Assembly: GCA_910576125.1 (NCBI GenBank)
Contig: CAJTHM010000001.1
Coordinates: 124,001 to 188,000, forward strand
DNA length: 64,000 bases
Direction: 5' to 3'
Origin: Lachnospiraceae bacterium
GTDB taxonomy: Bacteria; Bacillota; Clostridia; Lachnospirales; Lachnospiraceae
The position numbers were made by a program, and so were the translations under genes. Positions 1 to 64,000 of the stretch are shown piece by piece (position 1 is the stretch's first letter; every line of letters starts with the position of its first letter). Below the pieces are notes generated by a model. That model worked only from the letters and a program-made list of their open reading frames with translations. It searched no databases and had not been told where the DNA came from.

Positions 1-1269
1 GGGAATCCGCAGGGACTGGTAATCCAGGTGCAGGGCCGGAGCATCGAAGTCGTCCCTTATAAAGCCAGCCTGCTGCGAATCTGCTCTCATGGCTCTGTCC
101 GCAACTTTATGCTCAGTTCCATAGTCCTGCTCACTTGCTGCCTCTCTGGACAAAGGCCTGTTGTCCAGCGCATCTTCTGTATCTTTCGGTACATCCCCAC
201 AGCATGACAGTTCCGCCTTTTTTTCGGGCACATTTCCATGGCACGGCTCTTCGGCCTCTTCCAACGGCACATTCCCGCCACGCGGCTCTTCGGCCTCTTC
301 CAATGGCACATTCCCGCCCTCTGCCAGCTCCAGCCACCCGTCCTCCGTCCAGCGAACTTTCTGTATGGCAGTCTCCCTGCCCAGCATATACCGCCTTGCA
401 CCGGCAAAGCGCTCCGCATCCAAAGGATTCCGGTCATCGGAAGCCCTGCCGCACAGATGCACCATATACCATTCCCCCTCTGGCGTCTCCACCAAATCAC
501 AGTGTCCGGCTTTCTGGAGCAGGATATCCTCATGATGGCGGGAGGTCAGGATGGAATAAGCTTCTCCCTCCTGTCTGTACGCATCCTCCGGCCGGTACAT
601 CTCATAAGGCCCCCAGATATCCCTGGCTCTCTGTATGGTCTGTCCGTGGGCCTCCCCTGTGCCGGTATCCGCACTGAAAAGATAATACCAGCCATTCCGC
701 TTGAAAATATGAGGCCCCTCCAGAAAGATGCCGTCGGCCCGGTAGATATCTTTGACCGGCCCGGTCATCCGCTCATTCACAGCGTCGAACTCCTGCAGCA
801 CCAGCCGCCCCGCATATTTCTTCGGCACCCTGTGGTCCGTCACCATGCTGACCATATATTTGCGTCCGTCGTCATCGTGGAACAGCGATGGGTCAAAGCC
901 GAAGTTGTTCAATGCCGCAGGCTCCGACCAGGGGCCGTGGATGTCCTCCGCCGTCACCAGATAGTTTTCCGTGTCGTACATGTTGCAGTAGAAAGCTTTT
1001 ACCACCGTATAGACCAGATAGAAGATGCCTTTATCGTAAGTCAGGCAGGGCGCCCATATCCCCTGAGAGGGCCCTGCTCCCCGCAGATCCAGCTGGGAGA
1101 TGCGGGTGAGAGGGTATTCTATCAGGTTCCAGTGAATCAGGTCTTTTGAATGGTGGAGGCGCACTCCCGGCCACCATTCAAAGGTGGATGTGGCGATGTA
1201 ATAATCCTCTCCTACCCGGATGATCGAGGGGTCCGGGTGGAAGCCACGCAGGATGGGATTTTGAATCAT
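1..1269 (-). CDS. Glycoside hydrolase family 43 (beta-xylosidase/arabinofuranosidase type), 3' end outside window
   Basis: The frame is open from an ATG at 1269 (ribosome site GGAAGGAGG) to the window edge, 423 codons without a stop, so the end of the gene is missing. The start (HPDPSIIRVGEDYYIATSTF) is a typical GH43 five-bladed propeller opening. Likely catalytic residues are D13 (base), D126 in GFDPS (pKa modulator) and E184 in LEGPH (acid). The lack of a signal peptide suggests intracellular action on imported xylo- or arabino-oligosaccharides. Residues about 318-369 are four 13-residue repeats (consensus GGNVPLEEAEEPR) placed between the propeller and what appears to be the start of the C-terminal beta-sandwich (FIRDDFDAPAL). 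The gene is divergent from an AraC regulator that may control it. Family is firm; substrate is not. Confidence 0.88.
   Translation of the reverse strand, partial: MIQNPILRGFHPDPSIIRVGEDYYIATSTFEWWPGVRLHHSKDLIHWNLIEYPLTRISQLDLRGAGPSQGIWAPCLTYDKGIFYLVYTVVKAFYCNMYDTENYLVTAEDIHGPWSEPAALNNFGFDPSLFHDDDGRKYMVSMVTDHRVPKKYAGRLVLQEFDAVNERMTGPVKDIYRADGIFLEGPHIFKRNGWYYLFSADTGTGEAHGQTIQRARDIWGPYEMYRPEDAYRQEGEAYSILTSRHHEDILLQKAGHCDLVETPEGEWYMVHLCGRASDDRNPLDAERFAGARRYMLGRETAIQKVRWTEDGWLELAEGGNVPLEEAEEPRGGNVPLEEAEEPCHGNVPEKKAELSCCGDVPKDTEDALDNRPLSREAASEQDYGTEHKVADRAMRADSQQAGFIRDDFDAPALHLDYQSLRIP
163..318 (-). repeat. Four imperfect 39-bp in-frame tandem repeats inside the GH43 gene
   Basis: The 39-bp period is seen directly: the block with cggctcttcggcctcttcca recurs exactly 39 bases apart (244 and 283). 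Two further units, more diverged, follow in the coding direction. Each unit encodes 13 residues (GGNVPLEEAEEPR, GGNVPLEEAEEPC, HGNVPEKKAELSC, CGDVPKDTEDALD). The frame is kept, so the repeat is an acidic linker expansion and not a disruption. Confidence 0.85.
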
Positions 1270-1315
1270 GGGGATTCCTCCTTCCGCAATTCTTCTTTTC
1301 TTACACTCTATCATG

Positions 1316-1344
1316 TTGACAAAATTTTTTCTATTTCATAAAAT
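1316..1344 (+). promoter_or_regulatory. Sigma-A type promoter of the AraC gene
   Basis: TTGACA at 1316-1321 and TAAAAT at 1339-1344 are separated by exactly 17 bases. The expected start point near 1351 gives a leader of about 85 bases before the AraC ATG. The region 1270-1434 is the shared divergent control region with the GH43 gene. Confidence 0.75.
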
Positions 1345-1434
1345 GTAATCAACTGATATTTTCTGCAATTTTCATCAGAGAACCACAGGATTGCCCGCGG
1401 CCGGCGCACTGCCGCGGAAAAGAAAGGATTTGCC

Positions 1435-2247
1435 ATGATTACTGTGAATATCTGCGGTTACGACTCGATGCATAAGATGGCGTTCAACCGTTCCTATCCT
1501 AACGGCTATGAGGACTATGCCCTGCTGCTCATCAAGACGGAGTCCTATTTTGAAATCAGTGGGGAAGTGATGGATTTTCCGCCCAACACGGCAGTGATTT
1601 ACGGGATGCATTCCCCTGTCCACTATGGCTGCAGGAATTCCCATTATAATGATGACTGGATTCATTTTGAACTGCATGGCGAAGACGGGAACCTGCTCCG
1701 CGAACTTGCAATTCCTGTCGATTCTCCCTTTACGCTTCCCTATCTGGGAACGCTGACGGATTATGTCAGGCTGATTGTACAGGAAAAATTGTCTGCCCGC
1801 TCCCACAGCTGTCAGGTGATAGATTCCCTGATGCATGCCCTGCTCTATTCTCTGGCCAGCCAGCTGCATGCGGCTCCTAATGGCAATACGAATCATAAGT
1901 ATTATTATCCCATGAATGAACTGCGCATGGAGATTCTGAATGCCCCCTGTCAAAAATGGGATACGCCCCAGCTGGCCCAAAGGCTCCACCTGAGCATATC
2001 CCATTTTCAGCACTTATATAAACAATTTTTCGGAACCACCTGTATCCAGGACATCATCCAGGCCCGGATCAAACATGCCCGGCTCTATCTGTGCATTTCG
2101 GAGATGTCCATCTCCTCTCTCGCCTCTTTTTGCGGCTATGACAATGAGCTACACTTCATGCGCCAGTTCAAGAAGCTGACCGGCATGACTCCCAGCCAGT
2201 ACCGGGAGACCCACCGCAGGCAGGGCGGGGAACGGGTAAGTTCATAG
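1435..2247 (+). CDS. AraC-family transcriptional regulator
   Basis: The protein has 270 residues. Residues about 1-150 form a cupin-like sensing domain (AVIYGMHSPVHYG and WIHFELHGE resemble the YesN/RhaS-type ligand-binding fold). Residues about 160-262 hold two helix-turn-helix motifs, ending in the family signature (ISSLASFCGYDNELHFMRQFKKLTGMTPSQYR). The start is supported by AGAAAGGA seven bases upstream. It is divergent from the GH43 gene, which fits a local activator of sugar utilisation. The inducing sugar cannot be read from sequence. Confidence 0.9.
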   Translation: MITVNICGYDSMHKMAFNRSYPNGYEDYALLLIKTESYFEISGEVMDFPPNTAVIYGMHSPVHYGCRNSHYNDDWIHFELHGEDGNLLRELAIPVDSPFTLPYLGTLTDYVRLIVQEKLSARSHSCQVIDSLMHALLYSLASQLHAAPNGNTNHKYYYPMNELRMEILNAPCQKWDTPQLAQRLHLSISHFQHLYKQFFGTTCIQDIIQARIKHARLYLCISEMSISSLASFCGYDNELHFMRQFKKLTGMTPSQYRETHRRQGGERVSS

Positions 2248-2277
2248 CGGAATTCATCCGCTCAAATTTGTTGCGTG

Positions 2278-2715
2278 CTACACTACCACGCCTTTCTGCA
2301 GCATGATATTGGCATACAGGGCGCTCTCCCCTGTAGCGATGATGGCATACGCGCTCCTGGCCTCCTCATAGAAAGCAAAGCGCTCAATCTGCCCGATTGC
2401 GCCGGCTCCGCGCTCATCCGCGTTTCCTACGATTTTCTCATAGGATTTCCAGATTGGCGTCTCCACCGTGTCCCCGGGCATGACCTGCATCAGGTTCACG
2501 GGATGCTCCACATAGGTATCCAGCGGGAACAGCTGCAGAATCGCCTCCAGCACTTCACAGGCCCCATGGCCGTCCATGCGGATCACGATGGCATCCTTTC
2601 CCATGGATTCTGCCGGGAAATTGCCGTCGGCAATGACCAGCCTGTCACTGTGCCCCATCTCGCACAGCACTTTCAGCAGTTCCGGAGATAAGATTTTGGG
2701 AATTCCTTTCAGCAT
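2278..2715 (-). CDS. RbsD/FucU-family sugar mutarotase
   Basis: The protein has 145 residues, the normal FucU length. FucU/RbsD proteins interconvert the anomers of fucose or ribose so that kinases and isomerases receive the right form. The conserved N-terminal signature is present (PELLKVLCEMGHSDRLVIADGNFP, with the catalytic-type His in MGHSD), as is the C-terminal ATGE-x-YANIMLQKGV stretch that forms the inter-subunit active site. An AAGGAGG site precedes the ATG. It reads in the same direction as the epimerase gene 59 bases upstream and probably shares its transcript. It is closer to FucU than to RbsD by length and motifs; the exact sugar is unknown. Confidence 0.85.
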   Translation of the reverse strand: MLKGIPKILSPELLKVLCEMGHSDRLVIADGNFPAESMGKDAIVIRMDGHGACEVLEAILQLFPLDTYVEHPVNLMQVMPGDTVETPIWKSYEKIVGNADERGAGAIGQIERFAFYEEARSAYAIIATGESALYANIMLQKGVVV

Positions 2716-2774
2716 ACTATCTGCCTCCTTATTTGAACAATGTCTTGAACAGCCCTCTCTTCAGTACCTGCGGC

Positions 2775-3611
2775 CTATGTCTCTTCATACATCCTTGTGA
2801 TGTAATGTTTCGCCCTCTGGTTGTTCTCCGGCCTGGTGTCCTCCAGCGTGGCGTGGATGAAAGGTTTGTGCTCCTTCATGAATTTCAGGATAGGCCTGTA
2901 ATCCATCTCTCCCTGTCCACATCCCATGGAGACTAATTTTCCGTCCCGCAGCATGCAGTCTTTCAGATGAACCACCGCCACATCAGGCCCCAGCAGTTCC
3001 ATGGCCTCCCCTATGACAGAATCCCGCTCCTCATAGTTTGCCGCATCCAGCAGGTTCACCGGGTCGAAGATAATCTGCAGGTTCGGGGAAGCGATTTCGT
3101 CCAGCACGCTTCTCGCCCGCCTGGGCGTGCTCACGATATGGCGGTAGACCGGCTCGATGCCTATCACCACACCCATCTTCTCGGCATATGCCACAATGGG
3201 CCTTAAGTTTTCTATGAAAGTATGCAGAGCCTCCTGCGTATGGCACTCCGGCGTAAAGGTGTAGGTCTCGTTGGGCGCGCCGGTCTCAGTCCCCACAACG
3301 CCGCAGCCCAGCCATGACGCAAAGCGGATATGCGCCAGATAATGGCGGACTGTCTCTGCCAGCTGCTCCTTATGAGGGTTCGCCAGGTTCAAGTAGCAGC
3401 CCAGTACGGCGATGTCCACCTGGTTCTTCGCGAACAGGTTCTTTATGTACATGGCGAGTCCCGGTGTCAGAGCCTCATCCGTGGTGGGAAACTCATCTAT
3501 TACTTTCGACAGGGCCAGATGGCCGCATGCGAAACCCAGCCTGTGCACATCTGCGATACGCTCCTCAAAAGGAAGCTTCGTCGTGTCATGTAATCTGATT
3601 CCTAACTGCAT
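2775..3611 (-). CDS. Sugar phosphate isomerase/epimerase, TIM barrel (AP endonuclease 2 family)
   Basis: The protein has 278 residues and an Xylose-isomerase-like TIM barrel. Likely metal ligands are seen as the Glu in GIEPVYRH, the Asp/Asn in IIFDPVNLLD, the His in VAVVHLKD and the Glu near the end in HATLEDTRPEN. Such enzymes are usually cytoplasmic ketose 3-epimerases or sugar isomerases. It probably forms an operon with the mutarotase downstream, so the pair may condition and epimerise a sugar released by the neighbouring glycosidase. Start supported by GGAGG ten bases upstream. The substrate is not assignable. Confidence 0.85.
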   Translation of the reverse strand: MQLGIRLHDTTKLPFEERIADVHRLGFACGHLALSKVIDEFPTTDEALTPGLAMYIKNLFAKNQVDIAVLGCYLNLANPHKEQLAETVRHYLAHIRFASWLGCGVVGTETGAPNETYTFTPECHTQEALHTFIENLRPIVAYAEKMGVVIGIEPVYRHIVSTPRRARSVLDEIASPNLQIIFDPVNLLDAANYEERDSVIGEAMELLGPDVAVVHLKDCMLRDGKLVSMGCGQGEMDYRPILKFMKEHKPFIHATLEDTRPENNQRAKHYITRMYEET

Positions 3612-3730
3612 GATTCGTTCCTCCGTTTCTTTTTTATCGGCATTTCATTTTTTAATCCATCTGCCATATAAATAAGAATAATATGCTTTTACGGATAAAT
3701 CAAGCAGTTTTTCTGTCACCTTCATGATAC

Positions 3731-4582
3731 TTAATCCGGAGACTCGTATTTCTCTTCCCTGCTTATTTCTTTTGCCACAACCACGAACCGTCCGTCCTCC
3801 ACATGGTAGGCACAGGTGGACAACGTCAGGAAGTGGTCTCCCAGTTCTGCTGTCACTCCTGTATCATACAATGATATTTCCTTTATATTATCATAAAAAT
3901 AGTCAAATTCCATCTCATTATCCGCTTTGAAGAAATTGTAATATTTGAATACTAAATCCGTCGGATAATAGACCTGACTGTAAAAGGCCGCTATGACTTC
4001 ATATTCTCTCTTATCTGTCCTTGTATAGATTTCCATATGTTTATGCTCTGCATAATAATTTTCATCCTCATATTGCATCAGGCCTCCGAACATGGTTCCC
4101 GCTTTCATATTATGTCCGTGAATGATGAGATTCGTGGTTTGGTTCTCTCCAAAAGGCTGACTGTCAACATCTAAAATGAGACAGCCTGCTTTGTCTTCAT
4201 TTCCATAAAAATCGCGATTCAGATAATAATTCTCATCCTCCGGAGTCTGCACGACAGGATAGTCAATGGCTGTCCCATCTACCACAAGCCAAAAGGCCAT
4301 GTCTCCATTTTGCAGAAAGAGATCTGCATAAGGATTCTTTTCCAGGGGTTTGGGCGTAGGAGTCGGGGATGACTGCTCTGGTTCCTCTGCGGGCTCCTCT
4401 ATACTTTCAGGCTCCAGCGCTACTCTCAATTCCTCCATTTTATCCTCTGACTCCATCTCCTGGCCATAAAAGTTCCCAAGCAGACATATCATCACGATTG
4501 CTGCTGCCACCGCCACAACAACACCTGCCACTGCGATTATTTTCCACTTGTCTATACCTGTATTTTCCTTATTCTCTTCCAT
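3731..4582 (-). CDS. Class B sortase
   Basis: A membrane-anchored cysteine transpeptidase that attaches surface proteins to peptidoglycan. The start is placed at the ATG at 4582 (MEENKEN) because GGGAAAGGG lies upstream; a longer frame begins at 4636. The 283-residue protein has one N-terminal membrane helix (about 13-36), a Glu/Pro linker (50-80) and the sortase fold. Catalytic residues are seen: H157 in IIHGHNM, C257 in TLSTC and R265 in DGRFVVV. The gene overlaps the end of the upstream membrane-protein gene by 14 bases. The operon's first gene ends in VPKTG, a plausible substrate of this enzyme. Confidence 0.92.
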   Translation of the reverse strand: MEENKENTGIDKWKIIAVAGVVVAVAAAIVMICLLGNFYGQEMESEDKMEELRVALEPESIEEPAEEPEQSSPTPTPKPLEKNPYADLFLQNGDMAFWLVVDGTAIDYPVVQTPEDENYYLNRDFYGNEDKAGCLILDVDSQPFGENQTTNLIIHGHNMKAGTMFGGLMQYEDENYYAEHKHMEIYTRTDKREYEVIAAFYSQVYYPTDLVFKYYNFFKADNEMEFDYFYDNIKEISLYDTGVTAELGDHFLTLSTCAYHVEDGRFVVVAKEISREEKYESPD

Positions 4583-6173
4583 TCTGATTCCCTTTCCCGG
4601 CATCTTTTCTCCGGCACTCACTCTCACACACCGCAATCACCAGAAAAATGAGCGGAGTAGATACCGCCTGTCCAAAGCTGAAAAACTGGTTCGCCACATA
4701 AGCGCCCACAGCCATCATACCGGCCATCATCCTCCGGTTCTCTCTGCCGTTCTTCCAAAACCTGCAAAATGCTGAGAGGAAAAAGCCCAGATAAGCCACA
4801 AATCCAAGAATCCCCTCATTTACCAGCATGTTCAGCCACTCATTGTGCGCATTGGCATATATGGCCCCCATCCATTGCCCCGTTACCCCTATATCAATCG
4901 TTTCGACCTCATAGAAATAGCGGGCAAAGCAGTCCGGGCCCACACCATATAGCTTTCGCACAAAATCAGTCCTGCAAAATCCATTCCATACAGCTGTCCA
5001 GAGGCCTCCCCTCATGTTCCCCCATTCAGCATCAAACCGCAAAAATCCTGAACTCCCAAAAAAATGCCAGACAGAATCTGATACCTGACAACCCGCAAAT
5101 ACCGCCGCTGCCCCGATGACAGCCGCTGCCGTCAATATCTGTACCGCTTTCAGAACCTTGCCGCTCTTCAGATAATCTTTGCCGCCGCGCCTGCAAATCA
5201 GCCGAAGCAATACAATTCCCACTGCCAGTATTCCCAACGGAATACCCCATAAAGGGGTACATATCCTTTCAATTATCCCATCCATGTCATAGGGAAGAAT
5301 CAAATCCATCTGTGTCGCCCATGCCAGAAAACAAAACAGCGGAACCAGCAGCACAGCCTCCAGAAAACGCAAAAACAGCCTCGTCTCCTGTAAAGAACCG
5401 AACATGAGAATGACATACATCACCAGAAGCGCTGCGTACCCGCTGGTACTACCCTGCAAAATGACAGCAGCGACTCCCACAAAAGCAGCAATTCCAGCCG
5501 GAATCCGTTTCCACCTTTCCTCCGCCCAGAAACAATACAGCAAAAGAGGAAATGCCACTGACAGATAGCTGCAGTACCAGTTTATGTTCCCAATGGTGGA
5601 AAGAAGATTCCTTCTATCCCAATCCCACCAATCCATATCCTTAAATGTACCCAGCGGATCATATCCCTGACGATTCAGAACGCCCAGCAGGCACACTGCA
5701 AACACCGAGAGCCAGACAATTCCGGAAATCATTTTTTCCTTCTCATACCACCTGCTCACCAGGAAATATCCCCCCACCAGGAAGAACTGGGTCAGCAGTC
5801 CCATATACCAGCCGGAATACCCCACAAATGCCGTGTCCTTATAATTGCTGAACAGATAAGAAAGAAACGATATTGCCGCAAATCCCAGTGCAAAATAATC
5901 CGTGCCGGAAAATCCGCCATGTATCCTGCGCCATTCTATCCGATTTTCCTGCAGAGGCCGGCTCTTATGCCGCCACCACCAGCCTGTACAGAATCCCAAA
6001 GCACTCAGCAGCCAAAGCATCAGAAAAATCAGTGACACCCCTCGGAAAAGAAGATATTTTGCGTCAGCGAGCAGATAGAAGCCATCTTTCATATAAATCG
6101 GCAATACTGCCCATATCAATAACAGATATGCCGATGCGATTATTTTCTGAAATCCCGCGTATCTGGTCTCCAT
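4569..6173 (-). CDS. O-antigen ligase / Wzy_C-like polytopic membrane protein
   Basis: The start is set at the ATG at 6173 (METRYAG), which has GGGAGGG upstream; the frame continues to 6245 but has no better start. The 534-residue protein has roughly twelve hydrophobic segments. In its C-terminal half a loop contains GVGPDCFARYFYEVE and YANAHNEWLNMLVNEGILG. The H-x-E/N-x(n)-GxxG pattern of that loop is characteristic of the Wzy_C family (O-antigen ligases, polymerases and PglL-type protein O-oligosaccharyltransferases). It lies between the genes for a Ser/Thr-rich anchored protein and its sortase. Transfer of glycan either to the wall or to that protein is therefore possible; this is inference. 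Confidence 0.82.
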   Translation of the reverse strand: METRYAGFQKIIASAYLLLIWAVLPIYMKDGFYLLADAKYLLFRGVSLIFLMLWLLSALGFCTGWWWRHKSRPLQENRIEWRRIHGGFSGTDYFALGFAAISFLSYLFSNYKDTAFVGYSGWYMGLLTQFFLVGGYFLVSRWYEKEKMISGIVWLSVFAVCLLGVLNRQGYDPLGTFKDMDWWDWDRRNLLSTIGNINWYCSYLSVAFPLLLYCFWAEERWKRIPAGIAAFVGVAAVILQGSTSGYAALLVMYVILMFGSLQETRLFLRFLEAVLLVPLFCFLAWATQMDLILPYDMDGIIERICTPLWGIPLGILAVGIVLLRLICRRGGKDYLKSGKVLKAVQILTAAAVIGAAAVFAGCQVSDSVWHFFGSSGFLRFDAEWGNMRGGLWTAVWNGFCRTDFVRKLYGVGPDCFARYFYEVETIDIGVTGQWMGAIYANAHNEWLNMLVNEGILGFVAYLGFFLSAFCRFWKNGRENRRMMAGMMAVGAYVANQFFSFGQAVSTPLIFLVIAVCESECRRKDAGKGNQNGRE

Positions 6174-6207
6174 TGGATTCCCTCCCAAAACAGGCTTTTT
6201 CACTGAA

Positions 6208-6242
6208 AAATGGAGGGGGAAAGATGACTTTCCTCCTCCATT
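6208..6242 (-). terminator. Hairpin between the surface-protein gene and the membrane-protein gene (attenuator)
   Basis: On the minus strand TGGAGGAGGAAAG pairs with CTTTCCCCCTCCA across a four-base loop, followed by TTTTTC. It stands after the stop codon of the first operon gene and before the second, so it likely ends most transcripts there and lets a fraction continue, giving more surface protein than sortase. Confidence 0.7.
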
Positions 6243-6266
6243 CACAGCTTTGCCTATTTAAAAAGA

Positions 6267-7046
6267 TTATGCTCTTTTCTTCTTATTCAGGGCAACTACT
6301 GTCATAGCCACTGCCGCAAAGCATACAGTAGCGGTAACAGGCACTGCTACAGGCAGCTCATCACCAGTCTTGGGAACAGAATCCTTTGTAAGATTGTTCA
6401 ATGAACCCTTAGCAACAGGAACTATTGCATAAGCAGAGAACCTGTCCGTATCAAATGTAACTGTTGCAGGATCGCTGTCCAAATCGGGCAGAATGGTTAC
6501 GGCACCATTATGGATGCGAATGACTGCCATATCGTACACATTCCCATCAAACGGGGTTGCTACGACAAATCTAACAGGAGCGCTCAGTTCATACACCTTG
6601 TTGTCTTCAACATTTCTTCCATAAATCTGCATCGAAAGATCGAATGCATAGTAATCGTTCGCACCTAACTGCTGCGCTGTATTGCTGATTATCCTGTTAG
6701 CCGCCTCACCAGCCATTCCTTCAAAAGTCGGAACTACATACTCGCCTGCATTCAGTCCTCCGACTGCTGCGGCCAGAACATTCTCAGATGTCGTAACTGC
6801 CGCCGCCATTCCTGACGTATTCGCTACCGGAACTGAACTCGCCACGGTGGCTCCCCTGGATGTGGTCACAACAGTAGTTGTTGCTCCTCCTGCTGAAGGC
6901 GTTGACGGCGTTGATGTACTGGTGTTGTTGCTCGTCGCAGATACTACCATGCTTGGCAAACCTACGGTGTCAGCAATGGCTGGAGAAACGAACATCGCAG
7001 CTGTCGCCATCGCCACTGTCAGGGCTAAAAGTACTCTTTTTTTCAT
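6267..7046 (-). CDS. Sortase-anchored Ser/Thr-rich surface protein (VPKTG signal)
   Basis: The start is the ATG at 7046 (MKKRVLLALTVAMATAAMF), with GGAGG ten bases upstream, giving 259 residues; the frame runs up to 7079. A signal peptide (cleavage near PAIA-D) is followed by a stretch very rich in Ser, Thr and Ala (about 30-90). Then comes a compact domain with DYYAFDLSMQIYGR and AVIRIHNGAVTILPDL. The end is a cell-wall sorting signal: VPKTGDE, a hydrophobic helix and the tail NKKKRA. The Ser/Thr stretch is a plausible O-glycosylation or wall-spanning stalk. It is the first gene of an operon with a Wzy_C-like protein and a class B sortase. Ligand or role unknown. Confidence 0.85.
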   Translation of the reverse strand: MKKRVLLALTVAMATAAMFVSPAIADTVGLPSMVVSATSNNTSTSTPSTPSAGGATTTVVTTSRGATVASSVPVANTSGMAAAVTTSENVLAAAVGGLNAGEYVVPTFEGMAGEAANRIISNTAQQLGANDYYAFDLSMQIYGRNVEDNKVYELSAPVRFVVATPFDGNVYDMAVIRIHNGAVTILPDLDSDPATVTFDTDRFSAYAIVPVAKGSLNNLTKDSVPKTGDELPVAVPVTATVCFAAVAMTVVALNKKKRA

Positions 7047-7105
7047 TTTTCTTTTCCTCCTCAGATGAATTATAGGCACAAAAATATTTGCCCTACTGAT
7101 AATTC

Positions 7106-7132
7106 ATTTTACCCCCCCAAGAAAAATGTCAA
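7106..7132 (-). promoter_or_regulatory. Promoter of the surface-protein operon with a G7 tract in the spacer
   Basis: On the minus strand a perfect TTGACA (7132-7127) and TAAAAT (7111-7106) are separated by 15 bases, seven of which are consecutive G (7118-7112). The start would be near 7099, leaving a short leader with the GGAGG site. The spacer is two bases shorter than the usual 17, and a homopolymer in this place can change length by slippage. Confidence 0.65.
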
Positions 7133-7168
7133 GTACCTATTTGAAAAAAATGTATTTTATTTCGTCTA

Positions 7169-8056
7169 CTATTCTGTCTGCTGCCGCAGATCTATCGTGT
7201 TGCTCCAGGCTTTCCTGCCGTCTGCCGCCGTCACCTCCGCGCGGATAAAGGTTTCCCAGGGCTGAACCTCACAGGAGCTTTCAGTCAGGCTGCTCCCGCG
7301 CACACATCTCCCTTTTGCCCAGACCGCGTTCGAGAAAAACGATATACGGTCTGCCGGACTACATTTTACGGTAATACGGTTCCCCTCCCGGAAGAGATGG
7401 AGTTCCGGTCCCTGTGTGGCATAAAAGTCCTTTCTCCTGATTGCCTCCAACAGTTCAGTGTCCGATGCCTCCGGCCCGCACGCAAGCATGATATAGGAAG
7501 TCGTCTCGTCCTCGCCATTATAATAATGAGTGTCATCATCCGCAATCAGAGGATACAGCCGTCCCCTGCAGGCTGAACTGTCCACAAAATCCCCCGAATA
7601 AGGGCGGGAAGACTCCCCTGCATCCGATACTGTATTGTAGATTTCCGTTGCCCCGATTCCCTCCAGAGCGCAGGTCTGCTCCGCTGTATTCAGGGACCAC
7701 GCCGGATGCGCCAGCACTGCCAGCCCCCCGCAGCGATTGATTCCATCGATTATATCCTGCGCCAGGACGTCTCTGTCGATACACGGCTCTCTGTCACAGC
7801 CCAGCGCCAGGATATGGAACACTCCCTCCGCGCCGTTTCCTCCGCCGATATTATACTCCGCCCCTGAAAGGATCCTCAGCCCGCCGATCATCCCGCTCTC
7901 GCGATACTTCCAGTGGTCTGTCACCGCGATGATATCATAACCGGCCTCCCGGTATATGGCCGCCGCTTCCTCCGGGGTCTTATGGCCGTCAGAGTCTGTG
8001 GTGTGGAGATGCAGGTTCACTTTCAGCCTGGTCTGTCCAAACATGTCTGTCATCAT
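7169..8056 (-). CDS. PHP-domain phosphoesterase
   Basis: The PHP metal-binding motif LHLHTTDSDG lies near the N-terminus, followed by AVTDHW, SGAEYN and AVLAHPAWS, which carry the His, Asp and Glu ligands of a trinuclear metal site. Relatives hydrolyse phosphoesters, for example histidinol phosphate or nucleotide 3'-phosphates. The ATG at 8056 (295 residues) places the PHP domain right at the start. A longer version from a TTG at 8146 would add 30 residues without family similarity. The C-terminal 80 residues look like a beta-sandwich (HLFREGNRITVKCSPADRISF). No operon partner is visible. Substrate unknown. Confidence 0.82.
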   Translation of the reverse strand: MMTDMFGQTRLKVNLHLHTTDSDGHKTPEEAAAIYREAGYDIIAVTDHWKYRESGMIGGLRILSGAEYNIGGGNGAEGVFHILALGCDREPCIDRDVLAQDIIDGINRCGGLAVLAHPAWSLNTAEQTCALEGIGATEIYNTVSDAGESSRPYSGDFVDSSACRGRLYPLIADDDTHYYNGEDETTSYIMLACGPEASDTELLEAIRRKDFYATQGPELHLFREGNRITVKCSPADRISFFSNAVWAKGRCVRGSSLTESSCEVQPWETFIRAEVTAADGRKAWSNTIDLRQQTE

Positions 8057-8196
8057 AATTTCGTCAACACCTTTCTGTGCTTTGCCAACTTGCTGTTTAC
8101 CCTTGGCTGCCGCTATCAGTATACTCCCAAAGCATATGGATTTCAAGAAGCATTTCCCTTTTTCCCAGTTCCTTCTGAGACTTAAAAAGAATCAGC

Positions 8197-8225
8197 TTGT
8201 GGTCATCCGGGCAATATGCTATAAT
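8197..8225 (+). promoter_or_regulatory. Promoter of the AAA-like/PD-(D/E)XK gene
   Basis: An extended -10 (TGCTATAAT, core 8220-8225) lies 17 bases after a weak -35 (TTGTGG, 8197-8202). The expected start near 8232 gives a leader of about 75 bases to the TTG start codon. Confidence 0.6.
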
Positions 8226-8308
8226 CTAAGACAATCCGGAACATCAAAGTTTCTTATTGCAGCTGTCAACATTCCCCGATACAAAAGTAAGGAAAGGAGC
8301 GCCGACCT

Positions 8309-10117
8309 TTGAACACAACGGTTAAATTGCCCATCGGCATTGACAATTTTGAAGAAATCCGCACAGAAGGATTTTACTATGTAGATAAAACCGGCCTGAT
8401 ATATGAACTGCTGGACAACTGGGGAAAAGTCAATCTCTTCACCCGCCCCCGCAGATTCGGAAAGTCCCTGAACATGAGCATGCTGAAGTACTTCTTCGAA
8501 TATGGATGTGACCGCAGGCTGTTTGAAGGGCTGGAAATTGCCAAAGAGAACGAATTATGTGAAAATTATATGGGGAAATTCCCTGTTGTCTCCGTCAGCC
8601 TGAAAGATGCCGGCGCCGGCGACTACAAGGCGGCCCGGCAGATGCTATGCTCTATTATCAGAAATGAAGCACAGCGGTTTCCTTTCCTCTCAAAAAGCGA
8701 AATGCTTACGAAAGAAGAAAAAGAGCTCTATAAACAGCTTATCGCGGTTGGCGGGATTGGAGAGGATGCCTATATCATGCCTGATAATATCCTGACTGAA
8801 AGTCTGCTGATATTATGTAAACTCCTATATAAGCACCATGGCCAAAAGACTGTCCTCCTGATTGACGAGTATGATGTGCCTCTGGACAAGGCCCAGCATT
8901 TCGGCTACTATGACGAGATGGTCAAATTAGTCCGGAACCTGTACAGCCGGGCATTGAAGAGCAATGATTTCCTCCAGTTCGCCGTGATGACAGGCTGCCT
9001 GAAAATTGCGAAAGAGAGCATCTTCACCGGTCTGAACAACCTGCGGGTGTTTTCCGTGATGAATATCCAGTTCGATGAACATTTCGGCTTTTCCGATAAA
9101 GAAGTCAGGGAAATGCTGGATTACTACGGATGTGGAGACAAGTTCGACCTGGCCAAGGAATGGTACGACGGATACCGATTCGGCAGCGCGGACGTGTACT
9201 GCCCCTGGGATGTCATCAATTACTGCGCCGACCTGAGAGCTGACCGGAACGCCCATCCCCGGGCTTTCTGGATCAACACCAGCGGGAACGATATCATCCG
9301 GAACTTCATACAAGCTGCCAAGCCGGGCACCAGACGGGAGCTGGAGCTTCTGGTAAACGGCGAAAGCGTCATTAAGAAGATAAACCAGGAACTGACCTAC
9401 CGGGAACTGTACAGCAGCACGGACAATCTGTGGAGCGTGCTCTTCATGACCGGCTACCTGACCTTGCGCGAGGAGACGGACGGGGACACCTGCCAGCTGG
9501 CCATCCCTAACCAGGAAATCCGAAAGATTTTCATCGACCAGATTCTGGAATGGTTCCAGGAAGAAGCCCGTAGGGACACGCCGAAGCTGGACACTTTCTG
9601 TGCCGCGTTTCCGAAAGGAGATGCCGAAACCATAGAGACCCTGTTCAACGCCTACCTGGCCAGGACCATCAGCATCCGGGACACCAATGTCCGGAAAAAG
9701 AAGAAAGAGAACTTCTACCACGGCATCCTTTTAGGGCTCCTGGGGCACCGGGAGGACTGGTACATCCGCTCCAATGTGGAATCCGGTGACGGATTCAGCG
9801 ACATCCTCATCGAGATCGAAGAGGAGAGCATCGGCATAATCATCGAAGTCAAATATGCGGACAGTGGCAGAAAGTCTGCAAAGGATAGCCAAAAAGCCTC
9901 AGCAGCAGAGGCGTCCCTCAATGGCGTGAAAATATCATCAACAGAAACAAGAACATCCTCAATTGATGCAAACTTGGAAAAAGGATGCCGGGATGCGCTG
10001 GCGCAGATAGAGGAAATGGGGTATGATGCCAAACTCAGGCTGGACGGATTCGACACTGTCATCAAGTATGGAATTGCCTGCAACCGAAAGCGGTGCAAAG
10101 TGATGATTTCCAACTGA
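8309..10117 (+). CDS. AAA-ATPase-like / PD-(D/E)XK nuclease-superfamily protein (DUF1703 type)
   Basis: The start is a TTG with AAAGGAG ten bases upstream. The 602-residue protein opens with the AAA-ATPase-like signature of this family (LPIGIDNFEEIRTEGFYYVDKT, then a P-loop variant RPRRFGKS at 46-53) and has the Walker-B-like stretch VLLIDEYDVPLD. It ends in a PD-(D/E)XK fold: GDGFSDILIE and IIIEVKYADSG at about 492-517, giving the D...ExK catalytic pattern. An unusual 35-residue Ser/Ala-rich insert follows the EVKY strand. The family is widespread and often multicopy in gut anaerobes. Its role is unproven; nucleic-acid defence is often proposed. It stands alone, just left of the AT-rich island. 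Confidence 0.85.
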   Translation: MNTTVKLPIGIDNFEEIRTEGFYYVDKTGLIYELLDNWGKVNLFTRPRRFGKSLNMSMLKYFFEYGCDRRLFEGLEIAKENELCENYMGKFPVVSVSLKDAGAGDYKAARQMLCSIIRNEAQRFPFLSKSEMLTKEEKELYKQLIAVGGIGEDAYIMPDNILTESLLILCKLLYKHHGQKTVLLIDEYDVPLDKAQHFGYYDEMVKLVRNLYSRALKSNDFLQFAVMTGCLKIAKESIFTGLNNLRVFSVMNIQFDEHFGFSDKEVREMLDYYGCGDKFDLAKEWYDGYRFGSADVYCPWDVINYCADLRADRNAHPRAFWINTSGNDIIRNFIQAAKPGTRRELELLVNGESVIKKINQELTYRELYSSTDNLWSVLFMTGYLTLREETDGDTCQLAIPNQEIRKIFIDQILEWFQEEARRDTPKLDTFCAAFPKGDAETIETLFNAYLARTISIRDTNVRKKKKENFYHGILLGLLGHREDWYIRSNVESGDGFSDILIEIEEESIGIIIEVKYADSGRKSAKDSQKASAAEASLNGVKISSTETRTSSIDANLEKGCRDALAQIEEMGYDAKLRLDGFDTVIKYGIACNRKRCKVMISN

Positions 10118-10161
10118 CATGCTCCACAAGCCATACTTCACCAGATATGGCGGAAACTGCA

Positions 10162-10192
10162 GGGGCTTTCGCGTCCTTATCGCGGCAGCCCC
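10162..10192 (+). terminator. Possible hairpin after the DUF1703-type gene
   Basis: GGGGCT pairs with AGCCCC, with an inner CGCG/CGCG stem. There is no U-run directly after it, so it may be a Rho-independent terminator of weak type or only a structured end. Confidence 0.4.
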
Positions 10193-10234
10193 CACCTGAA
10201 AGAAGACCTCATCATTTTATACTTCTTTCTTTGG

Positions 10235-10369
10235 TTATACATTAATCCGAAAAATCCGTTCCGCATTCTTCTTTGCATTCTGTATCAGCATGTCTTCTGA
10301 CACTTTCATGTACTTAGCCAGATTCCTGACTACATACTTGATGTTCTGGGGCACATTGCCTATGTAATA
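10235..10369 (-). pseudogene. Remnant of a TatD-family nuclease, C-terminal end only
   Basis: Minus-strand codons from 10369 to the TAA at 10235-10237 read YYIGNVPQNIKYVV and continue for about 30 more residues to AKKNAERIFRINV. This resembles the conserved end of TatD-like metal-dependent DNases (N-x-P-x-N-x-K-Y-V ... N-A-x-R-x-F). An in-frame stop directly upstream and the end of the immunity-like gene five bases away mean that only about 44 codons remain. It suggests that the neighbouring cassette replaced the rest of a TatD-like gene. TatD-like proteins also occur in the QatABCD defence system; which kind this was cannot be told. The assignment rests on a short match by eye. Confidence 0.5.
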
Positions 10370-10374
10370 TTACT

Positions 10375-10761
10375 TCATTCATAATATCCCGCAATTCCAA
10401 ATAAAATACTTTCCATACTCCCACCAGGGGCGCATATGCCCACTGAGTCTTTCTCACTAATATAGCTTCCGCCATCCTCCTGCAACTCCCCAAGTATCTT
10501 TTTTGCCTCATCCAAAGTTGTCGGAAAAACAAGCCTACCATCAATCACGACCTGGACTTCCTTGAACAATTCAATCGCTTCGCACTCATCATCACTGTTA
10601 TAAAAAACATGACAAAACCCAAAATCGTCAGCAAAAGTTTTGCTAAACTTGGTTTTTTTAAATTCATTCGCTTGCCCCAGCACCTTTCTAACTTCTGATC
10701 TCTTCATTCCAAACTTAACACCCGCAACCTCTTTTAACGGAACAGCCGTAACCTTATCCAT
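10375..10761 (-). CDS. Immunity-protein-like partner of the upstream toxin-like gene
   Basis: The protein has 128 residues, is acidic and has no signal peptide or membrane helix. Its pattern (GVKFGMKRSEVRKVLGQ, a short hydrophobic strand FCHVFYN, then SVGICAPGGSMESILFGIAGYY) resembles small cytoplasmic immunity proteins found beside polymorphic-toxin nuclease domains. Its ATG overlaps the end of the toxin-like gene by eight bases, so the two are translationally coupled, the usual arrangement for toxin followed by immunity. It is the last gene of the island operon. Function is inferred from position and general pattern; no residue-level proof. Confidence 0.6.
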   Translation of the reverse strand: MDKVTAVPLKEVAGVKFGMKRSEVRKVLGQANEFKKTKFSKTFADDFGFCHVFYNSDDECEAIELFKEVQVVIDGRLVFPTTLDEAKKILGELQEDGGSYISEKDSVGICAPGGSMESILFGIAGYYE

Positions 10762-11392
10762 CTATTTTTCCCTCCGCCTCTAATTTGTCAACATATTCTA
10801 ACATCTCACTTATGGCATCATCGTATTTATCTCCGAACTTTTCATGAATATCATCAATATCCATTTGAAGCGCTTCCCGGAATTTTCCCTGTTCTATTAA
10901 CTCCTTTTGCTGTGCTCTATACTCCCGCGCCTCCCTTGAACTGCCACAGCTTGCCGTTTGCCGATGATCCTCTTTTTCCATCTTTATAGCAGGACCATCG
11001 CCTCTTTCGAGATTCGAAGTACTATCGGCAGGCATATGATGAACTTCATATTTATCACCTTCCCCCTCTTTGAACACTTCATCATAACTCCCGCCTTTTT
11101 TCTCTGGAGCATCTGTTTCCTTTATCTTTTCAATATTACCATTATCTTGAGCATCATTCAAGTTCTCTTGGGATTCTAAGGATATTTCATCTCCAATTTC
11201 ATCTGGCAAGTCATCTATTTCTATTCTTCCTCCGATTTCATCGGCCCAATCTCCTACTTCTGACGATTCACCAATTTGTTCCGGTAAGCTTTCCACTTCC
11301 TTTTTTATAATCTCTTCTGCAGTTTCCAGCGCCTTTTCAGCCATTTCTTTTGCAGCCTCTTTCACCACAGCGGCAACACCTTCCAAGACCAT
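10754..11392 (-). CDS. Toxin-like small protein with a C-terminal His-rich nuclease-type domain
   Basis: The protein has 212 residues. Residues 1-35 are an amphipathic Ala/Glu/Lys helix and 36-100 a very acidic, disordered-looking linker. Residues about 101-205 are a compact domain with YEVHHMPADS (H118, H119), GPAIKMEKEDHRQTASCGSS (D142, H143) and YRAQQKELIEQGKFREALQMD. Blocks of this kind (HHM-P-A-D ... DH-x-x-T) occur at the ends of many bacterial polymorphic toxins and are thought to be nucleases. The usual long trafficking N-terminus is absent. The start overlaps the ATPase stop codon (TAATG) and the next gene is immunity-like. Alternatives: a non-secreted toxin-antitoxin pair, or an effector triggered inside the cell. 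Confidence 0.68.
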   Translation of the reverse strand: MVLEGVAAVVKEAAKEMAEKALETAEEIIKKEVESLPEQIGESSEVGDWADEIGGRIEIDDLPDEIGDEISLESQENLNDAQDNGNIEKIKETDAPEKKGGSYDEVFKEGEGDKYEVHHMPADSTSNLERGDGPAIKMEKEDHRQTASCGSSREAREYRAQQKELIEQGKFREALQMDIDDIHEKFGDKYDDAISEMLEYVDKLEAEGKIDG

Positions 11393-14300
11393 TATTTTAC
11401 CCTTCCTTCCTCAATGCCGCGATATCGGCGAGCAAGCTCTCCATCTCGATTGTTTGAAAAAATTACATGGAAAATCAACTGCCTGATACTATCTATTAGC
11501 TCAACCTCCTTAATTCCAATCTGCGACTGGATACGCTTATTGACCATATCAACACATTTACTTCTATCCGATTCATCTGCCATTAATGCCGCTATCTTTT
11601 TTCCTTTAAATACATTGTAGGCAACGATTTCTTTTTCTCGTTTACCCATCTCATTTCCTTCAATCACCGAATATAGTATATTTTTCGTCCTTGTTGATAC
11701 TTTCAGGCTTCGCACCCATTCCCTAATGATATCTGCATCTTCGCTTTTAATCTCATAATTATCCCTGACAGCAAAAACCTTTTTCATGAATCGGCAAATA
11801 ATCGGATAATCTGCATGATACTGGTATTCAAAAGCTACTGCATCTTTATATTCTTCAAAGTGACACAAAACTGCTTCAACCCAGTCATTTTGATAGATAG
11901 CCGCAACCCCTTTCGGTAATTTTGCCAATTCCCGTTTTTGAACATCCGACAACGCCATAGATGCTCCAACCAGTTCCCTATCGCTTTCGTCAGGAAGCCG
12001 CAAGACAATTTTTGTGTTAGTATTTCGAATAACTGCCTCGTCCAGCAGCGCCGGAGCTTGATCCGCAATGATGAACCCTTCTCCATATGTCCTCATTTCA
12101 GCAATAGAATTCGTAAGCATCTCAACTGCTTTTCCTTGTAGATTTGCGCCTTCTTGTGACTGGGCGACAGATGTCTTCCTCAATAGGTTATGCGCTTCCT
12201 CAAGGATTGTAACATGAACCAGCTGCTCGTTCATTTTTTCAAGATGTAGCCGATATTCCTGTAATTTCATTACAATTACACCCATCAGAAGAGACTTTGT
12301 TTCAGAAGAGCCGACTCTGCTCAAGTCAACAATTACATTCTGTTCAAACAAATCCTTACCGGATAACTCTGCGCCGGAGCAGAAAATCTGACCGTTGATA
12401 CCATTCGTCAATGATTGGATTCTTGTAATCAATGCACCTGCATAATCGCTCTTTGTATCTGTGGAGTACAAAGATGAATTCAGTACATTGGGAAGCGTCT
12501 CTATCAAATCAACGAATGTAGGGAATGTCAAGGGTTCACACAATGAATTCCTTAAATTCCAACCAACCCTTTCGTAACTTTTCTCTATAGCATCTTTCAG
12601 GATGGCCGGCATCGCTGCATACATCGGCCAACAGGCATTGAAAATCTCTACGATTCTATCTATGTGCTCCAACACATGAATATCTTCCGGAAAAGAAAAC
12701 GGATTAATCTTTAACAAGTTTGTCTTTGTAATATTTGTTCCGTATACTTTTGCAGAATTCCCGAAAACCTTTTTATATTCACCTTTAGCCGGTTCTACGA
12801 CCAGATATTTGACACCTTTATCAAGCAATGCACTTACCATTTGATAGATAGTATTTGACTTCCCTGTGCCAGTAGAACCAGTAATAAACACATGTGAAGC
12901 TAAACTGTCAACGTCTAATGAAACTGTCGCCTCTTCGTCTTTCCTCATATGGTAGACCTTACCAACCTCTATTATCCTATTACTTAATTTATCATTGTCT
13001 GAAAATCTCCTTACTTCCCTCCCAAACGAAGCGCTCTGCAAAACGGGCAACCCACTAACGGATTTTCTTGGGAAGTTTAAGGATTTCGCCAGTTCCTTTC
13101 CTGACAACACAGTAGTCGGTGTAACTAGTGTCGGATACATGAGCCATTCATCGTCTACGGATTCCTTTAAGCCAAACACGGGATGCTGTAGTTTCTGGAC
13201 ATTTGCCAGAATTGTCTGTGCTTCATCCTTATCCTCCTGACCGTCCCATAAATTTACGGCTGCATTGGTCACATAAGATTTTTCGCCTTGTGTTAGGGCG
13301 AGGTACATATGCGCAACATTGTTTGCAACTACTGGATTGTCCGAGATTATGTAAGAAGCAAATTCCCACATTCCGAGCGCCGCGCTTTCTTCGACCCTTT
13401 TAATCTGATTTTCTATTATTTCTAAAGTATGAGCCACTCCATAATTCGAATAGCTTTGCGTAATGCCCTCATTCAAACCTATCTGGGCGGTTATACTTGA
13501 TGAACGGGCAAATGATACACCAAAATTAGCATTTGCCTGATATCCGTCTGTAATTGTGTTGGTTTGGGTGTCCTGAATTGGAGCATACATCCCTACAAAT
13601 TGTTTAAAAGTATTTCCTATCCCTTCCCAGAAACCTACTTTGTTTCTAACTTCTGCATTTTCATCCCTATTTAACCTTGGAGTATTCGTTCCGGTAGCCG
13701 CCGCTACGGAATGCTGAATACCCGCGCTCACCCCAAGATTCACCCCAAAATTAGAAGAAGCATTTATAGCATCTGAAGTAGTGTATGTATAATTTGTCTG
13801 CCAAGATGCATACGGGGCTAAAGCAGAGTATAATTCAAACAATCTGTTTTTGCTTTCGAGTTGATTGCGTACTGGTTTTGCAAGCAGGGCCACTGTATAT
13901 TCATCCGACTGGTTATGCGGCACAATTCCATCCAACAGTTTTTCCATGCTTTGACTGATAAAATCCTCCGACTTCTCAGATGCCAAATTTGAAACAATCG
14001 CCACAGATTTTACTTCTGTTTCGAGTGAACTGTTTTTTATTACAGCTTGCAGCTCCTCGGGAATCCCAATGCCATAACTGTCTCTTTTTCCGCTGTTTGT
14101 TCTCAGCTCAACCCCCGGGAAATTACCTGTTATTGCAGATTTCAGCCTTGCCTCATATGTTTTTATTTTTGATGGATCTGGCTGCGATAAATCCGTATTG
14201 ACAACACCAAGGATTACTTTGCATTTTTCTTTTGTTCTATGATAAATCAGTGCAATATTGCAGTCCTCCTCGCTAAGAACCTGATATACATTAACCAGCC

Positions 14301-14661
14301 TATCCAAACTCTTTTCTTCCGAATCCGTTACCCATTTCGTGATATCAAAGTAACGTATACGATTGAATTCATCAAAACTGCCTATTGCAGTATTGACAGG
14401 ACTGTAAACATTTTTCAGTTGTTTTAAATAGGCCTGATAGACCTCTATCCCCACAGCGCCAAGATTCTTTGATATAATATCTGCGACAGCGTCACTATTC
14501 ATATCCGGCTTCTGTGAAAGATATTCTTTCCGCTTCTGTTCTACTGCTTCAAGTTGTTTCGGGCTCAACGCTGATGTCGCAGCAAGCCCATCTGCCGCTT
14601 TTTTTGCCACTTCCGTTGTCTTACGCGCCAGAAATTGTTTTGTGTTAGCTAATACCCCCAT
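11392..14661 (-). CDS. HerA/VirB4-like P-loop ATPase with a large novel N-terminal region
   Basis: The protein has 1089 residues. Walker A GSTGTGKSNT lies at 595-604, Walker B HVTILEEAH at 816-824, followed by EMRTYGEGFIIADQ and NTNTKIVLRLPDESDRELVGA. This is the set of HerA-FtsK superfamily hexameric motors (DUF87 type) that pump DNA or protein. Residues 1-560 match no fold recognised here. They include a Gly/Ser/Asn-rich stretch (285-410, NFGVNLGVSAGIQHSV and NFGVSFARSSSITAQIGL) and no membrane helix, so the protein is probably cytoplasmic. It lies 16 bases after the last GTPase gene and is coupled (TAATG) to the toxin-like gene. Possible roles are toxin translocation, or a defence motor as in HerA-nuclease systems. 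Confidence 0.85.
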   Translation of the reverse strand: MGVLANTKQFLARKTTEVAKKAADGLAATSALSPKQLEAVEQKRKEYLSQKPDMNSDAVADIISKNLGAVGIEVYQAYLKQLKNVYSPVNTAIGSFDEFNRIRYFDITKWVTDSEEKSLDRLVNVYQVLSEEDCNIALIYHRTKEKCKVILGVVNTDLSQPDPSKIKTYEARLKSAITGNFPGVELRTNSGKRDSYGIGIPEELQAVIKNSSLETEVKSVAIVSNLASEKSEDFISQSMEKLLDGIVPHNQSDEYTVALLAKPVRNQLESKNRLFELYSALAPYASWQTNYTYTTSDAINASSNFGVNLGVSAGIQHSVAAATGTNTPRLNRDENAEVRNKVGFWEGIGNTFKQFVGMYAPIQDTQTNTITDGYQANANFGVSFARSSSITAQIGLNEGITQSYSNYGVAHTLEIIENQIKRVEESAALGMWEFASYIISDNPVVANNVAHMYLALTQGEKSYVTNAAVNLWDGQEDKDEAQTILANVQKLQHPVFGLKESVDDEWLMYPTLVTPTTVLSGKELAKSLNFPRKSVSGLPVLQSASFGREVRRFSDNDKLSNRIIEVGKVYHMRKDEEATVSLDVDSLASHVFITGSTGTGKSNTIYQMVSALLDKGVKYLVVEPAKGEYKKVFGNSAKVYGTNITKTNLLKINPFSFPEDIHVLEHIDRIVEIFNACWPMYAAMPAILKDAIEKSYERVGWNLRNSLCEPLTFPTFVDLIETLPNVLNSSLYSTDTKSDYAGALITRIQSLTNGINGQIFCSGAELSGKDLFEQNVIVDLSRVGSSETKSLLMGVIVMKLQEYRLHLEKMNEQLVHVTILEEAHNLLRKTSVAQSQEGANLQGKAVEMLTNSIAEMRTYGEGFIIADQAPALLDEAVIRNTNTKIVLRLPDESDRELVGASMALSDVQKRELAKLPKGVAAIYQNDWVEAVLCHFEEYKDAVAFEYQYHADYPIICRFMKKVFAVRDNYEIKSEDADIIREWVRSLKVSTRTKNILYSVIEGNEMGKREKEIVAYNVFKGKKIAALMADESDRSKCVDMVNKRIQSQIGIKEVELIDSIRQLIFHVIFSNNRDGELARRYRGIEEGRVK

Positions 14662-14677
14662 AAGCCACCTCCGAAAA

Positions 14678-15865
14678 TCACTTTCTTTTTTCTTTCAGAA
14701 TCCTATTAATAATACCAATCAAATTTGTACAAACGGTATCCATATCCTTAAGCTGTACTTCTGTAAATCTTTCCCAAAGTTCCTCTATTGCCGTAATGAA
14801 TGTATACCCATAAAATGCAATCAAGAGCGCAACCCTGTCACGTTTATTTAAATCATTTAACTTGACTTCAAATCCCTCATCTCTCTTTACATTCAGTAAA
14901 GACAATATCTTTTGATGATAGCTTTTATAGAATGGATTTATGAGGCCATTGAACGTATTGTCAAAGTCTATTCTTGATTCTTTTGCTATCCTTTCAATAC
15001 CGGCCATAGTAACTTGTGCATTGTACATGTCACCTATCTTTTTAAACATGTTCAGAATTCTTTTATTTGCGCTGATGATATTGATAAGCGGCACCTTATC
15101 CCAAAACCCCTCTTTCGCCGCCTGAACATAAGAATAAATAATTTTCTCACATTGGACTCGTTTCTGGGCTTTGCTTACCTTTTGCGCTGCGATAAACCCT
15201 CCTTTAATGAAATCCGGCATTTTCTTAAGTGTCGTATCCACTAGTTCATTTAATCCAAAAGCTTCTATTGTATACTTTTTAGTCTTTTTATCTGTCGCAA
15301 GCACCTGTACAATCTCAATATCTTCCATCCCCATTGATGCATTGATAGATTTTATTTTGGCCTCAAATGCATTGATTTCATCATCGTCACCTATACACTG
15401 TGTCAATACAATTATAAATGGCACACCGATAGAATGAAGATTTTTTATAAAATCAAGTTCTGCTCCCTGATACCTGTTACTCCCTGAGTTTATGCAATAC
15501 CAAATAGCATGGATGCGGTCAAAACGGTCGTCCGATGCAGATTTATTTGCAATGGTATCCCTTATTGCCTTTATCGACTCCTTTGTTTTTTCTGAGTCCA
15601 GTTCCAATCCAACAGTGTCCCAGATATGTATCGGAATATTCGGGCTGTCGTATTCGGCAATCTGATCCGTTACTGGTCTCCCTGTTCCCGTTGCTGCCAA
15701 ATCCGAACTAAAGACTGCATTCAATAATGTGCTTTTCCCTGTTCCCGTTATTCCGGCAACCATGATATTTGCTGTTGGTAAAGACGCGCGGTCAAGTTCA
15801 TCCACCGCCTTGCGCAAAGCTTCCTCTTCCATTTTTTCTTTCTGCTGATTGGTATAGCCGTTCAT
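14678..15865 (-). CDS. P-loop GTPase A (Era-like, DUF697-like tail)
   Basis: The protein has 395 residues. G1 is GITGTGKST (38-46), G3 is DTVG (83-86), and in the G4 position LTQCIGD (154-160) replaces the usual NKxD. The first 30 residues are a charged helix. The C-terminal 180 residues are helical (KVPLINIISANKRILNMFKKIGDMY) and resemble the membrane-touching DUF697 region of bacterial dynamin- and Era-related GTPases. It begins four bases after the stop of GTPase B and is followed 16 bases later by the ATPase. Three related GTPases in a row suggest a heteromeric assembly. Partner and target are unknown. Confidence 0.82.
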   Translation of the reverse strand: MNGYTNQQKEKMEEEALRKAVDELDRASLPTANIMVAGITGTGKSTLLNAVFSSDLAATGTGRPVTDQIAEYDSPNIPIHIWDTVGLELDSEKTKESIKAIRDTIANKSASDDRFDRIHAIWYCINSGSNRYQGAELDFIKNLHSIGVPFIIVLTQCIGDDDEINAFEAKIKSINASMGMEDIEIVQVLATDKKTKKYTIEAFGLNELVDTTLKKMPDFIKGGFIAAQKVSKAQKRVQCEKIIYSYVQAAKEGFWDKVPLINIISANKRILNMFKKIGDMYNAQVTMAGIERIAKESRIDFDNTFNGLINPFYKSYHQKILSLLNVKRDEGFEVKLNDLNKRDRVALLIAFYGYTFITAIEELWERFTEVQLKDMDTVCTNLIGIINRILKEKRK

Positions 15866-15869
15866 TCTT

Positions 15870-16934
15870 TCATCCTCCTGCCCTTTTCTTTTTCAATTCT
15901 TCCCTTATTCTCTTTGACATCAACTCGTTATTCTTTAGTTCCCAATCCATTGATCGTTCTATAACGTTCATAAGCGCATCTAAATATTTCTCTCCTGCCA
16001 CTGCAATATATCCTGATGCAACTGCCGCACTTAATAGCGGAACTGTCATAAAAGGGGTAACCATCATTCCCACGACAGCATTTGTAAATATATCTGCTGC
16101 AAAGCCTTTTGCTGAATTGATTCCAACCATGCTGTTTAAATCAACTAACATCTTTATACACATTCCATGTATAATTGGTATGCAGCCACCAGGTACTATT
16201 CCCACTTTCAATGCCCTATCAGAATAAATGTTGATATAGCGTCGGCCTTTCTCCCGCAGTTGTTCAATGCGTTTTTCTTTATCTTTCTCCAATTTTAGCA
16301 ATTTGGTTTCTAAAATGGATATTTTGCTACTATCATAGTCGAAAATAGCAGAACGCAGTAATTCTGTAATACCGAACGCTTTTACGATTCCCCCTTTTAT
16401 TTTATAGTCTTTTGCCAACACCTTCGTCACTGTGATTTCTGGCAAATCCCTTTTTAGCTGCTTTTCAAGTTCGCTTTCATCATCGTCAATGCACTGTGTC
16501 AAGGCAATCACGAACGGAATCTCATAATCAATAGATAAGGTTTTTATCAAATCCATTTCATATGTTTCGAACCTGCTGCTTCTATAACTAACGCAAAATA
16601 AAATAACAGTAACATCATTTTCTTCTTCATTGTCACGAGCTTTGGTAATGAATTGCTGTATTTCTCCAAGTGTTCTATCCGTAATTTCTTTGTCAATTTC
16701 CAGACCTACTGTATCATATAAAATAACCTGTTTTCCAACCAACCCATAGCAACCATTGGTGCTCTTCATACCAAGCGGTAATAGTAATTTCCTCGAATAA
16801 ATTGCATTTTCCTTTGTTATGGGTTGCCCAATCCCTGTAGGTGCGATGTCCTCTTCCATTATAGCATTCAGCAAAGTGCTTTTGCCTGCACCGGTTTTTC
16901 CCATAATTACAATATTCAGCTTATCCAAAATCAT
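15870..16934 (-). CDS. P-loop GTPase B (Era-like with hydrophobic C-terminal region)
   Basis: The protein has 354 residues. G1 is GKTGAGKST (12-20), a G2-like Thr lies in GIGQPITKEN, G3 is DTVG (74-77) and G4-like is LTQCIDDD (145-152). After a charged helix, residues about 240-330 are strongly hydrophobic (VPGGCIPIIHGMCIKMLV, NAVVGMMVTPFMTVPLLSAA), as in DUF697 proteins, so it may dock on the membrane. Its start overlaps the stop of GTPase C by four bases (ATGA), showing coupled translation. The similarity to GTPase A around G1, G3 and the LTQC block indicates a duplication within this family. Confidence 0.82.
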   Translation of the reverse strand: MILDKLNIVIMGKTGAGKSTLLNAIMEEDIAPTGIGQPITKENAIYSRKLLLPLGMKSTNGCYGLVGKQVILYDTVGLEIDKEITDRTLGEIQQFITKARDNEEENDVTVILFCVSYRSSRFETYEMDLIKTLSIDYEIPFVIALTQCIDDDESELEKQLKRDLPEITVTKVLAKDYKIKGGIVKAFGITELLRSAIFDYDSSKISILETKLLKLEKDKEKRIEQLREKGRRYINIYSDRALKVGIVPGGCIPIIHGMCIKMLVDLNSMVGINSAKGFAADIFTNAVVGMMVTPFMTVPLLSAAVASGYIAVAGEKYLDALMNVIERSMDWELKNNELMSKRIREELKKKRAGG

Positions 16935-17890
16935 TTTCCTCCATATATAAATCTGGAGATATCTTCAAGTCCATATGCCGGGATGATACCGTTTTTTACC
17001 TTTTTATCTTTTGCAAGTACCGGCAATGCCTTTATCCCTTTTAGAGAATTGCTCATCCTTTCCGCATATACAATGGCATCATCATCTACACAGGAAGTAA
17101 GTACAGCCAAAATCCTGACATTGGGAAATTCACTTCTAATGTTGAGTAAAATATTCTCCTCAGTAGCTTCGATTTTGTTTGTCGAAAAGCAATATATTAA
17201 GACATCCATCCCTGTCTTAATTAAGCGCTTTATCGTTGCATATGCTTTTTCAATATTAATTTTTCCAATATCAATCCCTGCAATTTCATACCATAGCTGA
17301 CTACCTTCCATATTTTGATGCAGAATATAATCGTTTTCATGTAACACAGAAAATCTTATATTATTCAGTTCTGCCAAAGCATCAATCAACGTTGTTTTTC
17401 CGGAACTAACCTTACCAGCAAAAGCAACTTGCATTCTATTTTGTTTGCAAAAAAATGGGGGATTCTTTCTTTCCTGTGAACCCTTTCCTCCTTTCTCTTT
17501 CTTAATATATTTTTCTTTTTTGTCATTTTTACCGAACTTTTCAAAGTCATTATCCAAACCAGACAACTCTGACTGCGTTGTGGTTTCCTTTTGAGAACTT
17601 ATGATATTAGTGTCACCATATTCCTTTTCAATCAGTGAACTCAAATACATAAATTCATCGTTCGTACATTCCATTTCTAAATCCACGCCTCTATTACCCG
17701 TATTATAAATTTCATCTATTGTCTCAATTATTTTTTCTGCACTTTCGTAAATAGATGTCTGAGTGTATTCCTTTCTCGACAGAGGAGAAGAACTATCCAC
17801 ATGAATCCATTCGTCAGTCTCATTTTTTATATAATAAGAAATAGTTCTTGCCCCATGATTACAAATCATTTTTATACTATTACATCGCAT
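16931..17890 (-). CDS. P-loop GTPase C, divergent G3 motif
   Basis: The protein has 319 residues. Residues 1-100 are a separate domain of unknown type (MICNHGARTISYYIKNETDEWIHVD) that looks like a small substrate-recognition module. A low-complexity Lys/Gly linker (115-145) follows. The GTPase core has G1 GKVSSGKTT (159-167) and G4-like LTSCVDDD (264-271). Where A and B have DTVG, this one has EIAG (202-205), so the Asp that holds the catalytic Mg-water is Glu. It may bind GTP and hydrolyse it poorly, acting as a regulatory subunit. It has no hydrophobic C-terminal extension. It is the first gene after the WYL regulator, 91 bases downstream. Confidence 0.78.
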   Translation of the reverse strand: MRCNSIKMICNHGARTISYYIKNETDEWIHVDSSSPLSRKEYTQTSIYESAEKIIETIDEIYNTGNRGVDLEMECTNDEFMYLSSLIEKEYGDTNIISSQKETTTQSELSGLDNDFEKFGKNDKKEKYIKKEKGGKGSQERKNPPFFCKQNRMQVAFAGKVSSGKTTLIDALAELNNIRFSVLHENDYILHQNMEGSQLWYEIAGIDIGKINIEKAYATIKRLIKTGMDVLIYCFSTNKIEATEENILLNIRSEFPNVRILAVLTSCVDDDAIVYAERMSNSLKGIKALPVLAKDKKVKNGIIPAYGLEDISRFIYGGK

Positions 17891-17981
17891 TAAAACACCC
17901 CCAACAATTTTCAGATTATTTTAACTGGCCAGTATGGAAGTCAATATCTCCCCCTCCTTTTGGCATCCACATCTAAATTTT

Positions 17982-18938
17982 CTACCTACTAATCACCTCC
18001 ACCAACTCCCCCTGGCTCCGCAGCCACATATCAATCCCCTTCCCGAAAACCTCCGCCGCAATCGTATAGACCCCATCCTCCTCCGAAAGGATCCGAGCCG
18101 TAGGGAGCCTGTCCAGCACGGCTTCCACATTTTCTCCGATGAACCTGAACTTCACCTTCTCCAGCCTGCCCCCGTACATAAACTGCACCCGCTTGCGGAA
18201 CTCCCCTTCCTCGAATCTGCTGCTATATGGAATATGAAATTTCTCATCCAGAACGGTCAGTTTCCTGATCCTGTCGATTCGGTAGATTGTCGGAAAGGAA
18301 TCATTGATTACATCAAAATCCTTCCGCACCTCCTCATCATCGATGAAAGCAGTCAGATAAAAGTAATACTCCGAGAACATGATTGCCACCGGCTTCACCT
18401 TCCGATGCACCACTTTGCCGCCCTTGATCCGGCCATATTCCATCTCTATGTACTGGCAGTTCCGGACAGCCTGTCCGATATCCCACATGATATCCAGAAA
18501 CCGGATTCCGTGCCTGGGCTCCACATAGTGAAACTCCTCATTGCGAAGCAGTTCTTTCACCACTTTCTGGTTCTCCCTGGGCACGCAGCACAAAATCAGC
18601 CGCTCCAGCATGTCCGTCATCTCTTCTTTCGTGAAAGCCCTGCTGTCCAGCAGGATCTTGCACAAGGCCAGAATCTCGCTGTTGGACAGCTTCAGCCTGT
18701 AAATCTGATCCATGCGGTATCCTTTTCCGGCTTTGTCATAAGTGATGGTATTGATATATCCCGTGTTCTCTGCATCCAGTTCCAGAAAATTTCGGATATC
18801 GTCGATGTCCCTCTGGATGCTACGCTCATTTACATTATATTTCTGCGCTTCTGCCGTCTTGTTGACTATCTGTCCATTGATGAGCTGCGTATAGATTCCC
18901 AATACACGCTCCATCTTGCCATTTCCGGTGTCCCCCAT
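17982..18938 (-). CDS. WYL-domain transcriptional regulator
   Basis: The protein has 318 residues. Residues about 1-65 form a winged helix (LINGQIVNKTAEAQKYNVNERSIQRDIDDIRNFL). The middle and C-terminal parts form a WYL domain (VKPVAIMFSEYYFYLTAF, IDRIRKLTVLDEKFHIP) and a WCX-like end. WYL proteins are common controllers of phage-defence and other conflict islands and are thought to sense nucleic-acid ligands. It reads into the GTPase/ATPase operon with a 91-base gap and no clear terminator between. The promoter at 19141-19169 may therefore drive the whole set. Its composition is more GC-rich than the operon it precedes. Confidence 0.88.
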   Translation of the reverse strand: MGDTGNGKMERVLGIYTQLINGQIVNKTAEAQKYNVNERSIQRDIDDIRNFLELDAENTGYINTITYDKAGKGYRMDQIYRLKLSNSEILALCKILLDSRAFTKEEMTDMLERLILCCVPRENQKVVKELLRNEEFHYVEPRHGIRFLDIMWDIGQAVRNCQYIEMEYGRIKGGKVVHRKVKPVAIMFSEYYFYLTAFIDDEEVRKDFDVINDSFPTIYRIDRIRKLTVLDEKFHIPYSSRFEEGEFRKRVQFMYGGRLEKVKFRFIGENVEAVLDRLPTARILSEEDGVYTIAAEVFGKGIDMWLRSQGELVEVISR

Positions 18939-19140
18939 AATTCCTCCTCACTGCTATGCCCGCTTCCATATATGGCTCCCAGCCGTCAATCCTCGTTTCC
19001 CTGAATCATCGGTTTTCGGCGGCGCAGCAATAGCTTTAGTCTTCATTCCCCTTGCATCATTATAACCAATAGCCCCTCTTGGCACAACAGCAGATTCGAC
19101 AGATTTTCCATGTACGCGATATCCTCCATTTTCTTCCATC

Positions 19141-19169
19141 ATTATACCTAATTATATATATTTTTGCAA
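19141..19169 (-). promoter_or_regulatory. Strong promoter upstream of the WYL gene and island operon
   Basis: On the minus strand TTGCAA (19169-19164), 17 bases, then a perfect TATAAT (19146-19141). The start near 19134 leaves a leader of about 195 bases before the WYL ATG at 18938. A 62-codon frame beginning at 19142 overlaps the -10 element and so cannot be translated from its own first codon on this transcript. Otherwise the 310 bases between the WYL and XRE genes hold no recognised gene. Confidence 0.72.
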
Positions 19170-19248
19170 TAGTATCATTAGCATATCAATTTGCTGCTTA
19201 TTTTTTCCCGAATCTGACGGCATACTTAAATGATAAGGAGCGACCACT

Positions 19249-19587
19249 ATGAAAAAGAACACACCTGATGCCATAGCGCAAAACATCAAAAAATACCGCC
19301 TGCTGAACAATATGACCCAGGAGGAGCTGGCCCAGCATCTCAACCTGGATACGCAGTATTATGCCCAGCTGGAGCGCGGCGAGCGGAATTTCACCCTGCA
19401 GAGGGTCATCAGCGTCTGTCACCTCTTCCACATCGGAATAGAGGACATCATCGACGTTTCCTCCGAGAATACTCCTGAGACCCGGGAACTGCTGCAGTCC
19501 CTGAACCGGAAGATGCATTCCCTGAGCTATGTCCAGCTCCTGTCTTTGGACAGATTCATCGAAGAAATCGTACCGTATATTAAATAA
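19249..19587 (+). CDS. XRE-family helix-turn-helix regulator
   Basis: The protein has 112 residues. Residues 8-62 are a Cro/C1-type HTH (IAQNIKKYRLLNNMTQEELAQHL, then YYAQLERGERNFTLQRVISV). The tail has a Leu-rich helix that probably dimerises. The ATG has AAGGAG eight bases upstream. It is divergent from the WYL gene, with promoters back to back, and in line with the Fic gene 175 bases downstream. It may regulate either; no operator could be picked out. Confidence 0.9.
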   Translation: MKKNTPDAIAQNIKKYRLLNNMTQEELAQHLNLDTQYYAQLERGERNFTLQRVISVCHLFHIGIEDIIDVSSENTPETRELLQSLNRKMHSLSYVQLLSLDRFIEEIVPYIK

Positions 19588-19723
19588 GACGGAACGCTTT
19601 CTTTCCATTATACAGATTGGGGATGACAGAATGTGTCATTCTGAAATTTTTGCGGAATTTTGTCTTCAGAAATTTCCGGGAGATATCTGCCAAATCAAAA
19701 AAGGCTGCCACAAGCTCCTCATC

Positions 19724-19734
19724 TGTGCTATAAT
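19724..19734 (+). promoter_or_regulatory. Extended -10 promoter of the Fic gene
   Basis: TGTGCTATAAT contains the extended -10 TGn-TATAAT. There is no good -35 at 17 bases. The start near 19741 leaves a 22-base leader that contains the AGGAGG site. Confidence 0.55.
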
Positions 19735-19762
19735 GTCCATACTATGATTCAGGAGGTGTTCC

Positions 19763-20530
19763 ATGACCAGTTACGAGAAAGCTTTGGATTTATGGCGCAG
19801 TAAGAACATCGCCTCAGACGCTGAGCTGGCGGAAGCTTTGAACAGCCACAGCATCTCTTTCGCGTTCCACTCCGGAAAAATCGAAAACGACAACATTACT
19901 TACCACGATACCAGGGAAATCTTCGAACATGACGGCGTCACCTCTTACACCGGCGACTTGCGGACGCTGTTTGAAATCCGAAACGCGAAAGAAGCATATG
20001 AAATGTTTCTGAACGCATTCCGCACAAAGCGCCCTCTGGATGAAGCTTTCATCAAGGAGCTCCACCTCCATATGACCCACGGAACCTATGATGCGAGACG
20101 CTGGCAGCTGGGCGAGCGTCCCGGCGAATATAAGCGTCACGACTATGTGACGAGCCAGACAGAGGTAGGTGCCGCCCCGGAAGATGTGGCAGAGGAAATG
20201 GAGGAGCTGCTTGAAGAATTACAGGATGTATCCTCTGAAAATGTCCTGACCGCCGCTGCCTATTTCCACGCCAAGTTTGAGAATATCCATGCTTTTGCAG
20301 ACGGTAATGGCCGAACCGGACGGCTGGCGATGAATTATCTGCTGGTTCTCCATGGGCATCCTCCCATCATTATCCATGAGGAGGACAGGAAGGTGTATTA
20401 TGCCGCTCTGGAAGCTTGGGATGTCCGGCAGGATTTGGCGCCGCTGAGTCATTTTCTTAAAAGCCAGACTGAGAAGACGTGGAAAAAGCAGATTGCAAGA
20501 ACGGAAGGTGCGAGAAATTTCTTGACATAA
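19763..20530 (+). CDS. Fic-domain protein (probable AMP-transferase) with its own inhibitory motif
   Basis: The protein has 255 residues. The Fic core motif is HAFADGNGRTGR (176-187), matching HxFx(D/E)GNGRxxR, with Ala in place of the usual Pro. Upstream, SGKIEN (37-42) fits the inhibitory (S/T)xxxE(G/N) motif, placed N-terminally as in class II Fic proteins, so the enzyme should be held inactive by the Glu until released. Such proteins transfer AMP from ATP to target proteins. GGAGG lies eight bases before the ATG. It follows an XRE regulator and ends at a clear terminator. The target is unknown. Confidence 0.9.
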   Translation: MTSYEKALDLWRSKNIASDAELAEALNSHSISFAFHSGKIENDNITYHDTREIFEHDGVTSYTGDLRTLFEIRNAKEAYEMFLNAFRTKRPLDEAFIKELHLHMTHGTYDARRWQLGERPGEYKRHDYVTSQTEVGAAPEDVAEEMEELLEELQDVSSENVLTAAAYFHAKFENIHAFADGNGRTGRLAMNYLLVLHGHPPIIIHEEDRKVYYAALEAWDVRQDLAPLSHFLKSQTEKTWKKQIARTEGARNFLT

Positions 20531-20635
20531 GTTTAATACTTGCGTTCAATAATATAGAAAGGTAGCAAACTTTCAAATGTATCTCCGCTTACCGACAGCG
20601 AAGCCGAAACAAGTAGTCGGGCTCAAATGATTTGT

Positions 20636-20670
20636 AGAGGTTCTGTCTATGACAGAACCTCTATTTTATA
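20636..20670 (+). terminator. Intrinsic terminator of the Fic gene
   Basis: AGAGGTTCTGTC and GACAGAACCTCT form a perfect 12-bp stem with a three-base loop, followed by ATTTTAT. The minus-strand gene that converges from the right (GH4) ends at 20708 and may use it only weakly, because the T-run is on the plus side. Confidence 0.85.
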
Positions 20671-20707
20671 AAGAAAGGTATAATGGCAGAGTTCAGGAAA
20701 GCCTAAG

Positions 20708-22138
20708 CTATATCCCATACATCATCAGATATGCCTTTGTATTCTCACACATCTCCTCAAACAGCTTTCTGGCATCCGCCAGGCCGCAGGTCACCAGCGG
20801 GTCACCTGCAAATGCCTGGAAAATCCCCTCCAGATTCCGCCTGGCAATCGCCTCAGACAGCAGCTCCTGCTCCCCGCAGATTCTCGCCACCAGCGGATAA
20901 ATGGACTCCGGAATCTCCCCGGCAAAGACCGGCCTGAGACTGCCCGCCCGAAATACCGCGTTGGTCTCCACCACCGCACCCGCAGGCAGGTTGGGAATCT
21001 GCCCTCTGTTCGGAATATTCACGTTGGTGACCAGTTCAGTCAATCCCAGCAGGGCGCGAATCTGGTTGACTCCCTCCTCGCCAGTGCCGTTTATCTCCAC
21101 CTCTTCCTCGCCGCTTACCAGCCGTGCGCTCCGCTCCAGGCGTTGTCTTAAATCCTCTTTGCGCCAGGACACAGAGGTCAGCCCGAAATGCATCTCTTTG
21201 ACCCGCTCAGGGCTTTCCAGATACCATTTCCCCTCGCAGAACTCCGCCAGATGTCTGTCTCCCGCCGCCGCAATCCAACCGAACCTCTGGAACAGATCCA
21301 TCTTCACTTTCTCGTCACAGGCAAAGGCATTGTTCATCCAGTTGGCGTCCGCAGGCCCCTCCCCGCCTCTTCCGTCGGGATGTTTCCTGCAATATTCCGC
21401 ATAGACAGGGAACAGGTCCACATCCTGGTACTTCGCCTCCGTGAGCCATGTGAAATGGTTCACCGCCACAGGATTGACCTTGATTTCATGCCGCTCCACA
21501 TGCGGGATGCCCAGCTCTTCTTTCACCACTTCCGTCAGGAATTTCTGGGTGCCGAATACCTCATGACAGCAGCCGAAAGCCTTTATCTCAGGGAACACTC
21601 GGTACAGCGCTTTCACACAGAGCGTCATGGGATTGGTGTAATTGATGACCCATGCGTCAGGACAGCAGTTTTTGATACCCTCTGCAATGACCTCATACAT
21701 GGGGATGGTGCGCATGGCCCGCAGTATCCCTCCGGGGCCGCTGGTATCGCCCACCGACTGGTAGATGCCGTACTTTTCCGGCGTATGTACATCCGACTCC
21801 ATCTCGTCAAAAGTGCCGGGCAGAATGGAAAGGATGACAAAGTCCGCCCCTGTCAGCGCCTGTTCCAGTGTCTCCACTGCAGTGTAATGCCATGTGGTCC
21901 TGGCTCCCTGCGCGTGATTGAATTTGTTGCCGATGATTTCATTGTTCTTCGCCGCCTGCATGTCAATATCATACAGATGTACCGTGCCGCTGATGTCTTC
22001 ATAAGTCATCAAATCGCTCATCAGGCCCCAGGCCCAGCCTCTGGAGCCGCCTCCAACGTATGCGATTTTAATGTCCTCCACTTTGCTGCCATTGTACCTC
22101 ATGCTGCTACCTGTTCCTTTCTTTTCTATTTTTTTCAT
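20708..22138 (-). CDS. GH4-family alpha-galacturonidase (CHEV motif)
   Basis: Glycoside hydrolase family 4 enzymes cleave by an NAD- and metal-dependent redox mechanism. The nucleotide fold starts with IAYVGGGSRGW and the conserved DTSGPGG and NYTNPM blocks follow. The active-site signature is C-C-H-E-V-F: the CHEV variant is known to mark alpha-galacturonidases (LplD type), unlike CNIP or CDMP types that act on phosphorylated sugars. The ATG at 22138 (476 residues) has AGGAG eight bases upstream. It follows uxaA by ten bases in an operon for galacturonate breakdown, a context that independently supports release of galacturonate from imported oligogalacturonides. Confidence 0.9.
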   Translation of the reverse strand: MKKIEKKGTGSSMRYNGSKVEDIKIAYVGGGSRGWAWGLMSDLMTYEDISGTVHLYDIDMQAAKNNEIIGNKFNHAQGARTTWHYTAVETLEQALTGADFVILSILPGTFDEMESDVHTPEKYGIYQSVGDTSGPGGILRAMRTIPMYEVIAEGIKNCCPDAWVINYTNPMTLCVKALYRVFPEIKAFGCCHEVFGTQKFLTEVVKEELGIPHVERHEIKVNPVAVNHFTWLTEAKYQDVDLFPVYAEYCRKHPDGRGGEGPADANWMNNAFACDEKVKMDLFQRFGWIAAAGDRHLAEFCEGKWYLESPERVKEMHFGLTSVSWRKEDLRQRLERSARLVSGEEEVEINGTGEEGVNQIRALLGLTELVTNVNIPNRGQIPNLPAGAVVETNAVFRAGSLRPVFAGEIPESIYPLVARICGEQELLSEAIARRNLEGIFQAFAGDPLVTCGLADARKLFEEMCENTKAYLMMYGI

Positions 22139-22148
22139 CACAAATCTC

Positions 22149-23819
22149 CTACAGGGTAACCCCCTGCTTGAAAATCGCCATATCGTGATAGCCTGCCTCT
22201 TCGCTGCAGACCTTTCTGCCGGAGGCTACCTCCATCACATAATCGAACAGCCTGTCCGTTTCCAGCTCCATATGGCCCTCCTCCGCCAGCACGCCTGCGT
22301 TGAAGTCAATCCAGCCGGACTTTTTTCCGGCCAGAGCGGAATTGGTGGAAATCTTCACTGTAGGCACAGGCGATGCGAAAGGTGTCCCCCGCCCTGTGGT
22401 GAACAGCACCATATGCGCTCCCGCTGCGGCCAGCGCCGTAGATGCCACAAGGTCATTTCCCGGTGCGCTGAGCAGATTCAGGCCTCTGGTCTGTACTGTC
22501 TCGCCGTACTGCAGTACGCCCCGCACCAGAGCGCTGCCGGACTTCTGGGTGCAGCCCAGTGATTTGTCCTCCAGCGTGGAAATCCCGCCCTTTTTATTCC
22601 CCGGAGAGGGATTCTCGTATATGGTCTGGCCGTAGCTTTGGAAATACTTTTTAAAATCATTGATCAGCGACACGGTCTGCCGGAACAATTCCTCATTGGC
22701 ACAGCGGTTCATGAGGATGGTCTCCGCACCGAACATTTCCGGCACCTCGGTGAGGATGGTTGTGCCGCCCCGGGAAATCAGCCTGTCGGAAAAGCGGCCT
22801 ACAAGCGGGTTCGCCGTGATGCCGGACAGACCGTCGCTGCCGCCACATTTCATGCCGATTATCAGTTCGCCCACGCTGATTGGCTCTCTCCTGAAACCTG
22901 CGGCATATCGTACAAGCCCTTTGATGATTTCCAGGGCCTGAGCCACCTCATCCTCACATTCCTGGGCTACCAGGAACTTCACCCTGTCCTCATCGTATTC
23001 GCCGATGTAGGGCTTCAGCACGTCAATGTTGCTGTTCTCGCACCCCAGGCCCAGTACCAGCACGCCGCCTGCGTTCGGATGGCGAATCAAATCGGCCAGT
23101 ATCTTCCGGGTGCATTCCTGATCCTCTCCCATCTGGGAACAGCCATAGGGGTGAGGGAACGCGATGACCTCATCCACCGGTTCCGGGAAACGCCCTGCGC
23201 CGGTTTCCGCACAGAGCCAGTCATTGGCTCTCTTTGCGATGGCAGCGGCCACATTATTCACGCAGCCTACGGTGGGGATAATCCATATCTCATTGCGGAT
23301 GCCTGCCTTGCCATCGGACCGCCGAAATCCCATGAAAGTCTGTACTTCCCCTTTTGTTCCCCCAGGAATGCTTTCGCGGCCTGTTTCCTCCGGGCTTTTC
23401 CGGACTCTGTCCTCATCGTCTCCTCCCTGTACGAAGACTGGATTGTAGGAATATTCCAGCAAATCTCCCAATGCTGTCTTCAGATTGTGGGTGTGAACCC
23501 AGGAACCAGCCCTGATATCTTCCTTTGCATTCCCGATGCGATAGCCATACTTGATGACTTCTCCGTCCGCAGGGATATCACGAATCGCCATCTTATGGCC
23601 TGCAGGTATCTCCTCCAGGGCGATGGACAAATGGGCGCCGCAGCATTCTGGCAGGCCGTTTCCTTTGTCTCTCTGCACAGAAATGCTTTCACCTTTCGAT
23701 GCGTTTTCCTCCCGCTCCGTGGTGCCGCCTGTCATAACATCCAGCTTTGTCCCAGCCGAAATATCCCGCAGCGCCACTGCCACGTTATCTTTCTCATGTA
23801 TCCTTATGAAATCCTGCAT
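22149..23819 (-). CDS. uxaA: Altronate dehydratase
   Basis: Converts D-altronate to 2-keto-3-deoxygluconate, the third step of galacturonate breakdown. The 556-residue protein has an N-terminal SAF domain (IHEKDNVAVALRDISAGTKL and IPAGHKMAIRDI). Then comes the UxaA/GarD catalytic part with FMGFRRSDGKAGIRNEIWIIPTVGCVN, HPYGCSQMG, LGLGCEN and MKCGGSDGLSGITANP, whose Cys residues probably bind iron. A 34-residue insert splits the SAF domain (about 34-68), and a second low-complexity insert separates the two parts. The start overlaps the end of uxaB by 16 bases, so translation is coupled. Confidence 0.92.
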   Translation of the reverse strand: MQDFIRIHEKDNVAVALRDISAGTKLDVMTGGTTEREENASKGESISVQRDKGNGLPECCGAHLSIALEEIPAGHKMAIRDIPADGEVIKYGYRIGNAKEDIRAGSWVHTHNLKTALGDLLEYSYNPVFVQGGDDEDRVRKSPEETGRESIPGGTKGEVQTFMGFRRSDGKAGIRNEIWIIPTVGCVNNVAAAIAKRANDWLCAETGAGRFPEPVDEVIAFPHPYGCSQMGEDQECTRKILADLIRHPNAGGVLVLGLGCENSNIDVLKPYIGEYDEDRVKFLVAQECEDEVAQALEIIKGLVRYAAGFRREPISVGELIIGMKCGGSDGLSGITANPLVGRFSDRLISRGGTTILTEVPEMFGAETILMNRCANEELFRQTVSLINDFKKYFQSYGQTIYENPSPGNKKGGISTLEDKSLGCTQKSGSALVRGVLQYGETVQTRGLNLLSAPGNDLVASTALAAAGAHMVLFTTGRGTPFASPVPTVKISTNSALAGKKSGWIDFNAGVLAEEGHMELETDRLFDYVMEVASGRKVCSEEAGYHDMAIFKQGVTL

Positions 23820-25300
23820 AACGCCGCCCTCATACCGTTCTCCCTGATGTCATCCAAAAAATATTTAACCATATCAGTCAATCCCTCTGTTCGATTCAAA
23901 TCCTGTCCCCAGAAATCCGCTTTGCCCAGGAATGCCGCCACGAACTCCCCGCTGTCTTTCCCACAGTTATCCCGGAAAAATTCCAGCACCTCCATATCAT
24001 CCATGATACGATATTCCTGCCCGTTCCTGCGGCCGATGAGCGCCCTGTCCCGGATTTCAATGGAAGAAGAGCATTCCATGGGATTTCCTGCTCCCATCCC
24101 ACTATAAAACGCCATCAAAGCCGCCAGCGAAAAAGTAAGACGCTTCGGAAGTCTGCCGAACTTCTCCACATACCCCAACAGGCTGGGCATGCATCTGGCC
24201 CGCCACTTGGACACGGAATTCAGGGAAATAGAAAGCAGCGCATGCTTCACATATGGATTGTCGAAACGCTCAATCACCGCCCCGGCAAACTCCTCCAGCT
24301 CTCCTTTCGGCAAATCCAGCGCCGGAATCACCTCATCAAAAATCGTCCTCTCTATGAAGCTCCGAATGTCCCCATCCTCCATGGATTCCTTTACCGTATC
24401 ATAGCCGCACAGGAAAGAGGCCAGCACAAAAGAGGTATGGGCGCCATTGAGGATACGCACCTTTCTCTGCTTATAGGGCTTCTGGTCTTCCGTAAAAATC
24501 ACAGGGAGCCCCGCCTCCGGCAGGGGAAATTCCCCGCTGATGTCCTCAGGACTCTCAATGACCCACAGCGCAAAGGGCTCCCCCACGACCATGATATGGT
24601 CCTCATACCCCAGCGCCTCCCACTGCTCCTGCTCCGTGTCCCCGGGATATCCCGTGACGATGCGATCCACCAACGTGGAAGTAAAGATGCATGCCTCCTC
24701 CACCCAAGTCCTGAACCCATCGCCCAGATTCCAGAGTTCTATGAACTGCAGGACGCATTTCTTCAGCACACCGCCATTGTCATCTATCAGCTCCGCTGGC
24801 AGCATTACCAGTCCCCTGCCCCTATCTCCCGCGAAAGTCTCATATCTATGGTACAGAAACTTCGTCAGCTTGCCCGGAAATGTCCTGGGAGGATTCTGTT
24901 CAAATTTATCTCCGGCATCAAACACAATGCCGGCCTCCGTGGTATTGGACACCACGAACCGCAGCGCATCCAGTTCGGCCAACTTCATGAATTTCTCATA
25001 CTCGCCATAGGCGCTCACGGCATCCGCAATGCTGGTAACCTGCCTGTTACAGACCTTTGCCTCGCCGTCAACGATTCCCCGTAGCGACACGGTATACTGG
25101 CAGTCCTGCCTGTGGAACTTCTCCAGGTCTCCGGATTCTCTGGGCTTCACCAGCACGATATCCCCGTCAAATTTTCCCTGCTCGTTGGCAATGTCAATCA
25201 TGTAGTCGACAAAGGCTCGGAGAAAATTGCCCTCCCCGAATTGCACCACTTTGACAGGCCTTTCTTTTTTTCCCGTCATTGCTTTCCCCAAAATCTCCAT
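23804..25300 (-). CDS. uxaB: Tagaturonate reductase (altronate oxidoreductase)
   Basis: NADH-dependent reduction of tagaturonate to altronate, the second step after UxaC. The start is set at the ATG at 25300 because AGGAGG lies seven bases upstream and the dinucleotide-binding motif follows at once (VKVVQFGEGNFLRAFVDY). The product has 498 residues, normal for UxaB. The frame stays open upstream through five 18-bp repeats to 25453, which would add a MEEKHS-repeat tail, but no ribosome site supports that start. Mannitol-dehydrogenase-type C-terminal half with KVRILNGAHTSF and the catalytic-type Lys/Asn/His stretch. First gene of uxaB-uxaA-GH4. Confidence 0.92.
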   Translation of the reverse strand: MEILGKAMTGKKERPVKVVQFGEGNFLRAFVDYMIDIANEQGKFDGDIVLVKPRESGDLEKFHRQDCQYTVSLRGIVDGEAKVCNRQVTSIADAVSAYGEYEKFMKLAELDALRFVVSNTTEAGIVFDAGDKFEQNPPRTFPGKLTKFLYHRYETFAGDRGRGLVMLPAELIDDNGGVLKKCVLQFIELWNLGDGFRTWVEEACIFTSTLVDRIVTGYPGDTEQEQWEALGYEDHIMVVGEPFALWVIESPEDISGEFPLPEAGLPVIFTEDQKPYKQRKVRILNGAHTSFVLASFLCGYDTVKESMEDGDIRSFIERTIFDEVIPALDLPKGELEEFAGAVIERFDNPYVKHALLSISLNSVSKWRARCMPSLLGYVEKFGRLPKRLTFSLAALMAFYSGMGAGNPMECSSSIEIRDRALIGRRNGQEYRIMDDMEVLEFFRDNCGKDSGEFVAAFLGKADFWGQDLNRTEGLTDMVKYFLDDIRENGMRAALCRIS

Positions 25301-25326
25301 AGCTTTGCCTCCTGTCCGAATCCCCC

Positions 25327-25416
25327 TGGAATGCTTTTCTTCCATGGAATGCTTTTCTTCCATGGAATGCTTTTCTTCCATGGAATGCTTTTTTTCCATG
25401 GAATGCTTTTCTTCCA
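25327..25416 (-). repeat. Five 18-bp tandem repeats in the uxaB leader
   Basis: The plus-strand unit tggaatgcttttcttcca occurs five times without gaps; one copy has a single C-to-T change. On the transcript each unit reads ATGGAAGAAAAGCATTCC, that is an ATG every 18 bases in frame with uxaB. An identical 18-base copy lies at 41055-41072 inside another gene. Confidence 0.9.
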
Positions 25417-25427
25417 TGTTCATCGCT

Positions 25428-25443
25428 ATGTAAGCGCTTACAT
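25428..25443. promoter_or_regulatory. Perfect 16-bp palindromic operator (LacI/CcpA type, cre-like)
   Basis: ATGTAAGCGCTTACAT is a perfect palindrome with the central CG of LacI-family operators and fits the catabolite cre consensus TGWAARCGYTWNCW at every position. It covers the predicted uxaB start point, so a bound repressor would block transcription. Either the LacI protein encoded next door or CcpA could bind. Confidence 0.8.
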
Positions 25444-25448
25444 TTCCT

Positions 25449-25477
25449 ATCATACATCCAAATATTTTTTACGTCAA
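25449..25477 (-). promoter_or_regulatory. Promoter of the uxaB-uxaA-GH4 operon
   Basis: On the minus strand TTGACG (25477-25472), 17 bases, TATGAT (25454-25449). The start near 25442 falls inside the palindromic operator and makes a leader of about 142 bases that contains the 18-bp repeats. Confidence 0.75.
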
Positions 25478-25506
25478 TAATCAAATCTATTTGTTAAAAA
25501 AATATC

Positions 25507-25534
25507 TTGCAAAAAAAGCTGCATTTGCTATAAT
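25507..25534 (+). promoter_or_regulatory. Promoter toward the LacI-family gene
   Basis: TTGCAA (25507-25512), 16 bases, TATAAT (25529-25534). It would give a leader of about 300 bases that runs through the dispersed repeat at 25563-25650 before reaching the regulator ATG at 25848. No other gene was found in this 540-base divergent region. Confidence 0.65.
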
Positions 25535-25562
25535 TTTAATAGGACTTTTTTGAAACTACTTA

Positions 25563-25650
25563 CACTCACGAGCGGTGGGATTTTCCGCCATATCCGCAGA
25601 ATCTTCCTCTCGCGAGTCTGGTTGCATGGTAGTTTTTTGTGACCGCCAGT
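25563..25650 (+). repeat. Dispersed structured repeat, copy 1
   Basis: The segment starting ACTCACGAGCGGTGG aligns without gaps over about 80 bases with the reverse complement of 41540-41620. The first 11 bases and ATATCC, GAATC and CG-GAG blocks are the same, and most differences are transitions. In both copies ACTCACGAG can pair with a segment about 45 bases later (CTCGCGAGT here), so it may be a structured RNA or an old mobile repeat. Confidence 0.5.
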
Positions 25651-25847
25651 ATGCATCGCGTCCGGCACGGGGCCATGCAATGGGGCAGGATTCTTCTCTG
25701 CCTTATACTGCATAATGCCAGAATTCACCATACCGCATTGGTTAAACGTATGTGGCCGGCGTTATGTGGTCAGGTTACTCGGAAATTTTAACTGTTAAGC
25801 AGTATAAATGCCGTTTATATAGATTCCTGTGCCGATGAGGAAGACCA

Positions 25848-26855
25848 ATGACGATTTACGATATCTCCGAAAAGGCCGGCGTCTCCATCGCTACTGTCTC
25901 CCGCGTACTCAACGGCAGCAGCAGCGTCAGCGAGAAGACCAGGCAAAAGGTGCTGGATGTCATCGAGCAGTACGGGTACACTCCCAATGCTTTCGCGAGA
26001 GGCTTAGGGCTGAATACCATGAAGACCATCGGTATCATGTGCGCGGACAGTTCCGATCTGTACCTTGCCAAGGCAGTCTACTATATCGAGCAGAAGCTTA
26101 GGGCCAGCGGCTACGACAGCCTGCTGTGCTGTACAGGCTATGAGCTGGCCTCCAAAACGGCCTCCATGAATCTGCTGATTACGAAAAAGGTAGACGGCAT
26201 CATTCTGGCGGGCTCCAATTTCGTCTACGAAAAGGATCAGGACAACAGGTACATCGCGGAAGCCGCCGCCCAGATTCCGGTGATGCTGCTGAACGCCTCC
26301 ATGGACGCGCCCAATGTATACAGCGTCATGTCCGATGACTACACATCCATGTACGAGGCCACCCGGCAGATGCTCTCCGACGGCATTGAGGACATCCTGT
26401 ACTTTTACAATTCCCAGTCCTACAGCGGTAAGAAAAAACTGGCCGGTTTCCGGGCTGCAATGGCGGAGGCACATCCCGGGCAGGAGCCTCTGACAGAGTT
26501 CTATCGCGGCTCCCATGAGGATATCCACGCCATGGTCAGACATCTGAATGCAGTACGGGACAAAGGCGCCCGGTTCCATGGCGTCATTGCCGCGGATGAC
26601 ACGCTGGCGCTTGCCGCCGTCAAATACGCCGCGGAGGCAGGGTATCGGATTCCGGAGGACTTTTCCGTCATAGGATACAACAATTCCATGCTCACCGAAT
26701 GCTGCGAACCGGAACTGACCAGCATCGACAATAAGCTGGAGACCCTCTGTCAGCACCTGATCACCACTCTGCTGGGCATCCTGGAGGAAAGAGAGATGCC
26801 GAAGAAGACCGTCTTCTCCGGCGAAATCATAAGAAGAGGCACCACCCGCAAGTAA
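25848..26855 (+). CDS. LacI-family transcriptional regulator of galacturonate genes
   Basis: The protein has 335 residues. The N-terminal HTH and hinge are typical (MTIYDISEKAGVSIATVSRVLNGSSSVSEKTRQKV), followed by a periplasmic-binding-like domain (TIGIMCADSSDLYLAKAVYYIEQ, VDGIILAGSNF, VIGYNNSMLTECCEPELTSI). It is transcribed away from uxaB and directly precedes uxaC by 42 bases, so it probably forms an operon with uxaC. The palindrome at the uxaB start is its likely operator; tagaturonate, galacturonate or another uronate would be the inducer. The inducer is inference. Confidence 0.9.
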   Translation: MTIYDISEKAGVSIATVSRVLNGSSSVSEKTRQKVLDVIEQYGYTPNAFARGLGLNTMKTIGIMCADSSDLYLAKAVYYIEQKLRASGYDSLLCCTGYELASKTASMNLLITKKVDGIILAGSNFVYEKDQDNRYIAEAAAQIPVMLLNASMDAPNVYSVMSDDYTSMYEATRQMLSDGIEDILYFYNSQSYSGKKKLAGFRAAMAEAHPGQEPLTEFYRGSHEDIHAMVRHLNAVRDKGARFHGVIAADDTLALAAVKYAAEAGYRIPEDFSVIGYNNSMLTECCEPELTSIDNKLETLCQHLITTLLGILEEREMPKKTVFSGEIIRRGTTRK

Positions 26856-26897
26856 CCCATGGAACGAAAAAACATCGATATAAAATCAAGATCATGA

Positions 26898-28322
26898 ATG
26901 GAGGAAAAGAACATGAACGAATTTATGGACAAGGATTTCCTGTTGGAATCGGAGACAGCCAAAAAGCTGTTCCACGATTATGCGGAAAACACACCGATAC
27001 TGGATTACCATTGCCATATCAATCCGAAAGAGATTGCGGAAGACCGCCGTTTCGATAATATCACGCAGGTATGGCTGGGCGGCGATCATTACAAATGGCG
27101 CCTGATGCGCTCTTTCGGCGTGGAGGAGAAATATATCACCGGGGACGCCTCCGATTATGAGAAATTCTGCAAATGGGCGGAATGCCTGGGCAAGGCCATC
27201 GGCAATCCCCTGTTCCACTGGAGCCATCTGGAGCTGCAGAGATACTTCGGCTATCACGGCGTGCTGAACAAGAAGACGGCAGACAAAGTATGGAAGCTGT
27301 GCAATGAAAAGCTGGCTGAGTCCTCCATGAGCGCCCGCAATCTGATCAGGCAGAGCAATGTGACCCTGATCTGCACCACGGACGATCCTATCGATTCCCT
27401 GGAATGGCACAAGAAAATCGCGGAGGACGACACCTTTGACGTAAAGGTGCTTCCCGCCTGGAGGCCTGACAAGGCCATGAATATCGAGAAACCGGATTAC
27501 CTGAACTATCTGGATCAGCTCTGCGAAGTCACCGGCATAAACGAAATCAACAGTTTCGCCGCCCTGAAAGCCGCCCTGAAGCAGCGGATGGAGTATTTCG
27601 CTTCCATGGGCTGCAATGTCTCCGATCACGGCCTGGAATATGTCATGTACTATCCCGCCAGCGATGACGAAATCGAGGCCATTTTCCTGAAGAGACTGAA
27701 CCGGATGATTCCCACCAGGGAAGAACAGCTGAAGTTCAAGACGGCTTTCATGGTATTCGTGGGCAGAGAATACCACAGACTTGACTGGGCGATGCAGCTC
27801 CACTTTGGCTGCAAGCGCGACAACAATACCAAAATGTACGGGCTGCTGGGCCCTGACACCGGCTACGACTGCATCAACAACGACGCTCCCTCCGCGCAGA
27901 TGGCGGATTTCCTGAACGCTCTCTGCAAGACCGACGAGCTTCCCAGGACCATCCTGTACAGCCTGAATCCCAACGACAACCAGTCCATCGGCACCATCAT
28001 CGGCTGTTTCCAGGACTCCAGCGCCGTGGCCAAGGTTCAGCAGGGCAGCGCGTGGTGGTTCAACGATCACAAGACAGGTATGCGGGAGCAGCTGATTTCC
28101 CTTGCGAACCTGGGCAACCTTTCCGGCTTCGTGGGAATGCTCACAGATTCCAGAAGCTTCCTGTCCTACACCAGGCATGAGTATTTCCGCAGAGTCCTGT
28201 GCAACCTCATCGGCTACTGGGTAGAAGGCGGCGGCTTCCCGGCTGATATGGATACTTTGTCCGAAATCGTCAAGGATATCTCTTATTACAATGCAAAGAG
28301 GTATTTTAAGTTTGATATTTAG
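26898..28322 (+). CDS. uxaC: Uronate isomerase (glucuronate/galacturonate isomerase)
   Basis: Converts galacturonate to tagaturonate (and glucuronate to fructuronate), the first step of the pathway completed by UxaB and UxaA. The 474-residue length is normal. It belongs to the amidohydrolase fold: the metal-binding HCHINP lies near residue 38 (ILDYHCHINPKEIAEDRRF). ICTTDDPIDSLEWH and the C-terminal MLTDSRSFLSYTRHEYFRR, with the conserved Asp-Ser-Arg, are both present. GGAGG lies in front of the ATG. It shares a direction with the LacI gene and ends before a strong hairpin. Confidence 0.95.
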   Translation: MEEKNMNEFMDKDFLLESETAKKLFHDYAENTPILDYHCHINPKEIAEDRRFDNITQVWLGGDHYKWRLMRSFGVEEKYITGDASDYEKFCKWAECLGKAIGNPLFHWSHLELQRYFGYHGVLNKKTADKVWKLCNEKLAESSMSARNLIRQSNVTLICTTDDPIDSLEWHKKIAEDDTFDVKVLPAWRPDKAMNIEKPDYLNYLDQLCEVTGINEINSFAALKAALKQRMEYFASMGCNVSDHGLEYVMYYPASDDEIEAIFLKRLNRMIPTREEQLKFKTAFMVFVGREYHRLDWAMQLHFGCKRDNNTKMYGLLGPDTGYDCINNDAPSAQMADFLNALCKTDELPRTILYSLNPNDNQSIGTIIGCFQDSSAVAKVQQGSAWWFNDHKTGMREQLISLANLGNLSGFVGMLTDSRSFLSYTRHEYFRRVLCNLIGYWVEGGGFPADMDTLSEIVKDISYYNAKRYFKFDI

Positions 28323-28401
28323 GAATCGCAAACTGTACCAGCAGCCGTCTCTGACACAACAGGCTAATCCGCAGTAACCTTGATTGAATAGCAACTCCAA
28401 A

Positions 28402-28448
28402 ACAGGGTGCAGGACCTTTGTCAAATCACCAAAGGTCTTGCACCCTGT
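28402..28448. terminator. Shared terminator between uxaC and the DNA methyltransferase gene
   Basis: ACAGGGTGCAGGACCTTTG pairs with CAAAGGTCTTGCACCCTGT (19-base stem, one G-T pair, nine-base loop). The T-run (CTGTTTTGG) lies on the minus-strand exit, so it serves mainly the methyltransferase operon and probably also stops uxaC transcripts. Confidence 0.8.
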
Positions 28449-28489
28449 ATTAACATTCCTTCATCAGTCCCGCCGGGTAAGTTACCACT

Positions 28490-29899
28490 CTAATCCTCGT
28501 CCGCGAATATTTTCTCCAGGGCCTCTCCCATCCGCTCCACCAGCCCCACCACCAGCGCGTTGCCCATCATGAACCTGCGCTTGTTCAGCGGCATCTCCAC
28601 CACTTTTCCCTCTGTCAGGCAGTACTTCGTGTGGTCTGTGGGAAATCCCTGAATCCGCTCTGTCTCCCCTGCTGTCAGAAGCCGGATTCTTCCCGTCCGC
28701 TTATCCTTTACGATATGAGTAGTCCTGCTGAAGCTCCCTTCGGAGGTCAGCATGGTCCGGGCCGGCTTGTCATACTCGTCCACCATGGGAATCGCTCCCT
28801 CCGAAAAGACATAGGAATGCCCGTTAGCCGCTTTCCGCAGAAGCTTTTTGGCCCCTTTCTGATACTGCCAGGTATTCCTCTGTTCCTTAGAAAGGCTCTG
28901 CACGGACTCATCGCTGCGGGTAATCTCCGGGGAAGTGTAGTACAGCCTCTCCTCAGGGATAAAGTATGTCTCCTCCACATCCCCGGACTCCATGATATCC
29001 CCCAGTGTCATCCGTTTCCCCTGGTATTCCGGGACGGTCTTCGCCGTATAGATGACGCCGTCTTTCATCATGCCCGCGTTCTCGAAGCCGAATTGGAAAG
29101 ATGCCGACAGCTCCCCAATGCTTACCGGCAGCTCCCTCATTTTGACCTGCCCCGGCTCCACGGAACCCACCGGAAATGTCCCGGCAAAGAAACCCTCTCT
29201 GGATATCACAGCCGCTGCGCTGTCCCTGCGTGCCTCCTCATCTGCCCTGGAACGCTCATAGCCCACGGCCCTCTCCTGTCTGCCACAATAAACCGTATCT
29301 TCTCTACAGGCAAAAAGGAAAGTCCTCCTGCGCCTCTGCGGAAGCCCATAGTCCGCCGCGTTGATGACACGCCATTCCACCGTATACCCCTCATCCCGGA
29401 AGCAGGCCAGCATGATGCCGAAATCCCTGCCCCGCTGACTGGCCGGGGATTTCAGGAGCCTGTCCACATTTTCCAGCAGCACAAAGGGAGGACGCTTGAC
29501 TTCCAGGACCTCCCGGATCGACCACCACAGAATGCCTTTCTTTCCCTCCAGCCCCCTGGATGTAGCCAAAGACGAAGCCACGGAATAATCCTGACACGGA
29601 AAACCGCCAACTAATAGATTGAAATCCGGTATCAGGCTTTTGTCCACCTCTTCGATATCTACATTTGTAGTGTCATGACCGGCATTGTCCAGACATGTCC
29701 CAAAGTGATACACATAGCAGTCATGGGCATACTGGGTCTTCTTTTCCGCAGGCTCCCACTGGCTGAACCACACTGTCCGCCATTTTTCTTCCATGGAAGG
29801 CCCCCCTTCCATTCTCATATCCTCCGGCGTCCGAATGCCGTTCAGGCCGCATCGGAATCCGCCCACTCCTGCAAACAGTTCACAGACCGTCCTCTCCAT
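28490..29899 (-). CDS. DNA (cytosine-5) methyltransferase
   Basis: The protein has 469 residues. Conserved motifs are in order: I CELFAGVGGFRCGL, IV GGFPCQDYSVA with the catalytic Cys, VI VLLENVDRLLKSP, VIII GLPQRRRRTFLFA, IX RLLTAGETERIQGFP and X RRFMMGNALVVGLVERM. The region between VIII and IX reads the target, which cannot be told by eye. A short insert after motif I (RMEGGPSMEE) carries a 15-base match to the 18-bp repeat of the uxaB leader. No restriction gene was seen beside it, but a Vsr gene ends 47 bases upstream, so it may be a solitary methylase with its repair partner. Confidence 0.93.
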   Translation of the reverse strand: MERTVCELFAGVGGFRCGLNGIRTPEDMRMEGGPSMEEKWRTVWFSQWEPAEKKTQYAHDCYVYHFGTCLDNAGHDTTNVDIEEVDKSLIPDFNLLVGGFPCQDYSVASSLATSRGLEGKKGILWWSIREVLEVKRPPFVLLENVDRLLKSPASQRGRDFGIMLACFRDEGYTVEWRVINAADYGLPQRRRRTFLFACREDTVYCGRQERAVGYERSRADEEARRDSAAAVISREGFFAGTFPVGSVEPGQVKMRELPVSIGELSASFQFGFENAGMMKDGVIYTAKTVPEYQGKRMTLGDIMESGDVEETYFIPEERLYYTSPEITRSDESVQSLSKEQRNTWQYQKGAKKLLRKAANGHSYVFSEGAIPMVDEYDKPARTMLTSEGSFSRTTHIVKDKRTGRIRLLTAGETERIQGFPTDHTKYCLTEGKVVEMPLNKRRFMMGNALVVGLVERMGEALEKIFADED

Positions 29900-29946
29900 C
29901 GGAACATTTCCTTTCCTTTTTCTATCGCATCACGCTTTCAGGACCG

Positions 29947-30399
29947 TCACGCTTCTCCGTCTGCCTCCCCAAGCCGGATGTCGAAGATGACTTCCTCTAT
30001 GGTCCGGACACACTCATCCGTCTTCTTGAGGATATCCTTTCCCCAGAAATGTATCACTGTCCATCCCATGAAGAGCAGGCGCTTGTCGATTTCACTGTCC
30101 CGCTCTATGTTGTCCTGGATCTTCCTGACCCAATACTTCCCATTATTTCCTTTTTCCACTTTGGGCTTCAGCACTTCCCAGTCCTTTCCGTGGAAAAACT
30201 CGCTGTCGCAGAAAATGGCAAGCTTGTATTTCGTCAGACAGATATCGGGACTGCCAGGCAGTGCTTTGTAATTCTTTCGATAATGATAGCCCTTTTCCCG
30301 CAGAGCCTTCCGCAGAGCCACCTCGATGGAAGTGTCCTTTCCGCGGATATGGCTCATGGTCTTGCTTCTCGTCTCAGTGACGTTCTTAAATGTGCGCAT
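29947..30399 (-). CDS. vsr: Very-short-patch mismatch repair endonuclease
   Basis: Nicks DNA at T:G mismatches that arise by deamination of 5-methylcytosine, protecting the sites modified by the adjacent methyltransferase. The 150-residue protein has the family signature (RSKTMSHIRGKDTSIEVALRKALREKGYHYRKNYKALPGSPDICLTKYKLAIFCDSEFFHG in successive blocks, the Asp of PDI and the FxH being active-site positions) and a final WxVIHFWGKDI. Zinc-site Cys residues of E. coli Vsr are not all present. The start overlaps the stop of the deacetylase gene (TAATG). Confidence 0.92.
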   Translation of the reverse strand: MRTFKNVTETRSKTMSHIRGKDTSIEVALRKALREKGYHYRKNYKALPGSPDICLTKYKLAIFCDSEFFHGKDWEVLKPKVEKGNNGKYWVRKIQDNIERDSEIDKRLLFMGWTVIHFWGKDILKKTDECVRTIEEVIFDIRLGEADGEA

Positions 30400-31094
30400 T
30401 ACAGCAGCACTTCCCGATTTGTACCGTAGAATATGTCATCCCGTCCCGACATCATTTCCAGAAAACGCTCAAACTGCTCCCAGGCATTCCTGAAGTCAAA
30501 TTCGTAACTATGTCCCCAGACATACAGAATCTGCTGTCTCTCCGGCTTCAGTTCCAGGAACTGCTTTCCCAGCTCGAACAATTTATCCGGCTCCATGATG
30601 TGGTATACTGTCGGACAGAATTGATACAAATCATCCTGTCTGTCGAAGTTGTAAGATGCTATTGTAGTACGTGCATATTGAATCCCCGTGCGCTGCTCCA
30701 CCAGCCGGGCCACATGAGGCGTAAAGTTCACGCCGCCTCCCGGATATGCCATGCCGACTACCTCATATCCCGCTATCCGGCTTAAATTCTCCCGGTCCCG
30801 CTCCACCTGTCTCACGATTTCCTCGTCATCCTCCACTTCTGCCAGATTCGGATGGGTCAGGGTATGGGCCGCAATCTCATGCCCGGCATAGATATCCCGC
30901 ACTTGTGCAGGGTCTACCTTTATATGATCGACATGCGCACCCTCCCTGATCAGATAGCCGTCTTTTCCCAGCAGCTCTGAATTCAGGTTGAAAGTTCCTT
31001 TCATTCCATATTTGTTCAAAAGCCCTATCAGCCGCTTGTCCTGGGTCACGCCATCGTCGTAGCTGAAGGTAAGCGCCTTTTTCCATTCCATCAT
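30399..31094 (-). CDS. Polysaccharide deacetylase (NodB fold) without signal peptide
   Basis: The protein has 231 residues. NodB motif 1 is ALTFSYDDGV (the two Asp), motif 2 is HEIAAHTLTHP (metal His pair), and later GMAYPGGGVNFTP and a final ILYVWGHSYEFD block are present. Such enzymes remove acetyl groups from GlcNAc polymers, but the lack of a signal peptide or membrane helix points to a cytoplasmic small substrate. It overlaps the RNA methyltransferase gene upstream by four bases and the vsr start by one base, so all are one transcript. Confidence 0.88.
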   Translation of the reverse strand: MMEWKKALTFSYDDGVTQDKRLIGLLNKYGMKGTFNLNSELLGKDGYLIREGAHVDHIKVDPAQVRDIYAGHEIAAHTLTHPNLAEVEDDEEIVRQVERDRENLSRIAGYEVVGMAYPGGGVNFTPHVARLVEQRTGIQYARTTIASYNFDRQDDLYQFCPTVYHIMEPDKLFELGKQFLELKPERQQILYVWGHSYEFDFRNAWEQFERFLEMMSGRDDIFYGTNREVLL

Positions 31095-31945
31095 ATCGTC
31101 TCCTTTCCGCCCGCCCCGACGGGTCTTTTTGCACTTCTCTGTCTCGTCAGTTCATACATCATCACAGATGCCGCACAACTCACATTAAAGGAAGAGGCAT
31201 AGGAATCCTCCGCCATGGGAATCGTGCAAAGGACATCGCACATGTCCTTAAAATTCTGGTTCAGCCCCATGGTCTCATTTCCGATCATGAGCATCACAGG
31301 CGCGGTCAGATCCACGCCGTAGACCGGAACCTGCTTATGCGCCGTAGTCCCGATGATCTGAAAAGCGGGACATCTCTTTCTGACATCCGCCACGAAATTC
31401 CACAAATCATTGTTGTCCGAAACTCTGACCACAGGCAGCTTGAAAAAAGAACCCATGGCCGACACCACCACATCCGGGTCATACAAATCCACGCCGTGTC
31501 CGGTCATAATCAGCAAATCCGCCCCAAGGGCATCGCAGGAACGAATCATCGTGCCCAGATTTCCCTTGTTGGAAGGCCTGTCAAAGAGAACGATGAAAGG
31601 ATTCTCGGACAGATAGCTCTCTTTGAGCTTGTCCTCCCGCATCTCAATGACAGCCATCAGTTCAGAAGTATCCGTCTTGCCGCTGAGCTCCTCCATCAGT
31701 TCTGCCGTCAAACGATAGTTCACTTCTGTGCTCACCGTCTTCAGCAGATTGTCTGCCCAGTCGGAAAGCCTGCCTGTCCCGAACAAAAAGGACTTCACAT
31801 GCCATCCCTGCCGCACCGCCTCATTGATGCTGCGGACCCCTTCCACAAAAAATTCCCCGGCCTTGTACCTTTTGTTGCGGTTGGTCTTCAGCACCTGAAA
31901 ATGCTGATATATGTTATTCCGTGTATAAATATCCGTCGTTGCCAT
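31091..31945 (-). CDS. SpoU/TrmH-family RNA 2'-O-methyltransferase
   Basis: The SPOUT knot motifs are seen: LFDRPSNKGNLGTMIRSCDALG (motif 1), MLMIGNETMGLN (motif 2) and IPMAEDSYASSFNVSCAASVMMYE (motif 3). The N-terminal part (KTNRNKRYKAGEFFVEGVRSINEA) is the RNA-binding L30e-like domain. The ATG at 31945 (MATTDIYTRN, 284 residues) has GAGGA upstream and is preferred to the first possible start at 32074. It methylates a ribose in rRNA or tRNA; the site is unknown. First gene of the set with the deacetylase, vsr and the DNA methyltransferase. Confidence 0.9.
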   Translation of the reverse strand: MATTDIYTRNNIYQHFQVLKTNRNKRYKAGEFFVEGVRSINEAVRQGWHVKSFLFGTGRLSDWADNLLKTVSTEVNYRLTAELMEELSGKTDTSELMAVIEMREDKLKESYLSENPFIVLFDRPSNKGNLGTMIRSCDALGADLLIMTGHGVDLYDPDVVVSAMGSFFKLPVVRVSDNNDLWNFVADVRKRCPAFQIIGTTAHKQVPVYGVDLTAPVMLMIGNETMGLNQNFKDMCDVLCTIPMAEDSYASSFNVSCAASVMMYELTRQRSAKRPVGAGGKETI

Positions 31946-32136
31946 TCTTGTCCTCTTCGCCGCCTCCGGCCGGTTTCCGCCCGTCTCCTCTCCGTCCGGA
32001 AAAAGACGGGGAAGTCTGCGGCCTGTCATAAAAAGGGCTGTCACATTTTGGAAAGCAGATAGATACCGCTCCATGCAACAGCCCCTGAGTCATCTGAAAT
32101 GCCCTCTTAACAGAATCACTGCAATTCCATTGGCGC

Positions 32137-32245
32137 ATTAAGGAATTGTCTACAAATAACTGATGCGAGTTTCTAGCCGTTTTCCTTGGATTTTTGGGCT
32201 TTCTTCTAAAGAAGTTGCATCAGTTATTTTCCGACAGTTCCTAAT
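32137..32245. repeat. Near-perfect inverted-repeat element (109 bp, MITE-like or long hairpin)
   Basis: The left arm (32137-32166) and right arm (32217-32245) are inverted copies of about 29 bases. The innermost 13 bases (AAATAACTGATGC / GCATCAGTTATTT) are perfect, and outside them AGGAATTGTC faces GACAGTTCCT with one mismatch. A 50-base centre remains. The right edge contains the butyrate kinase stop codon (TAG at 32243-32241). It fills most of the gap between buk and the RNA methyltransferase and could also end transcription. Confidence 0.75.
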
Positions 32246-33308
32246 AGGTTTTCGCCTCTTCCCGGCCATTCATTACGCGCAGAGCGCCCTGTGCCAGCGC
32301 AAGCAGCTCGTCCTCACCGGGATATACGGTGAAAGGCGCGATCCATTCCGCCCGCTCTTTCAGTACGGCCACCACATCGGCGCCGTAAGCGATGCCGCCC
32401 GTGACGATAATCTGGTCTACCTTGCCATTGAGCACGCAGGCCATGGAACCGATGTCCTTGGACACCTGCAGCAGGAAAGCTTCCTTGGCTTCCGCCGCTT
32501 TCTCGTCGCCCTCATTGGCGCGCTTCGTAACCTCCCGCATATCGTTGGTGCCCAGATATGCGTTAAATCCGCCTTTTCCTATCAATTTTCCGTATACTTC
32601 TTTCTCGGTATATTTGCCAGAGAAGCACATCTTTACCAGCGCTCCACATGGCACGCCGCCTGCCCGCTCAGGTGAGAAAGCGCCGTCTCCGTCAAAGGCG
32701 CTGAACACATCGATGACCTTTCCGTTCTCATGGGCGCCCACGGATACACCGCCGCCCATATGGACCACGATCAGGCGCAGGGACTCATAGTCCTTGCCGA
32801 TTTCCGCCGCATAGCGCTTTGCCACTGCTTTCTGGTTCAAAGCGTGGAAAATACTGCCTCTGGGCAGTTCCGGCACGCCGGAGTACCTGGCGATGGGCAT
32901 CAGCTCGTCCACCACCACGGGATCTACGATATAGGCGGGTACGCCGATGGAATCCGCGATTTCCTTTGCCAGGATACCGCCTAAGTTGGAGGCGTGCTGT
33001 CCCTGTACGCCGACTTTCAGATCCGCCAGCAGTTCCTCGGTCACGGCATAGGTACCGCCGCAGATAGGCTTCAGCATACCGCCGCGGCCTACCACTACGT
33101 TCAGGCTCTTTAAATCGAAATTCTTGGATTCCAGCAGATCCGTGATAATCTTCTTGCGGAAATCCTTCTGGTCTACAATGGTGGCATACTGGCTGATTTC
33201 CTCAGTGGAATGCCGCAGCGTCTCTTCAAATAACAGATTCTCGTCCTCGAACACGCCGATTTTCGTGGAGGTGGAACCCGGATTAATGATCAAGCTTTTA
33301 ATGGACAT
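32241..33308 (-). CDS. buk: Butyrate kinase
   Basis: Makes butyrate and ATP from butyryl phosphate, the energy-yielding last step of fermentation. The 355-residue protein is of the acetate-kinase (ASKHA) fold: [14 protein letters not shown] is the N-terminal phosphate loop, [14 protein letters not shown] and [25 protein letters not shown] hold the catalytic blocks, and [11 protein letters not shown] is the adenosine motif. It follows ptb by 23 bases. Together they convert the butyryl-CoA produced by the operon at 41.9-48.7 kb. Confidence 0.96.
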
Positions 33309-33331
33309 CTTCTCTTCCTCCTGATTTATAA

Positions 33332-34252
33332 TTACGCTTTCTTCTGAAGTTCCTCGGACACCACTGCCGCCAGGGCGATGGAGTTCACCTTGGTCTCGAA
33401 AGTATCGGAGCGGCTGGTGAGAATCACGGGAACCTTGGTGCCCGTAAGGATGCAGCCGTTTCTCATATCCACCATATGTACGATGGCCTTGTACACCAGA
33501 TTGCCCGCGTGGATGTCCGGGAAGAGAAGCACGTCCGCGTCTCCCTGAATCTTCCGATGGGTGGCTCCCTTGTGCTTCGCGGCTTCCGGATCGATTGCAA
33601 GGTCAAGGGACAGGGGGCCGTCGATGATGCAGCCGGCTATCCGGCCCTCCCCGCACATCCGGGTCAGTTCCGCCGCTTCCACGGTGGCGGGCATCTTCGG
33701 GTTCACCACTTCCACCGCTGCCAGAGGCGCTACCTTAGGGGTATCGATGCCGCAGGCGTTGCAGACGGGAATCGTATTCTCGATAATATGCACCTTGTCC
33801 TCCAGCGTAGGGTAGGTCATGAAAGCCACATCCGTCAAAAACAGCAGCCTGTCAATGCCGGGAACCTCGAACACCGCCACATGGGACAGGGGCTTTCCGG
33901 TGCGCAGGCCTACCTCCTTGTCCAGGACGCTCTTCAGGAAGTCCTTGGTGTCGATGACTCCTTTCATATACATATCGGCCCTGCCCTCATGGGCCAGCTT
34001 CACGGCCTTCAGAGAAGCCGCGATCATATCCGGCTCGTCGATGATTTCATAATCTGTCAGATCCATGCCGATCTCCGCGGCTATCCCGCGAATCTTACTC
34101 TCGTCGCCAACCAGAATCGCGTCCGCAATCCCCCTTGCCTTCGCCTCCTTCACGGCCTCCAGAACCGCGGAATCCTGTGCCACGGATACGGATAATGTCT
34201 TCTTGCCGCATTCCTTGACCCTTGCCATAATGTCATCAAAACCCTGCTTCAT
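33332..34252 (-). CDS. ptb: Phosphate butyryltransferase
   Basis: Exchanges CoA for phosphate on butyryl-CoA. The start is set at the ATG at 34252 ([14 protein letters not shown]), which gives the normal 306 residues and has AAAGGAAG upstream; the frame stays open to 34489 but that part overlaps the promoter. Typical PTA/PTB blocks are seen ([71 protein letters not shown] in parts). Transcribed first, then buk. Confidence 0.95.
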
Positions 34253-34403
34253 TTTCTTGTCTTCTTCCTTTCTGCCCTGACGGGGCATGTTCTTTTTGTC
34301 TGATTGTGTTCTGTAAGAACTGTCTGCTTCCGGACACAAAACAGTAACCGGATACCTGCTCCGGTTGGATGAAAAGCTCGGTTCATTGCTTCTGTTACTA
34401 AGA

Positions 34404-34432
34404 ATCATAGCACACAGACCCGCAAAATGCAA
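34404..34432 (-). promoter_or_regulatory. Promoter of ptb-buk
   Basis: On the minus strand TTGCAT (34432-34427), exactly 17 bases, TATGAT (34409-34404) with an upstream TGTGC that adds an extended -10. The start near 34397 makes a leader of about 145 bases before the ptb ATG. Confidence 0.75.
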
Positions 34433-34444
34433 GAGTGAAAGCCA

Positions 34445-34473
34445 TTGACTATACCGCGGAAAAGCAGTAAACT
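34445..34473 (+). promoter_or_regulatory. Promoter of the hemerythrin gene
   Basis: TTGACT (34445-34450), 17 bases, TAAACT (34468-34473). The start near 34480 leaves about 48 bases with a strong AAAGGAG site before the ATG at 34528. Confidence 0.7.
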
Positions 34474-34527
34474 GATGTATGGGATTCAAAGCCTAAATTT
34501 CACCATACGAAAAAAGGAGATGTAATT

Positions 34528-34932
34528 ATGTACGAAATGAAACCAGAATACTTTACGGGAATCGAATCCATCGATCAGGAACACTCCAGATTGTTCGAGC
34601 TGGCCCAGGAGACCCAGGACCTGCTCACCGACCCCCTTGTCTACGACAAGACGGAAAAACTCAACAGCCTGATTTCCGAGCTCATCGATTACACCAAGAC
34701 CCATTTCGCTCACGAGGAAGCTTTCATGAGAAGCATCCATTACGCCGAAATTGACAGCCATATGGTTCTGCACCGCAAATTCGAAGACAATCTGATGCAG
34801 TTTGACCCCGATTGCCTGGAGGATGTGGACAATCAGAACGAAATCGTCGAGAAGCTCCTGGGCTTCCTGATTACCTGGCTCATAGACCATATACAGAGAA
34901 TGGACATGCAGTACATTAAATCGATAAAATAG
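34528..34932 (+). CDS. Bacteriohemerythrin
   Basis: A 134-residue four-helix oxygen-binding protein with a di-iron site. Iron ligands fit the family: His in SIDQEHSRLF, His and Glu in THFAHEEAFM, His in HMVLHRKFED, and His and Asp in WLIDHIQRMD. In anaerobes it probably buffers or senses oxygen. It is a single-gene unit with its own promoter and a hairpin end, standing between ptb-buk and an amino-acid transporter, both on the other strand. Confidence 0.93.
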   Translation: MYEMKPEYFTGIESIDQEHSRLFELAQETQDLLTDPLVYDKTEKLNSLISELIDYTKTHFAHEEAFMRSIHYAEIDSHMVLHRKFEDNLMQFDPDCLEDVDNQNEIVEKLLGFLITWLIDHIQRMDMQYIKSIK

Positions 34933-34952
34933 GTGCGTCTTATCGATAAAGA

Positions 34953-34985
34953 AAGCTCCGGCACTGCTCAAAGAGCTGCCGGCGC
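34953..34985 (+). terminator. Hairpin at the hemerythrin 3' end, overlapping the ABC ATPase end
   Basis: AAGCTCCGGCA and TGCCGGCGCTT pair around an inner GCTC/GAGC stem. The right arm covers the last codons of the converging ATPase gene (stop at 34968), so one hairpin probably serves both genes. Confidence 0.6.
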
Positions 34986-35732
34986 TTCTCTGTTCATGAT
35001 AGACTGCAGGAACTTTCTGGTCCTCTCTTCTCGGGGCGCCCCGAAGATTTCCTCCGGAGGCCCCTCCTCCACCACTGCGCCGTCATCCATGAATACCACA
35101 TGATTCGCCACGTTCCTGGCAAACTGCATCTCATGGGTCACAATCAGCATAGTCCTGCCCTCAGAGGCCAGATTGCGCATCACGCCCAGCACCTCTCCCA
35201 CCAGCTCAGGATCCAAAGCGGAAGTCGGCTCGTCAAAGAAGATGACCTCCGGCTCCGTGACGATGGCCCTGGCAATGGCCACCCTCTGCTGCTGGCCGCC
35301 GGAGAGCTGGTGGGGATAGGCATCCGCCCGGTCCGCCATGCCCACTTTCTGCAGGGCCCGAAGCCCTGCTTCCCTCGCCTCGCTCTTAGGCACCTTCCGG
35401 GCCACGACCAGCCCTTCCGTCACGTTCTGAAGAGCCGTCTTGTTCCGGAAAAGATTGTAATTCTGGAATACGAACGCCGTCTTCTTCCGCAGAGCGGCGA
35501 TTTCCTTTCTGGTCATGGCATCCAGCCGGTAACGGACATCATCAAAAATCATCTCACCCGCCTCAGCCCGCTCCAGGAAATTGATGCAGCGCAGAAGCGT
35601 GGTCTTCCCGGAGCCGCTGGGGCCGATTACCGTGACTACATCGCCCCTGCCCACCTTAAGGTTCACTCCTCTTAAAACTTTCAGGTCATCGAAAGATTTT
35701 TCTATCCCTTTTACTTCCAGCATCGTCCTCAC
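34968..35732 (-). CDS. Polar amino-acid ABC transporter, ATP-binding protein (GlnQ type)
   Basis: The protein has 254 residues. Walker A is GPSGSGKTTLLRC, the signature LSGGQQQRVAIARA, Walker B VIFFDEPTSALDPE and the switch His lies in VTHEMQFARNV. It energises uptake of an amino acid through the permease encoded 35 bases upstream. Membership in the polar amino-acid family is clear from the overall pattern; the actual amino acid is not. Last gene of a three-gene operon. Confidence 0.94.
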   Translation of the reverse strand: MRTMLEVKGIEKSFDDLKVLRGVNLKVGRGDVVTVIGPSGSGKTTLLRCINFLERAEAGEMIFDDVRYRLDAMTRKEIAALRKKTAFVFQNYNLFRNKTALQNVTEGLVVARKVPKSEAREAGLRALQKVGMADRADAYPHQLSGGQQQRVAIARAIVTEPEVIFFDEPTSALDPELVGEVLGVMRNLASEGRTMLIVTHEMQFARNVANHVVFMDDGAVVEEGPPEEIFGAPREERTRKFLQSIMNREAPAAL

Positions 35733-35767
35733 TCCAACATATCATTTCCATAGCCTTGATTCCGGTC

Positions 35768-36427
35768 TCAATAGTTCTTCATCCGCTTCTCGCAGTAAGT
35801 CTGCAGCTTTGTCAGAACAGTGCAGAACAACAGATAGATTACCGCGACCTCGCAGTAAAGGGCAAATGTCTCATAGGTGCGGGCCGCTATTCTCTGTGCC
35901 GACATGAACATCTCCATGACCGTGATGTTGGCCGCCAGAGACGTATCCTTCACCAGCCCGATCAGCGAATTGCTCAACGGCGGAAAGGCTGTCCGCATAG
36001 CCTGGGGCAGCACGATTCTGGCCATAATCTGGACATAATTCATCCCTACGCAGTACCCTGCCTCAATCTGTCCGGAGGGAACCGCTTCAATGGCGGCGCG
36101 GATGGTCTCTGAAGCATAAGCCCCGGTATTAAAGGCAAATACGATTACCGCAGAGGGAAACGCATCCAGCACTATCCCTAAATCCGGCAGCCCGAAAAAG
36201 ACCACAAAGAGCTGTACGATCAGCGGCGTCCCCCGAATCACCCACACATAAAACCTTGCAATCTGCTTCAGTCCCCGTATGTTCGCCACCTGCACCATAG
36301 CCGTGAGCAGAGCGATAATCAGTCCCAGGGAAAACGAAATCAACGTAAGGGGAATCGTAATCCGTAACCCGGGCAGCAACAGCTGCCAAAAAGAATCCTG
36401 CATCAGCTGCCAAACTCGTTCATCCAT
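35768..36427 (-). CDS. Polar amino-acid ABC transporter, permease
   Basis: The protein has 219 residues and about five membrane helices. It has the HisMQ-type N-terminal block (LLPGLRITIPLTLISFSLGLIIALLTAM) and the cytoplasmic EAA loop (EAVPSGQIEAGYCVGMNYVQIMARIVLPQA), which docks on the ATPase. It is probably a homodimer, as only one permease gene is present. It begins 18 bases after the binding-protein gene. Confidence 0.94.
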   Translation of the reverse strand: MDERVWQLMQDSFWQLLLPGLRITIPLTLISFSLGLIIALLTAMVQVANIRGLKQIARFYVWVIRGTPLIVQLFVVFFGLPDLGIVLDAFPSAVIVFAFNTGAYASETIRAAIEAVPSGQIEAGYCVGMNYVQIMARIVLPQAMRTAFPPLSNSLIGLVKDTSLAANITVMEMFMSAQRIAARTYETFALYCEVAVIYLLFCTVLTKLQTYCEKRMKNY

Positions 36428-36445
36428 GGCCAGAACCTCCGCCTC

Positions 36446-37414
36446 TTATTCCTTTGTCACATCCATGCCGAAATATTTTTCTGACAGTTCTGTCAGTTCT
36501 CCTGACTCCCGCAGTTCCTCCAGAGCCGCGTCGATGGCCTTAAGCAGTTCCTCATTTCCCTTTTTCACGGGAACGCAGGAGGAAGAGGCCGAGTCTGTCC
36601 AGGCTACGATTTTCACATCCGCGTCGGGATGGCTCTTCAGATAATCGGCAAAAGCTGTCTCCACATTCAGCGTCGCATCAGCCCTGCCGCTCAGCAGCAG
36701 GTCCACGCACTGGCTCACCGCATCCACGCCCACCAGTTCCGCGCCATACTCTTCCGCCATGGTACCCCAGCTGCTGGTCAGGTTCTGGGCAGCTTTCTTT
36801 CCGTCCAGATCCTCGAAGCCGGTGATATCCTCATTGTCGGCTTTAACCATCAGCGCTCCGTGAATATACGTATAGGGCTGGGAAAAATCATACTTCAAAG
36901 CCCTCTCATCGGAGTATTCCACCTCGTTGATCACCGTATCGATCCGTCCGGAATCCATGGCGGCGAACAGGGAGTCCCACTCCGCTTCCATGAACTCGGC
37001 CTCCACCCCCAGCTTCTCCGCAATTTTCCTGGCCACTTCCACGTCAAACCCCACCAGGTCGCCGTTCTCATCGTGATAGCTGTTGGGGGAATATGTGCCC
37101 TCCGTACCGATGATAATCTTCCCGGCCTCCAGGATCTTCGCCAGCTGGTCTCCGCCTTCTGCCGCCTCATCAGAACCCTCCCGGGCCTGGGAATCTTCTC
37201 CCGCGCCGTTGTCCGCTGCATCTGAACCGGCTTCTGACCCGCTTTCCTCTGTCTGCGCATCCGGAGAACTCTCCGCGCCGCTTTCCACAGACCCGCTCTC
37301 ACCAGAGCCCGATGCATCTGCGCCGCCCTGTCCGCCGCATCCTGCCAGCGCCAGTGACGCCAGAATGGCCGGTGCAATCGTCGCTCCTATTTTCCATAAT
37401 CCGTTCTTTCTCAT
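36446..37414 (-). CDS. Polar amino-acid ABC transporter, substrate-binding lipoprotein
   Basis: The start is the ATG at 37414 (MRKNGLWKIG), with AAAGGA upstream, giving 322 residues. A lipoprotein signal peptide ends in LALAGC. Then comes a long Ser/Gly/Glu/Asp-rich linker (about 28-85) and the SBP_bac_3 domain (GKIIIGTEGTYSPNSYHDENGDLVGFDVEVARKIAEKL in parts; EWDSLFAAMDSGRIDTVI). The binding pocket resembles cystine or polar amino-acid binders, but the ligand is not certain. First gene of the transporter operon. Confidence 0.93.
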   Translation of the reverse strand: MRKNGLWKIGATIAPAILASLALAGCGGQGGADASGSGESGSVESGAESSPDAQTEESGSEAGSDAADNGAGEDSQAREGSDEAAEGGDQLAKILEAGKIIIGTEGTYSPNSYHDENGDLVGFDVEVARKIAEKLGVEAEFMEAEWDSLFAAMDSGRIDTVINEVEYSDERALKYDFSQPYTYIHGALMVKADNEDITGFEDLDGKKAAQNLTSSWGTMAEEYGAELVGVDAVSQCVDLLLSGRADATLNVETAFADYLKSHPDADVKIVAWTDSASSSCVPVKKGNEELLKAIDAALEELRESGELTELSEKYFGMDVTKE

Positions 37415-37507
37415 CTTTCTTTCCTTTCCATGTGCCCCTCCCCTGAAAATCTCCTGATTTTCGCACATTTTCCATATTTTCGATAAGTTGGCTCCTCACC
37501 GACGCCT

Positions 37508-37536
37508 ATTATAGCACATTTGTTTTTTCATGGCAA
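37508..37536 (-). promoter_or_regulatory. Promoter of the amino-acid ABC transporter operon
   Basis: On the minus strand TTGCCA (37536-37531), 17 bases, TATAAT (37513-37508), with TGTGC in front of the -10. The start near 37501 gives a leader of about 87 bases. Confidence 0.75.
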
Positions 37537-37576
37537 ATATTTGTTCGGAATTGCATCTTAATCTCCTGTACATCTA

Positions 37577-37605
37577 TTGCTTTTTATCCGAAACTAATAT
37601 ATAGT
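37577..37605 (+). promoter_or_regulatory. Promoter of the L-serine dehydratase genes
   Basis: TTGCTT (37577-37582), 17 bases, TATAGT (37600-37605). The start near 37612 leaves about 46 bases with AAAGGAG before the ATG at 37658. Confidence 0.65.
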
Positions 37606-37657
37606 AAAGACAGGAAACAAATTCTTTCCATAAGCTGAACAAAAGGAGTCAGACAGT

Positions 37658-38335
37658 ATGAATTCATTCGATATCATCGGGCCTGTGATGGTAGGTCCCT
37701 CCAGCTCCCACACAGCCGGAGCTGTCAAAATCGGAAACATCTCGCAAAAACTGTTGGGAACATCCGTCCGAAAAGCGGATATCTTCTTCCACGGCTCTTT
37801 TCTTGCCACCGGCAAAGGGCATGGCACGGACAGGGCGCTGGTTGCCGGGCTGCTGGGCTTTCCTGTGGACGATTCGCGGATTCCCGACAGCTTCCGCTAT
37901 GCAGAGGAGGCCGATATGGATTTCCATCTGTCCGGCATCGACCTGGGCGATGTCCATCCCAACTCGGTGAAGCTGCTCCTAAGCGGCGATGAGGGGAAAA
38001 AAATTGAAATCGTAGCGGCCTCCGTGGGCGGCGGCGCTATCCGGGTCACGGAAATCGACGGTCTGCCCGCCAATTTCTCCGGCGACTACCCCACCCTGGT
38101 GGTGAACAACCTGGATCAGCCCGGGCATGTGACGGAAATCACCTCCATGCTCAGCCACAAATCCATCAATATCGCCACCATGCAGCTGTACCGCTCCTCC
38201 AAGGGCGGACATGCCGTCATCGTGCTGGAATGCGATCAGGAAGTTCCGGCGGACGCCATCCGCTGGCTGGCCCATCTGGAGGGCATCCTGAAAGTGACAT
38301 ATCTGGGACTTGCGAAAACTGCCAAAAACAGCTGA
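37658..38335 (+). CDS. sdaAB: L-serine dehydratase, iron-sulfur-dependent, beta subunit
   Basis: Half of the enzyme that deaminates L-serine to pyruvate and ammonia. The 225-residue protein has the SDH-beta block (DIIGPVMVGPSSSHTAGAVKIG with the substrate-binding SSSHTAG). It ends in an ACT domain (TLVVNNLDQPGHVTEITSML, INIATMQLYRSSKGGHAVIVLE), which in relatives senses serine. The alpha gene follows 107 bases downstream in the same direction. Confidence 0.95.
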   Translation: MNSFDIIGPVMVGPSSSHTAGAVKIGNISQKLLGTSVRKADIFFHGSFLATGKGHGTDRALVAGLLGFPVDDSRIPDSFRYAEEADMDFHLSGIDLGDVHPNSVKLLLSGDEGKKIEIVAASVGGGAIRVTEIDGLPANFSGDYPTLVVNNLDQPGHVTEITSMLSHKSINIATMQLYRSSKGGHAVIVLECDQEVPADAIRWLAHLEGILKVTYLGLAKTAKNS

Positions 38336-38442
38336 AACCGCCCGCACACTCTGAAGCAAAGTCCGGGCCCCGCCCCACGGTACCCCCGTCAGCGAAGAGC
38401 CCGACTCAAAAGGAAAAATCAGCAAACAGAATAGGAGCAAAT

Positions 38443-39312
38443 ATGTATCAATCATTCCAGGAAATCATCGAAATAGAAAAAAAGACCGGAAAGAGCTTCT
38501 GGGAAATCATCCGGGACAATGACTGTCAGGAAATGGAGATTACCCCGGAAGAAGCTTTCCTCCGGATGCGGAACATGTACGAAGCCATGCGGGAAGCGGA
38601 CACTTCCTACGACCCCTCCCTGTCCTCAGCCAGCGGCCTGGTGGGCGGAGACGGCGCAAAATTGGAGGAAGCCCGGAAAAAGGGCAGTCTCCTGTGCGGT
38701 TCTTTCCTGGGCCTGGTCATGGAGAAAGCTGTTAAGATGGGCGAATCCAACGCCTGCATGAGGCGCATCGTGGCGGCTCCCACCGCCGGATCCTGCGGCG
38801 TCCTCCCGGCAGTCTTCCTCTCACTGGAGGAAGAGAAAGGCTACGCCGTGGAGGAAATGACTAAAGCCCTCTATGTCAGCGCAGGCATCGGCGGCATCAT
38901 CGCCCAGCGGGCGTCCGTATCCGGAGCGGCCGGAGGCTGTCAGGCGGAAATCGGCGCCGCCTCCGCCATGGCCGCAGGCAGCGTAGCTTATCTCTTAGGC
39001 GGCGGCGGAGAGGCAATCGCACATGCCGCTGCCCTTGCCATGAAGAATCTGCTGGGACTTGCCTGCGATCCTGTGGCAGGCCTGGTGGAGGTCCCCTGCG
39101 TGAAGCGCAATGTCATCGGAGCGGTCAATGCCCTCACCTCCGCAGATATGGCGGCATCAGGCATCCGCAGCAGGATTCCCCCTGACGAGGTATTCGATGC
39201 CATGCGCAATGTGGGCAGGATGCTGCCTGAGGACCTGCGGGAGACAGGAAAGGGCGGCCTTGCGGCCACCCCTACAGGCATCGCTTTCCGGGAAAACCTG
39301 AAGTCTTTCTAG
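38443..39312 (+). CDS. sdaAA: L-serine dehydratase, iron-sulfur-dependent, alpha subunit
   Basis: Carries the catalytic [4Fe-4S] cluster. The ATG at 38443 (MYQSFQEIIEIEKKTGKSFWEI) has ATAGGAG upstream and gives the usual 289 residues; an open frame runs back to 38230 without family similarity. Conserved blocks: PTAGSCGVLPAV, GIGGIIAQRASVSGAAGGCQAEIGAA, and CDPVAGLVEVPCVKRN, whose Cys residues bind the cluster. Its stop codon overlaps the end of the converging carboxypeptidase gene by four bases. Confidence 0.95.
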   Translation: MYQSFQEIIEIEKKTGKSFWEIIRDNDCQEMEITPEEAFLRMRNMYEAMREADTSYDPSLSSASGLVGGDGAKLEEARKKGSLLCGSFLGLVMEKAVKMGESNACMRRIVAAPTAGSCGVLPAVFLSLEEEKGYAVEEMTKALYVSAGIGGIIAQRASVSGAAGGCQAEIGAASAMAAGSVAYLLGGGGEAIAHAAALAMKNLLGLACDPVAGLVEVPCVKRNVIGAVNALTSADMAASGIRSRIPPDEVFDAMRNVGRMLPEDLRETGKGGLAATPTGIAFRENLKSF

Positions 39313-40649
39313 GACGCGTTTTCCCCCGTATCTTCTGCCACCGCTTCTGTTGCGGGCAGGAATTTCTGGTACAGTTCCACCTGATCCGCGATGCAGGTCC
39401 AGGTGCTGGCAGAACCGGCTGTCACGCACAGATATTCCCTGCCATCATTGTCCAGCCCCAGGCTGGCGGCACAGCTGCCGGACTGGTCCACATATCCGGT
39501 CTTCGCACACAGCACCTCCCCATGGGTGTCCCTGTCCTCTATCCGCCGCAGGAACCAGTTGGAAATCAGCAGCCCTTCCGGGTGCTGCTCCGTCAGGGAG
39601 GTGGTGTATGTGTGCGCCGACATCACGTCCCTACAGAATGGATTGTCCACCGTGGCTTTCAATATGACAGCCATGTCATATGCGGTGGAATAGTGTTCCT
39701 CGTCGTAGACACCCACGCAGTTGGTAAAGTGCGAAGTCTCTCCCAGTCCCATCTGGACCAGTTTCTCATTCATCATATCCACGAACGCTTCGTGGGAGCC
39801 TGCCACATAGACAGCCAGCGCCAGCGCGGAATCAGCGCCCGAGGGCAGAATCGTGCCGTAGAACAGATCCCTGACCGTCACTACCTCATCCAGCTCGTAG
39901 CCCGTATTGCTGCAGTCATTGACATAGCTGTAGTCAGTGATGTCTATGGTGATGGGCGCGGTCTTCTCCAGGTCTTCCTCCGTCAAATGCTCTGCCGCCA
40001 CCAGAACCGTCAGCATCTTGGTCATGGAAGCCGGATTCATCCGTACATAAGCGTCTTTCTGGGCAAGAATCGCCCCGCTCTGCGCGTCGATGAATATTCC
40101 GTATTCGCTTAAAATCGTTTCGGAAAATCCCTGTGTGTCTTCTGACAGATTGAATACCGCATTCGCAGTGGTTATCACTCCTCCCAAAGGCTCCGGCGCA
40201 GGATCGGGCATTGGACTCTCTATAGAGACAGGACTTTCTTCCCGGACTGGTTCCCGGGCCGAAAAGGTGTCTCTGGGCAGATAAGTCCCACCTGCCTGAG
40301 TGACTGGCCCTTTGATTACATGGCGGGCTTTCTGGACATCTCCTTCCGGTTCCTCTTCCTGATTCACACGCAGCGTTTCCTGACCGCTGTCCTGATGTGA
40401 CAATGCCGCAGCGCTAAAACCAATACCGATTCCTATCACAATAGCTGCCCCGACCATCACCGGGACGCTCCATTTGTACAATCGCTCACGCCTGCTCTTC
40501 TCACGCCTCATCTCTTCCAATCGCGCTTTCCGGCGCATCTGCCGTTCTGCTTCCATGGAAATTTCTTCATCCACAGGCCGCTCTTCTATAGCATATTCTC
40601 TTTCCGCGGCATATCCCTCTTCCGCGGAATACCCTTCTTCTGTTGCCAT
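39309..40649 (-). CDS. D-alanyl-D-alanine carboxypeptidase (penicillin-binding protein, PBP5 type)
   Basis: The protein has 446 residues. It trims the terminal D-Ala from peptidoglycan stem peptides outside the cell. Active-site motifs: SMTK (MNPASMTKMLTVL) with the nucleophile Ser, a second motif in the LPSGADSALALA region where many relatives have SGN, and KTG in LCAKTGYVDQSG. An unusual charged cytoplasmic N-terminus of about 55 residues with short GYSAEEGYAAEREYAIEE-like repeats precedes one membrane helix (SVPVMVGAAIVIGIGIGFSAAAL), so it is a type II anchored protein, not a secreted one. It converges with sdaAA. Confidence 0.92.
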   Translation of the reverse strand: MATEEGYSAEEGYAAEREYAIEERPVDEEISMEAERQMRRKARLEEMRREKSRRERLYKWSVPVMVGAAIVIGIGIGFSAAALSHQDSGQETLRVNQEEEPEGDVQKARHVIKGPVTQAGGTYLPRDTFSAREPVREESPVSIESPMPDPAPEPLGGVITTANAVFNLSEDTQGFSETILSEYGIFIDAQSGAILAQKDAYVRMNPASMTKMLTVLVAAEHLTEEDLEKTAPITIDITDYSYVNDCSNTGYELDEVVTVRDLFYGTILPSGADSALALAVYVAGSHEAFVDMMNEKLVQMGLGETSHFTNCVGVYDEEHYSTAYDMAVILKATVDNPFCRDVMSAHTYTTSLTEQHPEGLLISNWFLRRIEDRDTHGEVLCAKTGYVDQSGSCAASLGLDNDGREYLCVTAGSASTWTCIADQVELYQKFLPATEAVAEDTGENAS

Positions 40650-40798
40650 CTATGTCAAAATATCCTTTCTTTTTCCAGTTCTGAAGCGTCTCCTCGTCAC
40701 ACGGCAGCAATCCCGATTCCCGATTCCATAGTACATGTGTCCAAAAATGAAGCCGCGCATTATCTGAAACGCTTCCACTCCAGTTCCTCAATATGCCG

Positions 40799-41482
40799 TC
40801 AGGCGCCTTTATCCATCCAGCGGGCAAGCCGCTCCTCAAACTGTTCATAAAAATCTCGCTGCGACTCGTAAGCCTCCATATAAAAAATCTGCAGCATCAG
40901 GAGATTCAGACGCTTCGATTCTTCCAAATCATCCGCTTCTGAAAGCTTCCCCTCCAAATCACTTACAAGATAATGCCATTTACAGATGAAGTCATGGTTC
41001 CTTACCTGATCTGGCGTGTCAATCCATCTGCTCACTTTGACCTTGCTGCGCCCTTGGAATGCTTTTCTTCCATTTTCCCCACACTCTCCTGTCTGGAGAA
41101 AGTACCGGAAATCTCCGTCCTCATAAATCCGCCCCAGAGGGAACAGGCGGCATACGCCGGGCCGGTACGCGTGGATTCCGCAGCGTCCGTCCCCATCCAG
41201 GCAGGCGCACCGCTCCTCTTCTCCCGCCATCCGCATGTTCGGCAGAATGACTCCGTCAGTCACGCTCAGTTCCACTTTTTCCTCCGCAAGCAGCTGTGTC
41301 AGATTCTTCCCCAGCCCCTGCTGCAGGCGGAACACGTCATAGGGATCCAGTATGACGGAATGGCCCATGCCCACACAACATTTATGGCAGCCTTTACAGC
41401 CATGGCAGTCCGCTTTAACCATGTCATTGTGCCGATACAGACGTCCGTCGGAAATCTCTTCGAGACTGACATTCCGCTTCAC
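40799..41482 (-). CDS. YkgJ-family CxxCxxCC protein (metal-cluster binding)
   Basis: The protein has 227 residues. The metal-binding signature is C-H-G-C-K-G-C-H-K-C-C near residue 26, with two later conserved Cys (CACLDGDGRCGIHAYRPGVCRLFP). Members are thought to bind iron-sulfur or zinc; function is mostly unknown. Within LQTGECGENGRKAFQGRSKVKVSRWIDTPD-type sequence lies an 18-base segment (41055-41072) identical to the 18-bp repeat unit of the uxaB leader, encoding the residues around RKAFQ. It looks like an in-frame six-codon insertion in a loop. Confidence 0.85.
   Translation of the reverse strand: MKRNVSLEEISDGRLYRHNDMVKADCHGCKGCHKCCVGMGHSVILDPYDVFRLQQGLGKNLTQLLAEEKVELSVTDGVILPNMRMAGEEERCACLDGDGRCGIHAYRPGVCRLFPLGRIYEDGDFRYFLQTGECGENGRKAFQGRSKVKVSRWIDTPDQVRNHDFICKWHYLVSDLEGKLSEADDLEESKRLNLLMLQIFYMEAYESQRDFYEQFEERLARWMDKGA
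41055..41072 (+). repeat. Single exact copy of the uxaB-leader 18-bp repeat inside a coding region
   Basis: tggaatgcttttcttcca is identical over all 18 bases to the unit repeated at 25327-25416, nearly 16 kb away. It keeps the frame of the CxxC protein gene. Confidence 0.85.
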
Positions 41483-41539
41483 GCTTCTCCACCATACCTT
41501 TCTGCAGTTTCCTGATTCCTTTGCATTCTCCGAAAATCT

Positions 41540-41622
41540 ATGCGCTCAGTCAAAACATGCCGCGCAATCCGGCTCACGGGTGAATGATTCGGTGGATATA
41601 CCAGCAAATTTCATCGCTCGTG
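41540..41622 (-). repeat. Dispersed structured repeat, copy 2
   Basis: On the minus strand this reads ACTCACGAGCGATGAAATTTGC and continues in gapless alignment with copy 1 (25563-25650), about two thirds identical with mostly transitions. The stem ACTCACG/CGTGAG is kept. It lies in the 424-base stretch 41483-41906, which otherwise holds AT-rich sequence without a recognised gene and the terminator of the butyrate operon. Confidence 0.5.
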
Positions 41623-41788
41623 AGTATGTGATGCCACTAATTTGTGACAGATATGTCATAATATTTGAGTATGGGAAGCCGCTCTTGCTTCCTAGTAATA
41701 TATGTCAAAAAGCCAGATTTGATACAAGCCATAAGCATTATATCAATTCCTCTGTTGTTATGCAAGCCTTCCTGAAAAGATTGTCGGA

Positions 41789-41837
41789 CAAAAAACTCCC
41801 GCAAATCCGGAAATCATTTCCCCGGATCCGCGGGAGT
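41789..41837 (-). terminator. Intrinsic terminator of the butyrate operon
   Basis: On the minus strand ACTCCCGCGGATCCGG pairs with CCGGATTTGCGGGAGT, followed by TTTTTT. It stands 70 bases after the etfA stop codon. Confidence 0.9.
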
Positions 41838-41906
41838 CTATTTTATAGGTTGGAATCCACCATTTCGATTGTCTTCTGCCGGATAATCTTTCTGTCCGGA
41901 CTTTCC

Positions 41907-42953
41907 TTAGTTCTTGTTCGCCATCTCCGCGCGGAGCTTCTCGGTGAGAGCGGGCACGATCTTGTTCAAATCGCCTACCAGACCATAGTCAGCCACATCG
42001 AAGATAGGAGCCGTGTCGTCCTTGTTGATGGCGATGATGATGTCGGACTCCTCCATGCCGGCCAGATGCTGGATGGCGCCGGAGATGCCGATGGCGAAGT
42101 ACACATTGGGGCGGACGGTCTTGCCGGTCTGACCTACCTGGAGATCCTTGGGCTTCCAGCCTGCGTCCACCACGGCACGGGAGCAGCTCACGGTGCCGCC
42201 GATCACCTCGGCCAGATCCTCCAGAATCTTGAAGTTCTCAGCGCTGCCCATTCCGCGGCCGCCGGATACCAGAATCTTCGCGTCCATGATGTCCACAGTC
42301 TCGGACACGGCCTTCACCACCTCCAGAATCTCCACATAGTTCTGGTTGGGGGTAAATCCGGGATTGAACTCCTCTATATTAGCCTTTGCGCCGGCCTGTC
42401 TCTCCTTCTTCTGCATAACGCCGGGGCGCACGGTAGCCATCTGGGGGCGGAAGTCAGGGCAGGCGATGGTAGCGATGGTGTTGCCGCCGAATGCAGGACG
42501 GGTCATCAGCAGCTGATTGTGCTTCTGCTCCTTTCCAGGGATGGGATTCAGCGGGAAATCACCGATGTCCAGCTGTGTGCAGTCCGCGGTAAGTCCGGTG
42601 TGGATCCTCGCGGATACACGGGGGCCCAGGTCACGTCCGATGGCGGTAGCGCCCACCAGGAAAATCTCGGGCTTATACTTCTCGATGACGGAAGCCAGCG
42701 CATGGGCATAGGGCTCGGTCCTGTACTCCTTCAGCTCGGGATCGTCCACTACGATCACCCTGTCAGCGCCGTACTCGGCCAGTTCGTCTGCCAGGCCCTT
42801 TACGCCGCTGCCCACCAGAACAGCAGTCACCTCGGTGCCCAGATCCGCGGCCAGGTCTTTGCCCTTGCCAATCAGTTCAAAAGCAATGCTGTTGACGATA
42901 TTGTCCACCTGCTGCGCGAAGACATATACGCCCTTATATTCTTCTAAGTTCAT
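41907..42953 (-). CDS. etfA: Electron transfer flavoprotein, alpha subunit
   Basis: Together with EtfB and butyryl-CoA dehydrogenase it couples crotonyl-CoA reduction by NADH to ferredoxin reduction (flavin-based bifurcation, established for clostridial Bcd/Etf). The 348-residue protein has the ETF N-terminal fold and the C-terminal FAD-binding block ([48 protein letters not shown] in parts, [12 protein letters not shown]). GGAGG lies before the ATG. Last gene of the operon, 135 bases after etfB. Confidence 0.96.
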
Positions 42954-43088
42954 TTACTTTTCCTCCTATTCCAGTTCCGCACCCACCTATCCAGTACCAG
43001 ACAATGGCATAGGCTTTCCAGCCGCTAAGTGATGCGCCTGTAAACCCTATGGGCACTGTATGGGTGGGTGCTGTTATATTTTTTCGGA

Positions 43089-43871
43089 TTAAATCACATG
43101 CTTCTCTTTCAGCTTACCAACAATATACTCAACAGACTCTGCGGGATCAAGCGCAACCTTCTCGCCGGCGCCCTTTCTCACCTTATCGGAAGCCTTTGCG
43201 ATCTGGGTGGGAGATCCCTTCAGGCCTAAGTTGGAATCCTCCACATCCTTAAGATCCGCCCTGCCCCATACGGTGATTTCAGCCTTGCAGGCATCGAAGA
43301 TTCCGCCGGGAGTCATGTATCTGGGCTCGTTCAGCTCTGCCAGGGCAGTGATCAGACAGGGCATCTTTGCCTTCAGCACATGGTATCTGTCGTCATACTG
43401 GCGCTCAACGATGACGCTGTCGCCTTCAATCTTCAGGTTCTGGGCATAGGAAATCACGGGGATGTTCAAATGCTCGGAAATCTGAGGGCCTACCTGAGCG
43501 GTATCGCCGTCGATTGCCTGGCGGCCTGTGATGATCAGGTCGTACTCCATATTGCGCAGCGCGCCAGCCAGGGTCTGGGAAGTCGCCCAGGTGTCAGCGC
43601 CGCCCAGCACTCTGTCAGTCACCAGAACGCCCTTGTCAGCGCCCATGGCCATAGCCTCCCGCAGCACATCCTCGGCCTTGGGAAGTCCCATGGTCAGCAC
43701 GGTGACTTCCGCGCCGTACTGGTCCTTCAGCCGAAGAGCGGCTTCCAGACCGGCTTTGTCATCGGGATTCATAATCGTCATCATGGCAGCTCTGTCCAGC
43801 GTACCATCGGGATTGAACTTTACGCCGCCCTTGGTATCGGGAACCTGCTTGATACAAACAACAACTTTCAT
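43089..43871 (-). CDS. etfB: Electron transfer flavoprotein, beta subunit
   Basis: The 260-residue partner of EtfA. Conserved features: MKVVVCIKQVPDT at the start, MNPDDKAGLEAALRLKDQYGAEVTVLTMG, and the ETF-beta signature region VERQYDDRYHVLKAKMPCLITALAELNEPRYMTPGG in parts. In bifurcating systems this subunit binds the FAD that splits the electrons. It begins 44 bases after bcd. Confidence 0.96.
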   Translation of the reverse strand: MKVVVCIKQVPDTKGGVKFNPDGTLDRAAMMTIMNPDDKAGLEAALRLKDQYGAEVTVLTMGLPKAEDVLREAMAMGADKGVLVTDRVLGGADTWATSQTLAGALRNMEYDLIITGRQAIDGDTAQVGPQISEHLNIPVISYAQNLKIEGDSVIVERQYDDRYHVLKAKMPCLITALAELNEPRYMTPGGIFDACKAEITVWGRADLKDVEDSNLGLKGSPTQIAKASDKVRKGAGEKVALDPAESVEYIVGKLKEKHVI

Positions 43872-43915
43872 TGTATTTTCACTCCTTATTTTCTTTTTTT
43901 CGTCTTCCGGGTTGC

Positions 43916-45067
<1,152 letters not shown>

Positions 45068-45389
45068 GGTTTACATTCCTCCATCTATTTTCTTAATTTC
45101 AGCAGTTCTTTGACGTCTTTCTGTTTTTCGGGCTCTGCACCGATTTCCTCGAATCTGTCATGCTGTCAGCCCTTCTGTTCCGAACAGCTTTTCCGTCCCT
45201 CCCTGCTGACTAATGCTTCCGTCTTCGCCAACCTGGGCAGCACACCGGCAGTACGCCGCATCCGGCAAAATCCCGTCCTCGCGCCTTCCCCGGACATGCG
45301 AATCATTCCTGTCTGGGGGAACCGATGTACGCACAACGGGCGAAACCGCCGCTCCCTGGATGAAGCGGCAATTCCGCCTGACATATGTC
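45068..45389. other. 322-base spacer between hbd and bcd
   Basis: No convincing gene. A 72-codon minus frame (45384-45166) has no family pattern and no ribosome site. Closer to bcd, a start-less 26-codon frame (HDRFEEIGAEPEKQKDV...) is coding-like and may be a gene remnant. The bcd ribosome site lies at the end. Confidence 0.4.
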
Positions 45390-46232
45390 TTACTTCTTGC
45401 TGTAGTCGTAGAAGCCTACGCCGGTCTTCTTGCCCAGCTTGCCTGCGCGGACCATCTTGCGCAGAAGCGGATGAGGACGATACTTGGAATCGCCGGTCTC
45501 GTTCTGCAGCACTTCCATGATGGCCAGCACGATGTCCAGGCCTACCAGATCGCCCAGAGCCAGAGGCCCCATGGGATGGGATGCGCCCAGCTTCATGGCG
45601 GTGTCGATGTCCTCCACGCTGGCGATGCCCTCGGCATAAATACCGATTGCCTCGTTGATCATAGGAATCAGGATTCTGTTCACCACGAATCCGGGAGCTT
45701 CCTTCACCTCTACGGGGGTCTTGCCGATCTCCACGGAGATGTTCTTGATCTTCTCTACCAGCTCATCGGGGGTGTTGGCGCCTGCGATGACCTCCACCAG
45801 CTTCATCCTGTCGGCAGGGTTGAAGAAATGCATGCCGATCATAGGACGATCCAGTCCGGCACCTATCTCGGTGATGGAGAGGGAAGAGGTGTTGGTGGCG
45901 AAGATGCACTCGGGCTTCACGATATCCTGAAGCTCCTTGAAGGTGGTCTTCTTGATCTGCATGTTCTCAGGGGCAACCTCGATGACCAGGTCGCAGTCCG
46001 TGCAGATGTCCTTTAAGCCTGTGACAATCTTGGCGGAGATGGCGTCAGCCTTCTCCTGGGTAATCTTCTCCTTGCCTACCAGGAAGTTCAGGTTCTTTAA
46101 AATCCTGGCCTTGCCGCCGTCGGCGAACTCCTGCTTGATGTCGCAAAGGCATACCTCATAGCCGTCCGTCATGGCAAATGCCTGCGCGATTCCGGCACCC
46201 ATGGTGCCCGCACCGATAATACCTACTTTCAT
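45390..46232 (-). CDS. hbd: 3-hydroxybutyryl-CoA dehydrogenase
   Basis: Reduces acetoacetyl-CoA to 3-hydroxybutyryl-CoA with NADH or NADPH. The 280-residue protein starts with the dinucleotide motif [17 protein letters not shown] and has [18 protein letters not shown] with the catalytic-type His. The C-terminal half has [15 protein letters not shown] and [18 protein letters not shown]. It follows the small membrane-protein gene by 12 bases. Confidence 0.96.
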
Positions 46233-46244
46233 GATAAGTCCTCC

Positions 46245-46430
46245 TTATTGTTTGTTCTTCTTTGTGCCTTCCACAAAAAAACTCACCCCGCCCACCACAA
46301 TGGCGCATCCCGCTGCCCTTGTGACCATGTCCTTGCTGACCGTTCCCCGATAGAAGAGAAACAGGCCTGCCGCCATGAGAGCGATTCCTGCCAGTATACA
46401 TATTATCTTTTTTATATTTTTCTTGTCCAT
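46245..46430 (-). CDS. 61-aa two-helix membrane protein inside the butyrate operon
   Basis: A small but convincing gene: an ATG with GGAGAG upstream, 15 bases after crt and 12 before hbd. Two hydrophobic helices (IICILAGIALMAAGLFLFY and AAGCAIVVGGVSFFVEG) are separated by a short loop, with Lys-rich ends on both sides, so both termini are probably cytoplasmic. No family is recognised. Its place among soluble fermentation enzymes suggests a membrane anchor or helper for the pathway, which is inference. Confidence 0.75.
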   Translation of the reverse strand: MDKKNIKKIICILAGIALMAAGLFLFYRGTVSKDMVTRAAGCAIVVGGVSFFVEGTKKNKQ

Positions 46431-46445
46431 TGGCCAGCTCTCCGT

Positions 46446-47231
46446 TTAGCAGTTCTTGAAAGGCTCTTTCACTTTCTCCTTGTTCTTGTCAAGGAAGAAT
46501 GCCATGCCGTATTTCTGGTCTTCTGTCTCGAAGCAGGCGCCGAAAAGCTTCTCCTCCAGCACAATTGCCTCGTCCATGTCCATATCCAGCCCTTCGTTGA
46601 TGGCTTTCTTGCAGTTGCGGACTGCGATGGGAGCGTTCTTCGCGATGCCCGCTGCCATCTTCTCCGCGGCGGGAAGCAGCTCCTCCTGAGGGTAGACCGC
46701 ATTCACCAGACCGATGCGCAGCGCCTCGTCCGCCTTGATGTTGCGGGCGGTGTAAATCATCTGCTTCGCCATGCCTGCCCCTACCAGGCGGGCCAGTCTC
46801 TGGGTGCCGCCGAAGCCGGGGGTGATGCCCAGTCCCACTTCGGGCTGGCCGAACACCGCGTTGTCGGAGCAGATCCTGATGTCGCAGCTCATGGAAATCT
46901 CACAGCCGCCGCCCAAAGCGAAGCCGTTCACCGCGGCAATCACCGGGATGGGCAGAGTCTCCAGCTTGCGGAATACATCGTTGCCCTTCTTGCCGAAAGC
47001 CTCGCCCTCAGCCTTGGTGAGATTGCTCATCTCCCCGATGTCGGCTCCGGCCACGAAGGACTTCTGTCCCGCGCCGGTGACGATCAGGCAGCGCACTGTC
47101 TGCAGGTCGATTCCGTCAATGGTCTTGTCCAGCTCCTCCAGCACGGTGGAGTTCAGGGCGTTCAGGGCTTTCTCACGGTTGATGGTGAGGATGGCGTAGG
47201 CGCCCTTCTGCTCATACAATACAAATTCCAT
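46446..47231 (-). CDS. crt: 3-hydroxybutyryl-CoA dehydratase (crotonase)
   Basis: Removes water from 3-hydroxybutyryl-CoA to give crotonyl-CoA. The 261-residue protein has the enoyl-CoA hydratase pattern: KSFVAGADIGEM (oxyanion hole), AVNGFALGGGCEISMSCDIRI, and FGQPEVGLGITPGFGGTQRLARLVG with the catalytic Glu. AAGGAG precedes the ATG. Second gene of the operon, 293 bases after thl. Confidence 0.95.
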   Translation of the reverse strand: MEFVLYEQKGAYAILTINREKALNALNSTVLEELDKTIDGIDLQTVRCLIVTGAGQKSFVAGADIGEMSNLTKAEGEAFGKKGNDVFRKLETLPIPVIAAVNGFALGGGCEISMSCDIRICSDNAVFGQPEVGLGITPGFGGTQRLARLVGAGMAKQMIYTARNIKADEALRIGLVNAVYPQEELLPAAEKMAAGIAKNAPIAVRNCKKAINEGLDMDMDEAIVLEEKLFGACFETEDQKYGMAFFLDKNKEKVKEPFKNC

Positions 47232-47468
47232 GTCATTTTCTCCTTTTATACATTATGCATGATTACACGCGGTTACGCGCGTTCCTGCGCACACAAAGCA
47301 CATACAACCGAAAATCGGCACATCCCGCTTCCGGCCGGCTCCATTCCGCCAATTCCTGTGTGGAATCCAGCGCCCCGGCGCTTCAGCCTCAGGCTATGTA
47401 TCTCCGGCCCCGCCGGAAAGGGGAACGCTATTCCCGCATTTGCCGCCCTCCACTGAAAGCCGCCAAAG

Positions 47469-47501
47469 GAAGAATGCCTCTGCGCAGGAGCCATTCTTCC
47501 C
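47469..47501 (-). terminator. Possible attenuator hairpin between thl and crt
   Basis: On the minus strand GGAAGAATG pairs with CATTCTTCC around an inner CTCC/GGAG-type stem and is followed by TTTGG. The T-run is short, so partial termination is more likely than a full stop. The remaining 47232-47468 is GC-rich, with several small inverted repeats and no gene. Confidence 0.45.
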
Positions 47502-47524
47502 TCTTTCGGTCTATATGTCAGTCC

Positions 47525-48709
47525 TTAGTCCTCAATCTTCACAATGGTGGAGCAGCCCATGCCGCCGCCGATGCACAGGGTGGCCAGGCCGGTCTTCGCG
47601 CCCTTGGCCTGCATCTCATGGAGCAGGGTCACCAGGATACGGCATCCGGAAGCGCCCACGGGATGTCCCAGAGCGATAGCGCCGCCGTTGGGGTTCAGCT
47701 GCTTGTCTACATCTATCCCTAAATCCTTGCCCACTGCCACGGACTGAGCGGCAAATGCCTCGTTGGCCTCGATGATGTCGAAGTCCTCAATTTTCATGCC
47801 GGTCTTGGCCATGACTTTCTTCGTGGCGGCTACAGGGCCGATGCCCATGACCTCGGGACGCACGCCCGCCAGAGCGCCTGCAACGAAAGTAGCCATAGGC
47901 TTCACGCCCAGCTCCTTGGCCTTCTCCTCGCTCATCACCACGATGGCAGCGGCGCCATCGTTGATGCCGGAAGCGTTGCCTGCGGTGACGAAGCCGTCCT
48001 TGTTGATAGGACGAAGCTTCTGCAGACCTTCGATAGTGGATCCGGCGCGAGGCCCTTCGTCTACCTTGAACTCGATGGTCTCTTTCTTTTTCTTGACCAT
48101 GACGGGAACGATTTCGGCATCAAATGCGCCGGACTTCTGAGCTGCCTCGGCCTTCTGCTGGCTCTTCAGCGCGAACTCGTCCAACTCCTCACGGGTCAGA
48201 TTCCATTCACGGCAGATGTTGTCAGCGGTGGTAATCATATGGTAATCATTGAAAGCGTCCCACAGGGCATCCTTGATCATTGTGTCCACCAAAGTACCGT
48301 TGTTCATCCTGTATCCGTAACGGGCCTGGGGAACCGCGTAGGGAGCCATGGACATGTTCTCCATGCCGCCTGCCACAACCACATCGGCATCTCCTGCCAT
48401 GATCATCTGAGCCGCCTGGTTCACGCAGTTCAGGCCGGAGCCGCATACCACGTTCATAGTGACGGCGGGCACTTCAATGGGAAGACCTGCCTTGATGGAT
48501 GCCTGACGGGCAACGTTCTGTCCCTGAGCCGCCTGGATGACACATCCCATGTACACCTGATCTACGGCCTCGGGCTTCACGCCTGCCCTGTTCAGGGCTT
48601 CCTTGATTACAATCGCTCCCAGCTCTGCGGCGGGGGTGGTGCTCAGGGTGCCGCCCATGGTGCCGATAGCGGTACGGCAGGCACCGGCTAATACTACTTT
48701 CTTTGCCAT
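47525..48709 (-). CDS. thl: Acetyl-CoA C-acetyltransferase (thiolase)
   Basis: Condenses two acetyl-CoA to acetoacetyl-CoA, the entry to butyrate. The start is the ATG at 48709 ([16 protein letters not shown]), with GGAGGG upstream; the product is 394 residues. Catalytic residues: Cys in [16 protein letters not shown], His in [13 protein letters not shown] and Cys in [13 protein letters not shown]. First gene of thl-crt-orf61-hbd-bcd-etfB-etfA. Confidence 0.96.
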
Positions 48710-48773
48710 TTGTTTTCCCTCCAACTAGTGTTTTGAATATGATTGTTATTTTTTTATCATAGCCACTGTTCTC

Positions 48774-48802
48774 AGTTTATCATAGACAGCGCCTATTTGC
48801 AA
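48774..48802 (-). promoter_or_regulatory. Promoter of the butyrate operon
   Basis: On the minus strand TTGCAA (48802-48797), 17 bases, TAAACT (48779-48774). The start near 48767 gives a leader of about 58 bases. Confidence 0.6.
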
Positions 48803-48817
48803 CGTCTTTTCCTTAAA

Positions 48818-48844
48818 TTTTGATAAAACCATTTTGATAAAACC
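48818..48844 (-). repeat. Two 13-base direct repeats just upstream of the thl promoter
   Basis: On the minus strand GGTTTTATCAAAA occurs twice, 14 bases apart, ending about 15 bases before the -35. Spacing and place fit an activator or repressor site; the factor is unknown. Confidence 0.6.
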
Positions 48845-48874
48845 TTTCTGAAAAACAGAGGCTGGTAAAACTTT

Positions 48875-50959
48875 CTATTGCACCAACCGGTAAAAATATT
48901 TCGTATCTCCCCTGGTCACAACGAACAATTCCCCAATCGTGCTGACGGAGTCCGCTTCCCCCAGATTCTGTACCTTCTCAAACGTCTCGTCGATCAGGTA
49001 GGCAGTCCCCTCTTCCCTGACAAGCGCATACCCATGACAGAACCCGGAGGCATCCTCGAACATGGCCGATTCCTGCCCGTCGTGGTCTATGTAGCCCCAG
49101 GATTCCCCGTCCTGCACGAGCCAGTAATTCTCATCGCTCATGTAGATCCTGTCATACACGGCCTTCACGATGCGGTTGTCCGCCGTTTCCGTGTCCATGC
49201 CCGGATACAGGGCGAAATCCACCAATACGTCCCGTTCCCCTACAGTCCATACCATGTTGGAGCCGTAGTTATAGAAATAGGCTCCGTCGTGATAGAAGCT
49301 GCGGAAGCTGTTCTCCTCGTCCCAATAGTCCTCCGAGTACACGAATCCCTTTTCCGCGTCCGGCTCCGCGTGATAAAAATCGCATTCTCCCAAAATTTCA
49401 TAGGTATCCGTGCACATAGTTATCCAACCGGCATCATATTCAAAGGTCCCCGCGACATAGTAGCCGTGATTCACCGTGCTCAAGGGCAATCTTGTATAAT
49501 AGCTGTCCGTGCCTGCGATGTTGGCAAAGCCGTCCTCTCCGCCAGCCGCCTCTTCCACAGCTCTTCGGTATTCTTCCTCAGCCCTCTCCAAATACCTGGT
49601 GTACAGGGGATCCTCATGCCATTCGATATTGCCTGCAGCATCCACCTCCCCTATCTGGTATGACCCAGTACCATAGCTGTACCCCACTCCCTCTCCCTGT
49701 CCTACAAGGACATCATCATACTCGGCGCGATAGACCTGAGATACTCCGTCATAGAAACCATTTATGAAAGCCCACGGATGCGCAGGCAATGCCTGCACCA
49801 GCGTCCCGTCCGTCCTATGATATGCAATCTCTCTCTGCCCTTCTCCCAGCGGGTCTCTCTCCGTAAGGACGATATACATCCCGCCGGAAGCCCGCACCTG
49901 CTGGTCTCCCTGGTACAGGACATTCCCCTGAGGGTCGAACAGGGTGTAGGATTTGTGCTCCATTTCATATGTGACTGTCTCTCCCAGGACTTCATTTTCC
50001 ACTTCTTCCACAGTCCTGTCAACCATCACGAAATTCCCGCTGTCGTCCGGCGCCTGAAAGTCTGCGTGCTCAAAAGGCACAATCACCTCATTCTGGTAAT
50101 TGACGGCCCCCCATAAGCCGTCTTTCTTGACAGGCATCACGCCGCCCTTTGCAATGCCGTAGCTTTCATATTCCGATAAGGCAAGAATCTCCTCCAACGT
50201 TTCGCCTGCCTCCTCTCCCGGCGCCTCCGCGGTCTCCTGCGGCTCTTCTGACGTCTCCTCTCCGGTCTCCTGCGGCTCCTCGGCCAGCTCCGTCCCCAGA
50301 GCCTCCAAATCCACTTCCTCCAGCACGAAATCCGGTATGTCAGACCTGCGGAGCCTGCTTTTCACGATTTCACAGGCAGCGCCCTCCTCTCCTTCCGAAT
50401 AGAGATATATATCCGCCCTCTCGCCTGCGGACACCTCGGCCTCCGCGCTCTGGCCGGACACAGGATCCGTCACTTCACAGTGGACTTTCCCCTCCAGAAC
50501 GCAGACCTGCATATGGCCCTCCTCCAACACGCTGACCCACCCGCAGGTCCCGCGTATGCCCACTGTCATGGTGGATGTGCGGATATCCAGCGTCTCGTCC
50601 TCCTCAAGGGGTTCCGTGATGTTGAAAAAAAGATGCCCGGAATTCACGAAGATTTCCAGGTTCCGGTTCTCTTTCCGAAGCTCGATGGCGCTTTCCTCAT
50701 CCATTTTCACCAGCTTCACATCGTCCAGGCTGATCCAGGCGTGGCTTTTTGCCTCAGTCCCCACCTGATAGCCGCTGTACAGGCTCCTGTCCTCTGACAC
50801 GGGGACGCTCTCGCCGTCCCCGTCCGCAATGCTCACGGATCCCACCGCCTTTGCCAGGGACATCGCCGCTGCCGTGGCCGAAGACCCGCAGGACGCAAGG
50901 AACAGCGCTGCCGCCGTCAGCAGCGTCACTATCTGTCTGTTTCTTGCCATTCTTTTCAT
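48875..50959 (-). CDS. FecR-domain lipoprotein with WG repeats
   Basis: The start is the ATG at 50959 (MKRMARNRQIV), since the longer frame to 51034 overlaps the promoter; 694 residues. A lipoprotein signal ends in LFLASC. A FecR-type beta domain follows (SRSLYSGYQVGTEAKSHAWISLDDVKLVKM in parts; TMTVGIRGTCGWVSV). Next come a low-complexity Glu/Pro/Thr region with EEPQETGEETSEEPQETAE-like repeats (about 230-270), and then WG/KWG-like repeats (KDGLWGAVNYQNEVIVPF, GESWGYIDHDGQESAMF). It acts outside the membrane, probably as a binding or sensing scaffold. No sigma-factor partner is nearby. Specific role unknown. Confidence 0.82.
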   Translation of the reverse strand: MKRMARNRQIVTLLTAAALFLASCGSSATAAAMSLAKAVGSVSIADGDGESVPVSEDRSLYSGYQVGTEAKSHAWISLDDVKLVKMDEESAIELRKENRNLEIFVNSGHLFFNITEPLEEDETLDIRTSTMTVGIRGTCGWVSVLEEGHMQVCVLEGKVHCEVTDPVSGQSAEAEVSAGERADIYLYSEGEEGAACEIVKSRLRRSDIPDFVLEEVDLEALGTELAEEPQETGEETSEEPQETAEAPGEEAGETLEEILALSEYESYGIAKGGVMPVKKDGLWGAVNYQNEVIVPFEHADFQAPDDSGNFVMVDRTVEEVENEVLGETVTYEMEHKSYTLFDPQGNVLYQGDQQVRASGGMYIVLTERDPLGEGQREIAYHRTDGTLVQALPAHPWAFINGFYDGVSQVYRAEYDDVLVGQGEGVGYSYGTGSYQIGEVDAAGNIEWHEDPLYTRYLERAEEEYRRAVEEAAGGEDGFANIAGTDSYYTRLPLSTVNHGYYVAGTFEYDAGWITMCTDTYEILGECDFYHAEPDAEKGFVYSEDYWDEENSFRSFYHDGAYFYNYGSNMVWTVGERDVLVDFALYPGMDTETADNRIVKAVYDRIYMSDENYWLVQDGESWGYIDHDGQESAMFEDASGFCHGYALVREEGTAYLIDETFEKVQNLGEADSVSTIGELFVVTRGDTKYFYRLVQ

Positions 50960-51005
50960 CTGTACTTTACCTCTCCCTCTAATTTCCGGAACTTTTTCCG
51001 CGTCT

Positions 51006-51034
51006 ATTATACCAGGACGCTTACGCGGCGGCAA
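51006..51034 (-). promoter_or_regulatory. Promoter of the FecR/WG lipoprotein gene
   Basis: On the minus strand TTGCCG (51034-51029), 17 bases, TATAAT (51011-51006). The start near 50999 excludes translation from the far-upstream codon at 51034 and supports the ATG at 50959. Confidence 0.72.
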
Positions 51035-51087
51035 GTTAAAAAAACTTTTCCGCTAATTTCGAAAAAAAGAGAAAAAAGCTGCCCCTG

Positions 51088-52062
51088 TCAATGGTTCCCG
51101 GAAGCGGCCGGCAAATCCTGCAATACATAGTTATCCGCATCAAAATCAGGTTCTTTCTCTTTAATTGCCATCATCAGCGCGCCTACATCCGGCTCCTGCC
51201 GGGGCAGCACCAGTTTTCCTCCTCCGGCTTCCACCAATCTGCCAAAAGGCTTTAAAATGCAGTCCCCGCTCTTAAATAAACCACCGGAATAAGATACCGA
51301 AAAATCAGAATCTGTAAGCCCAAGCTTCTTCGCCACAGACTCCACGCTCATCCACAGTTCCCTCGCACCTTCTTCATAAATGCTCCGTGCCACCGGATCA
51401 CCGGACTCATAAACCTCTTTCAACAAGCGCTGAAGCTCGGCAAATTTTCCGGCTTGAACGATTTTTCTGTTCAGCGGCGTCACAAAGTGTACATCATCTC
51501 CTTTGATTCCAAAATATTTCCGAAACATCTCATAGAGCCTTGTCCGTTCCATGCGCCCGTCTGCCTGTCTGGTATATGCTTCCACCAGTTTCCGTCCATG
51601 CCATGTACAGGATCCCTCATCATATCCGGCGCCCCAGCCGCTGCTCCGGGCTGTTTTTCCTTCTTTATTTACACCAAAAGCAATCGCGCCTGTTCCGGAA
51701 ATGATATTGATGCCCGGACGGAACAGTAAAGACCCTGCCCAACCCACATAAGTATCGCACTGGCACACCACCCGGTCAGGAGAAAGGACTTCCCTGCAGG
51801 CTTCCCAGGTTTCCTCTTCCGTTCCTTCCCCCTCTCCGTAGCAGCTGATGCCAAGTCCCATGCAGGCGATTCTCTCCTTGCCGATACCGGCCTGACCACA
51901 GACTGCCCGCAGCCCTTCCTCCAACGTCTCTTTCAGACCTTCCTTTCGGGCATCCATGATAATACATCCACCTGAACGATATCGTGCATATATTTTCCCG
52001 TTTTTATCCCCCAATAAAAAAGCCGACTTCGTTCCGCCGCAATCCACCCCCAAATAATACAT
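51088..52062 (-). CDS. BadF/BadG/N-acetylglucosamine-kinase-type ATPase
   Basis: The protein has 324 residues and the ASKHA kinase fold: YYLGVDCGGTKSAFLLGDKNG (phosphate 1), VVCQCDTYVGWAGSLLF, INIISGTGAIAFGVNKEGKTARSSGWGAGYDEGS (phosphate 2 and adenosine parts) and VSYSGGLFKSG. Members phosphorylate N-acetylglucosamine or related sugars. It is the last gene of the inositol operon, 26 bases after the alcohol dehydrogenase, so it may act on an inositol-derived or amino-sugar substrate. Substrate not determined. Confidence 0.85.
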   Translation of the reverse strand: MYYLGVDCGGTKSAFLLGDKNGKIYARYRSGGCIIMDARKEGLKETLEEGLRAVCGQAGIGKERIACMGLGISCYGEGEGTEEETWEACREVLSPDRVVCQCDTYVGWAGSLLFRPGINIISGTGAIAFGVNKEGKTARSSGWGAGYDEGSCTWHGRKLVEAYTRQADGRMERTRLYEMFRKYFGIKGDDVHFVTPLNRKIVQAGKFAELQRLLKEVYESGDPVARSIYEEGARELWMSVESVAKKLGLTDSDFSVSYSGGLFKSGDCILKPFGRLVEAGGGKLVLPRQEPDVGALMMAIKEKEPDFDADNYVLQDLPAASGNH

Positions 52063-52088
52063 ACGCTTTTCCTCCCAGTCTTCCTGTT

Positions 52089-53240
52089 TTACCAGAGATT
52101 GCGGTACAGCTGCTCCACATCTGCCTGCGTGATTTCTCTCTGTGTGTTCTGAGGGCTGCCGCTTTCCATGGCATCGTGAGCCATCTTTTCAATCGCTCCG
52201 AAAAATTGCCCTTTGTTGATTCCGTATGCTTCTAATGTAGGTGTCTCCAACTCGTCTACAAGTTTCATGGCTGCGCCCAGGAATTTCCCGCCTGCCTCCT
52301 GATCAGAATCAGCGTTTTCAGCCACACCGACAGCGCGTCCCAGCTCCGCGAATCTTCCATAAGCTCCCTCCAGTGCAAAGCCAAGGCACTCTTTCATCAG
52401 CATCGCGTTGGAAAGCCCATGGGCCACATGGAACAAAGCCCCAATCGGCCGACTCATGCCGTGAATCAGAGTAACACTTGCATTATTGAACGCAATGCCT
52501 GCTTCAAGAGCTGCTATCGACATCTGCACTCTGGCTTCCTCATTCTGCCCGTCATGGAATGCGATTGGCAGATATCTGAATATTCTCTTCACCGCCGACA
52601 GGGCAAAGGTATCTGACATCGCCTGGGCTTTTCTGGACGTGTAGGCCTCCACCGCATGGCAAAGGGCATCCAGACCTGTAGCTGCCGTTATCTTAGGCGG
52701 CGCTGTCATGGTGAACTGCGGATCGATAATTGCCAGTTGGGGCATCAGCACCTTTCCCTTCAACAGCATTTTGATATCTTTTTTGGTATCTGTGATAATC
52801 GTGAACTGAGTCGCTTCCGATCCCGTGCCAGCCGTAGTAGGAATCGCAACAATAGGAGGCATCTCCACATTGATTTCTTTTCCCATGTAATCGGATATAC
52901 TCCCGCCGTGGGCAACCAGCGAAGCAATCGCTTTCATGGAGTCGATGGGGCTTCCTCCGCCCAGCGCAATCAGAAAATCACAGTTTTCGGCCTTGTACCG
53001 GGCAAGCCCTGCATCGACCATCTGATCGGTGGGCTCTCCCGTGATTTCAGAATAAATGGAGTACGCAATTCCCTGATTCTTCAGGGCTGTCTCCACTTTC
53101 TCACAATTTCCAAGCTCAATCATGACTTTATCCGTAACAATCAACGCTTTCTTCCCAAAATGGGACAGTGTATTCTCTGCCATATCCAAAGCTCCGGCAC
53201 CGTTTATAATCTGGCCCGGTACGATAAATTCTCTTGCCAT
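52089..53240 (-). CDS. Iron-containing alcohol dehydrogenase
   Basis: The protein has 383 residues and is NAD(P)-dependent. The GGGSPIDSMKAIA and PTTAGTGSEAT blocks bind the cofactor. Metal ligands fit Asp in the LAIIDPQF region, His in DALCHAVEAY, His in LIHGMSRPIG and His in HVAHGLSNAML. It lies between iolB and the kinase gene. It could reduce an aldehyde formed during inositol breakdown, such as malonate semialdehyde, but this is inference from position. Confidence 0.92.
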   Translation of the reverse strand: MAREFIVPGQIINGAGALDMAENTLSHFGKKALIVTDKVMIELGNCEKVETALKNQGIAYSIYSEITGEPTDQMVDAGLARYKAENCDFLIALGGGSPIDSMKAIASLVAHGGSISDYMGKEINVEMPPIVAIPTTAGTGSEATQFTIITDTKKDIKMLLKGKVLMPQLAIIDPQFTMTAPPKITAATGLDALCHAVEAYTSRKAQAMSDTFALSAVKRIFRYLPIAFHDGQNEEARVQMSIAALEAGIAFNNASVTLIHGMSRPIGALFHVAHGLSNAMLMKECLGFALEGAYGRFAELGRAVGVAENADSDQEAGGKFLGAAMKLVDELETPTLEAYGINKGQFFGAIEKMAHDAMESGSPQNTQREITQADVEQLYRNLW

Positions 53241-53280
53241 TTTCTCTCCTTATCAAATTATAAAAAATCCTGACATAGTT

Positions 53281-54066
53281 TTAAAACTCTGCATCATGCA
53301 TCCAGACATACTTCTCATCCTCACAGCGGTCTGTCTGCAGCCACGGGTTTCCATCCAGATGACGAATCATCCAGCAGGTATACATCCGGAATCCCGGCGC
53401 GACTGCCTGGGGATGGAGCTGTCCTCCGGGAATTGCCGAAAAGCTGTTATTGACGCTTTTGAATACCTGATCTCCCACAAAGCTTGCGCCGAAACCTTCC
53501 GGCCTGTCAAACTTGAACAGGTAAGTCTCCGGCTGGGGATGTCTGTGCGGCAGATACCCTGACCAGTTTCCTCTGTCATTCAGCACCTCCCCAAGCACCA
53601 TATTCGATTCCGGGCAAATCTCATGGTCAAAAATAGTGTTCACCCTGCGTTTTGCCACATTTCCGAATTTCCCTACGCCGGAATACCCCCATGGCGCATC
53701 CTCCGGCGCGTAGAGCCGACTTTCGAAAGGACGCTCATTTTTCGTGCACTGAAGCAAAATCTCCGTTTCCTCCTTGGCAGTCACCTTTATCTTTTTTGCG
53801 CTGCTGACATGCAGACACCATGGACCTTCGGTAAATACGTCTTTTCTGGAAACCGTGCTTTGGTTTCCCTCCCATTCGCAGGTGATTTTTCCCGAAAGGA
53901 GAAGCACTGCAATCTCCTCTCCTTCCCGGCAGAACTCTCTGGATTCATTCTGCTTCATCTGATAGACACGGATGTCCATCATCATCTCTTTGTAATCATT
54001 ATCATAGGTTGTAAGAACCATTTCCCCTGTCTCGTCAAATACAGGATATCCAAAAACTTTGCTCAT
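53281..54066 (-). CDS. iolB: 5-deoxy-glucuronate isomerase
   Basis: Converts 5-deoxyglucuronate to 2-deoxy-5-keto-gluconate in inositol breakdown. The 261-residue double-cupin protein has the metal-binding stretch SGYLPHRHPQPETYLFKF and the family end (FSAIPGGQLHPQAVAPGFRMYTCWMIRHLDGNPW in parts, ending WMHDAEF). GGAGA precedes the ATG. It follows iolD by 32 bases. Confidence 0.95.
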   Translation of the reverse strand: MSKVFGYPVFDETGEMVLTTYDNDYKEMMMDIRVYQMKQNESREFCREGEEIAVLLLSGKITCEWEGNQSTVSRKDVFTEGPWCLHVSSAKKIKVTAKEETEILLQCTKNERPFESRLYAPEDAPWGYSGVGKFGNVAKRRVNTIFDHEICPESNMVLGEVLNDRGNWSGYLPHRHPQPETYLFKFDRPEGFGASFVGDQVFKSVNNSFSAIPGGQLHPQAVAPGFRMYTCWMIRHLDGNPWLQTDRCEDEKYVWMHDAEF

Positions 54067-54098
54067 ACTTTTCTCCTATTCCGGTTCAGCCTCTTCCT

Positions 54099-56030
54099 TT
54101 AATATGCTCTGGACTCGCTTCTTCCTTTCAGAACCCCTTCACAGGCTTCCCTTACCGACGCTTTTTTAGAAGTCGTCGCAATGCCCACATTCCACCACGA
54201 TTCATAGCCGTCCGTCATTGTCTTCGGAAGCACTTTCAAGTCGAACAGACACGCCACGGTCCGGGTCTTCGCGTCTTCCAGTGCCGCAACCAGTTCTTCG
54301 ATGGTTCTGCAGGTATAAGATTTCAGTCCGTAACCCTCCGCCACCTTCGCATAGTTTACCGGAATCAAATTGCCAGTGGGCTTCTTGCCGTCCGTATAGC
54401 GAAACTCTGTGGCAAGGCTTCCGATGCCATGGTTCATCTCCAGATTGTTGATGCATCCAAAACCACAGTTATCAAATACCAGAATATTTACTTTCTGTTT
54501 CTCCTGCATGATAGTCATGATCTCGCTGTGGAGCATCTGGAAACTGGCATCGCCTACCACGCAATATACTTCCGTATCCGGCTCGGCAAACTTGACGCCC
54601 AGAGTGGCCGCCACTTCATATCCCATACAGGAATATCCGTACTCCGCATGATAGCCGCCCCTCTTGTCCGTAGTCCACATCCTCTGCATACAGCTGGGAA
54701 GGGAACCACCCGCGGTAATAATCACAGCATCCCGATCAATCGTTCTGCGGATTGCTGCGAGGGCTGCAGTCTGGGTAATCTTTCCCTCAGTCAGCCTTAC
54801 GAACTCGGGGATGGTCCGGGGATCCCTCGCCTTAATCACAGGCTCGAAATCATCCCCTGTATAGGCAATACCGGATAAGCGCTCCATCTCCTCATCCCAG
54901 GCTTTCTTCGCCTCTTCGATTTCCGTAGTGTAGGCAGACCGATATCCTCTTTCGCGGAGCTTGTCTGCCAGAGCCTTTACCGTTGCCTTTGCATCGCCAA
55001 CTGCCTTTACCGCATCCATTTTATAGGCATGGAATCTGCAATTATTGATGGAGACAAACTTCACATTCTTATTTTGGAAAAGATGCTTAGAACTCGTGGT
55101 GAAATCGGACATACGGGAACCAATGGAAATGACCACATCCGCATCCTTTCCAATGACATTGGATGCATAAGTTCCTGTCACGCCGATACCGCCAAGGCAA
55201 TACGGATGACTGGATACACATGCGCTCTTCCCTGCCTGCGTCTCGCCAAAAGGAATGCCGAATTCTTCACAGAACTTCTCCACCTCTTCCCCGGCATCGG
55301 AATAACGAACACCGCCGCCTACGATGACCAGAGGTTTCTTTGCCCCCGCAATTACCTGCGCCGCATCCTCCAGCTCTTCTTCCACCGCAACCGGTCTGGT
55401 AATCCGGTGCACCCTCTTGGCAAAGAAGTATTCCGGATAGTTAAAGGATTCTCCTTCCACGTCCTGCGGAAGCGCGATGCAGCATGCCCCGGTCTCTGCA
55501 GGATCCGTAAGAACTCTCATCGAATTGATCAGCGCTGTCATCACCATCTCCGGCCTCGCGATGCGATCCCAGTACTTACAGACAGGTCTGAAAGCATCAT
55601 TGGTGGACACTGCCAGAGAATAGCTCTGCTCCAGCTGCTGCAGCACCGGATCCGGCTGTCTGGAAGCAAAGGTATCCGCCGGGAATACCAAAAGGGGGAT
55701 ATTATTCACGGTAGCGGTTGCACATGCCGTCACCATATTGGCTGCACCAGGTCCCACCGAAGAAGAGCATGCGATGATTTTTCTCCGCTGATTCTGCTTT
55801 GCGAATGCAATCGCCGCGTGACACATTCCCTGCTCGTTCCTTCCCTGCATGACCCGCAGCCCGCCAGGTTCGCTGTCCAATGCTTCCCCAAGCCCCACTG
55901 CTATGCCGTGTCCGAATATCGTAAAAAACCCTTCCACGAACTTGGTCTCTTTTCCATCCACGGAAACATACTGGTTATCCAAAAACTTTACAATCGCCTG
56001 CGCGGTTGTCATTCTGATTGTCTCTGCCAT
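54099..56030 (-). CDS. iolD: 3D-(3,5/4)-trihydroxycyclohexane-1,2-dione hydrolase
   Basis: Opens the inositol ring using thiamine diphosphate. The 643-residue protein has the three-part TPP enzyme layout: N-terminal MTTAQAIVKFLDNQY and GHGIAVGLGEAL, a central domain (KKPLVIVGGGVRYSDAGEEV), and a C-terminal TPP-binding motif GDASFQMLHSEIMTIMQEKQKVNILVFDNCGFGCINN in parts (GDG/N type with a GDA start). It follows iolC by 18 bases. Confidence 0.96.
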   Translation of the reverse strand: MAETIRMTTAQAIVKFLDNQYVSVDGKETKFVEGFFTIFGHGIAVGLGEALDSEPGGLRVMQGRNEQGMCHAAIAFAKQNQRRKIIACSSSVGPGAANMVTACATATVNNIPLLVFPADTFASRQPDPVLQQLEQSYSLAVSTNDAFRPVCKYWDRIARPEMVMTALINSMRVLTDPAETGACCIALPQDVEGESFNYPEYFFAKRVHRITRPVAVEEELEDAAQVIAGAKKPLVIVGGGVRYSDAGEEVEKFCEEFGIPFGETQAGKSACVSSHPYCLGGIGVTGTYASNVIGKDADVVISIGSRMSDFTTSSKHLFQNKNVKFVSINNCRFHAYKMDAVKAVGDAKATVKALADKLRERGYRSAYTTEIEEAKKAWDEEMERLSGIAYTGDDFEPVIKARDPRTIPEFVRLTEGKITQTAALAAIRRTIDRDAVIITAGGSLPSCMQRMWTTDKRGGYHAEYGYSCMGYEVAATLGVKFAEPDTEVYCVVGDASFQMLHSEIMTIMQEKQKVNILVFDNCGFGCINNLEMNHGIGSLATEFRYTDGKKPTGNLIPVNYAKVAEGYGLKSYTCRTIEELVAALEDAKTRTVACLFDLKVLPKTMTDGYESWWNVGIATTSKKASVREACEGVLKGRSESRAY

Positions 56031-56048
56031 TTTCTGCTCCTTTCTCTC

Positions 56049-57083
56049 CTAAACCCTGGCTATCATTTCGCCGAATTTCTCTTTTTCTTCTTTTATAAAT
56101 GCCGTCACCTCTTCCGAATCCGGTAGGGAATCCGAACAGTTATTGCTGCGTACCATCATGGACGCTTCCGCAGAGCCAAATTCCAGACAATCGATAATCT
56201 CCCATCCCTGATACAGCCCGTACAGGAATCCGGATCCATAGCCATCACCGCCGCCGAATCCTTTCCTCGCCTCTACCGGGAAAGGCTTGATACTGAAGCT
56301 CTGTCCGTCACAGGTATATGCCGTAGAGCCTTTCATTCCATGTTTAATCACCACAATCTTCGCATTATGCCCCTGCCATAGCGCCGCGCTCTCCTCATCG
56401 GTCATGCCAGGTTGGATCAGCTTCTCAGTCAGGTCAAATTCTTCCCGGGAACCCATGATGATATCCGCCTCTTTTGCCACAATCGAATAGTAGATGGAGA
56501 TCTCGTCACGATTCTTCCAGTTATACTCCCTGTAATCTATGTCAAAGATTACCCTGGTATTGTTTTTCCGGGCCAGCATGACCGCTTTGATGGCCGCCTC
56601 TCTGGACGGGCTTTCTGCCAGGGCCGTTCCGGAGATAAGAATCGCTTTTGTATTTTTAATATATTCTTCATCAATATCATCCACATGGAGCTGCAGATCC
56701 GCTATACAGTTGCGGTACATCAGTATGCTGCTCTCACTGGAGGACAGCATTTCCGTGAAAGTAAGCCCCAGCTTTTCCCCGCCTGTGCATCTGGTAATAC
56801 GGGAAGTGTCGATGCCCTGCTCGTCAAAGTACTCGACTACAAAATCCCCAAACTGGTCGTCGGACACTTTGCCAAAAAAACCCGCCTTCAATCCATGCCT
56901 GGCAACGCCCACCGCAATATTTGCCGGAGAACCTCCCACAAACTTTTCAAACATGTGCACCTTCTTCAGCGGCTTGAATCCCTCTTTCACCTGATCGTTG
57001 TACGCAGGATTGAAATCAATCGCCACCCTTCCGAGGAGCACCAGATCCATTGGCCTTGATTCATCAAATTCGATTCGTTTCAT
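56049..57083 (-). CDS. iolC: 5-dehydro-2-deoxygluconokinase
   Basis: Phosphorylates 2-deoxy-5-keto-gluconate. The start is the ATG at 57083 (MKRIEFDESRPMDLVLLGRVAIDFNPAYND), with GGAGGGAG upstream, giving 344 residues. It has the PfkB pattern: KFVGGSPANIAVGVARHG near the N-terminus and the C-terminal ATP/catalytic block VEARKGFGGGDGYGSGFLYGL, where Asp in GGGDGY is the base. It overlaps the unknown 236-residue gene by 20 bases. Confidence 0.95.
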   Translation of the reverse strand: MKRIEFDESRPMDLVLLGRVAIDFNPAYNDQVKEGFKPLKKVHMFEKFVGGSPANIAVGVARHGLKAGFFGKVSDDQFGDFVVEYFDEQGIDTSRITRCTGGEKLGLTFTEMLSSSESSILMYRNCIADLQLHVDDIDEEYIKNTKAILISGTALAESPSREAAIKAVMLARKNNTRVIFDIDYREYNWKNRDEISIYYSIVAKEADIIMGSREEFDLTEKLIQPGMTDEESAALWQGHNAKIVVIKHGMKGSTAYTCDGQSFSIKPFPVEARKGFGGGDGYGSGFLYGLYQGWEIIDCLEFGSAEASMMVRSNNCSDSLPDSEEVTAFIKEEKEKFGEMIARV

Positions 57084-57774
57084 GTTCTCCCTCCATTTCC
57101 GTGACTCCCTTAATTTTTTCAATCCAGTCAAGAAGCCTTTCCGCAATCAAACCATCCAGTTCCCGATAGGGCATGAGCATTTCCTCCTCTTTCCGCCCGT
57201 CAGGGCTTTCCGGCATGAACTCCCAGGCAGGCACAAAGGAATAGTTCCGGCGGATATATTCCTTCACTTTCCGATTCATTTCCTCATCAGCGGAAAACCG
57301 ATCCTCAAACATGGGCATGATCAGGAAACCGTCCAATCCGGCCTTTTCATTGCAGGCAGCATCCCTCTCTATATACAGCTGAAAATATTCCTGTGAGGGC
57401 AGAAATGCGTGCTTTCCCGGTTGTACATACAAAACCGGATGGCTGTCGTCAAACTCCAGGACGCCTTCTATCATGCTGTTCAGAAATTTCCCATGAAAAC
57501 TGCTCTCCACGCCTGTCACATTTCCCTCCCCATCCAGATATACAAAAGAATGCTCCAGATCATAGAGGTGCTGGATGTCAAAATCATAGTAAAAAGCGTA
57601 TTCGATCGCGGTTTTGCCTTCCGGGATTTCTATAACGCGCCTGCAGGACGGGCTTTTTGCCGTCTCATGATATATCGTATATCCGATTCCCTGCAGGGCA
57701 AAAGGTTCTGCCTTATCATAGCGAAGATGCGGTACATAAGCCGCCGCCAGCTCAAAATCATTTTCATATTTCAT
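57064..57774 (-). CDS. Unknown 236-aa protein in the inositol operon
   Basis: No family was recognised with confidence. It is cytoplasmic (no signal or membrane helix), and rich in aromatic residues and Glu. The centre has IEYAFYYDFDIQHLYDLEHSFVYLD, then SSFHGKF and HPVLYVQPGKHAFLPS. This order (acidic-aromatic strand with a conserved-looking His, then H-P-V-x-Y-V-x-x-G-x-H-A) is loosely like the Vps62-type fold. It lies after the transport-gene terminator and overlaps iolC, so it is co-translated with catabolic genes. A sugar or inositol-derivative isomerase-like or accessory role is possible, without evidence. Confidence 0.7.
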   Translation of the reverse strand: MKYENDFELAAAYVPHLRYDKAEPFALQGIGYTIYHETAKSPSCRRVIEIPEGKTAIEYAFYYDFDIQHLYDLEHSFVYLDGEGNVTGVESSFHGKFLNSMIEGVLEFDDSHPVLYVQPGKHAFLPSQEYFQLYIERDAACNEKAGLDGFLIMPMFEDRFSADEEMNRKVKEYIRRNYSFVPAWEFMPESPDGRKEEEMLMPYRELDGLIAERLLDWIEKIKGVTEMEGEHETNRI

Positions 57775-57820
57775 GCTTGAACCTCTCTGCGCGCTCTGGC
57801 GCGCCTGTTATACTCCTCCC

Positions 57821-57882
57821 AAAAAGAAGAAAGGGTATCCTCCCTTCCATCTGTAAGATTGAACTTCGGATACCCGCTTTCT
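57821..57882 (-). terminator. Hairpin after the solute-binding-protein gene (attenuator)
   Basis: On the minus strand AGAAAGCGGGTATCC pairs with GGATACCCTTTCT with one bulge, followed by TCTTTTTGG. It separates the binding-protein gene from the catabolic genes and probably lets part of transcription through. The loop is large (27 bases). Confidence 0.65.
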
Positions 57883-57925
57883 TTATTTCATCTCTCCAAG
57901 ATTTGCGCTTAATCATCCAATATAA

Positions 57926-59608
57926 TTACTGAGCGTCCCAAGCGGCTGCCCTGCCATCCAGAATCTTCTGAAGGCCCGCATTTACCAGTTCACTGTAGCC
58001 AGACTCATAAGTCGATTCAAACTGATCCGTAGGACAGCAGATCACATTGTATACAAACTGAACCAGCCTGTTCTTAACATCGGGACCATATGTCTGCTCA
58101 TCCTCAGAGATAGCGCCAAGCACAGGGTAACGGTATTTGCTGCCCATCATTACCTTATAGAAATCCTGACGCCATTCGAGCGTTGTCCAAGGAGTGGCCT
58201 GATTATCATACTCTACCTGCGCCATAAGGTCATAATCATTTACCCAGTCAAAATTCAGGTTGACGATGCTGAGGTCATCAGGCGTTCCGGGATAACCTTT
58301 CTCCTGCCTCACTTCATCCTTCAGGTCAAGCGCCACGCCCTGTTCTGTCGTCTCATGGTCAGGCGTATACCGAATGTTTACAGCTACTGAAGGATCAGCC
58401 ATCCAGTTCAGATACTTCATGCAGGCATCTACCTTGCTCTCGGATGCCTTGGGAACCATAACGAACATTGCATATCTGTACTCAAAAGGCGTCCTGTAAG
58501 AGCCGTCAGGGGTGTCAAAGCAATCGATGGGCACAAAGGTCTCATGGCCTATTTCGTTGTTCAGAACCTCAAAGCTCGCATGGGGATTATAAACATCATC
58601 CAATACAAACCCGACCTTTCCATTGGAAATATCTGCCTTATATGCATCTTCTGTTGTATCGGTAGGGAATTCATTGGTAATTAATCCATCATTGTACCAC
58701 TGATTCAGCACTTTCAGGCCCTCTTTTGCCTCAGGCGCCGCTACAATATAAGCATCATCATGATACATATAAGCAGTCTTATCATCCGTAAGAGGTACAT
58801 AGGAACCTACGAATCGAATGAACATCTTCTCTGTATCGCCACGTCCGCTCATTCCCCAGGGAGTTCCAAGGCCTTTCTCCTTTACAGCGTACAGATACTC
58901 GCCAAGTTCTTCCTTGTTGGTAGGCATCTCCATATTCAGCTCGTCCAGCCAGTCTTTACGAATATAAGACATATGGCGGGCGCTTTCTGTACCCCTCTGC
59001 TTCATGACAGCAAATTTCTGGTCACCAATCATGCTGATGGGCTGTGCCTCTTCGCAGTACTTTGCAATATCAGAGCCATACTTCGCGTATGCATCGCTTA
59101 AGTCAGCCAATCCGCCATTGCTCGCGTAATTGTAGTACAGCGCCTGATCGTATGTAAATACAATATCAGGAGCCTGACCACCGGTCATCATGATGTTCAG
59201 CTGATCATCGGAACCGGATCTGGGAACAGATATGTATGTGACATTGATGTTGAACTTCTCTTTTACCTGATCCTTAATCCACTGGGTCAGCGTGTTATCC
59301 TCAGTGGTGGTGCCGGGGGCAGCATTACCTCTGTCCCATACCATCACACGGATATCGACTTCCTCCCCGAAAAGGTCGCCTGCCGCTTCCTCTCCGTCCG
59401 CTGCGTCTCCGCTGTCTGCCGCGGCATCTCCGCCTGCTGCGTCTCCGCTGTCTGCCGCGGCATCTCCGCCTGCTTCACTGCTGCCTCCCGCGCTACCGGA
59501 TTCCGGGGTGGAAGAATCACCTGAATCACCGCATGCTGCCAGTCCCATTGTCATGGTCGCTGCCATGAGAATTGCAAGAGACTTTTTGAGTAAACTCTTT
59601 TTTTGCAT
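57926..59608 (-). CDS. ABC transporter solute-binding lipoprotein (large, LplA-like)
   Basis: The protein has 560 residues. A lipoprotein signal ends in MGLAAC, followed by an Ala/Gly/Asp/Ser-rich linker with perfect 12-residue repeats (GDAAADSGDAAG, about 45-80). The binding domain begins VDIRVMVWDRGNAAPGTTTEDN and contains MTGGQAPDIVFTYDQALY. It is of the large carbohydrate-binding type that works with LplB/YtcP permeases. GGGAGG precedes the ATG. It sits between the permease genes and the inositol catabolic genes, so inositol or an inositol-containing glycan is a likely ligand. Confidence 0.9.
   Translation of the reverse strand: MQKKSLLKKSLAILMAATMTMGLAACGDSGDSSTPESGSAGGSSEAGGDAAADSGDAAGGDAAADSGDAADGEEAAGDLFGEEVDIRVMVWDRGNAAPGTTTEDNTLTQWIKDQVKEKFNINVTYISVPRSGSDDQLNIMMTGGQAPDIVFTYDQALYYNYASNGGLADLSDAYAKYGSDIAKYCEEAQPISMIGDQKFAVMKQRGTESARHMSYIRKDWLDELNMEMPTNKEELGEYLYAVKEKGLGTPWGMSGRGDTEKMFIRFVGSYVPLTDDKTAYMYHDDAYIVAAPEAKEGLKVLNQWYNDGLITNEFPTDTTEDAYKADISNGKVGFVLDDVYNPHASFEVLNNEIGHETFVPIDCFDTPDGSYRTPFEYRYAMFVMVPKASESKVDACMKYLNWMADPSVAVNIRYTPDHETTEQGVALDLKDEVRQEKGYPGTPDDLSIVNLNFDWVNDYDLMAQVEYDNQATPWTTLEWRQDFYKVMMGSKYRYPVLGAISEDEQTYGPDVKNRLVQFVYNVICCPTDQFESTYESGYSELVNAGLQKILDGRAAAWDAQ
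59403..59474 (-). repeat. Two perfect 36-bp tandem repeats in the lipoprotein linker
   Basis: The block gcgtctccgctgtctgccgc and the 16 bases after it are repeated without change at 59439. A shorter degenerate piece lies to the left. The repeat keeps frame and encodes the Ala/Asp-rich tether after the lipid anchor. Confidence 0.9.
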
Positions 59609-59676
59609 TTTTTGTTACCTCCCTAAATTTTTTTATTAAATTATCCTGTCTCAGGATAAATTAATCAGAACTGTCC

Positions 59677-60543
59677 TTAACCCTTTACTGCACCGACCAT
59701 GATGCCCTTTGTAAAAAACTTCTGAACGAAAGGATATACAATCAGCATGGGCAGCATGGAAATCACGATACTGGCCGCCTTGATATTTTCCGCCACCAGA
59801 TTACTGTTTATTCCCTCTTCCACGGATACGTTTACAGATTCAATAAACTGCTTCAGCACCATCTGTACTGTATACAGTGTAGAATCATTGATATAATACA
59901 TGACATCGTTGATACCATTCCAACGGCCTACTGCGTAGAACAGGCCCAATGTGGCGATGGTGGGATATACCAGAGGAAGCGCCACGCTTATCAGCGTCCT
60001 GAACTGGCCGCACCCATCAATCGTAGCCGCCTCATAGATGGCGGAATCAATCCCCTTGAAAGCATTGCACATGATAATCATGTTGTATGCGCTCAAAGCG
60101 CCGGGAATAATCAGCGCCCACACCTTATTGATCAGTCCGAAATCCCTGACGTTCAGATATGTGGGGATAACGCCGGGATGAAGATACATGGTCATGACAA
60201 ACAATGTCATGATAAGGCCGCCGCCAATCAGGTTCTTTTTGGAAAGCGGATAAGCAGCCAGAACTGTCATGACCAGATTTACAACGGTGGAACCCAGCAT
60301 CAGCACAATGGAATATCCAAACGCCCGGATAAAGCTACCGCTGTTGACAGCTTTTACATAAGCCTCTATATTAAAGCCCACTGGCAGGACGAACACCCGG
60401 CCTGCTGTAATAGCATCCTTGGAGCTGAAGGACATTGCGACAACCCGGAGAATGGGAACCATGGCAATACAGGTAACGACAATGAAGAACAATGTCCAGA
60501 AAAACTGGAATATTTTCTCATTTTTACTATTCAATGCATTCAT
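59677..60543 (-). CDS. Carbohydrate ABC transporter permease (LplC/YtcP type)
   Basis: The protein has 288 residues and six predicted membrane helices. The EAA loop is IYEAATIDGCGQFRTLISVALPL, which docks on an ATPase. The start overlaps the stop of the other permease gene (TAATG), so equal amounts are made. There is no ATPase gene in the operon, as usual for this class, which borrows a shared MsmK-type ATPase from elsewhere. Confidence 0.93.
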   Translation of the reverse strand: MNALNSKNEKIFQFFWTLFFIVVTCIAMVPILRVVAMSFSSKDAITAGRVFVLPVGFNIEAYVKAVNSGSFIRAFGYSIVLMLGSTVVNLVMTVLAAYPLSKKNLIGGGLIMTLFVMTMYLHPGVIPTYLNVRDFGLINKVWALIIPGALSAYNMIIMCNAFKGIDSAIYEAATIDGCGQFRTLISVALPLVYPTIATLGLFYAVGRWNGINDVMYYINDSTLYTVQMVLKQFIESVNVSVEEGINSNLVAENIKAASIVISMLPMLIVYPFVQKFFTKGIMVGAVKG

Positions 60544-61469
60544 TACATTATTCCCTCCTGTCCCATTTTCTTAATTACCGCATTTGCAGAAAGCACCAGA
60601 ATCACACCAACCACTGTCTGGAACAGGCCCACCGCCGTCGCAAAATCGAAACGTCCGGCTGCCAGGCCTACGGAATATACATAAGTACTGATAACATCGG
60701 ACGCATCCTTTACAAGCGTGTTGCCCATCATGTAAGGACGATCGAAGCTGATGTTCACAACCTTGCCGATCTGCATGATCAGAAGGACAGTAATGGTGGA
60801 GGAAATCTGGGGCAGCGTCACATGCCAGATCCTCTGAAGCCTTGTGGCTCCGTCTATGTAAGCCGCCTCACCGAGAGAAGCGTCCGTAGCCATCAGAGAT
60901 GCCAGATATACAATCAGGGAATAACCCGCCCCTTGCCAGACACCGGAAAACCAGTAGACGAAACGCCAGATACCGGAATTACTTAAGAATGCCACAGAAT
61001 TGATTCCCATTGCATTCAGGATATTGTTTACCAGACCGCTGGCTGATAACAGCTGGGTCATGATACCGGAGATGATAACCCATGACAGGAAGTTCGGCAG
61101 ATACAGCAGTGTCTGGGTGGTCTTCCGGACGGCGCTGCTCCTCAGTTCGTTCAGGAATATTGCAAGGAATATGGGAATCGGGAACCCGATAATAAGGTCG
61201 CCCAGATTCAGTATCAGGGTATTTTTCAGTGCGCTCCAGAAATCCCTGGATGAGAACACCTCATTAAAATTCGCGAATCCAACCCAGGGGCTGTCCCAGA
61301 TACCCTGAAAGATATTAAATTTTTTAAATGCAACAACTACGCCTAACATTGGTTTGTAGTTAAACAACACCATATAAATCACCGGAACCACAAGCATTGC
61401 GTACAACTGCCAGTTATTTTTCAGGTACAGCCTGGGATTCGCTTTTTGTTTTTGAGCTTTCCTTCCCAT
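60543..61469 (-). CDS. Carbohydrate ABC transporter permease (LplB type)
   Basis: The start is the ATG at 61469 (MGRKAQKQKANPR), with GAGGAGG upstream, giving 308 residues; the frame extends to 61502. Six membrane helices and the EAA loop LGEAAYIDGATRLQRIWHVTLP are seen, and the N-terminal block YLKNNWQLYAMLVVPVIYMVLFNYKPMLG in parts is typical of LplB. It is paired with the downstream permease. Confidence 0.93.
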   Translation of the reverse strand: MGRKAQKQKANPRLYLKNNWQLYAMLVVPVIYMVLFNYKPMLGVVVAFKKFNIFQGIWDSPWVGFANFNEVFSSRDFWSALKNTLILNLGDLIIGFPIPIFLAIFLNELRSSAVRKTTQTLLYLPNFLSWVIISGIMTQLLSASGLVNNILNAMGINSVAFLSNSGIWRFVYWFSGVWQGAGYSLIVYLASLMATDASLGEAAYIDGATRLQRIWHVTLPQISSTITVLLIMQIGKVVNISFDRPYMMGNTLVKDASDVISTYVYSVGLAAGRFDFATAVGLFQTVVGVILVLSANAVIKKMGQEGIM

Positions 61470-61589
61470 GTTACCTCCTCCTTCTTTTTGCCCGACTTCC
61501 ACAATAAATTTTATATTCTCTTATGCAGCTTATCCACCTGCCATTTGCTTTTTCACATGAATAACATTGCATATTTTGCGTTTTATACA

Positions 61590-62600
61590 TCATCCAATCT
61601 CGGAAAGTTTCACCGGACGATGTTCTTCCACGCTCTTTTTCGCCGCAATTCCCATGAGCACCGGCTTCAGTCCGTCCTCAACTCCCAGCGGAGTATCAGT
61701 ATCATTCTCAATAGCGGCAATAAAACATTCCATCTCTTTCGCAAAGGATTCCATGTACCGCTCCAGGAAGAAATACAGGGGTTTCTCACCGGTCACACCG
61801 TCCGCATTGGAGAGGACCATGCTGGAAGGAGTATCATTGGAGGTTGCCGCCATACCCTTGGAACCGAATACTTCTGCTCTCTGGTCATAGCCGTAAGCCG
61901 CTCTTCTGGAATTGTCGATCACTGCGATTGCCCCATTTTCCATCTTCAGGGTGATTACAGCCGTATCCACATCTCCGGCTTCCCCGATGGCGGAATCCAC
62001 CAGCACTGCCGACTGTACGTAAATTTCCTCCGCATCGCAGCCCGCAAGGAAACGGACCATATCAAAATCATGGATGGTCATGTCAAGAAACATGCCGCCG
62101 GATACTGCCGCGTATTCCGCACTGGGCGGTTCGGGATCTCTTGACGTTACTTTGATGATGTGGGGTTCTCCCACTTTTCCGTCCAGCACAGCCTGCTTTA
62201 CTGCCGCAAAGTTGTGGTCAAAGCGGCGGTTGAAGCCAACCTGATATTTGATGTTGCTTCCCTTCAGAGCCTCGATTACCTCTTTAATCCTGTCAAGGTC
62301 ATGATCGATGGGCTTTTCGCAGAACACATGTTTTCCTGCTGCAATCGCCTCCAGCGAAATAGGGGAATGGGTATTGGTGGAAGAGCAGATCAGCACTGCC
62401 TGAATTTCAGCATCATTTAAAATATCATGATAATCCTTTGTGGTATTGGCAATGCCCATGCTCTCTGCCCACGCAGCCGTCTCCTCATTCATAAAGGGAT
62501 CCGCGATGGTCTTGATTTTTGCATTTCTCACGAAATTACAAATACTCCTGGTGTGTACTTTGCCGATTCTTCCGGCTCCGATAATTCCTACTGTAACCAT
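61590..62600 (-). CDS. iolG: Gfo/Idh/MocA dehydrogenase, probable myo-inositol 2-dehydrogenase
   Basis: NAD-dependent oxidation of myo-inositol to scyllo-inosose, the first step. The 336-residue protein has GIIGAGRIGKVHTRSI at the start and AVLICSSTNTHSPISLEAIAAGKHVFCEKPI, in which the catalytic-type Lys lies in EKP. The C-terminal half has GGMFLDMTIHDFDMVRFL with the Asp and His of the family. Context between iolE and the transporter supports IolG; a scyllo-inositol dehydrogenase is also possible. Confidence 0.88.
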   Translation of the reverse strand: MVTVGIIGAGRIGKVHTRSICNFVRNAKIKTIADPFMNEETAAWAESMGIANTTKDYHDILNDAEIQAVLICSSTNTHSPISLEAIAAGKHVFCEKPIDHDLDRIKEVIEALKGSNIKYQVGFNRRFDHNFAAVKQAVLDGKVGEPHIIKVTSRDPEPPSAEYAAVSGGMFLDMTIHDFDMVRFLAGCDAEEIYVQSAVLVDSAIGEAGDVDTAVITLKMENGAIAVIDNSRRAAYGYDQRAEVFGSKGMAATSNDTPSSMVLSNADGVTGEKPLYFFLERYMESFAKEMECFIAAIENDTDTPLGVEDGLKPVLMGIAAKKSVEEHRPVKLSEIG

Positions 62601-62673
62601 AATTATCGTTGTCTCCTTTCTATTAATTCCGCAACTTTCCGTTGCTGTTTTTCTTTTGTCTTACTTCCACATT

Positions 62674-63573
62674 TTACAGCCCTGTTTTTTCAGCAATGAA
62701 TTTCCTCGCCCTGATTGCGTATTCCAGAGGATTGGCTTTAGCGGGATCCTGCTCCGCTTCCACTACCATATATCCTTCATAGCCGCTTTCCTCCAGCACT
62801 TTAAAGATGGGATCAAAATCAATGCAGCCATCCCCGGGAATGGTAAATGCGCCTGCCCGGACGCCGTCCAGAAAGCTCATCTTCCCGGCTTTCACCTGTG
62901 CTACCACATCGGGACGGATATCCTTTAAATGTACATGTCTGATCCGGCCCGCGTATTTTTTTGCCATGGCAAGGGGGTCTTCGCCACAGTACGCAAAATG
63001 CCCTGTATCAAACAGAAGGCTCACATATGCCGGATCCGTCCCCTGCATCATGCGTTCCACCTCCGCGGCGTTCTGCACTACCGTTCCCATATGATGGTGG
63101 AATGTCAGGGCAACTTTGTACTTCTCCAGCGAAAGCTTGCCCAGGCGGTTCAAACCGTCACAAAGCATCTTCCACTCTTCATCATTCATCACGTATTTTC
63201 CCTCAAATACGGGCTGGGTCTGGATTCCCTGCGTACTGTAGCTCTGTTCGGACACCCCTACCACTTTGGCCCCCATTTTCGCAAGAAAAGCCACATGCTC
63301 TTCAAACCCCTTTTCCGTCTCCTCATAGGGCCTGCTAATCAGAAAAGTGGAGAACCATGCATTGCAGATTTCTACTCCCCGCAGGGTAAGCGCCGCTTTG
63401 AGCACTTCGGGATCCTTCGGGTATTTGTTGCCCACCTCAGAGCCGGTGAAGCCAGCAAGAGCCATCTCGCTGACACACTGCTCAAAAGTATTTTCCTTGC
63501 CCAGATCCGGCAGATCATCATTAGTCCAGGCAATGGGAGCGATTCCCAATTTTACATTTTTTCCTTTGAACAT
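62674..63573 (-). CDS. iolE: Inosose dehydratase (TIM barrel)
   Basis: Removes water from scyllo-inosose to make the dione that IolD opens. The start is the ATG at 63573 ([20 protein letters not shown]), with GGAGG upstream; 299 residues. Metal-site residues are in [36 protein letters not shown] and [18 protein letters not shown]. It follows the GH105-like gene by 47 bases. Confidence 0.93.
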
Positions 63574-63620
63574 CTTTTTTCCTCCAGTTTCAATATTTTT
63601 CCAGCAGGCTTTCCCTGCCG

Positions 63621-64000
63621 TTATCCGTTCTTTCTCCATTCCACAAGGAGCAGGATGGCCAGTGCCTGTCCATAAGGCATCTGCTTTAAAGGAATTTCCT
63701 TGTAAAAGTCTTTGCTGGTTCTTCCCATAGGCGTTCCGTAGGATACCTGTCCCAGCACGCCTTCCCCGGAAATCAAATCCAGAATCGCTTCCAGCGCTTT
63801 GTCCGCGGCGGGGATATAACTCTCATCCAAAAGCCCCGTGTGCACGCCCTTCCAGATTCCGTAGGCGAAACCGCAGGTTGCGCTGGCTTCCGTATAGGAA
63901 GCAGGGTCATCCAGCAATGTATGCCACATACCGTTTTCGGCCTGAACAGCCACCAGACTGTCCACCTGATTGACCAGTGCTTCCCTGAGGATCCGGCGGA
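63621..64000 (-). CDS. GH105-like unsaturated uronyl hydrolase, C-terminal part only
   Basis: The frame is open to the window edge; about 126 codons are visible. The pattern [35 protein letters not shown] fits the C-terminal half of the six-helix-barrel family GH88/GH105 (YteR, YesR), which removes unsaturated galacturonic acid from pectin or rhamnogalacturonan fragments. The end ([32 protein letters not shown]) is also typical. It leads into the iol genes. The N-terminal half, with one of the catalytic Asp, is outside the window. Confidence 0.82.

Follow-up and report, generated by a model that had tools for sequence, protein, structure and literature searches.

Does the run of seven G between the −35 and −10 hexamers of a Lachnospiraceae promoter make transcription of the operon downstream adjustable by slippage, or is the run a fixed or incidental part of that promoter? 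The promoter lies on the minus strand of the window, the whole 64,000-nucleotide stretch of DNA analysed here, where positions 7132–7106 read TTGACA-TTTTTCTTGGGGGGG-TAAAAT, exactly as an earlier note on this DNA had described. The −35 hexamer TTGACA (7127–7132) is perfect, with TTGACA or TTGACT in the orthologues that share G7, and the −10 hexamer TAAAAT (7106–7111) matches at 5 of 6 positions. The spacer of 15 bp (7126–7112) ends in the G7 tract itself (7112–7118; C7 on the plus strand), which abuts the −10 hexamer. Judging from the spacing to the −10, transcription would start at about 7099 (7097–7101), followed by a Shine-Dalgarno-like GAGGAGG (7056–7062) and, downstream of it, the ATG start codon of the first gene at 7046, all on the minus strand. 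Both hexamers fit a standard sigma-A/sigma-70 promoter, and a standard sigma-70 scan with 16–18-bp spacers misses this one because its spacer is 15 bp. No Rfam element was detected at gathering score in the 64-kb window. A dyad (GAATTAT...ATAATTC) occurs at 7105–7067 on the minus strand, downstream of the −10 and ahead of the ribosome site, with a folding z-score of −1.17 against shuffles. A conserved 5′-leader hairpin was rejected on this value together with z-scores of 0.24 and 0.00 in two orthologues and a different hairpin (z −2.42) in a third genome, G033.

With respect to the operon, its three genes are all encoded on the minus strand. The first (6267–7046) specifies an exported-type protein of 259 aa with a sortase-type C-terminal anchor, consisting of VPKTGD, a hydrophobic stretch and KKKRA, and its start is signal-peptide-like by our own hydrophobicity rule. 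This protein gave an NCBIfam LPXTG_double match far under the cut-off and no Pfam family at E ≤ 1. The second gene (4569–6245) encodes a Wzy/O-antigen-ligase-like membrane protein of 558 aa, with weak matches to Wzy_C (Pfam) and PEP_O_lig_1, both below cut-off and the latter denoting similarity to exosortase-type O-glycosylation ligases; it is 66–67% identical to its counterparts in two related genomes, G410 and G439. The third gene (3731–4582) encodes a class B sortase (Pfam Sortase, 1.3e-11; TIGR03064, 8.2e-42; solved Sortase B, 1.7e-28), whose TIGR03064 score of 143.1 bits is just short of the cut-off of 153.75. Taken together, these features suggest an exported protein that the Wzy-like product may glycosylate and the sortase may anchor. 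The cell-wall-anchored protein proposed in the earlier note is thus predicted here from the signal-peptide-like start, the VPKTGD anchor and the sortase in the operon.

A chance origin of the run was rejected on dinucleotide shuffles and on reversed-pattern and C-run controls. The tract at 7118–7112 is the sole G7 in the 64-kb window, where shuffles average 17.5, and long G-runs are therefore depleted, or avoided, in this DNA. The shorter GGGGGG is likewise about tenfold under-represented across positions 1–64000 (6 occurrences where dinucleotide shuffles predict 60). The whole genome contains 125 overlapping G7 matches, and 7132–7106 is its only match to the pattern TTGACN{5,17}GGGGGGTAWWAT, the reversed-pattern control giving 0 in the same genome; by a back-of-envelope estimate, one such coincidence in the genome has a probability below 1%. 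A second candidate in this genome, G8TAAAAT (L021), was set aside, as no TTGAC lies within 30 bases before its run and it appears by eye to be the end of a coding frame.

The same architecture recurs in related bacteria. Of 299 Lachnospiraceae genomes, 26, the window's included, contain the pattern, 35 times in total, and its reversed form gave 0; a C-run version gave 1 match in the 299 family genomes and 5 with its own reversed control. Within the window's genus, 48 of 138 genomes have it, with 125 matches altogether (one for the control), and the largest number in one genome was ten (G013). In a class-wide taxonomic sample the pattern was present in the window's genome and in one of 147 others, which also had a control match, and a G11 case was found in the order-level relative G053 by a fixed-length pattern with three mismatches allowed. 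A few of the genus and family matches resemble coding chance by eye (e.g. G014, G025, G396, G011/G437 and G410:C6/G026:C1). Starting from the runs themselves, 111 tracts of G8 or longer were counted in 13 genomes preselected for a promoter match, each followed by a non-G base with another non-G six bases on; the next bases were TA in 57 and TANNAT in 19.

Conservation across these promoters is confined to the two hexamers, the run and a C that often precedes it, with little else and no evident dyad. Of 90 genus poly-G promoters, 71 have TAAAAT as their −10, compared with 13 of 63 ordinary promoters. Promoters regulated by MerR-type proteins have a 19–20-bp spacer and a dyad operator. Assignment to that type was rejected, given the 15-bp spacer in the window and the lack of an evident shared dyad among the 57 members whose non-G part has 9 bases; ATACC-G-run-GGTAT occurs in some long-tract members and is not general. 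Phage contigs also hold the pattern (20 stretches), and a follow-up with fixed flanks found no clean length variant among them. In one phage trio the tract is G12 in two contigs; the remaining contig, identical at 613 of 615 flanking positions, has an interrupted run of 15 bases that an assembly error could explain; two other phage-contig pairs have equal tracts.

Several individual loci deserve mention in their own right. A sixteen-G run at G361:C21:16942 (L139) is followed by ATATTTTT, which is not a −10 box. One poly-G promoter is present in three copies in G290 (C31:50, C45:29183 and C46:69070), two of them near contig ends. Downstream sequence can be read for two of the copies, and the proteins that follow them differ, which suggests a duplicated or mobile leader cassette. 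In L279 (G459:C7), three paralogous genes for predicted membrane or exported proteins lie within about 5 kb, each behind a separate promoter with G7 and a 16-bp spacer.

The genes behind these promoters are enriched for predicted export. By our crude hydrophobicity rule, signal-peptide-like genes followed 21 of 31 family and 36 of 60 genus promoters, compared with 15 of 60 ordinary promoters (Fisher p = 1.1e-4 and 1.9e-4, respectively), figures that depend on an automatic gene picker with some surely wrong picks, on control genes that were not de-duplicated and on a genus set merged by the first 25 residues, so that relatives are counted repeatedly. The family count used 33 of the 35 matches (the window's own locus and one of the three G290 copies were omitted), 31 of which gave a gene. 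As a separate observation, a c-di-GMP-I riboswitch directly follows the poly-G promoter at 3 of 14 loci scanned (L051, 1549–1615, plus strand; L078, 1387–1477, minus strand; L080, 3959–4047, minus strand), in genomes G088 and G290, two of the three coming from one genome. These loci possibly pair a slippage-prone promoter with second-messenger control.

In terms of spacing, the poly-G promoters differ from ordinary ones. Among ordinary promoter-like matches without a G-run (1.6 Mb, six genomes), spacer lengths peak sharply at 17 bp (48 of the 79 between 15 and 19 bp), whereas the spacers of 33 family poly-G promoters range from 11 to 20 bp, with 2 at 17 bp. In these 33 the run is 6–11 G and the non-G part 3–12 bases (7–10 in 27 of the 33); run and non-G part both vary, and the broad spacing therefore does not come from the number of G alone. 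Within the genus the picture is more uniform. G7 with a 16-bp spacer is the commonest form. It accounts for 38 of the 65 distinct promoters retrieved from among the 125 matches, a share biased by the choice of mainly many-copy genomes, and in all 10 promoters of G013; the non-G part is 9 in 57 of 90. One setting shared by so many genus promoters looks like a favoured fixed element. This uniformity, together with the TAAAAT preference, favours a reading in which the G-run serves as a fixed recognition element: about seven G beside the −10 would be required, either by a regulator or RNA-polymerase-associated factor or by a special helix geometry of the G-run, their number would be mostly constant, and the promoters would form a regulon rather than a contingency system. 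The sparse conservation outside the core elements and the lack of an evident dyad argue against it, as do run lengths that extend from G6 to G12 across the class. We consider this explanation, with the origins proposed for the requirement, somewhat doubtful, and it nonetheless keeps real weight beside slippage.

Related promoters also bear on this choice. We compared nine cross-species pairs, all drawn from a fixed-cut screen except L287/L293, which was picked by eye. Tracts differ by one G in five of the nine (L270/L276, L271/L277, L291/L296, L287/L293 and L190/L201) and are unchanged in the other four (the first copy in L272/L277, L273/L278, L289/L294 and L292/L295). The extra G is the sole indel over 1,677 aligned bases in L270/L276 (99.05% identity) and over 92 aligned bases in L190/L201; L271/L277, L291/L296 and L287/L293 have 3, 4 and 22 gaps in total, tract included. 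In the fixed-cut screen itself, tracts were unequal in 5 of 11 cross-genome pairs, two of which share a partner, and in 0 of 7 within-genome pairs; the second copy in L272/L277 repeats L271/L277, and L290/L291, a pair within one genome whose tracts differ by one G, falls outside the nine. Single-G steps are what slippage would predict and, in promoters otherwise identical or similar, count against a recognition element of set length. The equal tracts within genomes are in keeping with such an element and, like the four unchanged pairs, count against slippage. The steps are seen between species, each represented by one genome, and homopolymer assembly errors could have contributed to them, above all in the longest tracts.

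The window's own operon provides a further comparison. Searching with the first protein gave matches (E ≤ 1e-10) in 13 of 138 genus genomes, some of them to a different gene, and the Wzy-like protein had matches in 101 of 138, often several per genome. Among the best-scoring 30 Wzy-like loci, 9 have an anchored-type protein just upstream (L002 and L003, which by their coordinates duplicate G439 and G410, were counted once), and 6 of these 9 operons have a poly-G promoter. Four of the six, in the window, G439, G410 and G033, have G7 with a 15-bp spacer; the G458 operon has G10 with 19 bp and the G062 operon G11 with 20 bp. The corresponding operons of G069, G429 and G016 have no poly-G promoter within 170 bases upstream of the gene, which counts against the recognition element; G7/15 in four orthologues counts in its favour. 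G028 has an anchored-type protein beside a sortase and no adjoining Wzy-like gene, and no G-run was found upstream of that protein. In G412 and G413 (L335 and L336), a protein with an apparent LysM-domain end replaces the anchored protein upstream of the Wzy-like gene, and these LysM-type genes have a G7 promoter-like sequence with spacers of 13 and 14.

The orthologues also speak to two further explanations. A functional promoter with an incidental and invariant G7, the operon being weakly expressed from its 15-bp spacer, would be compatible with so short a run and with the 15-bp spacers of ordinary matches (4 of 79 within 15–19). We judge it improbable, since the exact module is kept ahead of first-gene proteins in G439, G410 and G033 that are just 36–49% identical to the window's, in leaders that have otherwise changed, and since the architecture recurs far above controls. 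That transcription starts elsewhere is very improbable. TATAAT at 7074–7069 is a perfect −10, but it has by eye no −35 and would initiate transcription at the ribosome site or within it; the three orthologues with G7 have the poly-G promoter and lack TATAAT in the 170 bases preceding the start codon. Read-through could come from a PHP-domain-like gene of the same strand whose end, at 7169, lies 36 bp before the −35; it is at odds with G410, where a different gene lies upstream and the promoter is kept.

We return to slippage, which, as a whole, we regard as the best explanation and as somewhat favoured: 7132–7106, a member of a recurring Lachnospiraceae class, would be a promoter of the housekeeping-sigma type that is adjustable through its G-run. 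The run makes up the 3′ half of the spacer and directly adjoins the −10 box, such that replication slippage adding or dropping a single G would shift the −35/−10 distance by one base. These spacing steps would tune transcription of genes that often encode exported or surface proteins, and in long-tract members would probably switch it. The usual spacer optimum is 17 bp, and seven G is short for rapid slippage. At two below the optimum, the window's G7/15 bp is most likely a weak and fairly stable setting, which a gain of one or two G (G8 or G9) would raise, as anticipated from that optimum in general promoter knowledge and from the precedent of porA. Frequent slippage depends on tract length, which is G7 in the window and its three orthologues and G10–G11 in the two others.

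The proposal of the earlier note has thus gained lineage-wide support in part, as that of a promoter adjustable by slippage, from conservation of the module in three other species, from one-G differences in the class and from tracts of G7, G10 or G11 in the six operons, with slippage as the presumed cause of these differences and altered transcription as their presumed effect. At the window locus itself, an identical G7/15 in four species despite such divergent first proteins argues against switching.

A wider interpretation, which we offer tentatively, is that Lachnospiraceae have a genome-wide contingency system, in which as many as ten poly-G promoters in one genome are set independently by slippage, making a clonal gut population a mosaic of surface types. 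A single design (TTGACA, about 9 nt, G-run, TAAAAT) would then stand before lipoproteins, anchored proteins and glycan operons, with some promoters feeding a c-di-GMP riboswitch. If tract length does set expression, the gut commensals of a large family would have slippage-based surface variation that is invisible to surveys of invertible promoters, and a simple sequence signature would be available for the variable surface genes of uncultured species. This reading can be checked by counting G in existing reads.

Homopolymer tracts that act on surface structures are known from other bacteria. In Bordetella fim, a poly-C tract in an activator-dependent promoter controls a surface structure; the present case is similar in having a homopolymer in the promoter region and a predicted surface structure, and differs from fim in the base and in the activator dependence. 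Among the open-access articles listed as matches, judged by title and the start of the abstract, none appeared to describe poly-G spacer promoters in Lachnospiraceae. Another precedent is Bifidobacterium breve, also a Gram-positive gut commensal with sortase-dependent surface structures, where a G-tract slips and switches the reading frame of sortase pili (PMC9187656, in which promoter-spacer G-tracts are mentioned in passing). There the tract is intragenic, whereas here it occupies a promoter spacer. A parallel in position is porA of Neisseria meningitidis, where gain or loss of one base in a poly-G tract between −35 and −10 alters transcription (PMC3899988), a precedent that the earlier note also cites. 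As in porA, the homopolymer lies between the hexamers (7118–7112) of a promoter whose product is predicted to be surface exposed, and tract length differs between close copies within the class, the within-genome pairs being equal in 7 of 7. In contrast to porA, which belongs to another phylum, the run described here abuts the −10, the −35 is perfect and the same design is seen in many species, with as many as ten copies in a genome. Set beside the poly-G spacer promoters of Neisseria and the intragenic G-tract switching of Bifidobacterium, the Lachnospiraceae promoters represent a variant that is apparently new.
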